Shown: positions 1-38,235 of the stretch, in pieces | Layout: the number at the start of each line of letters is the position of its first letter | Numbering within the stretch: position 1 is the first letter of the stretch | Origin: a virus | DNA: 38,235 bases | IMG/VR virus record: IMGVR_UViG_3300027985_000423 | Span: 1-38,235 of that record | Reading direction: 5' to 3' (one strand) | Translations under genes and position numbers: made by a program | Notes under the pieces: generated by a model | Told to the model about the DNA's origin: nothing | The model's input: only the letters and a program-made list of their open reading frames with translations | Database searches by the model: none

Positions 1-144
1 CTGGCTGCTCGGTACGCAGGAGTTCGCCGTTGATGTTGCCTTTAAGGGCCTCGAGAACATGAGCTATCTCAGCTCGTACGAAATGGCCGACCCGGCCGAC
101 AAGAAGAGTGTGTACAAATTTTGGACACTCGCGAGTAACGCCCG
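1..144. repeat. Left copy of 144-bp terminal redundancy
   Basis: These bases are identical to 38092-38235. They lie inside a gene that is open across the join, so the two ends are physically contiguous in a circle or concatemer. Either this is the overlap left by assembling a circular or permuted genome, or it is a true direct terminal repeat of the kind T7-like podoviruses carry. Confidence 0.97.
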
Positions 145-184
145 CCACCAGTGGGGCCAGAAAAACTTCGAGAAAAAGAAATAG
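1..184 (+). CDS. C-terminal part of a hypothetical protein split by the window ends
   Basis: This is the last 61 codons of the gene that starts at 37769, in the same frame once the 144-bp redundancy is collapsed. It ends at TAG 182-184. The joined protein is 168 residues. This end is basic, finishing in a lysine-rich tail (residues FEKKK). The gene is last but two in the long plus-strand operon, directly upstream of the HNH gene. The family is not recognised. Confidence 0.85.
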   Translation, partial: WLLGTQEFAVDVAFKGLENMSYLSSYEMADPADKKSVYKFWTLASNARHQWGQKNFEKKK

Positions 185-193
185 AGGTAGACC

Positions 194-439
194 ATGAGCG
201 GCTACTCCAAGCTCGTTGGTCAAGACCCCTACTACCAAGAACTCAAGCGCAACTTCAAAAACAAGTATCACAGCTGCAAGATTTGCCGTCGCTACACTCC
301 GTACCACCAGCGGACTGTTGACCATATCATTCCGATGTGGCAATATGACGGCAGCCCTTACGACATGAGTAACTGGCAGGTTATCTGCAACGAGTGTCAC
401 AAATTGAAGACGGCGCTTGAGGGCGCACCGGTAGTGTAA
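194..439 (+). CDS. HNH endonuclease
   Basis: An 81-residue protein with the small HNH nuclease layout. A CxxC pair (CKIC) lies near residue 28, then DHIIP near residue 43 (the catalytic HNH core), then CNECH near residue 65, which closes a zinc-binding four-cysteine frame. Such proteins nick or cut DNA. In tailed phages they often sit near packaging genes, where they assist terminase cleavage. Here it lies ten bases after the gene that spans the genome join, far from terminase on the map. The start has an AGAGGT ribosome site upstream. The family call is firm. Its role in packaging, recombination or homing is open. Confidence 0.85.
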   Translation: MSGYSKLVGQDPYYQELKRNFKNKYHSCKICRRYTPYHQRTVDHIIPMWQYDGSPYDMSNWQVICNECHKLKTALEGAPVV

Positions 440-456
440 GCTCAGGAGGACGAGAC

Positions 457-732
457 GTGAGCGACATGAAAAAATTTGAGAAACTGTTAAGGCTGCACGG
501 CATCCGCGTCACCCACGGCAAACCCGGGGGTGGTAAAGGTTCCGGCACCGGCCACAGGTGGCTAGTACGCGAGAGTGACGGAAGGCACATCTACACGATG
601 TCGAACTCCGCCAAGATTCAACATTTCGCAATCAGCAACACAATAAAGGACCTGATTAACGCAGGACACCTACCAGCGGGGATTGTGTGGCGCGGAACCG
701 TGTACAAAGCCAAATTAAAGAAGGACCCATAG
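457..732 (+). CDS. Small basic protein, HicA-like in outline
   Basis: A 91-residue protein starting at GTG 457, chosen because GGAGG lies seven bases upstream. An in-frame ATG at 466 is the alternative. It begins with KKFEKLLRLHGIRV, then a glycine-rich stretch, GHRW, a short strand with DGRHIY, and ends in a helix ISNTIKDLINAG. This G-x-GH followed by a final helix resembles the dsRBD-like HicA fold, but no partner HicB gene is next to it and the similarity is weak. It is the last gene of the plus-strand operon and ends at the terminator hairpin. The function is unknown. Confidence 0.7.
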   Translation: MSDMKKFEKLLRLHGIRVTHGKPGGGKGSGTGHRWLVRESDGRHIYTMSNSAKIQHFAISNTIKDLINAGHLPAGIVWRGTVYKAKLKKDP

Positions 733-746
733 AGGGTCCTTTTTTT
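721..746. terminator. Bidirectional intrinsic terminator between convergent operons
   Basis: An 8-bp perfect stem, AAGGACCC (721-728) with GGGTCCTT (734-741), has a five-base loop and a run of T to 746. On the minus strand the same stem is followed by CTTTAATTT. It closes the plus-strand early operon and the minus-strand tail-fibre operon, whose last stop codon is at 745-747. Confidence 0.9.
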
Positions 747-1284
747 ATACGTCTTCGACATCCAGTAGCCGGGCCTCAAAAACCGCTGCGCGTCCGAACC
801 CATAACCACTGCCCGTACTCGCGTTGTCACCACCACCGTACCAAGTTGAATCTGTGGTGGTGTTTGTCCGCACCCAAAGCCCAAAGTGGTAAGTGCCCTC
901 GGTTAACACCTGCACAACCTGGCTTGCCTGTGGGTGATAGTTGTCGCCGTTTGCGTTTAGTGAGCTTGTGAGGAACGTAATTGGCCCCGAATAGTCATTC
1001 AGGATGCTACAAATACCCGAGTGCGACCAGTGACCGTTCGGAGAGCGTACAGTTGAACATAAGTGGCTCAGGCTGACTGTCCACTTTTTCCCAGCAGGAA
1101 CAATAATACGAATGTAGTACGGTCGGTCTGTTTGCGCCAGGGCGCCATATTGCGTCCACGTTCCACCCGTCCAGCGTGTCTTCGTCGTACCGTTCCATTC
1201 GAGCTGCTCTATATTCTCTGCGATAACAAGAGTTCCCCCGATAGGCACCTCACTAATTTGACTGCGGTTGACTTGTTGTCCCAT
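745..1284 (-). CDS. Tail fibre-associated beta-rich protein
   Basis: A 179-residue protein. The start MGQQV at 1284 is preferred over an upstream in-frame GTG because GGGGGAGG lies eight bases before it and it forms a TAATG overlap with the gene upstream. It is rich in Gly, Thr, Ser and aromatic residues with no catalytic motif. A segment GTYHFGLWVRT near residue 144 resembles GDHEYSVWLRT near the end of the 560-residue fibre protein at 1643-3325, suggesting a shared beta-sandwich. It is the last gene of the fibre block. A fibre tip or accessory adhesin is inferred from position and composition. Confidence 0.75.
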   Translation of the reverse strand: MGQQVNRSQISEVPIGGTLVIAENIEQLEWNGTTKTRWTGGTWTQYGALAQTDRPYYIRIIVPAGKKWTVSLSHLCSTVRSPNGHWSHSGICSILNDYSGPITFLTSSLNANGDNYHPQASQVVQVLTEGTYHFGLWVRTNTTTDSTWYGGGDNASTGSGYGFGRAAVFEARLLDVEDV

Positions 1285-1643
1285 TATTTCCACCTCCCCC
1301 ATGCCGTCAATGCGACATAGCCTGCGTTAGTTGCTGTTGTGCCCATAATACGAACAGTGGTCCCTGTCGTAGTGCCTGTGTCGTTAAGCCCTGCCCACGG
1401 TCGCCCACTTGACCAGCGAACGTGCTGCGTAACGTGACGCGGCGTCGATATAAAGGCGTGTGGGTATGTGAAGCTTATCTGGTCTGACGAGTACGACGAA
1501 CCCTGGGCCGACGTGGTGGTGTATGGCCCCTTCTCGTCGAGGAAGCATACAAGCGACCCATCCGGGAACTTAATGTAGCTGCCATTACTGTCGCTGCCTG
1601 TCTCGATTCCTACCTGTTCATCTTTGAATACTGTGCGTCCCAT
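1284..1643 (-). CDS. Tail fibre tip / receptor-binding domain protein
   Basis: A 119-residue protein with the arrangement common at the C-termini of phage fibres: SNGSYIKFPDGSLVC near residue 19, a middle strand block with FTYPHAF, and a final AWGRWK. In other phages this module is fused to the fibre. Here it is a separate gene coupled to its neighbours by TAATG overlaps at both ends (1643 and 1284). A ribosome site, GGAGGT, lies within the end of the gene upstream. Probable role: host surface recognition at the distal end of the fibre. The motif match is good, but the receptor is unknown. Confidence 0.75.
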   Translation of the reverse strand: MGRTVFKDEQVGIETGSDSNGSYIKFPDGSLVCFLDEKGPYTTTSAQGSSYSSDQISFTYPHAFISTPRHVTQHVRWSSGRPWAGLNDTGTTTGTTVRIMGTTATNAGYVALTAWGRWK

Positions 1644-3325
1644 TATGCTACCTCCGCTGTTAGTTGAACGTCGCTGCTGACGTCCTTACCAATGTTATTA
1701 CAGTTAGTTGATGTACGCAGCCACACTGAATACTCATGGTCTCCAGCGGGCAGGTCAAAAATACGAGACATACTCGCCGTTGAGTAGTTGTAGCTGTTAT
1801 TTGGAATGGTTGGCACGCGTCGCATCACAACCGTGCTATCTGCGTCCATAATCTCAACAACCGCTTGCGCCGGGCTAGAGGTCGTACTGGCGTTCATGTT
1901 CACGCTCATCTCCAAGGTGATACGAACCTTACGCGCCTCCGCCAGAGTAAAGGCGATATCAACGCCAGCTGCAACTCGCGTACTTGAGGTGGCGTTTGTG
2001 ATACTGCTCTGCGTATCTTCAGCCAGCACCATCGTGGGAATGAGCGTCTGGTCGAACTTCGAAGAGGAGTTGAGTGGTACGAGCGTGTTCGCTGCTGGTG
2101 ACGGGCTAACGTGGTAGCCGTCTACCGTGTCCGCATTACCGCTCACGCCGAGAGAGTGTTGGAAGCTTGCAAACAAATCGTCGGTAGCCGCTGGGGCTAC
2201 GTCAAATTCAAACTCACCAGTGGCGGGGTCGGTCTCTGTGATGAAGAAGCCCTCGTTAAGACCACGCTTGAACACCGATAGTGAGTTGCCAACGTATGGT
2301 TGTTGGGTGTGGAAAACCGTTTCTACGCCGTCAGGTGTTTCGACGAGGCGCTGCTTTGGGACCCAGCTGTTTGAACCTGCCATTTCAGCGGTCACATCGC
2401 TCGTCGAATAGATAGCGAACAGGTGGTCGTCTGCCGTCGGTGTGAACAAGGTAGTAATGACATTACCCGCGACAGTATAGTCGTCGCCGACTGCCATAAT
2501 CGCGCCGTTCCAATAGAACCAGAGCGTCGCAGGTGTGCCGGTGAGTGTAAAGTCCTGGTTGCTGCCGTCCATGGCACCAGCAGGCACCTCAGAGACGAGC
2601 GTAGAGCCGCCTCCGCCGCCGCCAGCTCCTCCGATGAGGAATACGACGTTTACGTCCGTCCAGCCGCTCAGAGGGCCGTCAGAGCTAGTGAAACTCTCTA
2701 CTTCGACCGTGAACTGTACGCCGTCGGTCACTGAAACTGGGTCGCCGGTGGTTTTGTACTGTACGCGCTCAGTTGGGTCAGTCGGGTTGATTCCGAGAAT
2801 GACGCTGCCTTCTGAAACAAATTCAAGGATACCCGCATAGCTTTGGCCGGTGCGAGATACGTTGTTGAACGTGACCGTGGTGGCGTCCTTAGGAAGCGCA
2901 GTGTCTACGGCGACCTGTCCGTAGCTTGGTGTGGTCGAGCTTGGCACCCACTGCCACGTGCCGAACGTAGCGTTTTGTGAGCCGCTCGAAGCCTCTTCGA
3001 TAGCTTCTTTTAGCAAGTCTGCCCACAACGTCGCTGGTTTCAGCACGACCACCTGATTTTCCGTGTTACCCACATCTGAGTAGCCCGGTGCGAACTCTTC
3101 AATCATAATGAATGAGCCGTCTAGATACCCCTTGAACACCACGAGTGTGTCGGGGTCAATTTCGTCGTCAACAATCGTGCCGCTGGTCGCTACGAATTTA
3201 GCAGGCCAGTTAAGCACGCTGTCTACGGTGATTGCGAGGTTGCCCACCCCTCGGTCATCAGTAATAATGGCGCGTACAGCTTCGCCGTCGCCATTTGATG
3301 CTGAGAGGTAGTCAATAGCGCTCAT
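1643..3325 (-). CDS. Tail fibre protein (long)
   Basis: A 560-residue fibre. Residues 1-110 are clearly related to the first 115 of the protein at 4634-5380: both have SASNG/RASNG, EAVR, DP-(D/E)-(T/S)-L, FAPGY and a VVV-KPAT segment. This is most likely the virion-attachment domain. A poly-glycine linker lies near residue 232. A repeated beta motif with FYWNG and DDYTV follows, then GNADTVDGYH near residue 395, a motif typical of fibre shafts, and a C-terminal beta domain. It is coupled by TAATG overlaps to genes on both sides. Function: adsorption. Confidence 0.88.
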   Translation of the reverse strand: MSAIDYLSASNGDGEAVRAIITDDRGVGNLAITVDSVLNWPAKFVATSGTIVDDEIDPDTLVVFKGYLDGSFIMIEEFAPGYSDVGNTENQVVVLKPATLWADLLKEAIEEASSGSQNATFGTWQWVPSSTTPSYGQVAVDTALPKDATTVTFNNVSRTGQSYAGILEFVSEGSVILGINPTDPTERVQYKTTGDPVSVTDGVQFTVEVESFTSSDGPLSGWTDVNVVFLIGGAGGGGGGSTLVSEVPAGAMDGSNQDFTLTGTPATLWFYWNGAIMAVGDDYTVAGNVITTLFTPTADDHLFAIYSTSDVTAEMAGSNSWVPKQRLVETPDGVETVFHTQQPYVGNSLSVFKRGLNEGFFITETDPATGEFEFDVAPAATDDLFASFQHSLGVSGNADTVDGYHVSPSPAANTLVPLNSSSKFDQTLIPTMVLAEDTQSSITNATSSTRVAAGVDIAFTLAEARKVRITLEMSVNMNASTTSSPAQAVVEIMDADSTVVMRRVPTIPNNSYNYSTASMSRIFDLPAGDHEYSVWLRTSTNCNNIGKDVSSDVQLTAEVA

Positions 3326-3603
3326 TAGTCTTCTCCTCGGTGGTCCTTGCGTCGTTTAATTTCATCGTGATGCAGCCCATTTAGGTAGATTGCTCGCACG
3401 AGTGCGGCAGTCGTCCACAGTAGGAAGTATAGCATCCGCAGAAAGGTGATGTCGCCTTCGATAATCACGTCCATGAGGATGAGCGGTGCGATTCCGATGA
3501 CGAACAAACCTGTCCAGCGCAGGTGAAGGCGTTCGAAAATATATGTTGCCGCTAAAAGCATCGCGGTCATGCCGAGTGCTGCTAGTAGCGCAAAAGGAAA
3601 CAT
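3325..3603 (-). CDS. Small membrane protein with about three transmembrane segments
   Basis: A 92-residue hydrophobic protein. The start at MFPFALLAALG (3603) is chosen because GGGGG lies just before it. An in-frame extension upstream lacks a site. Hydrophobic stretches lie near residues 2-20, 31-45 and 55-72, and the C-terminus is strongly charged (KRRKDHRGED). It sits between fibre genes with a TAATG overlap to the long fibre. Size and topology would suit a holin or antiholin, a second membrane partner for lysis, but no family is recognised and a better holin candidate lies next to the amidase. Confidence 0.75.
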   Translation of the reverse strand: MFPFALLAALGMTAMLLAATYIFERLHLRWTGLFVIGIAPLILMDVIIEGDITFLRMLYFLLWTTAALVRAIYLNGLHHDEIKRRKDHRGED

Positions 3604-3604
3604 A

Positions 3605-3889
3605 CTATTCCCCCGCCTCCAGGCCACGGGCCTCCAGTAGTGTGTCGAGCTGCGTACGAATCTTGATGAGGTCGAGACGAATGTCGGTTCCTATGTCCGA
3701 GTTATTCTCAATCTTAATATCTTGCGCTGCGTTTTCTGCTTGAAGCTGAGTGATGTCAGCGTTGACTTGTGTAACCGCTCCGCCGAAGCCAAATGCGCCT
3801 ACTGCCACGCCTATTGCAACACCAATAGTGATATTGACCGTGGTCTCTTTCGTCAGTTTGAATTTTGGTTGCTTGTCTTGTGTATCCAT
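3605..3889 (-). CDS. Single-pass membrane protein with coiled coil
   Basis: A 94-residue protein. It has a charged N-terminus (KQPKFKLTKE), one glycine/alanine-rich transmembrane segment near residues 19-40, then a probable coiled coil (DITQLQAENAAQDIKIENN) and an acidic end. This layout resembles the small holin-like or spanin-like membrane proteins near phage lysis and tail genes. It lies one base from the next membrane gene, so the two probably act together. The function is inferred only. Confidence 0.75.
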   Translation of the reverse strand: MDTQDKQPKFKLTKETTVNITIGVAIGVAVGAFGFGGAVTQVNADITQLQAENAAQDIKIENNSDIGTDIRLDLIKIRTQLDTLLEARGLEAGE

Positions 3890-3892
3890 GTC

Positions 3893-4630
3893 CTACCCAA
3901 TTAGTTTCATTAGTAGTGGGGCGAGACCCGCTACTGCCTTTGTCTTGAATGTAATAGTTGAGGAGTTCCCGGTCTGCCCAGCACCGTTGCTCGTATACGT
4001 ACGAACTTCGTAGGTGGTACCTGGTTTCAGGCCAGTGACGGTGCGGCTATGAGAACTCGATGTTGAATACGCGAGATTGACCCAGCTTCCGCCGCTCTCC
4101 CGATATTCAATCCGCTGCCCCGTACCCGCAGTACAGTACGTACCCCAGTTAGAGATTGAAGCGTTAAGCTTTGCGCTAGTTGGTGTGATTTCCGTCGCTG
4201 TGACGGCTTGGCCGCTTGGGCTACCGGCAGCGTTGAATGAGAGCGTGTGCGTACCTGTGTACGTTTGGCTGTCGCCCGAGAACCACGCCCCGATACGACC
4301 ACCATAAGTAGTCGCGTCCTTGCCGACCGATACAGAGAATGAAACTGTGCTGCCGGTATCAGTTGCATCTACCGAACGAGTACCACTCCAGCTATTAGAG
4401 CTGCGCTGCGTGCTAGTGCCAACATAAAGGCGGGCGGTCCACCCGGCGTTATAGGTAAATGAAGCGACGCTACCAGATTCTCGGACATATTTAATTTGAG
4501 CGTTCGTACTGCTAAAGGTAATCGTATTGTTGCTTCGCGACCAAGAGTAGTTGATGCGAGCGTGAATACGGATAACACCGATGCCAGTGTCGAAGAAGGC
4601 TCCTGTACTTGAGTAACTGGTAGACGCCAT
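3893..4630 (-). CDS. Tail fibre/adhesin with C-terminal fibronectin type III domain
   Basis: A 245-residue protein. The first 130 residues are Ser/Thr/Tyr-rich beta structure. Residues of about 140-230 form an FN3 domain: TEITPTSAKLNASIS, a central EYRESGGSW strand, then VTGLKPGTTYEVRTYTSN, the classic FN3 end. FN3 domains are frequent in phage tail proteins and bind surface polysaccharide or act as spacers. The start is preceded by GGAGG at the end of the fibre gene upstream, which ends three bases earlier. The FN3 call is confident. Whether it is a separate fibre or part of a complex is open. Confidence 0.85.
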   Translation of the reverse strand: MASTSYSSTGAFFDTGIGVIRIHARINYSWSRSNNTITFSSTNAQIKYVRESGSVASFTYNAGWTARLYVGTSTQRSSNSWSGTRSVDATDTGSTVSFSVSVGKDATTYGGRIGAWFSGDSQTYTGTHTLSFNAAGSPSGQAVTATEITPTSAKLNASISNWGTYCTAGTGQRIEYRESGGSWVNLAYSTSSSHSRTVTGLKPGTTYEVRTYTSNGAGQTGNSSTITFKTKAVAGLAPLLMKLIG

Positions 4631-4633
4631 ACC

Positions 4634-5380
4634 CTAGGCCTCCGTAGTGATGCTTACGATTTGCCACACTCCGGCGGTCGCATCGTAAATAAGGCCGACC
4701 ACATGCTGCTTATTGGCTACAGTCGCGGTAAGGGTAGCAAGTCCGCTGACATTCACGAAGATTGCATCCCACGTGATAGCGCGGCTCGTGCCGTTGTCTT
4801 TAATCTTCAGGATGAAGATGTCGTCAGGGTTTGGTGTTCCGTCGGGTGCGTCGATAGTGAGCGCTTCTGCCTGCTCGGTCACAGAGTAGATGTTGTACGC
4901 GTCGATGTCCATGACGAGCGTTGCGGTAGATGCTACTGTCGAAGAGCGCTGCTTCATGCGTAGGTTCTCAGCGGTCTCGCCGCTTCCGAGTACCTGTGTC
5001 AGCGCGTCTTCGTTGAGTGTGCCGTCAGCTGCGTGTGACACTTCCATAGCGTCTACCCAGGCATCTGCCCATGCTGTGGCTGGCTTAATAACGACGACCT
5101 GGCCGACTGTGTTCCCGGCGTCGGTGTAGCCTGGCGCGAAGCTGTCGATTACGATGTTGGCACCGTCGAGGTGTCCGAGGAATACGGTCAGAGACTCTGG
5201 GTCAAGCTCTTCCGTTTCCGCGTTGTAGTCACCAGTGGTGGCTACGAAATAATCAGGGTAATTTGTTGTTGAATCAGTTGTAAGCGTGGTTGCTGCCACT
5301 GCACGTGCCGCGGTAATCGTGCCACGAACGGCTTCGCCGGACCCATTGCTTGCTCGAAGATATTCTAGATTAACGGGCAT
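4634..5380 (-). CDS. Tail fibre protein (short paralogue)
   Basis: A 248-residue protein, first gene of the fibre operon. Residues 1-115 are paralogous to the N-terminus of the 560-residue fibre (shared EAVR, LDG, FAPGY and KPAT-WAD segments). The C-terminal 110 residues are a different beta domain with LTIDAPDGTPNPDD. The matching N-termini suggest two fibre types docking on the same virion site, or a hetero-oligomer. The start has AAGGAG seven bases upstream and its own extended -10 promoter. Confidence 0.85.
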   Translation of the reverse strand: MPVNLEYLRASNGSGEAVRGTITAARAVAATTLTTDSTTNYPDYFVATTGDYNAETEELDPESLTVFLGHLDGANIVIDSFAPGYTDAGNTVGQVVVIKPATAWADAWVDAMEVSHAADGTLNEDALTQVLGSGETAENLRMKQRSSTVASTATLVMDIDAYNIYSVTEQAEALTIDAPDGTPNPDDIFILKIKDNGTSRAITWDAIFVNVSGLATLTATVANKQHVVGLIYDATAGVWQIVSITTEA

Positions 5381-5406
5381 TATGTTTCTCCTTAAATGCT
5401 ATTTTC

Positions 5407-5415
5407 ATTATACCA
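5407..5415 (-). promoter_or_regulatory. Extended -10 promoter for the tail-fibre operon
   Basis: On the minus strand this reads TGGTATAAT, a perfect extended -10 (TGnTATAAT), about 27 bases before the start codon at 5380. No good -35 is present, as is usual for the extended class. It lies just after the capsid-gene terminator, which supports independent transcription of the fibres. Confidence 0.7.
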
Positions 5416-5436
5416 AAACTTAACCACTTTTCCGTG

Positions 5437-5470
5437 GAAAATAAAGAGGCGGAACGTATTGTCCGCCTCT
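5437..5470 (-). terminator. Intrinsic terminator after the major capsid gene
   Basis: A perfect 9-bp stem (5445-5453 with 5462-5470) with an eight-base loop is followed on the minus strand by TTATTTTC. It lies 32 bases after the capsid stop codon and separates capsid from fibre transcription. Confidence 0.85.
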
Positions 5471-5501
5471 AAATTACCATATCGCTAGGCTATGCCCTCG
5501 A

Positions 5502-6356
5502 CTAGACTACTGTCTCTTCGATTGTTGCGATAGCTGCGGCCTTCTTGTTAAGAACGAAGGTGTCACCACGGTCGCGGAGCTGGATTTCAATACCACCGAA
5601 GCCTGGAACGTCTTCAATGACCTTGTAACCGTTGCCCTTAGGGTCCATCTTTGGCTTCACAGCCACGATGGCACGCTTGTCGGCTACAACGACGTAAACG
5701 TCGGTTGGGAAGTAGTCGTCAGGTGTTTCAATGAAGACAACGCCCTTGTGCTTACCCATGTAACCAGTTTGTGCATCTTTGTAACCTGCGTCAGAACCGG
5801 TGAAGGTAATCTGGCTTGCAAGGTTAGCAGCAAATGCGTAAGACACCCAAGCGTATGACATGTTGTTGTCAGCACCTTGGCGCTTAATGAGGTTGAGCGC
5901 CTGCTCGAACTTGAGGCTCAAGTCCTTGTCAGTTGCCCAGTCAGCAGAGGTTGTCTCAACGACGTTTGTACCTGGACGAGCAGCTACAAGCTTGCTAATC
6001 GAGTATTCGTCGTGAGCAGGAATGAATACCTGGTCAATTTGCTGAAGTGCGTACTTCTTAGCGTAGCCCTGAACAGGGATGTCCTGAATCTGGGTGTGCT
6101 GTACGCGTGCAATCATAGCCTGGTTGTACGCCAGCGTGAGGGTCTGCTCAGTTGGTGTAGCGAGGCCGATAGTACCGAAAGGTGCGGTTGCGCTACCTTC
6201 GTCGTAAGTTACGAGAGTACCGTTGTCGTTAGAAAGAACGAAAATTGTGTTCACACCGGTGAAGTTGTAGCCGTTGTCGCCCACGTATGGGGTGAAAACT
6301 GACTTCAAGTTCAGAGGGATGTCCATAATGTTCGCGGTCTTTTTTCCGTATGCCAT
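5502..6356 (-). CDS. Major capsid protein
   Basis: A 284-residue protein starting at ATG (MAYGKKT), with GGAG nine bases upstream. A TTG 15 bases further upstream would overlap that site and is rejected. It has the mixed alpha/beta, cysteine-free, Ala/Asp/Val-rich composition of a HK97-fold capsid subunit. One stretch holds QIQDIPVQGYAKKYALQQ near residue 93, and the C-terminal beta region contains ADKRAIVAVKPK. It is flanked by its own strong promoter and a terminator, as expected for the most abundant virion protein. It lies beside terminase and downstream of portal and scaffold. Identification rests on these features, not on a diagnostic motif. Confidence 0.85.
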   Translation of the reverse strand: MAYGKKTANIMDIPLNLKSVFTPYVGDNGYNFTGVNTIFVLSNDNGTLVTYDEGSATAPFGTIGLATPTEQTLTLAYNQAMIARVQHTQIQDIPVQGYAKKYALQQIDQVFIPAHDEYSISKLVAARPGTNVVETTSADWATDKDLSLKFEQALNLIKRQGADNNMSYAWVSYAFAANLASQITFTGSDAGYKDAQTGYMGKHKGVVFIETPDDYFPTDVYVVVADKRAIVAVKPKMDPKGNGYKVIEDVPGFGGIEIQLRDRGDTFVLNKKAAAIATIEETVV

Positions 6357-6396
6357 TATTGGATTCTCCAAAAATTAAAGTATCGAGGGGTTGTTT

Positions 6397-6414
6397 TAGA
6401 ACAAATCTAGAACA
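6397..6414. repeat. TAGAACA tandem element, copy 1
   Basis: Two TAGAACA heptamers at an 11-bp period (6397-6403 and 6408-6414). The element is shared with 20966-20983 and 27828-27845. In the capsid transcript it would lie in the first 20 or so bases of the leader. Confidence 0.7.
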
Positions 6415-6420
6415 CTTATC

Positions 6421-6449
6421 ATTATGCGGCAAAAAGCAAGTCTTGACAA
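6421..6449 (-). promoter_or_regulatory. Strong promoter for the major capsid gene
   Basis: The minus strand reads TTGTCA, 17 bases, CATAAT, a near-consensus housekeeping-sigma promoter. The predicted transcript starts about 55 bases before the capsid start codon. This allows capsid expression above the level delivered by the long virion operon. Confidence 0.75.
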
Positions 6450-6460
6450 TACTTTTTATG

Positions 6461-7861
6461 CTAAATATCCCAGTCGTCCACCTCCCAGTCGCCGATAGGG
6501 TCATTTTCCTTGTAGATATGCGTGCCAACGAGGTCTTCTGCGCGCGTAGTAGGTAGCGGCATGTTCGGGTCGTAGGTCATGTAGCAGCGGCCAGTCTTCG
6601 GGTCGAACGCCTGGTCGAGTGCCTCTGCTGCATAGCGAAGGGCGTCGGCCATGTGGCTCTCCGACTTGTGTTCTGGCCCCTCGTAGTCGCCGGTGTAGGC
6701 GTTGAACTTTCGCTTGTAGAGCTTGAGCTTATCGAGCGCTGGCTGTGTGGTCTGCTCGTTGAAGGTGGTCGTGTCGAGAGACAGCAGTGTTGCAACCTTG
6801 TTGATTCCGAGTTCCTTGTTGGTGCGCTTGAGGAGGCTCGAGTTGATGAGGCCCATGTCGCGAATCTTTTGGATACGAGAGATAGCATCGCTGTCGCGCT
6901 TGGCACCGTCATGTGGGAAAAAGTGCCAAGCATAATTGTAAGGCTTGCTCTGTACAAACCGTACGATAGCTTCATCCCCGATGTCGTGCGTTTCGTGCGC
7001 GTCGATAACGTGGAATCCGCCCTCGTAATACTGCCAAAAGAGGACAGCGGTGCTATCTGCCATACCCAAGTCCCAGCTGGTGTACACAGGAAATGCCGGA
7101 TTGTATGGATGACTCCCAATACGCCCCTCCTGCTTCATGTCGCTGAGGATATTACCGTAGTAGCTGGTGTTCGTTGCGGCGTTCTCGTCGAGCAAGAATT
7201 CCTGGCGGAAGAGGAAGTCGTTGCCGTACTCAGCAATGTAGTCCTGACGGACATCTTCGAGCTGTTTCTCGCTGAGGTACTCGGTAGCGTACACCTTTGA
7301 GGCGAATTGGTCTGGCGACTTATCTGCGTGGGCGTAGAGGCGTAGGAATGTACCACCAGACACACCGTCGAGCTTTGGTGTCGAGTTAATAATAATTTTA
7401 CCACCGTTCACCGCCGTAATAGGACGAATGACACCAAGGACACCGGCGTCGATGTCCACGAATTCCGAGAGGATGTAGATTTTACCGTTGGCACCACGAA
7501 GAGCCTCAGGGTTCGTAGACCCGAGTACGGTGAAGGTTGAGCCGTTCTTGAGCGTGAGCGTCATGTTGTCAACAGAGTTCGTCTGCGACGCGATAAGCTC
7601 TTTCGGGATGTGGTCGATTGTCTTGAAGCCGTCGTTCTCGATGTTGGTCCAAAACGACTTGTATCCTTGCTCCTTGGTTGGGAACACGTAGACGACGTTA
7701 ATCGGCTGCTTAACCATTTCTCCAATGGCGTAGTTCCAACACGTCATGTCTTTACCGGCACGACGAGACCACTCCAAAACAGCGAACCTCGCCCACTCCA
7801 TGGCTCGGATAAACTCGAGCTGGTAGGGGCGAGGGTCCCAGTGCAGTGGTACCTGCAACAC
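6461..7861 (-). CDS. Terminase large subunit
   Basis: A 466-residue packaging motor: ATPase plus nuclease, loading DNA through the portal. The Walker A-like loop is SRRAGKD at residues 32-38. The Walker B-like strand IYILSEF is near residue 130, with the catalytic Glu after Ser rather than Asp. The nuclease domain begins at SWDLGMADSTAV near residue 250 and ends with HMADALRYA near residue 405, which supply acidic metal ligands. GTG at 7861 is taken as the start, with a TTG next to it as an alternative. The ribosome site is weak (TAGGT). It lies between a hypothetical virion-region gene and the capsid promoter. Confidence 0.93.
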   Translation of the reverse strand: MLQVPLHWDPRPYQLEFIRAMEWARFAVLEWSRRAGKDMTCWNYAIGEMVKQPINVVYVFPTKEQGYKSFWTNIENDGFKTIDHIPKELIASQTNSVDNMTLTLKNGSTFTVLGSTNPEALRGANGKIYILSEFVDIDAGVLGVIRPITAVNGGKIIINSTPKLDGVSGGTFLRLYAHADKSPDQFASKVYATEYLSEKQLEDVRQDYIAEYGNDFLFRQEFLLDENAATNTSYYGNILSDMKQEGRIGSHPYNPAFPVYTSWDLGMADSTAVLFWQYYEGGFHVIDAHETHDIGDEAIVRFVQSKPYNYAWHFFPHDGAKRDSDAISRIQKIRDMGLINSSLLKRTNKELGINKVATLLSLDTTTFNEQTTQPALDKLKLYKRKFNAYTGDYEGPEHKSESHMADALRYAAEALDQAFDPKTGRCYMTYDPNMPLPTTRAEDLVGTHIYKENDPIGDWEVDDWDI

Positions 7862-7868
7862 AGGCTAC

Positions 7869-8399
7869 CTACTTATCTTCAGTAGCGGGTGCGTTTGATT
7901 CGGCAGCCTTCTTCGCTTCGACTTCTACGTCGAGCTGTTCAGGTGCCTTTTTTGCGGCCGCCTTTTTAGCTGGTGCTTCCTTCTTCGGTTCGGCAGTCTT
8001 AGCAGGCTGCTTGTCCCACTCTTCGCTCTGCTTTGCCTTCGCAGCCTTCAGCTCAGCAACTTCCTGCTCGTACGCGCTCTGGTACGCAGGGTTGCGGTCA
8101 GCGTCACGTGCGGCAAGCTTCACGCCAAGGTCATCGAGGTACGAGAGGTGTTGCACGAGGTGAACTGTTGTAAGTTCGGCAACATCTACTCCGATGCGCT
8201 TTGAGATAGCTTGCAGCTCGGCAACATCAGCACGAAGCTCGTCGAGCTTCACGATGATGCTCGGTGCGAGACGCCAGCCAAAGTCTTGTCCAAGCGCTGA
8301 GTTGATGTGCAGGTCGCTCGAGTTAAGGTACGCACCGATTTGGTGTGGACGCGTAAGCTTTACTCGTTCGCCGCTCTTGATGTTATAAAATTCAATCAT
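7869..8399 (-). CDS. Hypothetical virion-operon protein with Lys/Ala/Pro-rich tail
   Basis: A 176-residue protein with AAGGAG before its ATG. The first 110 residues look globular and helical (SIIVKLDELRADVAELQ). From residue 120 on it is low-complexity, rich in K, A, P and E with repeated PAKKAAAKK-like stretches, resembling DNA-binding tails. It is placed between the scaffold-like protein and terminase. It could be a minor head or packaging accessory protein. No family is recognised. Confidence 0.8.
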   Translation of the reverse strand: MIEFYNIKSGERVKLTRPHQIGAYLNSSDLHINSALGQDFGWRLAPSIIVKLDELRADVAELQAISKRIGVDVAELTTVHLVQHLSYLDDLGVKLAARDADRNPAYQSAYEQEVAELKAAKAKQSEEWDKQPAKTAEPKKEAPAKKAAAKKAPEQLDVEVEAKKAAESNAPATEDK

Positions 8400-8410
8400 A
8401 TCGGTTCTCC

Positions 8411-9418
8411 TTAGTTATCACCGTTAAAATACTCTTCCATGGCGTCGAGCCACTCGGCATCTTCGCCACTCGGCTTATGTTCGCCCTTGCCACGCTGCTT
8501 CATGTCGCCGCGCTCACCCTGCTTACGCTTAGCCTCAGCCTCGGCAGCAGCCTTATCAGCAGCTTCCTTGTCAGCCTTAGCCTTTGCTTCGGCTTGCTTC
8601 TGAGCAGCGAGCTGCGGTGCAAGCTCCTTGTAAGGGGCGAGAGCCATTGCGTAGAACTCGACGACATCAACAGGTGCCTTGGTAATGATGCCGGTCTTTT
8701 CGTCCTTTTGAAGAGTGCGCGAGTAGGCGTCGAGGAGCTTGTCTGCCACCTCTGGGAACTGCTCGAGTACGTCTCCGTATAGCTCGGCTACGCGGTCTGC
8801 GCCGTCCTTGAGCGAGATGTTCGTATCAACGATTTCATCTGCGTAGGCCTCAAGCTGCGCAACGTCATCGTTGAGCTTCTTGTTCGAATCCATGAGCCAC
8901 TGAGCAGCCTCTTCGTCTGTGAAGTAGTCGCCAGTCTTCGGGTTGATGAGCTTTGTAACGTCGTCGATACCCTTGATTTCGTCACCGGCGCTGTCGTAAA
9001 GCTTCTTGTCGATTCCGTCAGGGAACATCTCTTTGATTACCTCTGAGCGCAGCTCGTTGCGATTCTCGGCAGAGAGTTCCTTCTCCTGCTCCATTTCGCG
9101 GAGGGCTTCTTTGATGTCGTCTTTAGTGGTGTGCTTTTCAGCTACCTCTTCTTCGTCCGTCTTTTTCGCCGCATCTCCCGATTCATCGGCGTCGTCATCA
9201 GACTTATCGTCTGCGGCATCATCAGAGGCATCGTCATCGTCAGCCCCTTCTTCCACCTCTTCATCGTCTTCTTTAGAATCATCCGCTGCGTCATCGTCAG
9301 TTTTGCTGGTGTCGTCGTCATCGCGCTCTTCCTCTTCGATTTCTTCGTCGATGTCTTTAACGGCCTCGACCTCGGTGCCGTATTCCTCGTTAATAGCGTC
9401 TGCCCATTCCTGGTCCAT
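8411..9418 (-). CDS. Scaffold-like acidic protein
   Basis: A 335-residue protein. Residues of about 20-95 are almost entirely Asp/Glu/Ala/Ser (runs such as DDDDASDDAADD). A helical middle part follows (residues 100-265) and a charged Ala/Lys/Glu coiled coil (QKQAEAKAKADKEAADKAAAE) before a basic stretch and a final acidic helix. A highly charged, helical protein between portal and capsid genes is the hallmark of a phage scaffolding protein, which binds capsid subunits through a terminal helix and leaves during maturation. It is coupled to the upstream gene by a TAATG overlap at 9418. Confidence 0.8.
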   Translation of the reverse strand: MDQEWADAINEEYGTEVEAVKDIDEEIEEEERDDDDTSKTDDDAADDSKEDDEEVEEGADDDDASDDAADDKSDDDADESGDAAKKTDEEEVAEKHTTKDDIKEALREMEQEKELSAENRNELRSEVIKEMFPDGIDKKLYDSAGDEIKGIDDVTKLINPKTGDYFTDEEAAQWLMDSNKKLNDDVAQLEAYADEIVDTNISLKDGADRVAELYGDVLEQFPEVADKLLDAYSRTLQKDEKTGIITKAPVDVVEFYAMALAPYKELAPQLAAQKQAEAKAKADKEAADKAAAEAEAKRKQGERGDMKQRGKGEHKPSGEDAEWLDAMEEYFNGDN

Positions 9419-9723
9419 TATGCCTCCTCTGGTTCCGTTTGATATTTCTCTTGCACGTTTGCGATAGTCAAATCGACACCCTGCTTCACTTCCATAAGGT
9501 CAAGTTTGACCGCTTCAGCCACTTCGAGTTGCTGGTCTACAGTGAGTTTAGGGTGTCGGCTGTTCAGCTTAGAGATGCTGTCGTATGAGGCAATCTTCGC
9601 TTCGAGTAGTGCCTGGATGCGCTGAAGCGTAGAAAAGTCAGTCTCGTCTTGAGGCTTAACTTCCGGCTTCACGCTTAAAAGAGGTGATGAGGAAACGTAA
9701 TCTAGTTCTTCGTCCATAGCCAT
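9418..9723 (-). CDS. Small hypothetical head-region protein
   Basis: A 101-residue acidic, helical protein, with ATG at 9723 (a second ATG six bases later is equally possible; the ribosome site is weak). It has no recognisable domain. It lies between portal and scaffold and is translationally coupled to the scaffold gene. Its position matches small head-assembly proteins in podoviruses, which is inference only. Confidence 0.75.
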   Translation of the reverse strand: MAMDEELDYVSSSPLLSVKPEVKPQDETDFSTLQRIQALLEAKIASYDSISKLNSRHPKLTVDQQLEVAEAVKLDLMEVKQGVDLTIANVQEKYQTEPEEA

Positions 9724-9751
9724 AATTAAACTTATTTAATCACAAGCAGAT

Positions 9752-9776
9752 ACACCAGTCAATACTAGACTGGTGT
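9752..9776 (-). promoter_or_regulatory. Hairpin at the end of the portal gene
   Basis: A perfect 9-bp inverted repeat (9752-9760 with 9768-9776) with a seven-base loop spans the portal stop codon at 9765-9767. No T-tract follows on the minus strand, so it is not a standard terminator. An RNA-processing or 3'-end stabilising structure between portal and the next gene is possible. Confidence 0.55.
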
Positions 9777-11495
9777 GTTTACTTCTGCTGCTGGGTCAAG
9801 GGGTGGTTGCATCTGCATTTCAGGGTTGCGACGCTGGATTTCAGGGAAGGTTTTCTCGATGAGCATGTCCTCGACCTGGTTCGCGCGGTTCATGGCGGTA
9901 GGGTCGTTAGGGTTCGCAGTCTGCTTCATCACAGTGAGCATGTCTTGTGCGTCTGCACGCTGCTTCTCTTCGAGTGTATCCTTGCTCATTGAAAGGTCGA
10001 TACCAACAGTCCATGACTTCACGTTGTCATAGAATTCTTTCCAGTCAATCTTGACGGTGTTGTCCTTACCGACAGGCTTCACGAATGGTGCCTTTGGCTG
10101 CATTGTCGCTGGGTCGATGTCAGGGGCTTCGTTCCACTCGTTCTCTGCGAGACGGTTGATAGCATCCTTGGCCTTGTCGTCGATGATGAGTTCAGTCTCA
10201 CCAACCTGCTCTGATACGAATAGGTCGAGTGCAGTAAGCGCGTATTGTCGCAGGAAGTTCTCGAGGATGTTCGTAATCTGGTTGTTCGAAAGGTCGGTTA
10301 CGTTTTTCTCCATGTTCGATGACACGGTGTTCTGGTAAGCGCCTCCACGGTTTGACTGTCCGACTGAGCCTGGTGTCGCACCCATAATCGAGTAGATTTG
10401 GTTGTCGATGAAGTTCAGGACGTTCTCGAACTGCTGAAGCGTTGAGTTCGAAAGCTCTTGTAGCTTGGCGTCTGAGTTAGGGTCGAGTGTCTGCCACAGC
10501 GCACCTCGCTTCATACGAATAGGGGTCGTGAATTGACCGCGCTGAAGCACTGGTGGGTCTGCGTTGAGCAGCTGCATCTTCGCCGTTGACTGTAGGTAGA
10601 TGTTCGCGTAGTTCGCAGCCGGGCTGGCGAGGCGTACACGTGAGATACCGAATGGCGTGAGCTGTGCCGGGTCGATGACCAGGAAGGTAAGGCGTGGGTA
10701 GCCGAACTTTGACTTGCTCTTGATAACACGGAGTGGACGGTCGATTCCAGGGGCGAAGGTTGTAATCTCGCCGAATGGTTCGTTCGTGTAGTCCGTAATG
10801 ATGTCGAAGGTGTTAGGGTCGTTGACCTGCTTGATTTTGTAACGAGGTTCTGACTGCTTGTTGTTGGCTTCGGCGTCGTTGCTTGGACCCTTTTCGAGGA
10901 GTTCCTTGATAGCCGATGCGTCCCACTCGCTATCAGGGTTTGCCTTCACCTGCTTGTAGAGCTTCTTGAGACGGCTACGAGTGACGCGCGTACGCACCTT
11001 GTCTCGGTAGCTCTCTGACGCGTCGAATACGCCACGCTCAATGGCCACGTCGTTATAGTGGATAAGCTTCATGGTTGTACCGAAATCGCTCATCACGTTG
11101 CCGATAGTAGCGAGGAACGGCTGGAACCCGTGGGTCAACGCGCTCTCCGCACCAATCTGCATAGTTGATAGGATACCCTTACCGAAGGTGTCTTCATTGA
11201 AGATAACACGGCGGACGATGTAGTCAGAGATGATTGCTGGGAACGAAAGCTTCGTACCGTTCACCTCTACGTTGAACACAGGCACCTGCTGAATTGAGGC
11301 GCGTGGAATCTGGCGAACTACGCTGGCGAGTGTTACGTCGCCGACCATTGGCGCACCCTTGGTGCGGCTAAGTGCTACGGCGTCCGCGAGGTTGTCGAGG
11401 TCCTGAAAATCCTCGGTGAATCCGTCAATCCACTCCTTGTCTTGTACCCACTCATCGTTCAGGGTTGATGCACTTGGTTTCTTACTTTTAGCCAT
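9765..11495 (-). CDS. Portal protein
   Basis: A 576-residue protein that forms the dodecameric channel for DNA at one capsid vertex. Size, position upstream of scaffold, capsid and terminase, and features support this. There is an N-terminal alpha/beta body with LIHYNDVAIERGVFD, a wing with repeated Arg (RTRVTRSRLKK), the segment IDNQIYSIMGATPGSVGQSN near residue 350 (the portal stem/crown region often has such small-residue turns), then a long helical part TDLSNNQITNILENFLRQYAL. The start has AGAGGA four bases upstream. Confidence 0.88.
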   Translation of the reverse strand: MAKSKKPSASTLNDEWVQDKEWIDGFTEDFQDLDNLADAVALSRTKGAPMVGDVTLASVVRQIPRASIQQVPVFNVEVNGTKLSFPAIISDYIVRRVIFNEDTFGKGILSTMQIGAESALTHGFQPFLATIGNVMSDFGTTMKLIHYNDVAIERGVFDASESYRDKVRTRVTRSRLKKLYKQVKANPDSEWDASAIKELLEKGPSNDAEANNKQSEPRYKIKQVNDPNTFDIITDYTNEPFGEITTFAPGIDRPLRVIKSKSKFGYPRLTFLVIDPAQLTPFGISRVRLASPAANYANIYLQSTAKMQLLNADPPVLQRGQFTTPIRMKRGALWQTLDPNSDAKLQELSNSTLQQFENVLNFIDNQIYSIMGATPGSVGQSNRGGAYQNTVSSNMEKNVTDLSNNQITNILENFLRQYALTALDLFVSEQVGETELIIDDKAKDAINRLAENEWNEAPDIDPATMQPKAPFVKPVGKDNTVKIDWKEFYDNVKSWTVGIDLSMSKDTLEEKQRADAQDMLTVMKQTANPNDPTAMNRANQVEDMLIEKTFPEIQRRNPEMQMQPPLDPAAEVNTPV

Positions 11496-11517
11496 ATATT
11501 CCTCTTATGTTCCTATT

Positions 11518-13590
11518 CTACCGCAAGTCAACCTTTACACCAAGGTTCTCGCCCTCGTATGAAACGCTGCGGAGTGTGAAGGCGCTGTTGTCCAGGTTCG
11601 TGTTAATGAACCACTGAAGCTCGCTTGCAATCACATTCAGCTGCATACGTACGCGAATTGTTTCCTTTTGGGCGTTTTGCGCGTCGTTAATGCGTGCAAC
11701 ATCGCCCCACTTGGTGACTTTCGTGCGGGTATGTCCGTTATATTGGTAGCCCGGCGATGACCAGCCACCCTGTGATGACTTGGCGTATTCGCTCTGGGTA
11801 ATTGTCTTCGTCTTAGTCTTTAGCTTACCGGCCTCGTTACGGTACGTCACACCAACTTGAACCGAGCCGATGACATCGACAAGGTAGAAGACGACCTGCA
11901 CAACAGCCTTGTAGGAGTTGTGAGCTTCGTTGAGGCCGAGCAGTGTTCCGCGTGCTGATGTTGGGAACGACTGAGTGGTACCGTCTGCCTTGTCGTCGAG
12001 TGCGACGTAAGACTTTGCGAGGCGGTAGATGTGGTTGTCCTGACAGATGTACACGAAGGCCGCTTGGTCGTTTGGCGAAATAGTGCCAATCCACTGTGCG
12101 CGGATGTCCAGGCTGTACCAAATCTCGTTGTCCTTGTTGGTGACATCGAGGACCAGAATCTCGTTGTTGTAAGAATAACCACGGCTAGGCACTGAGAAGT
12201 AGACGCGGTTTGACCACGCTGTTGAGACGATTTTATCGAGTGCCGAGTTGCGGAATGAGCCAACGGTGTCTTCCACTGGGTTCGAGATACGCTTGGTAGC
12301 AAGGACGTTCTGAAGCGACGCCTCGGTGTCCATGCCCATGATTCCGTCCGTTGAAGGGAAGCGGAGCGCGCCCTGGTAGTTGGTGTGGCCGTATGGCGAA
12401 CTCACACCGGCGGCACCGTAGTTCTGCTCTGTGACTGCCCAGACGACGAACGAGATGTTGCCGTAGGTCACGGTTTGCTGCTCAAGCACTGACTGCTTCG
12501 AGAGACCCTGCGTGTTCGAGAACAGCACAGTAAGGCTCGGGATACCCTGGCCGTTACGGAATCCGGTGACGACCATTGGGTAGTAGTTGGTACCCTTGTT
12601 GAGGACCGCACGGTAGCCGCCGTTTGTTGGGCTAAAGTCCAGCGCGTTGTCGCCGTCTCCACCGATGATAAGTGCATATTCGTCGTTCTTGATGCCGTAC
12701 AGAATAGGGCGGCCGTCCGTTTCGAGACCGTACTTGGCGATTGGACCGTCAGTTGAGTTGTCCTCTGGCGCGGTTCCACGTGAGATGTCGATTGGCAGTG
12801 TGCCTGTGTCGCGGAAGGTTGTTTCCTCGAGGTTGATACCTGCCGCTAGGAGGAGCATGTCGCTCGTCGTGATAGAGGCACCTGCTGGTGCGAGTGCAAC
12901 GTAGAGGTTCCACGATACCGCTCCTGTTGGCGCTGTGTTGTTACGAGTGACGGTAAGGTACTCCGTGCCGTCATCTGCCCAGAAGTCCCGGCCCGTGCCG
13001 ATTTCCTGTGTCAGGATTGGTGAAAGAGCTGTCTCACCAACTGTAGAGTTGAAGGTGATGCCGTAGTACACATACGAGCCAGTGCCGCTCACGCCTGTAG
13101 CCGCTGCTGTTGGCGCGTTTGCTGGGTCGTCGAGCGTGACGAACTGGACCACGCCCATTGTGGTCAGGTCGAGGAAGCGGAGCTTATCCTCGCCGTTGAG
13201 CACGAGAACACTGTCCTTTACGCGAAGGAAGGTCGTGATAATGCCTGTTCCGGTGGTGACTACGTTGTCGCCAGTTGCGTCGGTCCATTCAGTGTCTCCA
13301 CCTTGGCAATACTTAATTTTGCCGTCGTCGGCGACGATGTAGTAAAGCTCGCCGTTGTAGAGCGCTGGGAAGATTTCATATACCGTTTCTACTGTATCTG
13401 GCAGCCACTTCTTGAGGCCGTAACGATACGTCAAAAGACCCTGGGAATCAACCATGACGTTGCGACCCTGGGTGAAGGTGTTCGGAGCCGCATTAGCAGC
13501 TCCACGCTCGTCGAGACCACCGTTGAAAGATGTCACGTCCGTAGTCGTGATATTTTTCTTCGGGACCTTGACTGGCTTGTCAATCGCCAT
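11518..13590 (-). CDS. Large tail hub / nozzle-like beta protein
   Basis: A 690-residue, Gly/Thr/Tyr-rich, almost wholly beta protein with repeating strand-turn units (for example KIKYCQGGDTEW and SWNLYVALAP), suggesting a beta-propeller. It follows a 238-residue adaptor and shares a TAATG overlap with it. This pair, upstream of portal here, matches the head-tail adaptor plus nozzle/stabilisation pair of podoviruses (T7 gp11/gp12 or P22-like). Its C-terminal part with VGVTYRNEAGK and FTLRSVSYEGEN is typical of this class. The call rests on layout and fold type. Confidence 0.78.
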   Translation of the reverse strand: MAIDKPVKVPKKNITTTDVTSFNGGLDERGAANAAPNTFTQGRNVMVDSQGLLTYRYGLKKWLPDTVETVYEIFPALYNGELYYIVADDGKIKYCQGGDTEWTDATGDNVVTTGTGIITTFLRVKDSVLVLNGEDKLRFLDLTTMGVVQFVTLDDPANAPTAAATGVSGTGSYVYYGITFNSTVGETALSPILTQEIGTGRDFWADDGTEYLTVTRNNTAPTGAVSWNLYVALAPAGASITTSDMLLLAAGINLEETTFRDTGTLPIDISRGTAPEDNSTDGPIAKYGLETDGRPILYGIKNDEYALIIGGDGDNALDFSPTNGGYRAVLNKGTNYYPMVVTGFRNGQGIPSLTVLFSNTQGLSKQSVLEQQTVTYGNISFVVWAVTEQNYGAAGVSSPYGHTNYQGALRFPSTDGIMGMDTEASLQNVLATKRISNPVEDTVGSFRNSALDKIVSTAWSNRVYFSVPSRGYSYNNEILVLDVTNKDNEIWYSLDIRAQWIGTISPNDQAAFVYICQDNHIYRLAKSYVALDDKADGTTQSFPTSARGTLLGLNEAHNSYKAVVQVVFYLVDVIGSVQVGVTYRNEAGKLKTKTKTITQSEYAKSSQGGWSSPGYQYNGHTRTKVTKWGDVARINDAQNAQKETIRVRMQLNVIASELQWFINTNLDNSAFTLRSVSYEGENLGVKVDLR

Positions 13591-14306
13591 TAGAAGACGC
13601 CTCCGATAAAGCTAAAGTCTTCTCGCGGCACGATGTCCACCTCTGATGTAGAGTTGTTCTCTCCGACTGCCTTGTTGAGAAGGTCGGTGTACTTCTGGGT
13701 GAGCGAAGGCGAGATAGTACCTTGCACGATGTCCGGCAGGGTAGCGTTCTTCGCTACGCCGAGGATGATAAGTTGCTTTGGCTTAACGAGGTCGAGCATC
13801 TCGATGTTGGCCGAACCTTCAGTGTTCGACATGCGAGGGATGAAGTTCACCACGTCAGCTCGCACCTCAGCGCCAGCCTCTTCGTCAGTGAGTTCGCGTG
13901 AGAATACAATCTTGCGGCCGACCACGGTAACGCGGTCCATGACCTCAGTGTCACCCTCATCGAGCAGCTGGTTAGGCTTCACCACCTTGAATTTGGCGAT
14001 TACTGTGCCGTCCTGAGATAGCGTCAGGAAGCGGTACGGCGACACCACGAGTCGGTTGACCGTAGCTGGCAGGGCGACTGTGTATACGCCCGCGGTAGCA
14101 GTTCCGAATAGGTAGTTGTTCTCGCGTACGTAGTTCCAATCTGCCTCCTCCTCCAGCTCTTCAATGTACTGGTTCACCCAGTCAACGGTCTGGTTCACGA
14201 ACTCAGTCTCTTCCTCGCCCTCAACATCATTGTATTTGTTGTTCTTCGCGAGGTAGATACTCTGGGCTAGTGCCAAAATCTTTGCTTGTTTTTCCGCATC
14301 AGTCAT
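13590..14306 (-). CDS. Head-tail adaptor (tail tubular protein A-like)
   Basis: A 238-residue protein. Its helical N-terminus (LALAQSIYLAKNNKYND, then a Glu-rich helix ending EEEADWNYVREN) is followed by a beta region with TVALPATVNRLV and a C-terminal helix TQKYTDLLNKAVG. The pattern of a helical bundle, W-containing turn, then beta domain is that of podovirus adaptor proteins that sit under the portal. It is the first of the adaptor-nozzle pair. AAGGAT precedes the start. No enzymatic motif is present. Confidence 0.75.
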   Translation of the reverse strand: MTDAEKQAKILALAQSIYLAKNNKYNDVEGEEETEFVNQTVDWVNQYIEELEEEADWNYVRENNYLFGTATAGVYTVALPATVNRLVVSPYRFLTLSQDGTVIAKFKVVKPNQLLDEGDTEVMDRVTVVGRKIVFSRELTDEEAGAEVRADVVNFIPRMSNTEGSANIEMLDLVKPKQLIILGVAKNATLPDIVQGTISPSLTQKYTDLLNKAVGENNSTSEVDIVPREDFSFIGGVF

Positions 14307-14321
14307 CTTGATTATCCTTTT

Positions 14322-17300
14322 TTATAGTTTAACACCTTTTTGCACAGAAATCTTCTTCTTCAGCCCTGTTTGAGCGGTACGCTTAACAAGGTTCGGGAAG
14401 GCCGAATTGTTCGTGCTTACCTGGCGGTACTTGAGGCCTGGTGCGGAAACTGTGCGAGCGCCAGAACCAACGGTTCCAACGGTAGTTGCAATGCCCTTGC
14501 CCTTCTTAGAAGAGCCGCTGCCGCTGCCGGTAGTTGTCTTGTACTTAGCGCGCTTCCAGCCCTGTTCGCCGCTGGTGTTGTCGCTCACCTGGTTCTCCGT
14601 GAACAGCTTGTCGATTGCTACGAGGTACTTGGCAGTCTCGATGTCATACAGCTCGCTCTCTGGGTCGAGCATAGCCTCGAGTTCAGTGTTGCTGATTTCA
14701 TCGTAAAGCTTGTACATGTAGCTGTCGATTTTGTTGCTCTTAGCCAGGTCAGAGCGAGTAATCTCGCGGTCGAGTTCTTCCGTGTCGCTGGCAGCTGAAG
14801 TAGGGTCTTCAGTAATCTTATCGCGCTGCAAGTTGAGTACGTTTGAGTATGCCTCCCAGTCGCCTGCGTCGAGGAACTTCTGCTCGCTCTTGATGATTTG
14901 GTTGCGGACCTCTTCAAGCTCGCTGGCCTTGAGTTCTTTATCGCCAGCCTTGTCGTAGATTTCCTTCTGGTCATCAGTGAGGAGGTCGCGGTACTTGTCG
15001 CTGCCGAGGACCTTGCTGAGGCTCTTGTTGACGGTCTCGCGCTCTGCGTCAGCCTGTGCGTTTGACGCGCGAGTTGCGTCTGATGTGGTGGTCGCGCCGA
15101 TGATGCGGGCCTCAATCTTAGTCGCTGCCTTGCCCTCATCGTCGCCTTCGAGGCTCTGTGAAATGATAGGGATTGCCGAGCCAATCTTAGCAAGGCCAGA
15201 CTTAAACGCGTCTCGCTTGCCGTCTTCATCCTTGATGTTCGTCTCTGGTGCGATTCCGTCAGCGTCGGCTCCAAAGCTGTTCATGGTGGCTACTACGTCA
15301 CGCAGGAAGGCTGGTACCAGCTGTGTAGCGAAGTCAACGCCGAGGTCGATGATGTCAGTAGCGCCCTGCTCACCGGCCTTATCTGGGTCGTTAAACGCGC
15401 TGCTGATTTCGTTGAAGAAGCCGAATAGTGGTGTCGATGCCGTGTTCAGGCTTGCCAGGCCAGTGGCTCCGAGGAGACCACGCGCCAAGTTGAAGGTGTA
15501 GCCAGCTGCGGCCTCGAATGGGTTGTCGCCGTTCGACACGCCTTCTGCCGCCTTCTTCACCGCCCATGCGTTCACGAGCTGCGCACCGAGAGGACCGAGC
15601 ATACCGATAGGAACTGTGGTGTCACCAAACTTGAGGTATGGTGGCGTGTATGAATTGCCGTTCGCGTCCTCGTCAGAGAGGAATGGTGCCAGCACCGTAA
15701 GGCCAGCGCCCATTTTCGCGGCGTTCCAGCTACCCTGAGTAAATGCGTTGAGCGCCTTCTGAAGTTCAGCTTCCTTAGCGGCCTTGTTGCCAGCCTTATT
15801 GGCAGCGTTAATAGCTTTACCGAATTTCACGACCTGAGTAATCATTGACTGGCGAGTAACCATGTTCTGTGCAGTACCGGTCATGTAGCTCGAGAATGGA
15901 ATCGTGAGGTTCTTACCAACTGTGAAGCTGTTAGCCAGTGCCTTTTTGGCAGGGGCGGATAGCTCTGAGGTGTTAATCTTCTTCTCCACGCTTTGGAAGA
16001 AGCGGTTGAGTGCTTCACCGACCTTCGATTGAAGACCTGAGATTTCCTTCGTCTTGAAGCTCGCACTCTTGTAGATAGCCTCTGGTGCCTGGACCATTGC
16101 TGAGCGCGCCACGATGTCCGCTTGCGCGTTAGTGAGGCCGCGCTTGGTAGCTGCGTCGAAGGCTTCCTTATAAAGAGTTGCGTTCTTGTAGCCACGGCTG
16201 AGGTATGTAGGCGCTGCCACTGCGGTGTGGATTGCGCTGTACACGCGACTCTTCTTACCGGTGCTGAGCGTCATGCCAGAACGAGGGTCGAACGAACCGA
16301 CCGTCTTACCCGAGCCTGATGCGAGGCCGGTGAACATGAGCGGCTTGTCTGCGTCACCGCGCCATGCTGCTGCGATGCGCTCACCAGCTTCCTGGTAGCC
16401 CTTACGCACGACGCCCTTACCGGCGGTAGCCTTCTGCTTGAACACTTGGCGACCCATTGCGTTGTTGAGGCCACGACCAATAATTGCCTCCATGGCATCG
16501 ACAAGCTTCACGTCGTTCTGCGTGAGCATGTTGGTTGTGATGATGTCGCGAACACGTCCGCTTGGCGCTGAAAGCATGGCTGCGCGGGTGTAGTTGTCGA
16601 GCTTGCGGCCGTACCACTTCTGCTCGGTGACGATACCCTCGTCGATGTTGCGTACGCGGATTCCGTCTACGGTCTCGTTCACTTTGTAGAAGGCGTCTGC
16701 GAGTTCCTTGTTTGAGGCCTCAAGTTCCTTGGTAGCCTTTTCGAGACGCTTGAAATCACGCTTCGGAGACTTCTTCGTAAGCTTCTCTTGAGCGGTTGTG
16801 ACCTCTGTTTTGAGGGCGTCGTTGCTCTCGTAAACCTTCTTGAGGTCCTTGCTGCCCTGGATGATAGCCGCTTCCTCTACGTCGTTCATTTGTCCGCCAG
16901 CGTCCTCGAGACGCTTCTTCACGCGACGAGCGACCATGGTTGGGTCCATGCTCTGGTAGATGTAGCCGAGGTATGCAGTTGAGCGACCGCTCTCGCTTGC
17001 GCGGATTGCGATGCTTTCCTCGAGGTCGAGCTTAGCCTCACCGAGCTGCTTGATGAGTTTCTTCTCAGCGGCAGTCTTGCCCTTCTTGTTTACGAGGTCT
17101 GCGAGTTCTTCAGCGATACGTGACTGGTGGGCCAGTGCGCGCGCCTCGACTTCTACGGTCGCTTCGCCAGTATTTCCAGCAAGGGCCTTCGCGTTGGCGA
17201 TTGCCTGCTTAGTAGAAGCTTCTGCCGCTTCCTTGGTCGCCTTCTCTTGGACATCCTTAAATGACACCTTGCGCTTGCCAGGTGCAGCGGAGAAGAATTC

Positions 17301-19781
17301 CTTAACGCCTTCGTTACCGAAGGTCTTGCTCACGCGGTCCATGTAGGTAGACACCTTACCGCCAGCCTTGCCCTTGGCTGCCTTGATAGGGGTACCCTGA
17401 GCCTCGGCGACAGTCTTGGCCTTGGCGCGTTCCGCCTTCTTTACTTCCTTCACCTCTTTGGCGATAGGAGCGGTTTCAGCGCGACCAGCCTTTTGGTCGG
17501 CGGTCAGCTGCTCGTCGTACTTGTCCTTGTCGGCCTGCTTAGCCATGACATTATCGGATTCAATCTTCTTGACGCGCTCGTCGAGGGCGCGAATAGCAGC
17601 GGCCTTTTCTTCGCGAGAGAGGCTCTCGTTCTTGGTAATCTTCTCGATTTCCTTGCGCATCCAAGTGCGGTTCACTGTGCCATTCTTGTTCATTTGGACC
17701 TTGGTGTAGCCCTCTGGTGCCTCAGTAGCAGCCTTTGCCTCGGCTGGTGTAGTCTGCGGAGCGTTGTTCGATTCAGCAGCCTGGGTCTCTTTGGCATCGT
17801 TCTTGGCGGCACGAAGCTCTGCCTCTGCCTTCTTAATCTCTGAAGGCTCGGCCATTTCTCGCTTGAGATAGTCGAGACGTTCCTGCGCAGCCTTAACACG
17901 ACCGTCTGCCGCAGCGACGTTCTTGTTAGTTGGTACTTCTGGCGTAACAGGTGTGGCGGCCGCAGCAGCCTCCTTCGACTTCGCGGTTGTTGTAGTTTCA
18001 GCAACAGTAGCCTCTGGCGTTTCAGGAGCCACGGCTGGTTGTACCGCAGCCTCATCGACTTGCGCTTCAGCTTGCTTTGCAGCAGCTTCCGCCTCTTCAG
18101 AGATAGCTTGCGCCTCTTGGATTGCACGCTCTTCTTGGATGCGAGCTTCTGCTTCGGCTGCTTGAGCCTTGGCCTGCTCTGCCTTAGCGAGGCGCGCCTC
18201 TTCTCGGGCAGCTGCTTCTCGAGCGGCCTTGGCTGTAGCCTCTGCCTGCGCCTGAGCCTGTTGTGCTTGGACCAATTTAAGTTCGGCCGCAGCCTTGGCG
18301 TCTGACGCGGCGTTTGTTGATTTAATACCCGTCCCCTCGCCGATAGATACGGTCTCTGGGACACTCTCAAGCTCTTGCTCTGCGATACGCACATTGGTTG
18401 CAGCTTCCGTCACCACGTTATCTGCCTCTTGGACACCCTGACGAATAGCCGCGCGTTCGGCCGGTACGTCGATGTCAGGACCACCCTTCACCCCGAAGGC
18501 ACCTTCAATGGCACCACCGAGTAGGAATGAGAGTGCTGCGTTCTGGCCGATTTCCTCGCCAGTTCGGTCGATAGCTGTATTTGTAGTATCTCCGGCAACT
18601 GAGAATCCGGCGTTAAGGACACCACCTTGCATGAAGCGAGAACCGAAGCGTGCTAGTGCAGACGGCGCTTTAGATGCGGCACCATACGGTAGGAACTGAG
18701 CCGCTGTGCTACCAGCGTTCACTGTACCGCCAGCGAACTTACCTGTTCGAGCGCCGATGTCATCCTTGATGTTGGTGATTCCACCGTCCTCGCTAACCTG
18801 CCAATCGAAGTTCGCGTTATAGAGAGCTGGTGAGGCACGGAAGGCGCGGACCACTGTGTCATAGTCAACCAGTCCAGCTGCATACGCGGCGTTAAGCTCG
18901 TCAACCTGCTGTTGAGTCTGAAGCTGACCGACGCCCTCTCCACCAACGTCTGCGCCAATCTTGCTAAATGCGTTCGTGAGCGCCTTGAGGTCACTCTCCT
19001 TCAGCATGTCCTCTGTACCGTAGAGGAGGTCGTTAAGCACGGTCTTCACGCTCTTCTTGGTCTCACCCTGGTCGGCAGTGCCGTCTTCAGCTGCGTTACC
19101 GTCAACATTCGCGAGGAATTCGTTCCAGGTGTTAATCGCGTCGATGTTCTCTTTTGATGTAGGAGCGGTCTTGTCACGCGCAGCAAGAATCGCACGGCGC
19201 TGCTTCTGCTGTTCCTCGGCGCTCATTTGGTTGTAGCGCTTGTAATCGAGGTTCATAGAGAGGTCTTCTTGCTCTGCCTGGTTCGCAGCCTGCTTCAGCT
19301 CGCGGCGGCGGTTATCCACAGCCTGGTTGTATCGCTGGTCATCAGCGAACGTACGCTTACTGCCTGGGTTGAACATGAGCATATCAGTTCGAATCGGCGA
19401 ACTGTTCATAATCTCTTGGTTGCTTGGAAGTGCGCGTGGCTCAGCCACGGTCTTCTTCTGCTCAACCTTCTTTGGCTGGTCCTCTTTCTTCGCAGAGGTT
19501 TGGACGTCACGGGCTACGAGAGTGTTCTCTCGCGATTGGGTCGGCATCATAAGAGACCCGAGGCCGAGCATCGGGTTCTGTGTTGTGCCAGGGATGTTGA
19601 GGTTGAGGCCAGGGTTGCCTACTGTGCGTGGGGCCTGTGTTTGCTGCTTCGCGTTAGCTGCGCGCTGGGCGGCAGCCTCAGCCTGGCGGCGAGCCTCTTC
19701 CTCATCTTTCTTCTTACGCTCTGCGTCAGAGGTGAACCCACCTCCGCTGAAGAAGTTCCCAATCCGCTGAAGAAAATCCAC
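14322..19781 (-). CDS. Giant internal virion / ejection protein
   Basis: An 1819-residue protein, one seventh of the genome. It starts at GTG 19781 with AGGGGT upstream. The N-terminus is MDFLQRIGNFFSGGG then a charged helix. Residues of about 360-440 are Gly/Ala-rich and membrane-friendly. Residues of about 450-620 are an Ala/Glu/Gln coiled coil. The middle part has GRSTAYLGYIYQSMDP and AMLSAPSGRVRDIITTNM, and the later part IPFSSYMTGTAQNM with a hydrophobic KFGDTTVPIGMLGPLG. These are the style of large phage polyvalent/internal proteins that are ejected before DNA and span the host envelope. No lytic transglycosylase catalytic motif was found, though I could not search by profile. Confidence 0.85.
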   Translation of the reverse strand: MDFLQRIGNFFSGGGFTSDAERKKKDEEEARRQAEAAAQRAANAKQQTQAPRTVGNPGLNLNIPGTTQNPMLGLGSLMMPTQSRENTLVARDVQTSAKKEDQPKKVEQKKTVAEPRALPSNQEIMNSSPIRTDMLMFNPGSKRTFADDQRYNQAVDNRRRELKQAANQAEQEDLSMNLDYKRYNQMSAEEQQKQRRAILAARDKTAPTSKENIDAINTWNEFLANVDGNAAEDGTADQGETKKSVKTVLNDLLYGTEDMLKESDLKALTNAFSKIGADVGGEGVGQLQTQQQVDELNAAYAAGLVDYDTVVRAFRASPALYNANFDWQVSEDGGITNIKDDIGARTGKFAGGTVNAGSTAAQFLPYGAASKAPSALARFGSRFMQGGVLNAGFSVAGDTTNTAIDRTGEEIGQNAALSFLLGGAIEGAFGVKGGPDIDVPAERAAIRQGVQEADNVVTEAATNVRIAEQELESVPETVSIGEGTGIKSTNAASDAKAAAELKLVQAQQAQAQAEATAKAAREAAAREEARLAKAEQAKAQAAEAEARIQEERAIQEAQAISEEAEAAAKQAEAQVDEAAVQPAVAPETPEATVAETTTTAKSKEAAAAATPVTPEVPTNKNVAAADGRVKAAQERLDYLKREMAEPSEIKKAEAELRAAKNDAKETQAAESNNAPQTTPAEAKAATEAPEGYTKVQMNKNGTVNRTWMRKEIEKITKNESLSREEKAAAIRALDERVKKIESDNVMAKQADKDKYDEQLTADQKAGRAETAPIAKEVKEVKKAERAKAKTVAEAQGTPIKAAKGKAGGKVSTYMDRVSKTFGNEGVKEFFSAAPGKRKVSFKDVQEKATKEAAEASTKQAIANAKALAGNTGEATVEVEARALAHQSRIAEELADLVNKKGKTAAEKKLIKQLGEAKLDLEESIAIRASESGRSTAYLGYIYQSMDPTMVARRVKKRLEDAGGQMNDVEEAAIIQGSKDLKKVYESNDALKTEVTTAQEKLTKKSPKRDFKRLEKATKELEASNKELADAFYKVNETVDGIRVRNIDEGIVTEQKWYGRKLDNYTRAAMLSAPSGRVRDIITTNMLTQNDVKLVDAMEAIIGRGLNNAMGRQVFKQKATAGKGVVRKGYQEAGERIAAAWRGDADKPLMFTGLASGSGKTVGSFDPRSGMTLSTGKKSRVYSAIHTAVAAPTYLSRGYKNATLYKEAFDAATKRGLTNAQADIVARSAMVQAPEAIYKSASFKTKEISGLQSKVGEALNRFFQSVEKKINTSELSAPAKKALANSFTVGKNLTIPFSSYMTGTAQNMVTRQSMITQVVKFGKAINAANKAGNKAAKEAELQKALNAFTQGSWNAAKMGAGLTVLAPFLSDEDANGNSYTPPYLKFGDTTVPIGMLGPLGAQLVNAWAVKKAAEGVSNGDNPFEAAAGYTFNLARGLLGATGLASLNTASTPLFGFFNEISSAFNDPDKAGEQGATDIIDLGVDFATQLVPAFLRDVVATMNSFGADADGIAPETNIKDEDGKRDAFKSGLAKIGSAIPIISQSLEGDDEGKAATKIEARIIGATTTSDATRASNAQADAERETVNKSLSKVLGSDKYRDLLTDDQKEIYDKAGDKELKASELEEVRNQIIKSEQKFLDAGDWEAYSNVLNLQRDKITEDPTSAASDTEELDREITRSDLAKSNKIDSYMYKLYDEISNTELEAMLDPESELYDIETAKYLVAIDKLFTENQVSDNTSGEQGWKRAKYKTTTGSGSGSSKKGKGIATTVGTVGSGARTVSAPGLKYRQVSTNNSAFPNLVKRTAQTGLKKKISVQKGVKL

Positions 19782-19791
19782 GTGCGGACCC

Positions 19792-20904
19792 CTAAACTAC
19801 TTCTTCGCGTTTTCGTGTTACTGCTGCGAGTGGGCTGGTGAGAGATGAACCCTTGTTTCCGCCCTGGGTAGTGACAGTCATGTCCTTAGCCCCAGCGAGG
19901 TAAGACTGAAGCTTGCCTGGGGTAAAGGCTGCTTCTGAAGGCTTGTACGCTGCTGCGCGGGTAGATGTGTTAGATGCGATTTGTGGTGCGAGTTCCCCGA
20001 CCAATCCGAGGAAGCGAGCTGCTTCGCTGTTGTTGCCAGCGTCGCTCCAAAGGCTCGCCATTTTCTCGTAGAGGCTTTGGCGGGTTTGAAGGTTCTCTTT
20101 ACGAGCTGCTGCTTCTTCGTTGGCACGAGCTGCTTCTGCTTCTGCCTTGCGGTCCTCTTGGTCTTGCTGTGTCTTCGACCATGAAGTCATCAGGTCTTCG
20201 GCGTTCGTCTTGAATGTGCGGTCGCCTTCACCGATGTCAGCATTTGCTGATGCGGCAACTGCGCGGTTCGCGAGGTCGCGGCCGGTTCCACCGAGCGCAC
20301 CCAGTGCTGCGAGCGTAGACATCAGTCCACGACCACCTTGCGCTGCTGCGAGGAGGGCTTGCTGCATCATGCTTGTGCGGTTTGATTCGTTGGTTGACAC
20401 CTGGGTGTCGTAGCTTGCCTTAGCGGCTGCGTCCTCAGTAGCGTACTTGTCGAGGATGCTCTTGTAATTTCCGCTAATGCTGCCGAGGTTGTTCTTGAGA
20501 ATGGTGTCTAGGGAGTCGATAGATTTTTGAGTGGCACCACGTGCTGCGCTTGTGTCGGTGTAGCTTGAGCCGGTACCGCCTACGCTCACGTCGGTAGTGT
20601 TGAGACTACCGCCATTTCCTGGGTTCGGGTCGTCAATCTTACGGTACGAACCGCTTGAGATAGATTCGGTGTCGAATCCAGTGTCGTATGTCGCGAGGCT
20701 CTTACCTCGGTCTACAACTGCTCCGGCGTTATCTTTAGTGTAAATGTTGCCGTTGCTTCCGAGCCAGTACACACCGTTCAATCCGTCTGAGCCGACGGTT
20801 GAGGTTGACTTGTTCGAGATAGTTGGCGTGGTGGTTTTCTTCTGTGTGCTGCTACCGTTTCCGATGTACAGTCCTGCGAGTGGGTCCGTTACGTTTGTTG
20901 CCAT
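19792..20904 (-). CDS. Internal virion protein (small) or tail needle-type protein
   Basis: A 370-residue protein and first gene of the virion operon. Residues 1-120 are Ser/Thr/Gly-rich and low in charge, with YWLGSNGNIYTKD (a short WG-type repeat). Residues 125-270 are helical, with an alanine-rich stretch (QQALLAAAQGGRGLMSTLAALGALGG) that looks membrane-active, then a charged coiled coil (DQEDRKAEAEAARANEEAAARKE). It is ten bases from the 1819-residue protein, so the two probably act together in ejection. Family not recognised. Confidence 0.8.
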   Translation of the reverse strand: MATNVTDPLAGLYIGNGSSTQKKTTTPTISNKSTSTVGSDGLNGVYWLGSNGNIYTKDNAGAVVDRGKSLATYDTGFDTESISSGSYRKIDDPNPGNGGSLNTTDVSVGGTGSSYTDTSAARGATQKSIDSLDTILKNNLGSISGNYKSILDKYATEDAAAKASYDTQVSTNESNRTSMMQQALLAAAQGGRGLMSTLAALGALGGTGRDLANRAVAASANADIGEGDRTFKTNAEDLMTSWSKTQQDQEDRKAEAEAARANEEAAARKENLQTRQSLYEKMASLWSDAGNNSEAARFLGLVGELAPQIASNTSTRAAAYKPSEAAFTPGKLQSYLAGAKDMTVTTQGGNKGSSLTSPLAAVTRKREEVV

Positions 20905-20940
20905 AAATCTTATCTAACCTAAATTACCGTTTATGTCTAA

Positions 20941-20949
20941 ATTATAGCA
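20941..20949 (-). promoter_or_regulatory. Extended -10 promoter of the virion operon
   Basis: The minus strand reads TGCTATAAT, a perfect extended -10, 37 bases before the start at 20904. There is no consensus -35. The TAGAACA tandem element at 20966-20983 covers the -35 zone instead, so an activator could replace it. Confidence 0.7.
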
Positions 20950-20965
20950 TAGATACTCCTGTAAA

Positions 20966-20983
20966 TAGAACAAAAATAAAACA
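20966..20983. repeat. TAGAACA tandem element, copy 2
   Basis: TAGAACA (20966-20972) and the one-mismatch TAAAACA (20977-20983) keep the same 11-bp period as the other two copies. It overlaps the T-tract of the lysis-operon terminator and the -35 zone of the virion promoter. Confidence 0.6.
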
Positions 20984-21011
20984 GAGCCTCGGAGGTATAA
21001 CGAGGCCCTGT
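20970..21011 (-). terminator. Intrinsic terminator after the lysis cassette
   Basis: GCCTCG (20986-20991) pairs with CGAGGC (21001-21006), extended by ACAG/CTGT across one mismatch, and is followed on the minus strand by TTTTATTTTTG. It separates lysis from virion transcription. Confidence 0.8.
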
Positions 21012-21126
21012 ATAAGTTGCGAGCGGTGGGACGTTTGTGTGAAGGACCCACCTACGAAACAAAGATTGTGTCTGTGGTTGAACCGAACAGAACTGGCGCT
21101 ATATGGACGAGATATAGCGACTATTA
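21012..21126 (-). other. Structured 3' region after the holin-like gene
   Basis: No reading frame of note. It holds two more inverted repeats: GGTGGG/CCCACC (21025-21030 with 21047-21052) and a perfect 8-bp CGCTATAT/ATATAGCG hairpin (21097-21104 with 21112-21119). Together with the terminator this makes a three-hairpin 3' end for the lysis transcript. Confidence 0.5.
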
Positions 21127-21372
21127 TTATACTTTATTACCAATGTTTTGAACAGTGGTAATCAGTCCTGAACCAGCGAGACCGAGGCTCACACCTACGA
21201 TTACGCCGACTACTGGGAGCGCCCAGCCCGCAAGACCACCAATGACAGCCGCCGCAACGATTGTTGCCACTGCCTGCCAGTCCTTAGCGAACGCGCGCTT
21301 CACGAGTTCGGTTGCTCCGATTACGAATAGGGTTACAAGCCCTGATGCGATTGCAAAATCACCTAAGTCCAT
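21127..21372 (-). CDS. Holin-like membrane protein
   Basis: An 81-residue hydrophobic protein next to the endolysin. It has a transmembrane segment near residues 6-24, a short charged link (KRAFAKDW), and a long Gly/Ala/Val segment (about residues 34-72) that could form one or two spans. Size, topology and position one base after the amidase support a holin that opens the inner membrane for the amidase at the end of infection. GGAGG lies six bases before the start, inside the amidase gene's end. Confidence 0.8.
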   Translation of the reverse strand: MDLGDFAIASGLVTLFVIGATELVKRAFAKDWQAVATIVAAAVIGGLAGWALPVVGVIVGVSLGLAGSGLITTVQNIGNKV

Positions 21373-21373
21373 A

Positions 21374-22270
21374 TTAGACCTCCGTTACTGTAGCGATGTC
21401 CACCCAGAGAGTGTACACGCCCATTTTAATCTTAGCGAGCCAACGGCCCTTGTACGCACCAAGGTCGAGGACCGTGTAGGTACCAGGGATAGTGTACTTG
21501 CTACCAACCTGCAACACCTGGTCCTTTGAGTTGCCAGTGCCACCGGCCACCTCTACGAGTGGGTCCACTGGAATTCCGTTGTCGTTCCAGTTGAAATCGA
21601 CAGGGCAGAGTTCCTTAGTGTACACCTGCCAGATGCCACCCACCTTAGCCAGCCCGTCAACGCGGTAGGTCTTGGTGAACTTGAACTTCTCGCCTACGTG
21701 AAGAACCTGGTCCGGCTTGTTAGGCTTTGGCACTTCGACCTCACCTACATCCTCGGCTGCCAGCTTGTTCACCTTGGTGGCTAGTTCCTCCAAGCGAGGG
21801 TAAAGCACGCCAGGACATGATGTTGCTGACCAGTCCTTGTGACCAGAAAGGCGCTGTGCCTCCTCGCCAGTGGACATAAGGTTCTTGCCTACGCGTAGAG
21901 GCAGGAGCGAGTTGCGCACGGCGATGTCGTGTACAAGCTCGACGAGCGTGTTGAAAGTGGCGTCGCTTACGTCCCACTCAGGTGAGCCTGAGCTGTTCAC
22001 GTTCTCGATGCCGACAGTACGCGCGTTAGTGAGCCAGTCGCCCGCGTGCCACGCGATGCTGCTCTCGGGAACGTAGCGGTCTACGTTACCCTTTGTTCCT
22101 ACGCCGTAGTGAGCTGACGCTCCACGGTTTGGGTTTTGGAAGGTTGCGCCGATACCGTCGAAATTGGTTGTCGCCGCGTGGTGAATTACTATACCTTTTA
22201 TACCAAACCCAAGACGTGTCTTGGTGTAGTTCTTGGTATTCGCAGGGTTATCACGAATCTGGTAAGACAT
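21374..22270 (-). CDS. Endolysin: N-acetylmuramoyl-L-alanine amidase (Amidase_2/PGRP family)
   Basis: A 298-residue enzyme that cuts the bond between MurNAc and L-Ala in peptidoglycan. The catalytic domain spans about residues 18-165. The Zn ligands are His in VIHHAATT (residues 28-34), His144 in SGHKDWSATSCPG, and Cys152. Lys145 and the Glu of VGIEN fit the active site. The C-terminal part has two related modules (about 190-240 and 245-298), each with KVGGIWQVY- or YKGRWLAKI-like strands, resembling SH3-type cell-wall binding repeats. No signal peptide, consistent with holin-dependent release. It starts at a TAATG overlap with the 38-residue gene upstream. Confidence 0.93.
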   Translation of the reverse strand: MSYQIRDNPANTKNYTKTRLGFGIKGIVIHHAATTNFDGIGATFQNPNRGASAHYGVGTKGNVDRYVPESSIAWHAGDWLTNARTVGIENVNSSGSPEWDVSDATFNTLVELVHDIAVRNSLLPLRVGKNLMSTGEEAQRLSGHKDWSATSCPGVLYPRLEELATKVNKLAAEDVGEVEVPKPNKPDQVLHVGEKFKFTKTYRVDGLAKVGGIWQVYTKELCPVDFNWNDNGIPVDPLVEVAGGTGNSKDQVLQVGSKYTIPGTYTVLDLGAYKGRWLAKIKMGVYTLWVDIATVTEV

Positions 22271-22386
22271 TATGCCTCCTCTTCAGCGAGCGCCGCTTCG
22301 AGTTCCTCATCGGTAGGTACTTCGCCCTTGCCCATGTGTTCAAGCTCGTGACCAGGGATTTCCTGGATTTCTTCCTTAACGGCCAT
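22270..22386 (-). CDS. Tiny acidic protein of the lysis cassette
   Basis: A 38-residue protein starting with MAVKEEIQEIPG and ending in an acidic helix (DEELEAALAEEEA). It ends in the TAATG overlap with the amidase start and begins two bases after the preceding gene's stop. The ribosome site (AAGGGC) is modest. It could be a real regulator or only a leader that couples translation to the amidase. Not recognised. Confidence 0.6.
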   Translation of the reverse strand: MAVKEEIQEIPGHELEHMGKGEVPTDEELEAALAEEEA

Positions 22387-22388
22387 GA

Positions 22389-22532
22389 TTAGCCCTTCAG
22401 GTTCTTGAGTGACGTTTTGTTACCGGCAGTTTTAGCGATAGTTTCCTGTGCCGAGATGTCACTCTTGCGAGCAGCGCCCTTGGTCTTCACAGTAGTCTTT
22501 TCAGCTTTTTCTGCTTTCTTAACTGTAGCCAT
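22389..22532 (-). CDS. Tiny lysine-rich protein
   Basis: A 47-residue protein, first in the lysis operon. MATVKKAEK at 22532 is chosen over an upstream TTG because GGAGG sits eight bases before it. It is rich in Lys, Ala, Thr and has no hydrophobic segment, so it is probably a nucleic-acid-binding or disordered protein. Function unknown. Confidence 0.7.
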   Translation of the reverse strand: MATVKKAEKAEKTTVKTKGAARKSDISAQETIAKTAGNKTSLKNLKG

Positions 22533-22560
22533 TGTTGGTACCTCCATAATGTAATATAGT
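22532..22560 (+). promoter_or_regulatory. Candidate promoter for the short plus-strand operon
   Basis: TTGTTG, 17 bases, TATAGT. The -10 is good and the -35 is poor. It lies 36 bases before the GTG start at 22596 and overlaps the leader of the divergent lysis operon. Confidence 0.45.
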
Positions 22561-22566
22561 AGTTTT

Positions 22567-22575
22567 ATATTAGCA
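22567..22575 (-). promoter_or_regulatory. Extended -10 promoter of the lysis operon
   Basis: The minus strand reads TGCTAATAT, matching the ATGC-(-10) form of the virion promoter at 20941. The predicted start lies some 28 bases before the first lysis gene. It is divergent from, and interleaved with, the plus-strand promoter. Confidence 0.55.
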
Positions 22576-22595
22576 TAAACCAAAACGGAGGGACA

Positions 22596-22817
22596 GTGGG
22601 CGAGTTATTTACACAGCGGGAAATTTTGGAAAACCAAGACCCCGCGTACCTTATTGCGTTGAAGGCAAAAAAGCTTGAAAAACTATCAGACTTGGAAGCC
22701 GAAGTACACCAGATTAACGAGGTTCTCGACGGGTACGGCATAGACCCGGAGAGCAGCTACCGCGCGCTTGGCGCACTCGGAATTGAAATCGCAATAGGAG
22801 ACTTGGATGAACGCTAA
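22596..22817 (+). CDS. Small coiled-coil protein
   Basis: A 73-residue protein starting at GTG 22596 with GGAGG five bases upstream. It is mostly a charged helix (ALKAKKLEKLSDLEAEVHQINEVL) followed by a short Gly/Leu-rich end. It is first of three overlapping genes between the lysis and early minus operons. Family not recognised. A small DNA- or protein-binding factor is possible. Confidence 0.7.
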   Translation: MGELFTQREILENQDPAYLIALKAKKLEKLSDLEAEVHQINEVLDGYGIDPESSYRALGALGIEIAIGDLDER

Positions 22818-22968
22818 CGAAGTCGTAAATGACGACATGACCCTCGACGAAAAATTGGCCGCTATCGACGCAGCCATGGAAAAAGCACAGGTGGAAGCAA
22901 AAAAGGATAATCCTAACGCTGCCCCACTCGACCCAGCAGATTTGACGATGTGTGAAGGCTGCCAGTAG
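22807..22968 (+). CDS. Small acidic protein ending in a CxxC pair
   Basis: A 53-residue protein that overlaps the gene before it by 11 bases and the next gene by one base (TAGTG). The first 45 residues are acidic and helical (LDEKLAAIDAAMEKAQVE). The last six are MCEGCQ, a single CxxC, then a stop. The next protein begins within three residues with a His pair. This makes the two look like one zinc/HNH-type protein split in two frames. Confidence 0.65.
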   Translation: MNANEVVNDDMTLDEKLAAIDAAMEKAQVEAKKDNPNAAPLDPADLTMCEGCQ

Positions 22969-23339
22969 TGGACCGGCACCACATCATGTTCCCAGCCCAA
23001 GAATGGTCACTCCGACCTGAGGCAAAAAAGATTCGCAGCACTCCGGCTCTCATACCGAAGATTGACCGCGAGGACCACAACGAAATCCACCGACACGTAC
23101 CGTTCGTGCCGATGCTCGGCTACTACGCACTCCGACGAGTAGCATCAGACTTTTATCCACAACGAACAACGCTCGCCACTATTGACGAGCTGTTATTTTC
23201 TATGGAAAGCGCTAAGGGACACCCAAAATCTCACCCCATTGAGACTGCTCAGATTGAATTATCTATGCAGGCACTTGAGGCTGAGCGTGACTTGCTCCGC
23301 GGTATTATCGTCCCCTCAGGAACGATTTTAGTCGGCTAA
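22968..23339 (+). CDS. HNH-like protein lacking its cysteine half
   Basis: A 123-residue protein starting at GTG 22968. VDRHHIMFPAQEW at the start, then IDREDHNEIHRHVPFVP near residue 32, place His residues as in HNH-type nucleases, while the CxxC expected just before is at the end of the preceding reading frame. The remainder is helical. The pattern resembles conserved uncharacterised phage proteins, but that is memory rather than a search. A frameshift, natural or assembly-made, at 22960-22970 would fuse the two. Function uncertain. Confidence 0.65.
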   Translation: MDRHHIMFPAQEWSLRPEAKKIRSTPALIPKIDREDHNEIHRHVPFVPMLGYYALRRVASDFYPQRTTLATIDELLFSMESAKGHPKSHPIETAQIELSMQALEAERDLLRGIIVPSGTILVG

Positions 23340-23430
23340 CGCCTTGGCGCGGGTCACTCGGAAGTAGTAGGTAAGGCACGACAGTCGATGAAAGACGACT
23401 GGGCGGCTCTTCTTTTTGCTTCTTACTCAT
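23305..23430 (-). CDS. Doubtful 41-residue reading frame after the VRR-NUC gene
   Basis: ATG at 23430 is preceded by AAGGGGT, and an extended -10 (TGATATAAT, 23456-23464) lies upstream. The product starts MSKKQKEEPP and its end is antisense to the tail of the plus-strand gene at 22968. The AAGGGGT lies in the stem of the plus-strand terminator. It has no recognisable domain and may be chance. Confidence 0.2.
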   Translation of the reverse strand: MSKKQKEEPPSRLSSTVVPYLLLPSDPRQGVSRLKSFLRGR

Positions 23431-23431
23431 A

Positions 23432-23455
23432 GGCACCCCTTAGAGGGGTCCTTTC
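23432..23455 (+). terminator. Intrinsic terminator of the short plus-strand operon
   Basis: ACCCCT (23435-23440) pairs with AGGGGT (23444-23449) with a three-base loop, extended by GG/CC across a bulged C, and is followed by TTTCATT. It lies between the converging operons. Confidence 0.65.
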
Positions 23456-23464
23456 ATTATATCA
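23456..23464 (-). promoter_or_regulatory. Possible extended -10 at the end of the VRR-NUC gene
   Basis: The minus strand reads TGATATAAT, overlapping the VRR-NUC stop codon. There is no -35. If active it would transcribe 23449 downward, antisense to the end of the plus-strand operon. Chance occurrence is likely. Confidence 0.25.
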
Positions 23465-23747
23465 AATCGGTGAGTTCCTTGCGAACTTCATCCCAGTTCT
23501 CTGGGTAGCACACGCGAGCGTAATACATCGAATCGAGCTTCGTAATCCACTGCTTCTGTAGTGGCTGGAAGCGAGACTTGGCAGAGGCCTTCACCTCGAT
23601 GAAGCCCCAGCCGCCACCGTCCATGAGGAACAGTACGTCAGGGATGCCGCTCGGCACACCCGGATGCGCCGGTAGCTTGATTACCACCACACCCTTTGAC
23701 TTTAGCCATTTGATAATCTTCGCTTGTAACCGTGCTTCTACTGTCAT
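23457..23747 (-). CDS. VRR-NUC domain nuclease
   Basis: A 96-residue protein. The start MTVEARLQ (23747) is chosen because it forms an ATGA overlap with the gene upstream. It has the complete small VRR-NUC fold: E4 in VEARLQ, a helix with LKSKGVVVIKLPAH, then GIPDVLFL with the catalytic Asp, then GWGFIEVKA supplying Glu and Lys, and Q in PLQKQW. Such single-domain PD-(D/E)XK enzymes cut branched DNA such as Holliday junctions. It is last gene of the early minus operon, and probably resolves recombination or replication intermediates before packaging. Confidence 0.9.
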   Translation of the reverse strand: MTVEARLQAKIIKWLKSKGVVVIKLPAHPGVPSGIPDVLFLMDGGGWGFIEVKASAKSRFQPLQKQWITKLDSMYYARVCYPENWDEVRKELTDLI

Positions 23748-23968
23748 GCTGCTGTGTCCTTTTTTGCAATCTTCTTGCGCTTTAATGTTGGATTGAACGT
23801 ACGCTGCGTCGTAATTTGGTAACCCACGCGAGTGCTGAAGCGGCCTTCGCACTTCTCGCACCGCTGACCGTTCATCAGCACGTCCATAGACTTGCTGTCG
23901 AACTTGGTCCAGTGGTCACACCCCTCACAATACCCTACTAAGTTATTCGGCGGTAGCTCGACGACCAT
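23744..23968 (-). CDS. Zinc-ribbon protein
   Basis: A 74-residue protein with two cysteine pairs, CEGC at about residue 14 and CEKC near residue 37, which can bind one zinc. A basic C-terminus (KRKKIAKK) suggests nucleic acid contact. It overlaps the gene upstream by 26 bases and the VRR-NUC gene by four (ATGA). GGAG precedes the ATG. It ends in TGA, which shows TGA is a stop codon in this genome. A small transcription or DNA-repair accessory role is guesswork. Confidence 0.75.
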   Translation of the reverse strand: MVVELPPNNLVGYCEGCDHWTKFDSKSMDVLMNGQRCEKCEGRFSTRVGYQITTQRTFNPTLKRKKIAKKDTAA

Positions 23969-24329
23969 GATTCACTCCAAATAGCGTTAATGTTTTACCG
24001 TGGTCCCGCGTGTCCATAAGAATAATCGGAATCATGCCGAACCAAGCAAGGTTGGGCTTGTGTGGGCCGTCGGCTGGCTTGTTGACGATGTGGCGTTGGC
24101 CCGGGTAGTTCGTGGCGACGAGGAAGCGTGCGCCTGAATCGTAGACCATGCGAATGGCCCGCTTGATTTGGTTGTTCGTCATATATTCGAACGCATCTGG
24201 TACGATTATCATATCGACCTCTGGTAGAGGCTGCTGAAAGTCGTCCCTCCATAGGCGCGCGGTGGTGGAAATGCGCATACGCTTCATCAGGCGCACGAAC
24301 TCTGGTGTATGTGTCGGGTCGTGTGTCAT
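23943..24329 (-). CDS. Short methyltransferase-like protein lacking the cofactor motif
   Basis: A 128-residue protein. EVDMIIVPDAFEYMTNNQIKRAI, then YDSGARFLVATNYPG, then a run to NLAWFGMIPII, follow the second half of class I methyltransferase folds (a D-containing strand, helix, SGA-(R/K)-(F/Y)-L strand, then N-L with a P-rich turn). The glycine-rich AdoMet-binding motif expected in the first half is missing. It may be a degenerate or split enzyme, or a protein that reuses the fold. The neighbours are replication genes. Confidence in the family is low. Confidence 0.65.
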   Translation of the reverse strand: MTHDPTHTPEFVRLMKRMRISTTARLWRDDFQQPLPEVDMIIVPDAFEYMTNNQIKRAIRMVYDSGARFLVATNYPGQRHIVNKPADGPHKPNLAWFGMIPIILMDTRDHGKTLTLFGVNHGRRATAE

Positions 24330-24694
24330 CCCATTAAGTCCTTCATCTGCTTGCTCATATCCACCTCGACCTCCTCGACGAATTGGTTGCCGTAGAAATC
24401 CGAGATAGCGCTCACTACCGAACCCTCTATGTCTTTCGCGATGCTGTAGCGCAACTCACGAATGGCTCGGCGCACCTCCGCATCCACGTGCGTAATAATC
24501 AGGTCCGCCATTGCCTCCTGGATGCCATGGTCGAGAAGCGTAGTGTATAGCTCCATTGGAAGCTCGGTCTCGCCCATGTATAGTGCGAAGTCAACGTCAC
24601 CTTTCAGCGCGTCACGGCTCAACTCCATGATGTTTTTCTTTGGTACTTTTTTCGTCTTGTCTTTGTGGCCCTTACCGCCCAATTCCACGCTCAT
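24326..24694 (-). CDS. Hypothetical protein of the early minus operon
   Basis: A 122-residue protein starting at MSVELGGKG (24694), with GGAG ten bases upstream inside the preceding gene. It has a Lys-rich N-terminus (GHKDKTKKVPKKN), then helices (ELSRDALKGDVDFALYM and HVDAEVRRAIRELRYSI). It overlaps the next gene by four bases. It is not recognised. A DNA-binding basic arm is possible. Confidence 0.75.
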   Translation of the reverse strand: MSVELGGKGHKDKTKKVPKKNIMELSRDALKGDVDFALYMGETELPMELYTTLLDHGIQEAMADLIITHVDAEVRRAIRELRYSIAKDIEGSVVSAISDFYGNQFVEEVEVDMSKQMKDLMG

Positions 24695-25415
24695 TTTGCT
24701 TTCGCTCCAATGCGGCTGCCCACGCACTCGTCGTGTTGTCCGCGATTAGTTGATATACCCCGTCCTTGTTTTTCTCAGCGCCGTACGGTGCAACCGTATC
24801 GAGCCGCTGAATGTATACGTCCCCGCCGAGGACCTTAATCTTGTCGGCAACCTTGCCGTCAATCTGGTCCAACACTTCGAAGATAGCGCCCATTGAACCC
24901 TTGTGCGCCATTTGCAGCAAACCAGCGATAATGACCGATTTCACCTTCGGGTCACTTGGCGGAATGTCGCCCTTGTGGCTCACCGCTACGTCGATTTGCT
25001 TGGCTGAATCCATAATCAGCTTCACGAGAGCGCGAGGCTCGTCGTTCATCTTCTTCAGTGTATAGCGAAGACCTGAGGTCGCCGTGTCGTCGTCCTCGTC
25101 CTCTTGCTCCGGTTCCGCTCCGGTCGCCGGGGCCACACTGGATTCGGTCGTAGTGCCGCCGTTAATCGTAGCGACGCTATCGGCATACGGGAACAGGAAG
25201 TAGAATTTCGGATACTCCACCTCAATCTCCGCTGCGACCTTACCGTCCACACGAGCCAACGCCTCTTTAATGGCTGGCAGTTTACCGTTGGCGCACGCAC
25301 GGATAAGTGCGAATACCACGGCCTGTGATGACGTGTAGCTCTCGTCCTGCTCCATGGTAGCGAACTCGCTCCACGGCTTCTCGAGCATGTCCTTGAAATA
25401 CTCAGTAAGCTTCAT
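24672..25415 (-). CDS. Putative terminase small subunit-like protein with an internal duplication
   Basis: A 247-residue protein with the start at 25415 (AAGGAG seven bases upstream, TAATG overlap). It has two similar modules: residues around 30-62 (ALIRACANGKLPAIKEALARVDGKVA) and around 160-195 (GLLQMAHKGSMGAIFEVLDQIDGKVA), joined by an acidic linker (EPEQEDEDDD). The A-G-x-I-x-E-x-L-(D)-DGKVA pattern resembles phage small terminase and related DNA-recognition proteins. No HTH could be confirmed by eye. It sits far from the large subunit, beside the SF3 helicase, so another DNA-binding role is equally possible. Confidence 0.65.
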   Translation of the reverse strand: MKLTEYFKDMLEKPWSEFATMEQDESYTSSQAVVFALIRACANGKLPAIKEALARVDGKVAAEIEVEYPKFYFLFPYADSVATINGGTTTESSVAPATGAEPEQEDEDDDTATSGLRYTLKKMNDEPRALVKLIMDSAKQIDVAVSHKGDIPPSDPKVKSVIIAGLLQMAHKGSMGAIFEVLDQIDGKVADKIKVLGGDVYIQRLDTVAPYGAEKNKDGVYQLIADNTTSAWAAALERKQNERGIGR

Positions 25416-26767
25416 TACCACTCCTTCCCAAGCTTAGTCTGCTCCGCCTCTACCTTCGGCAGTGGCATCCCGCCCTTCAGACCGACGTGCATACCGTTGT
25501 CCAGTGACACCAGCGATTCGGCCTTCGTCTGCGAGTGGTCGAAGAAATACCACTTCTTCGTTCCGTCAGGCAAGCGCACAGTCTTGCGCTCTGCCCCACC
25601 AATCATTTTCATGGCCCGCTTCAGGTTGGTAACGCCCAGCGGAATCAACCCCTCGTTCGCGCACCAGCTCTCGTATGACATACGCAATAAGTGGTAATTG
25701 GTGAACGCCTCAACGCCATGCTCCTTCAAATACACGAAGAAAGCCTCCGCCGAATTCACGTCACTGTCGTAATCCGCCTTCGCAGCCATGGTAGCTGTGC
25801 TGAACTTGTACTGGTAGCGGTTGGCGGCGATGCGCTGCGCGGCCTCGAGTACGAGCTGAAGGAGGCCAGCGAGGAAGTCCGGCGTGAATGTCTTCTCCTC
25901 GAAATTTGGGTCGTCCTTGAAGTGATTGTTAAACGGCACAATCAGTGTACGGCGTCGCGCCCCCTCGGTCTTGTCTGAAAAGATAGGGATGTTATTCGCA
26001 TTGAAGATGTGATGCACGTCGCCCGTGATAGTCACCGCCTCCTGCGAGTGGAACTTGTGTACGAAGAATGGCTCGTGCGTACCGATAGCCTTGTAGCGCT
26101 CGGTGTCCTCCACCTTGCCCTCGCTGCTCTCACGACAGACATTACCCAGCACACCGTTAAGTCGCGGTGCGTCGCGGCCGTCCTCAATCGCCCCCACAGT
26201 CATGCTCGTGAAGTGATGCCCGATAATCTTGTACATCGCATTGAGCAATGCGCTCTTACCATTCGCACCACCACCCACGAACCAAATCACCCCACTGGGT
26301 TTTTTCGACATAAAAAGAGGCGCAAGCCCCTGTAGCATATCCCACGCCAAATCTTCATCGCCCACCGCCAACTCTTTCATATAATTCCACGCCTTAGCGC
26401 GTCCATTGCCGGTGTCTGGCACCACGCGAGTAGCGAACACCGCTTGCTTCGGGTCAAACCCCTGCACAAACTCCATGCGCTTAGCGTCCCACACCTTGTC
26501 GCCCATAGCGATGAGATGCGCGCGGTCCGTGAAGTCTGCTGCCGTGACGCGGAAGCGATGCTCCAGCTCGTTAATCTGCTGTTTCAGCGCCCCCGGATAT
26601 TTGCGATATACCACACGCGCAAATTCCTCGCTCGACATCGGCACATAGAAGCCGTCCACGTCTGTCTTAATCAGCGTGGAACCCTTGAAGTTAATGATGT
26701 CGGTGAGTGATTCGATAGCTTGATACCTCGCAAGCTTCGCATTCATTTTTGACTCATCCATAGTCAT
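25415..26767 (-). CDS. SF3 helicase (D5/phage primase C-terminal type)
   Basis: A 450-residue replication helicase. Walker A GGGANGKS is at residues 165-172. The B region GNVCRESSEG lies near 208-217. Motif C has HHIFNANNIP at 252-261 with the conserved Asn. The arginine finger TEGARRRTLIVPF is at 267-279. The first 150 residues fit the D5-N type helper domain. It lacks the PrimPol primase half that usually precedes this helicase in phage proteins of 700-900 residues, and no separate primase or DNA polymerase gene was seen. It probably opens the origin and loads host replication enzymes. The promoter is at 26873. Confidence 0.9.
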   Translation of the reverse strand: MTMDESKMNAKLARYQAIESLTDIINFKGSTLIKTDVDGFYVPMSSEEFARVVYRKYPGALKQQINELEHRFRVTAADFTDRAHLIAMGDKVWDAKRMEFVQGFDPKQAVFATRVVPDTGNGRAKAWNYMKELAVGDEDLAWDMLQGLAPLFMSKKPSGVIWFVGGGANGKSALLNAMYKIIGHHFTSMTVGAIEDGRDAPRLNGVLGNVCRESSEGKVEDTERYKAIGTHEPFFVHKFHSQEAVTITGDVHHIFNANNIPIFSDKTEGARRRTLIVPFNNHFKDDPNFEEKTFTPDFLAGLLQLVLEAAQRIAANRYQYKFSTATMAAKADYDSDVNSAEAFFVYLKEHGVEAFTNYHLLRMSYESWCANEGLIPLGVTNLKRAMKMIGGAERKTVRLPDGTKKWYFFDHSQTKAESLVSLDNGMHVGLKGGMPLPKVEAEQTKLGKEW

Positions 26768-26872
26768 TTTTGGAACCCCTTATTCCCTGTTAGTTTGTAT
26801 TACCGCCACCACGGCATCGGTCCAAGTTCCATTTCCATTTTTGTTACCGTCGGTTCAAGACTGGTACTACTG

Positions 26873-26901
26873 AATATAGTCCATTTTGGTCGGCCTGTAA
26901 A
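26873..26901 (-). promoter_or_regulatory. Promoter of the helicase operon
   Basis: The minus strand reads TTTACA, 17 bases, TATATT, five of six matches in both boxes. The transcript would start about 100 bases before the helicase start codon, giving a long leader. Confidence 0.7.
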
Positions 26902-27169
26902 GCCCCCACTGCTAGGGGTCAACAGAGGTCAAAAAACACCAGAAGTTCTTGTAGACCATATTCTGAGCTTACTGTCAAATAAGCCATTTTTGCAAAAAAT
27001 TTGGGGGAGTGGACCTAATAAGCATCTGTGTCGTCGCTTGATTTGCACCCCCCCCTTTAGGGTCAATCGGTTGCATTTACGTGCGCGCGCGCGTGCGGGG
27101 CTGGCCTCTCTGCACATATACACGTATGCGCATAACAGATACAAAAGGCCCTTTACTCGCATATGAGGC

Positions 27170-27198
27170 TTGACAATTCTACACGTATGGCGTAGTAT
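27170..27198 (+). promoter_or_regulatory. Strong early promoter of the plus-strand operon
   Basis: TTGACA, 17 bases, TAGTAT: a perfect -35 with a good -10. The leader to the first gene is about 55 bases and holds a hairpin (27207-27229). It probably uses the unmodified host polymerase. Confidence 0.85.
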
Positions 27199-27260
27199 GA
27201 GGGTATGGCGACGGGCCGAGGGCCTCGCCACGAATACTTAACAATTCAGAGGGTTTACAG

Positions 27261-27419
27261 ATGACGAAGAACAAAAATTCTTACGACAGTGGCGATATTA
27301 TTGCCGTGGTCGTATGCACCATTTTGGGCGCGGTCATTCTCTCGAGTGCCATTGACTTGGTACCAGTCGAGAACACCACGCCTAGTAACTATTTAAAACT
27401 TGAAGCCGAAAGGGGCTAA
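27261..27419 (+). CDS. Small single-pass membrane protein
   Basis: A 52-residue protein, first gene after the early promoter. Residues 1-11 are polar and basic, 13-33 form one clear transmembrane segment (IIAVVVCTILGAVILSSAI), then a short polar tail. The first immediate-early gene of a phage often acts on the host, for example at the membrane or as superinfection exclusion; here that is only position-based inference. The ribosome site is weak (GAGGG). Confidence 0.65.
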   Translation: MTKNKNSYDSGDIIAVVVCTILGAVILSSAIDLVPVENTTPSNYLKLEAERG

Positions 27420-27420
27420 A

Positions 27421-27768
27421 ATGTCTAAAAACACTACTATTCCAACCACTGTAAACAAAACCGACGCGAAAGAGGTAAAATTCTACCTTATCGAGTCAGA
27501 GCGATTCGCTACACCAGCGCAATGGCGCCTTATGGGCCGCCAGCCAGCGCCTAAGGCGATTACGACTGAGATGACCACTAAGAATGGTTACCAGTTCAAT
27601 ATCGTCGCAGAATCGCAGACAGAGGCTTACGACGCCGAAGCGCACGCCAAGCAAGTCGAAGCCGAGAAAGAGCGCAAGAAGCAAGAGCGCGAGTTGTTCA
27701 ATCTCTATATGAAGCACGAGATTGGCCGCGAAGCTTACATTGAAGCACTAGCACAACTCGACAAGTAA
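27421..27768 (+). CDS. Hypothetical early protein with charged coiled coil
   Basis: A 115-residue protein starting at ATG 27421, one base after the preceding stop. AAGGGG before it decides the start over an upstream TTG. A polar N-terminal part with KEVKFYLIESERFATPAQWRLMG is followed by a strongly charged helix (HAKQVEAEKERKKQERELFNLYMKHEIG). It is closed by its own terminator, so the first two early genes form a separate short transcript. Unknown function. Confidence 0.75.
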   Translation: MSKNTTIPTTVNKTDAKEVKFYLIESERFATPAQWRLMGRQPAPKAITTEMTTKNGYQFNIVAESQTEAYDAEAHAKQVEAEKERKKQERELFNLYMKHEIGREAYIEALAQLDK

Positions 27769-27787
27769 ACCCTCTACAATCCCTCGG

Positions 27788-27818
27788 AACGGTCCCAGCA
27801 ATGGGGCCGTTTTATTTT
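27788..27818 (+). terminator. Intrinsic terminator after the first early genes
   Basis: AACGGTCCC (27788-27796) pairs with GGGGCCGTT (27803-27811) with one G-U pair and a six-base loop, followed by TTATTTT. It isolates the putative origin region from early transcription. Confidence 0.85.
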
Positions 27819-27827
27819 GCCCAAAAA

Positions 27828-27845
27828 TAGAACAAAACTAGAACA
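27828..27845. repeat. TAGAACA tandem element, copy 3
   Basis: TAGAACA at 27828-27834 and 27839-27845, an 11-bp period. Differs from the capsid-gene copy at one base over 18. Confidence 0.7.
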
Positions 27846-27860
27846 TACGTATAGGCGCAC

Positions 27861-27954
27861 GTGTGTGTGTGAAAATATGCTCGTGTGTGTGTGCGTGCGC
27901 GCCCACGTACGCGATAACAGGGGTCGCGGACTATAAACTTGACGTGTGTGTGTG
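27861..27954. repeat. GT dinucleotide tracts (three)
   Basis: Three GTGTGTGTGTG tracts at 27861-27871, 27883-27893 and 27944-27954, two of them followed by GAAA. Between the last two is a GC-alternating stretch (GCGTGCGCGCCCACGTACGCG). They are Z-DNA-prone or protein-binding tracts. Confidence 0.8.
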
Positions 27955-27982
27955 AAATGTGGTCTCGCTACCTAGCTTTTTA

Positions 27983-28029
27983 CCCCAAAATATGGCCTAA
28001 TAACCCCAAAAAAGGCCCCAAAACACCCC
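27983..28029 (-). other. Potential G-quadruplex on the minus strand
   Basis: C4 runs at 27983-27986, 28004-28007, 28016-28019 and 28026-28029 are each followed by A-tracts on the plus strand. The minus strand thus has four GGGG runs with T-rich loops of 6, 8 and 17 bases. Confidence 0.6.
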
Positions 28030-28039
28030 AAAAACCGTT

Positions 28040-28214
28040 GTGTACACTTAGGGTCTCGTATTGTATAAAAACACTTATTTAATTTTATCTAATAGGAAAG
28101 GCCAAGTGTACACAAATTCACTAAGGGCGTTGTGGACACTTGACATAAAGGGTAAAATCCAAACCACCACTGTGTACAGTAAGTGTACACAAAAGTGTAC
28201 ACAAAAGTGTACAC
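28040..28214. repeat. GTGTACAC palindromic iterons
   Basis: Perfect GTGTACAC copies start at 28040, 28106, 28183, 28195 and 28207. Degenerate copies (GTGGACAC and GTGTACAG) lie at 28132 and 28172. The last three perfect copies are in direct tandem at a 12-bp period within AAGTGTACACAA units. This is the form of an iteron array bound by a dimeric initiator or repressor. Confidence 0.85.
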
Positions 28215-28375
28215 AAATTTCGATTCCACAACATTTTCCCCAACCTGTAAAGCAAAACCACCACACCACACCCACCAACGCCCACAAAAACCAATTCCAA
28301 AACATTCCAGCCCTGTTGTCAATTCCACACCACCATTCTGACCTCTGTTTTTCGCCATTTTCTCGACGACAAGGC

Positions 28376-28404
28376 TTGACAGGACCAGCAAAAGCCGCTA
28401 TAGT
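28376..28404 (+). promoter_or_regulatory. Main promoter of the long plus-strand operon
   Basis: TTGACA, 17 bases, TATAGT: a near-perfect consensus. A leader of about 115 bases runs to the ATG at 28525. It lies 160 bases after the last iteron, so initiation and transcription may be coordinated. Confidence 0.85.
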
Positions 28405-28524
28405 GGGCCGCAGAGCAAACCACTACAGCTCAGTACACGCTTTAAAGGACGAATCACCAAGCGTACGTACTTAAATCGTAGGTATACAACAAACCATTCA
28501 TACACACGTCACGAAGGAGGCGTT

Positions 28525-28734
28525 ATGAGTAAACCACTACTAAAAAGCGTACCTGCACGCGCAACCGCAGGGAACATTTCACTAATTTTACACTCTATGG
28601 ACGTGTACGACCGTCGAGCAGATAAAGCTCATACACGTGGCGACTTTAACCTCGCTATGCGTTATGCGAACTTTGTGGCCGACTTGGACGCGCTCGTAGC
28701 GATGTATAAAGGGCGTTTGCCCGAGGCCTACTAG
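28525..28734 (+). CDS. Small hypothetical protein
   Basis: A 69-residue protein with one of the best ribosome sites in the genome (AAGGAGG, four bases before ATG). It is helical throughout (SLILHSMDVYDRRADKAHTRGDFNLAMRYANFVADLDALVAMY). It could be a small helical-bundle regulator. First gene of the main plus-strand operon. Not recognised. Confidence 0.75.
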   Translation: MSKPLLKSVPARATAGNISLILHSMDVYDRRADKAHTRGDFNLAMRYANFVADLDALVAMYKGRLPEAY

Positions 28735-28737
28735 CAT

Positions 28738-28884
28738 ATGGGGAGCGAAATCGACTTAATTGGCGAGTGCGTGAACTCTATGGTGGACTTGCTATGGGAC
28801 AGGGGATTGATTCCCGAGGACGTAGAGGTTTCACACGTGGAACGTATACTCACAGAGGCATTAAACAAAATTCAAGGTCTTTAA
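28738..28884 (+). CDS. Small acidic helical protein
   Basis: A 48-residue protein beginning three bases after the preceding stop. It is acidic and amphipathic (GECVNSMVDLLWDRGL, then SHVERILTEALNKI). It has no strong ribosome site, so translation is probably coupled. No family recognised. Confidence 0.6.
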   Translation: MGSEIDLIGECVNSMVDLLWDRGLIPEDVEVSHVERILTEALNKIQGL

Positions 28885-28899
28885 GGAGGGCCTACACAT

Positions 28900-29265
28900 A
28901 TGCCAACAACACCATTCAACCAAGGTGAGGAAAAGACAAACGCTAAAAAGGGCGACGAAAAGCTGAAGTGTGGACACACTAAGGCGGACCACCTGCGTAT
29001 GGGCGAGGAGCTGCTTGAAGGGCTGCTCGGTCTCTCAGACGAGGAACGCACCGAGACGGAGACACACGAGGTCGAGGTCGGTTCTAAAGAGGAGGCGATT
29101 AACGCACTCGTGCAAGACCTGCCGTTTGAACAGGCGGTGAAGATTGCATCAGAGGTGCTTGGACGCGCAGTTGACGCTAATAACGGCGTCGGTATGCGTA
29201 TCGAGGGTATCCGCTCACGTGACAACTCGAAGGTCGTCATCACTGTAACGAGCGAAGAACTTTAA
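28900..29265 (+). CDS. Hypothetical protein next to the MoxR/VWA pair
   Basis: A 121-residue acidic protein with AAGGAGG ten bases before its ATG. It has a disordered charged N-terminus, one CGH group (KLKCGHTKADH) near residue 24, an acidic helix (EELLEGLLGLSDEERTETE), and a final small alpha/beta part with NALVQDLPFEQAVKIASEVLG and VVITVTSEEL. Its place directly before the ATPase suggests it belongs to the same module. Function unknown. Confidence 0.75.
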   Translation: MPTTPFNQGEEKTNAKKGDEKLKCGHTKADHLRMGEELLEGLLGLSDEERTETETHEVEVGSKEEAINALVQDLPFEQAVKIASEVLGRAVDANNGVGMRIEGIRSRDNSKVVITVTSEEL

Positions 29266-29293
29266 TCCATACACGAAGGAGTAAAACACTACT

Positions 29294-30232
29294 ATGGACC
29301 AACTACGTATAATCGAGGCGGCGCTTGTTGCGGACGTGCCGCTGCTTATCGAAGGCCACACTGGCTCAGGTAAGACATACACGATTATGGAACTCGCAAC
29401 CGCACGTAAAAAGACCTTGCACGTGATTAACGTGTCAGGCGAACTGACTGTTGATTCGATTCTCGGTCAACAGACGCTTATCGACGGTAACGTCGTATGG
29501 CGTGACGGAGTATTGACTACCGCTATGAAGAATGGCGATTGGGTGCTACTCGACGAGATGAACACGGCGCTACCAGAGGTGCTTACGGTCATTAACGGTA
29601 TTTTGGACGACTCACGTAGCGTGACACTGCCAAATGCTGAGAATGAGCGCGTGAAAGCACACGAAGACTTCCGCTTTATCGGTACACAGAACCCCGCTAC
29701 AGGCGAGTATGCCGGTACTGGGCGACTGAACTCGGCACTGCTTAACCGTATGATTAAGATTGAATTCTCTTATATGGACGCAAAAGAAGAGTTGAAGGCC
29801 CTTAAAAAGCACACCAAAGTGAGCGACGCAAGCGTGCGAGCCTTGGTCGATATTGCGAACTACACACGTCAGAACCTACAGGACAACCCAGTCTCCACAC
29901 GTGACTTGGTGAAGGTCCTCCGTCTGCGTGACGCCGGTAAGCTGTCGATACGAGACGCATTGACTTTCGTGCTTTCACAAAAGTATGAGCAGTCTGAGTA
30001 CGAAGACGTGCAACGCCGCTTTGACGACCGCTTGAGCAACTACGTTCGCTTTACCAACTACAACGAACAGGCCGACCCGTACGAGGAGCTGATGAAGATT
30101 CATCGCGAGAACCAAGAGGAGCGCCGTCGTATTCAGGAAGAAAAGCGTAACCTACGTGCCGAAGTTAAGCGTGAGCTGTTGAAGGACCTGCTTGGTAGCA
30201 AGTCTGAAGACGGCGTGCCAAAGGACTTTTAG
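29294..30232 (+). CDS. MoxR-type AAA+ ATPase
   Basis: A 312-residue protein. Walker A GHTGSGKT is at residues 21-28, Walker B VLLDEMN at 84-90, sensor-1 GTQNP at 130-134, and an arginine finger region SALLNRM near residue 152. A helical lid with VSTRDLVKVLRLRD follows. The last 80 residues are a charged coiled coil (ENQEERRRIQEEKRNLRAEVKRELLKDLL). MoxR/CobS-type ATPases work with a VWA-domain partner to remodel or mature a target protein. That partner is the next gene, two bases away. The target in this phage is unknown. Confidence 0.9.
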   Translation: MDQLRIIEAALVADVPLLIEGHTGSGKTYTIMELATARKKTLHVINVSGELTVDSILGQQTLIDGNVVWRDGVLTTAMKNGDWVLLDEMNTALPEVLTVINGILDDSRSVTLPNAENERVKAHEDFRFIGTQNPATGEYAGTGRLNSALLNRMIKIEFSYMDAKEELKALKKHTKVSDASVRALVDIANYTRQNLQDNPVSTRDLVKVLRLRDAGKLSIRDALTFVLSQKYEQSEYEDVQRRFDDRLSNYVRFTNYNEQADPYEELMKIHRENQEERRRIQEEKRNLRAEVKRELLKDLLGSKSEDGVPKDF

Positions 30233-30234
30233 CT

Positions 30235-31326
30235 ATGGCCGCTCCTAACACGAACCCGAATCCTGCTAATATGAAATACACGCAGAAGATTGACCCGAAA
30301 ACCGGCGAAATCTCATACGTACCGGAGACACCTCCACAAGGGCAGGGCGACGGAAAGAGCAAGAATAAATCTGGCAGTGGGGGCGATAAGCAGTACAATC
30401 CTAAGAGTACGCAGGCCGCCTCTAAAGAGTTGCTCGGCAATAATCACGACTATGAGTTGAACGAGCGTATCCTCCAAGATATTGAGACGGACTACAGTAT
30501 CTTTGGCAATAATGGTCGTCGGCTCGACTTTAAGCCCGATAACAAACTCACGAAGGCACTCGAGGCCCTCGAAGTGAACAATAAAAAGCTGCGCTATGAC
30601 CGACGCCTACTCTCTGGCAAGCTAGACGGACGACGACTTGTGGCTCACAAGACGAGCGAACGCCTATTCAAGAAAAAGGCCATTAAGCACCGCGATTACC
30701 AGTTCACACTCCTCGTAGACACGAGTGGCTCGATGTTCGATTCGAAGATTACCACCGCTATTAGCTCGGTATCGAAAATCGTACAAAGCCTTGAGCAGTT
30801 GAACATTCCTGTCGCCGTATGGGCAATGAACAACGCCGTCGTGCTTGTGAAGGACTACCGAGAAACGTACGACGAGACCGATGTTATGAACCGTTTTAAG
30901 TTCAGTATGTCGGGACAAGTGAAGAGCGACGACGACGCAGTATTCGCCGGTGGCACCTCAGAGTACGTGGCGTACGAAGAGGCGCTCGAGCGAGCAAAGG
31001 CCAACTCGACGCACAAGACTAAGAACGTGGCTATCGTGCTTTCAGACGGCGCACCAGGCTGTCGCAACGAGTACACCCCAGTATTCGCCGACGGCAAGGT
31101 AACGGAGTACAAGACCGAGTATTCTCGCCACACCGGCGCATATCAGCCTTCTGCCAATAGAACCGATAGCTTGCGTACGTGGTGGGAACGTCGTAAATTC
31201 GAGATTGAGGCGTACGGCATAGGACTTTACTCAGACGCACGCCAAGTGACTAATGCGAAGTCCATAAATAATATCAAGCAATTACCCGAAGTGATGAACA
31301 ATTTAATACAGAACATTATGTTCTAA
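30235..31326 (+). CDS. VWA-domain protein, partner of the MoxR ATPase
   Basis: A 363-residue protein. The first 110 residues are low-complexity and charged, and 120-155 is basic. The VWA domain starts near 155 with LLVDTSGSMFDSK, where Asp162, Ser164 and Ser166 form the metal-ion MIDAS. Thr241 in GGTSEY and SDG at 270-272 (Asp271) complete it, so the metal site looks intact. CobT-like C-terminal arrangement. It binds a substrate through the metal and brings it to the ATPase. Two bases separate it from that gene. Confidence 0.9.
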   Translation: MAAPNTNPNPANMKYTQKIDPKTGEISYVPETPPQGQGDGKSKNKSGSGGDKQYNPKSTQAASKELLGNNHDYELNERILQDIETDYSIFGNNGRRLDFKPDNKLTKALEALEVNNKKLRYDRRLLSGKLDGRRLVAHKTSERLFKKKAIKHRDYQFTLLVDTSGSMFDSKITTAISSVSKIVQSLEQLNIPVAVWAMNNAVVLVKDYRETYDETDVMNRFKFSMSGQVKSDDDAVFAGGTSEYVAYEEALERAKANSTHKTKNVAIVLSDGAPGCRNEYTPVFADGKVTEYKTEYSRHTGAYQPSANRTDSLRTWWERRKFEIEAYGIGLYSDARQVTNAKSINNIKQLPEVMNNLIQNIMF

Positions 31327-31340
31327 AGGAGGTCATTATT

Positions 31341-31820
31341 ATGACTAAGAAACGACTAAACATTGACGAGATGATGGGCAACATCGCTAAGAAACACGGC
31401 GTATCAGTCGAAGAGCTTGGCGAAAAGCTCAAGGAAAAGGCGAAGAACTTTAGCACCGGCCGCATTGCAGTGCGCATTGGCGAAATGGCTCAAGAGCTTG
31501 GTAAGCAGTACACCACTGACGACCCTGAGCTTGCGGAGCTTATCGCTATGACACTGGCTGAAATGGTCGCCGCTAAGAGCGAGGAACACGTTCGTCTCGT
31601 AGTAAAGGCCATTATCGACACACGTGAAGAGACACGTGAGTGGCCTGATTCATGGGGCTACCTCTGTCTCGTGACCAACTGGCTTTCGTGGGCGTGGCAC
31701 GAAGAGGGCGACAAAGAGCTTGCTAAGGCATGGTCGGACGCGTGGTACAAGATTAACGCGTACACTATCGACAACATGACCGGCAAGCGTCTCGAAGAAT
31801 ACCAAGAGTACGTAGACTAA
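31341..31820 (+). CDS. Hypothetical protein following the MoxR/VWA pair
   Basis: A 159-residue protein with AAAGGAGG eight bases before ATG. It begins with a helical part (IDEMMGNIAKKHGVSVEELGEKLKEKAKNF), then a helix-rich segment LAELIAMTLAEMVAAK, then a Trp-rich region (WPDSWGYLCLVTNWLSWAWHEEGD). It could be a substrate or adaptor of the ATPase/VWA pair, inferred from adjacency. It ends the first gene cluster of this operon. Confidence 0.75.
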   Translation: MTKKRLNIDEMMGNIAKKHGVSVEELGEKLKEKAKNFSTGRIAVRIGEMAQELGKQYTTDDPELAELIAMTLAEMVAAKSEEHVRLVVKAIIDTREETREWPDSWGYLCLVTNWLSWAWHEEGDKELAKAWSDAWYKINAYTIDNMTGKRLEEYQEYVD

Positions 31821-31943
31821 CAATTCAACGGCGGTTACTCGGATAACATTTGGTCGAGGTAATCAGTACCAAGAGCATGGTTCGTAGTGGATTCCCAGCT
31901 CGAGCAGCACGTCCCGCCGACCTACCAAGAAAGGAAATTATTT

Positions 31944-32189
31944 ATGCTTTTTAGCAAAAAAGAAATCTTCAAAATGCAGCGCCCACTTTTCAGCAACGAC
32001 CCAGACGCAAAGACGCTCATTTATAACGAAGACCGTTCAGTATTGCAGTACCTTGATATGGACGACGACCTACTCCAAAGCCTTTTTGGCGATGAGATGA
32101 AGGTGTACGCTATGTGCAAGGTCAACAAGCGACGCAAGAAAATCGAACTCGAGTACGTACTCGACGAAGAAGATTGGCCGGAGTGGTAA
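31944..32189 (+). CDS. Small hypothetical protein
   Basis: An 81-residue protein starting at MLFSKKEIF (31944), chosen for AAGGAAA upstream. A longer frame back to a TTG at 31887 lacks a site. It is mixed charged alpha/beta (MDDDLLQSLFGDEMKVYAMCKVNKRRKKIELEYVLDEEDW) with an acidic end. The 123-base gap before it holds no clear promoter. Not recognised. Confidence 0.7.
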   Translation: MLFSKKEIFKMQRPLFSNDPDAKTLIYNEDRSVLQYLDMDDDLLQSLFGDEMKVYAMCKVNKRRKKIELEYVLDEEDWPEW

Positions 32190-32190
32190 T

Positions 32191-32349
32191 ATGGCCACAC
32201 CACTCGCAGAAGACCAGCTACGCTATATCGTGGACCGCATTGCGTATCTTACCGATGAACTCGTGGCCGAAAAACTAAGCTACTCTGAGATGAAAGAAAT
32301 CGAGGACGCATACTTTGCACTAGGGGGCGAAGAGATTGAGGAGGTGTAA
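32191..32349 (+). CDS. Small acidic helical protein
   Basis: A 52-residue protein starting one base after the preceding stop and ending in a TAATG overlap with the SNF2 helicase. It is a continuous acidic helix (EDQLRYIVDRIAYLTDELVAEKLSYSEMKEIED). Its end contains GAGGAGG, which is the ribosome site for the helicase. Function unknown; it could be a helicase regulator. Confidence 0.65.
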   Translation: MATPLAEDQLRYIVDRIAYLTDELVAEKLSYSEMKEIEDAYFALGGEEIEEV

Positions 32350-33578
32350 TGGTTGAGCTTTATAAGTACCAACTGGATTATCTGAAAGGCCTGCCGAAGG
32401 ACGTTATTATGTCCGCGGACGTGGGCCTCGGTAAGGGGCAAATGGCCCTCGAGCATTACAAGCGTCATTCAAATGGCGCTCCTCTGTTTATCCTCGCGCC
32501 AGCCTCGAAGGTGAAGACCGGTGACTGGGACCGAGAAGTTGAAATGGCGTTTGGCGAGCATCCGCCTATGTACGAGATTGTCAGTTACGACACGTTCGCA
32601 CGTAAGCCGCTCAAGTACCTACGCGACGACATGGCCGTCATTATGGACGAGAGCCACTACGTGTGTAACAGCCAGACTAAGCGGGGCAAAGCTGCGGCCC
32701 GAGCTGCGGCAATGGCCGTACAGTTTATTGGGCTGAGTGCTACCCCGTTACCGAACGGGTGGAAGAGCCTCGAGAACTACGCTATTATGTTTGGCCTCGT
32801 GCGCAACAAGACCGAGTTCAAGCGCCGATTCGTGCGTGAGGACCGCTCGCGTGGATTCCCTATCATTCTCGGGTACAACGAAGAGGCGACGCTCGAGAAG
32901 TTTTGGAACGGTGTGAGCCGACCACTCAAGCGTGAGGGCATTGCGGACCTACCTGAAAGCATGAGCATTGCGAAATATGTGATTCTTATGCCGAAGGCTA
33001 TCGACCAGTACCGCCAGATTATCAAGACAAAAATGTCGCTCGAGGGCGAGATGTTGGACAGTCCGAGCAAGACGTTCGCATACCTGCGACAATGGACCAC
33101 CAAGTATCGCGAGGACGAGCTTATCAGCCTGCTCGAGGGTACGGACGAGCATATCGTGGTGTTCTACAACTATAACGACGAGCGCGATATGATTCTCGAG
33201 GTGCTTAAAAAGCACTTCCCGAGCCGTAACGTGTACGAGCAGTCCGGCCACGCCAGCGACTTGCCACCACGTGCAACGTGGGACGACATGAAGCCGAGTG
33301 TGACCCTCGCACAATATCAGTCAGCCAGCACTGCCATTGAGCTTACGTATGCGAGTGTGACAATCTACCTGTCGCCTACGTATTCGTTCGCACAATTCCA
33401 CCAGTCTATGGGCCGAACACGCCGAAATGGGCAGAAGAAAAAGACCCTTTTCTACATGATTGCGGTCGCCGGAACAATGGACCAAGCGGTGTATAAAGTC
33501 CTCAAGAGTAAGAAGGACTTTGACCAGAAACTCTTCCAAAATTGGCTTGACAATGACGCTCAGGAAGGAGTAGAATAG
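32349..33578 (+). CDS. SNF2/SF2 DNA helicase
   Basis: A 409-residue DNA-dependent ATPase. Motif I DVGLGKGQ is at residues 24-31, motif II DESH at 100-103 and motif III LSATP at 129-133. The C-terminal lobe ends in motif VI QSMGRTRRNGQ at 352-362. The length matches small phage SNF2-like helicases used in replication or recombination. Its start is a TAATG overlap with a tiny gene. No extra DNA-binding domain is present beyond the two RecA lobes. Confidence 0.92.
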   Translation: MVELYKYQLDYLKGLPKDVIMSADVGLGKGQMALEHYKRHSNGAPLFILAPASKVKTGDWDREVEMAFGEHPPMYEIVSYDTFARKPLKYLRDDMAVIMDESHYVCNSQTKRGKAAARAAAMAVQFIGLSATPLPNGWKSLENYAIMFGLVRNKTEFKRRFVREDRSRGFPIILGYNEEATLEKFWNGVSRPLKREGIADLPESMSIAKYVILMPKAIDQYRQIIKTKMSLEGEMLDSPSKTFAYLRQWTTKYREDELISLLEGTDEHIVVFYNYNDERDMILEVLKKHFPSRNVYEQSGHASDLPPRATWDDMKPSVTLAQYQSASTAIELTYASVTIYLSPTYSFAQFHQSMGRTRRNGQKKKTLFYMIAVAGTMDQAVYKVLKSKKDFDQKLFQNWLDNDAQEGVE

Positions 33579-33582
33579 AGGT

Positions 33583-34086
33583 ATGACAGGACGAAAAAAC
33601 TATATCAGCGGCAAGACTGGCAAGAGTGTTTCTCGCCAGGCAAATTACTTCACAAAGCGATACGCAGAGATGAATTATTCGCTGCACCGCGATAAGCCTG
33701 TTGTCCTCGCACGTGGCAAGTACATGGGCTATCCGTTTATAGTCGTGGACCTCGGAACACACCCGACCGCATACGTGTGTTTGCCGAAGGACCACGCTTT
33801 GTATGAGGTCAAGTGGCCGAACGACGCCGGTGGCGCATTGAACATCCACGGAGGTGGTTTCACTTTCGCAGAAAAGACTATTCGACTATCAACGATTAAA
33901 GACCGTTGGTGGGTTGGTTGGGACTACGCTCACTTGAGCCGTGGCGACTATTTTGAAGGTGGCTTTGAAGAGGGCTTCCTTGATAGCATGGGCGCTACGC
34001 ACAAATGGACGACGGACGAAATAATCGAGGAGGTAAAAGATGTGATTAAACAACTCACAGAATTCGATAAGAAAATCTTAAAATAG
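33583..34086 (+). CDS. Conserved phage hypothetical protein
   Basis: A 167-residue protein. The first 40 residues are basic (TGRKNYISGKTGKSVSRQANYFTKRY), the middle holds NIHGGGFTFAEK, then WWVGWDYAHLSRGDYF near residue 108, and a helical end. The HGG-F-(T/S) ... G-(F/W)-D-x-A-H-x-x-D pattern is one I recall as common to uncharacterised proteins of many phages, with no function assigned. Four bases follow the helicase stop, and AGAGG precedes the ATG. Confidence 0.75.
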   Translation: MTGRKNYISGKTGKSVSRQANYFTKRYAEMNYSLHRDKPVVLARGKYMGYPFIVVDLGTHPTAYVCLPKDHALYEVKWPNDAGGALNIHGGGFTFAEKTIRLSTIKDRWWVGWDYAHLSRGDYFEGGFEEGFLDSMGATHKWTTDEIIEEVKDVIKQLTEFDKKILK

Positions 34087-34095
34087 GGGGTATTT

Positions 34096-34299
34096 ATGGA
34101 CGAGATAAATGCTGAAATGCGGGCCGAAAAGGCCTCGTGGAAAGCGCAGCGCAAGGAGCATCGCCGTAAGATGAAACTGTTCCGCTTACTCAAGCGACAG
34201 GTACGCACGGAAGAACTCATTCGCTCGCTCATTCCGCCAATGAAAATCGAGATACAGCAGTTACCAAGTGAAGAAAAGATTAACGTAAGGAGTTTATAA
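34096..34299 (+). CDS. Small basic coiled-coil protein
   Basis: A 67-residue protein with GGGGGT before its ATG. It is a strongly basic helix (MRAEKASWKAQRKEHRRKMKLFRLLKRQVRTEELIRSLI), likely to bind DNA or RNA. It ends in a TAATG overlap with the next tiny gene. No family recognised. Confidence 0.65.
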   Translation: MDEINAEMRAEKASWKAQRKEHRRKMKLFRLLKRQVRTEELIRSLIPPMKIEIQQLPSEEKINVRSL

Positions 34300-34442
34300 T
34301 GGCGAGCCGACGAACAATGTTTGAAAACCTCGTGCGCCGAGGGTACAAGGTCCCGCGAAGTCGTATGCGACGACGCATGGCCCGCCTCCGCGTCACCGGG
34401 GAAAACAAGATTAACAAAGGAGCAGCACCATGGCACGATTAG
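34299..34442 (+). CDS. Very basic 47-residue protein
   Basis: It starts in a TAATG overlap (AAGGAG six bases upstream) and overlaps the ATPase gene by 13 bases. About a quarter of its residues are Arg (for example RSRMRRRMARLR), a density typical of nucleic acid-binding peptides. Not in the common ORF size range, so easily missed. Function unknown. Confidence 0.6.
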   Translation: MASRRTMFENLVRRGYKVPRSRMRRRMARLRVTGENKINKGAAPWHD

Positions 34443-35044
34443 TATTGGTTATTAGCCGCAGCGGTACTGGCAAGTCCAGCTCAATGCGCAACCTGAAGAA
34501 GGGCGACGCAAGTGTTGTCCTCTCGAGCGGTAAAGAATTGCCGTTCAAAAACGACCTCGCTACGTTTGTACCGAAGTCATACCAAGATGTGATTGGCGCA
34601 ATCGACAAGGCCACAAGCCCTATTGTCGTGATTGACGACGCCAACTACCTCATGTCATTCGAGGAGATGAAGCGCGTGACCGAAGTCGGTTACGGCAAGT
34701 TCACTCAAATGGCGCAAAACATGTTCAACATGTTTAAGGCTATCATCGACAAGGACAGCGAGCAGACGTTCTACGTTATGGCTCACGCGGCCGACACCGA
34801 AGACGGCCACCTCCAGTTCAAGACTACAGGCAAGATGTTGTCTGATAAGATTGTGCTTGAGGGCCTCACCAACATTTTGCTCACCAACGAAATCACGGCG
34901 GACGGCGAGTTCGTATTCAAGGTACGCACGGACGGCTCAGGTGTGAAATCACCTATCGGCATGTTCGAAACGGCCACGATTCCGAACGACCTCAAGCTCG
35001 TTGATGAGGCGATTACTAAGTTCTATAAGGAGGACAAGAAATAA
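34430..35044 (+). CDS. Sak4-like single-strand annealing/recombinase ATPase
   Basis: A 204-residue RecA-fold ATPase. Walker A ISRSGTGKS is at residues 8-16 and Walker B IVVIDD at 65-70, followed by ANYLMSFEE. Small phage proteins of this form (Sak4/AAA_24) act with ssDNA-binding proteins in recombination, and the very next gene, in TAATG overlap, is such a protein. The exonuclease at 37090 would supply the single strands. No Rad52- or RecT-type annealing protein was seen. Gene order supports the recombination role. Confidence 0.85.
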   Translation: MARLVLVISRSGTGKSSSMRNLKKGDASVVLSSGKELPFKNDLATFVPKSYQDVIGAIDKATSPIVVIDDANYLMSFEEMKRVTEVGYGKFTQMAQNMFNMFKAIIDKDSEQTFYVMAHAADTEDGHLQFKTTGKMLSDKIVLEGLTNILLTNEITADGEFVFKVRTDGSGVKSPIGMFETATIPNDLKLVDEAITKFYKEDKK

Positions 35045-35559
35045 TGAGCGTAAACTTTAACGACGACACAAAGAAGCCTATCGGCCAGTATTTTGGCGAG
35101 GGTGTTCACAAGGTAAAGATTCAGGGCGTAGTCGCCGACACATCACCTAACAGCGGTAGCGAATACTTTGAATTTGGCCTGCTCGGTGAAAACGGTGAAG
35201 AAGGCAATGCTCGTGTGTACTGGACCGAAAAGTCACAGCCATACTCATTCAACACTATCCGCGACATCTTTGTTCACAACACGAAAGAAGAGAACAAGGA
35301 CAAGGTGCGTGATATGGTCAACGCCACCAGCAACACCGACGAGCTGCTGAAGCTTTGTCAGGACAGCCTCGAGGGCAAGGAAGCTTGGCTCAAGGTTGAG
35401 AAGTCTGGTACTACGTACGTAAACGGCGCAGGCGAAACCAAAGAATCATACAACCGCAACATCTACGGCTACGAACCACGTATGACCAAGAAGAGCGACG
35501 ACGAGATTCTCGAGGAAATGAACCAGCCGATTGACACTAGCGAGATTCCATTTAACTAA
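35044..35559 (+). CDS. Single-stranded DNA-binding protein (DUF669-like)
   Basis: A 171-residue acidic protein directly after the Sak4-like ATPase. A beta-rich N-terminal half (GEGVHKVKIQGVVADTSPNSG, YFEFGLLGENGEEG) fits an OB-type fold. The final residues, DTSEIPFN, are the acidic-aromatic tail of SSB-like proteins that recruits partners. Pairing of Sak4 and an SSB-like DUF669-type protein is frequent in phages. Confidence 0.8.
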   Translation: MSVNFNDDTKKPIGQYFGEGVHKVKIQGVVADTSPNSGSEYFEFGLLGENGEEGNARVYWTEKSQPYSFNTIRDIFVHNTKEENKDKVRDMVNATSNTDELLKLCQDSLEGKEAWLKVEKSGTTYVNGAGETKESYNRNIYGYEPRMTKKSDDEILEEMNQPIDTSEIPFN

Positions 35560-35579
35560 GGCTTATAAGGAGGTATATT

Positions 35580-36431
35580 ATGAGCTACTACGGACGAGAA
35601 ATGACACCTGAAGAGAAGGCCGAGCAAAAGGCGGCCAAGAAGGCGGAGCGGCGCGCAATGACCATTTTGGTCAGCGCCGTCGTCATCACGATACTGGCAA
35701 TCATCACGCTTTTTAGCTCGATGCGCTTTGTCGGTACCGGTGAAGTTGGCGTGGTCACACAGTATGGGCGCGTCACTGGGCGCGAACTCACTGAAGGTTT
35801 TTCATGGGTGCTACCATGGGGCCTGAACTCAGTGACTAAGTACGACATCAAGGTCCAAAAGGAACAGACTGAAGGCGTTGCCGCAGCCACCAAGGACCTT
35901 CAGGACACGAACGCGACGGTCGTGCTGAACTACCAGCTCGAGCGTGGCAAGGTGTCGAACATCCACCAGAGCATCGGCAAGACGTACGACGACAAGCTGA
36001 TTGCACCGGCTACACAAGAGGTGTTCAAGGCCGCAACTGCGAACTACACCGCAGCTGAGACAATCACACAGCGCCCAGCACTCAAGGCTGACGTTGTGGC
36101 AGCACTCAAGGACCGCCTCGAGCCTTACGGCATCACCGTACTCGACGTGTCACTGACGAACTTTGCATTTAGCGAGGCCTTTAACGACGCTATCGAGCAG
36201 ACGCAAATTGCCAACCAGGAAGTCATCAAGGCGAAGAACGAGCTTGAAAAGGCGAAGGTTGACGCTGAGCGTGAAATCACAAAGGCAAAGGCAGCCGCAG
36301 AAGCACAGCGCTTGCAACAGCAAACACTTACCGACGAACTGCTCGAAAAGCAGTGGATTGAGAAGTGGGACGGCAAGCTACCTACATACGTAGGCGACGG
36401 AGCAAACTTTTATATCCCAGCAGGTAAATAA
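35580..36431 (+). CDS. SPFH/prohibitin-like membrane protein
   Basis: A 283-residue protein with AAGGAGG upstream. A basic, Ala/Lys-rich N-terminal helix is followed by one transmembrane segment at about 27-47, then the SPFH domain (GTGEVGVVTQYGRV, EGFSWVLPWGLNSVTKYD). After this come about 60 residues of coiled coil (NELEKAKVDAEREITKAKAAAEAQRLQQQ) and a conserved-looking end with KWDGKLPTYVG. Family members form ring scaffolds on membranes and regulate proteases. Here a role in host membrane stability, lysis timing or superinfection is possible. It pairs with the gene that follows. Confidence 0.92.
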   Translation: MSYYGREMTPEEKAEQKAAKKAERRAMTILVSAVVITILAIITLFSSMRFVGTGEVGVVTQYGRVTGRELTEGFSWVLPWGLNSVTKYDIKVQKEQTEGVAAATKDLQDTNATVVLNYQLERGKVSNIHQSIGKTYDDKLIAPATQEVFKAATANYTAAETITQRPALKADVVAALKDRLEPYGITVLDVSLTNFAFSEAFNDAIEQTQIANQEVIKAKNELEKAKVDAEREITKAKAAAEAQRLQQQTLTDELLEKQWIEKWDGKLPTYVGDGANFYIPAGK

Positions 36432-36433
36432 TC

Positions 36434-36835
36434 ATGGAACAAACTACTGAAGCAACCTACACCAACACACGTACATCTGACATGCTGCACGCCGATTGGA
36501 AGCGTACGGAAGACGTGTCAAACCTATTGCAATTCCTGGCTATCGCCACTGCCCCACTCGGGCTGATTATGCTGGCGATATTCGCACTGTTCGACGCCGA
36601 CATGCCGAACATCCTGTTAATCATCTGGCTGATTGTCATGGCCGTATTGTTCTTGGCAGCGACAGTATCGAGCCTTCTCGACATGCGCAAGATGCGTAAG
36701 TACCACGCACAGCTGCACTTGGAATTCCTCGAAATGCGCGAGAACGCAGAGAAGGAAATCGAGGCGCTAGTTGGTCAGGCTCGTGAAGAGGCTGAGGCGC
36801 AGAAGACCGCTAAGACCACAAAGCGAGCGAAGTAG
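36434..36835 (+). CDS. Two-span membrane protein with coiled coil, likely SPFH partner
   Basis: A 133-residue protein starting two bases after the SPFH stop. Hydrophobic spans lie at about residues 33-53 (LAIATAPLGLIMLAIFALF) and 58-80, followed by a charged coiled coil (HLEFLEMRENAEKEIEALVGQAREEAEAQ). The tight spacing and the matching coiled coil suggest a complex with the SPFH protein. No family is recognised. Confidence 0.8.
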   Translation: MEQTTEATYTNTRTSDMLHADWKRTEDVSNLLQFLAIATAPLGLIMLAIFALFDADMPNILLIIWLIVMAVLFLAATVSSLLDMRKMRKYHAQLHLEFLEMRENAEKEIEALVGQAREEAEAQKTAKTTKRAK

Positions 36836-36838
36836 CGT

Positions 36839-37123
36839 ATGGGTGTGGACAACGGCTGGCTGAACAACTACGCAGCACTGCTCGTCCGCGCCTTACGTGA
36901 CCGAGGCCACAAGTATGCGGAGATAGAGTTGCTGAGCGGTGTCTCAGCCTCTACTCTCTCGCAAATGGCGAACCGCGCTCGCTCGAATATAGGCACAGAC
37001 GTTATTGGTAAAGTTGAACGCGCACTCGCCGAAATACTCGACCGAGAGGACGAGGAGAAGGCGGAACAGCAGCGAAAGGAGAAAGACAAGTGGAATTTAA
37101 ACACAGCACGGACCCGCAACTAA
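36839..37123 (+). CDS. Helix-turn-helix DNA-binding protein
   Basis: A 94-residue protein. Residues 24-60 read as a helix-turn-helix of the Cro/XRE kind (HKYAEIELLSGVSASTLSQMANRARSNIG then a helix VIGKVERALAEIL), with the A-x-x-(L/S)-GVS-x-S-T-(L/I)-S pattern. The C-terminus is highly charged. It could regulate the operon or bind the iterons. It overlaps the exonuclease gene by 34 bases. Confidence 0.75.
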   Translation: MGVDNGWLNNYAALLVRALRDRGHKYAEIELLSGVSASTLSQMANRARSNIGTDVIGKVERALAEILDREDEEKAEQQRKEKDKWNLNTARTRN

Positions 37124-37767
37124 GCCCCGAGTGGATTGCCCTACGCGTTGGTAAGGTCACGGCAAGCCGCTTGAAAGACTGGCTCGCGGTGAGCAAGCGC
37201 CCGAACAAGGACGGTGTGCATACACCGCTAAAGGCGCGCGCCGACTACGAACAGGAGCTTGCGTTCGAGAAGCGATTCAACCGGCCATTCAGCCGATTCG
37301 CCACTCGCGCAATGGAAGAGGGCCAAATGGCCGAGGAGTTCGTTAAGACTGAGTACGCCGCAAACAGCGCACAGCGTGTGTCGCCTGGTGGCGCGTTCTA
37401 CAACGATGTGTTTGTTGCCAGCCCCGACTCGCTAGTCGGTGAAGACGGACTGCTCGAGGTTAAATGGCTTTACGACACTTCATACACGGACGTACTCGTG
37501 AACGGTGTGCCGGAAGAGTACATGCTACAAATGCAGGGCCAGCTATGGGCAAGCGACCGAAAATGGTGTGACTTTGTTGCTGGTAATGGTAATACGAGTA
37601 CGTATATAATAATACGTGTAGAACGCGACGAAGAGATTATCGGGCGCATCAAAGACAGCCTCGCCGACGGTGTGAAACTGCCAGAGCTAGAAGGCTTTAT
37701 GGTGAGCGAATTCTCTACTCCGCCGCCGTTTGGCAAGCAAGAACAATTAAGTCAAGGAGGTTGGTAA
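37090..37767 (+). CDS. YqaJ-type viral recombinase (exonuclease)
   Basis: A 225-residue PD-(D/E)XK exonuclease. SPEWIALRVGKVTASRL near residue 12 is the family's opening motif, GQMAEEFV near residue 79 supplies the first acid (E82), ASPDSLVG gives D113, and LEVK (E123, K125) the catalytic pair. QMQGQ at 147-151 is the usual end. It resects DNA ends to feed the Sak4-like ATPase and SSB. GTG start, with GGAG eight bases upstream. An unusual run of three ATA codons lies near 37608. Confidence 0.93.
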   Translation: MEFKHSTDPQLSPEWIALRVGKVTASRLKDWLAVSKRPNKDGVHTPLKARADYEQELAFEKRFNRPFSRFATRAMEEGQMAEEFVKTEYAANSAQRVSPGGAFYNDVFVASPDSLVGEDGLLEVKWLYDTSYTDVLVNGVPEEYMLQMQGQLWASDRKWCDFVAGNGNTSTYIIIRVERDEEIIGRIKDSLADGVKLPELEGFMVSEFSTPPPFGKQEQLSQGGW

Positions 37768-37768
37768 C

Positions 37769-38235
37769 ATGCCACTACCTACAGCACAAGAATCCGCACG
37801 AATCATCGCTGCGCTTCACGAACTCGAACCTAAAAAGACCATGAGCGAATTGGCGCAGCGCATCCCTGTACCGCAGCTTTTTCTGGTAAATGCCGTGAAA
37901 GAAGCCCGCAAAATGGAACTGTTCGACATCGACGAGAACGATAAGGTGAAGATGATTTCACCGCTCGATTACACTCAGTCGAACGGCATGTCGTTTGGTG
38001 AGGAGATTACATATCTGCAAGACCAGATTGTACTCGCCATTGAAAACGCTAATAGCAACGAGCAAGACATGGATGAGGGGCAACTCCGCCACTGGCTGCT
38101 CGGTACGCAGGAGTTCGCCGTTGATGTTGCCTTTAAGGGCCTCGAGAACATGAGCTATCTCAGCTCGTACGAAATGGCCGACCCGGCCGACAAGAAGAGT
38201 GTGTACAAATTTTGGACACTCGCGAGTAACGCCCG
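37769..38235 (+). CDS. Hypothetical protein, N-terminal part, cut by the window end
   Basis: The gene continues across the join to TAG 182-184 (168 residues in all). It begins two bases after the exonuclease stop, with GGAGG upstream of its ATG. The first 75 residues resemble a winged-helix fold (ELEPKKTMSELAQRIPVPQLFLVNAVKEARKMELFDI), the remainder is acidic then helical with the basic tail. A DNA-binding role in replication or packaging is a guess. Confidence 0.85.
   Translation, partial: MPLPTAQESARIIAALHELEPKKTMSELAQRIPVPQLFLVNAVKEARKMELFDIDENDKVKMISPLDYTQSNGMSFGEEITYLQDQIVLAIENANSNEQDMDEGQLRHWLLGTQEFAVDVAFKGLENMSYLSSYEMADPADKKSVYKFWTLASNA
38092..38235. repeat. Right copy of 144-bp terminal redundancy
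   Basis: Identical to bases 1-144 without a mismatch. Removing one copy gives a unit of 38,091 bp with all genes continuous. Confidence 0.97.

Follow-up and report, generated by a model that had tools for sequence, protein, structure and literature searches.

A two-gene cluster, cobST, is widespread in tailed viruses of bacteria and archaea, in which a MoxR-type ATPase (phrog_249) is encoded next to a VWA protein with a MIDAS (phrog_1576 and phrog_5298); it has been suggested to hijack the host CobN, and a peptidase annotation of the viral CobT has been called mistaken (PMC8651126). Viral MoxR-VWA pairs have also been described in archaeal viruses (PMC7911831, PMC4124505). The p618 and p892 proteins of Acidianus two-tailed virus (ATV), a MoxR ATPase and a VWA protein, interact, and the ATPase is stimulated by p892 (PMC4124505). 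In CbbQO, the MIDAS of the VWA protein takes hold of the client through an acidic residue, a mode that the authors predicted to be general, and activation is lost with most mutations of the MIDAS (PMC4660213). MoxR-VWA ternary conflict systems carry a third component, for example VMAP, or effector domains (PMC7159879).

We analysed a pair of this kind in IMG/VR record IMGVR_UViG_3300027985_000423, a bacterial virus of 38,235 bases; the whole of this stretch is referred to as the window. It ends in an exact 144-nt terminal direct repeat, and the 38.2-kb phage genome is therefore probably complete. The genes (from the ORF list) and the motifs (from the sequence) are as follows.

28900–29265, forward strand: upstream ORFan, 121 aa
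29294–30232, forward strand: MoxR/CbbQ-type AAA+ ATPase, 312 aa
29354–29377, forward strand: Walker A motif GHTGSGKT, ATPase residues 21–28
29546–29563, forward strand: Walker B motif LLDEMN, ATPase residues 85–90
30235–31326, forward strand: VWA adaptor-like protein, 363 aa
30718–30732, forward strand: MIDAS motif DTSGS, VWA protein residues 162–166
30955–30957, forward strand: MIDAS residue T241
31045–31047, forward strand: MIDAS residue D271
31341–31820, forward strand: downstream predicted all-helical protein, lineage-specific companion, 159 aa

All four open reading frames named in the original prediction were confirmed where it had placed them. The good ribosome sites that it reported are there as well, a clear Shine-Dalgarno sequence preceding both 28900 (AAGGAGG) and 31341 (AAAGGAGG), and its description of an intact AAA+ ATPase adjacent to a VWA protein with an intact MIDAS holds, with motifs complete in both and a gap of 2 nt between the two genes. 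The pair belongs to a forward block of early and DNA-metabolism genes and is followed on its 3' side by genes for an SNF2 helicase, Sak4, a possible SSB and a RecE/Cas4-like exonuclease; the reverse block holds the capsid and terminase genes and most of the other long ones. No Rfam family was found in the 38.2-kb window.

The ATPase matches AAA_5 in Pfam (8.9e-22) and phrog_249 in PHROGs (9.9e-52), the latter over positions 124–333 of the 380-position profile only, so that the ATPase core by which viral CobST is recognised is present. It carries Walker A, Walker B with its DE pair, the sensor-1 asparagine (N133) and the conserved arginines (R152 and R203) that mark MoxR-type AAA+ proteins of the CbbQ/NorQ/CobS branch. 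In PDB searches the best matches were NorQ (5.8e-19) and CbbQ (1.2e-17), followed by CobS (9e-10); CbbQ and NorQ are thus the stand-alone solved proteins closest to its core, and CbbO, like the window protein, is a VWA partner with a full MIDAS. The window differs from these systems in that neither rubisco nor nitric oxide reductase genes form the context, and in that a long N-terminal region is absent from its VWA protein. A search of 50,697 phage records returned matches to the ATPase in 913, all below 60% identity, including cyanophages and Staphylococcus, Listeria, Gordonia and Vibrio phages. Twelve diverse ATPases, when aligned, shared no stretch of sufficient conservation to serve as a query. 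A first scan of a collection of genome contigs with a two-sequence ATPase alignment gave no match, and a second scan returned distant bacterial and archaeal homologues only.

The neighbouring VWA protein, whose MIDAS is complete as expected of a MoxR-VWA pair, matches CobT_C (2.7e-6) and VWA (1.4e-5) in Pfam and phrog_1576 (1.7e-8) and phrog_5298 (1.2e-7) in PHROGs; its best phage matches are annotated as CobT, and its VWA domain resembles the C-terminal domain of the cobaltochelatase CobT. The catalytic residues of both partners are conserved, as they are in the viral cobST cluster, which also usually sits near replication genes. Walker A residues G21, G24 and K27 are kept in 68 of 68 distinct ATPases, Walker B E88 likewise and D87 in 67; R152 is invariant in the same set and the other key residues are nearly so. 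On the VWA side, D162 and S166 occur in 66/66 ungapped proteins, S164 in 66/67 (the exception being a change to threonine) and D271 in 69/69. Degradation of ATPase or MIDAS residues in most relatives, set beforehand as a ground for giving up the idea of a working module, is ruled out by this near-invariance, which covers 68 ATPases and some 66 VWA proteins.

The window pair is a divergent member of the already known viral CobST (MoxR-VWA) kind, and what is unusual about it is its architecture: both proteins are without the N-terminal domains that their relatives in other viruses carry. The ATPase begins directly at the nucleotide-binding core, and its 312 aa compare with about 340–530 in the viral relatives sampled; it lacks the N-terminal domain that other viral CobS-like proteins have. 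The VWA protein covers only the C-terminal half of viral CobT (363 aa against about 580–800). A Pfam scan gave no PF06213 match for the CobT N-terminal domain, the window ORFs have no match to that domain's profile, and an HExxH motif is present in no likely gene of the 38.2-kb window. A TQ...TG...V pattern is common to the HExxH domain and to the initial 30 residues of the VWA protein, and we considered these residues as a remnant of the domain; they score no better than shuffled sequence. We also considered whether the gene at 28900 or that at 31341 supplies the missing N-terminal domains; neither product matches the HExxH-domain profile. The gene order also sets the window apart from the viral cobST cluster: the ATPase comes first, then the VWA protein, then the 159-aa companion.

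Single-protein scans of viral contigs with the VWA, downstream, ATPase and SNF2 proteins gave no match, and an alignment with three distant phage proteins led to two IMG/VR contigs from which the only near relative found, L018, was obtained. It has 38,033 bases, a 127-nt terminal repeat and a broadly syntenic genome, with a G+C content of 41% against 53% in the window phage. The ATPase is 57% identical between the two, the highest value among the proteins that they have in common, and the VWA protein 40%; Sak4 (53%), the SNF2 helicase (52%), the capsid protein (49%), the primase (46%) and the possible SSB (36%) were also compared. That the pair is so strongly conserved in a diverged relative puts it far beyond chance and supports the reading of a phage-borne pair under strong selection.

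The original prediction counted four genes in the module, and this number is not supported. As it had stated, the flanking genes belong to no recognised family, with no convincing match in Pfam, PHROGs, NCBIfam or PADLOC; neither protein matched anything significantly in the 50,697 phage records, nor do the 121-aa and 159-aa proteins match each other. For the 121-aa ORFan gene at 28900 the ribosome site is the sole support: no homologue was found in phages, in L018 (which has a 150-aa ORF in that position) or in the related loci, and it probably lies outside the functional unit. The 159-aa protein, by contrast, has 34% identity over 122 aa to the product of the gene in the same position in L018. 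All three being kept in the relative and the upstream gene being absent there, the unit conserved in this lineage consists of the ATPase, the VWA protein and the 159-aa protein; in L018 a 69-aa ORF lies between the ATPase and VWA genes. The 159-aa gene was not found beside any other sampled MoxR-VWA pair, L018 being the only other phage in which it was found. Free variation of the flanking genes around the pair, named as a sign against the module, does describe the upstream gene, while the downstream gene is lineage-specific. Its linkage is weak evidence because neighbouring genes of the early region are conserved and syntenic too, and it may have been kept merely through this synteny. The structural model of the 159-aa protein has eight helices (mean pLDDT 72.6), and Foldseek against the PDB found no useful fold match for it. 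If the pair has a client or docking factor peculiar to this lineage, this protein is the likeliest candidate.

The motifs are intact and conserved, and three genes are co-conserved in two phages; the pair is a genuine gene pair of a known viral kind, under selection and in pared-down form, with a single companion gene specific to the lineage. Its action can be sketched by analogy with CbbQO, RavA-ViaA and ATV p618/p892. The CbbQ-like ATPase would form a ring on which the VWA protein docks as an adaptor; the MIDAS metal site, if it works as in CbbQO, would grip an acidic residue of the client protein, and hydrolysis of ATP would drive the disassembly or reshaping of the client complex. Going by gene position only, the client may be a DNA replication or recombination complex of the phage or of the host. 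A DNA polymerase III alpha gene is found within the flanks of 75 of 80 related viral loci, a linkage that is partly common descent because the 80 loci are not independent and many belong to one clade; the pairs of ICP2, T5S1 and phage OC adjoin primase, polymerase or clamp genes. The pair may also merely sit in the early region. We put at about even the chances that the pair is an ATP-driven MoxR-VWA remodeller without a peptidase, with a client more likely to be a DNA replication or recombination complex than the virion or a cobalt chelatase. The reduced branch shows that the HExxH domain and the ATPase N-terminus are dispensable and that the nucleotide site and the MIDAS are not; cut down to an ATPase core and a VWA domain, it is a small system suited to client finding.

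The full-length viral relatives, to which the comparison draws attention, offer the more interesting lead. Among the fetched loci, 54 of the 65 distinct long viral VWA proteins adjacent to an ATPase have an HExxH ahead of the MIDAS. Those that lack it are mostly near-identical copies of one type, with DQEVAK replacing HExxH; the remaining cases are L002, which has DREVST there, and contigs truncated at the N-terminal end. A long VWA protein with an N-terminal HExxH domain is therefore the usual, not universal, CobST form, and the 363-aa window protein departs from it. Residues H69, E70, H73, E98, D99 and E103 are invariant in 36 members (L019:3381-4160 and 35 other loci), of which only the invariance of E98, D99 and E103 is informative, as the members were picked for having HExxH. 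PF06213, the CobT N-terminal family, matches all 36. In the one solved cellular CobT that was aligned the corresponding stretch has no HExxH, this part of the alignment not being significant by itself.

An AlphaFold2 model of the HExxH domain (mean pLDDT 86.7, and about 89 or more across residues 11–210) shows three short strands and, after them, the HExxH helix. A Foldseek search gave no significant match to this model. With a second-look aligner zincin-type proteins rank top, at Z scores below 8 that are weak alone: Ste24p (Z 5.8, rmsd 4.2, 140 residues aligned), ArdC (5.2, 3.7, 128), IRAP (4.2, 5.3, 161), jannalysin (4.2, 3.9, 101) and selecase (4.0, 4.3, 99). The model suggests that viral CobT bears a gluzincin-like domain resembling the minigluzincin metallopeptidases. 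A tentative extension, which we regard as possible and still rather doubtful, is that viral CobST is an ATPase-coupled gluzincin-like metallopeptidase acting on replication complexes and not in B12 synthesis, the window phage and its relative forming a derived branch that has no peptidase and works purely by remodelling, through a short VWA protein and a new helical companion. In one split version (L029:7066-10183) a HEIGH protein of 435 aa and a VWA protein of 356 aa are encoded by separate ORFs, which flank an HNH-like ORF of 212 aa. The N-termini of the CobS-like proteins of L002, L003 and L004, from SSU5-type phages, contain a zinc-finger-like Cys/His stretch, seen by eye.

The virion had been offered as a substrate, and the window pair is comparable by description to that of ATV, the only viral MoxR-VWA case with biochemistry in the literature consulted, which was assigned to tail development and not to replication and whose p618 is a virion component that binds virion proteins (PMC4124505). 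That structural role is played in a spindle-shaped archaeal virus, whereas the window pair sits among DNA-metabolism genes in the early block, away from the structural genes; a chaperone of virion assembly or maturation is for this reason the less likely reading, and we consider it unlikely. We rate just as low the chance that the pair serves host takeover or counter-defence by taking a host complex apart, with the 159-aa protein as specificity factor. Its early gene position, its lineage-specific companion and the PHROGs category of phrog_249 ('moron, auxiliary metabolic gene and host takeover') would suit such a role, but an ATPase conserved at 57% between phages 12 G+C points apart looks more like part of the phage core than like a factor in an arms race. 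The related idea of a conflict system found no support, as the libraries searched revealed no resemblance to an effector in any of the four proteins; PADLOC gave only weak matches, generic to AAA+ ATPases, and for the flanking genes Pfam, PADLOC and NCBIfam returned no family.

Hundreds of phage genomes bear the pair under a putative vitamin B12 (cobalt chelatase) label, and yet insertion of cobalt together with host CobN, raising cobalamin output for nucleotide synthesis, is very improbable and cobalt chelation by the window pair is not supported: the similarity to CobS and CobT is real but weak, and against it and the proposed hijack of CobN (PMC8651126) stand scores far under the curated cut-offs (42.9 bits against 558.55 for CobS, TIGR01650; 14.7 against 759.05 for CobT, TIGR01651), an ATPase closer to NorQ/CbbQ than to CobS, the absent CobT N-terminal domain and scans of part of the window ORFs in which no ribonucleotide reductase was noticed.

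In the annotated regions examined the ATPase is mostly paired with a VWA/CobT-like gene; three regions, from Acinetobacter AM24, Staphylococcus Kayvirus and Listeria phages, have a DUF7192 gene after the ATPase instead (L008:5802-6695, L009:5807-6652 and L010:5799-6710), and DUF7192 is possibly an alternative partner. Elsewhere in the window, a 1819-aa ORF without Pfam or PHROG match occupies 14322–19781 on the reverse strand, and 35580–36431 encodes an SPFH/Band-7 (stomatin/prohibitin-type) protein (Pfam 2.6e-30) that was not found in the close relative. Upstream of the module, the intergenic stretch 28038–28219 holds five palindromic GTGTACAC boxes, three of them in exact 12-bp tandem, which may be an operator or replication iterons.
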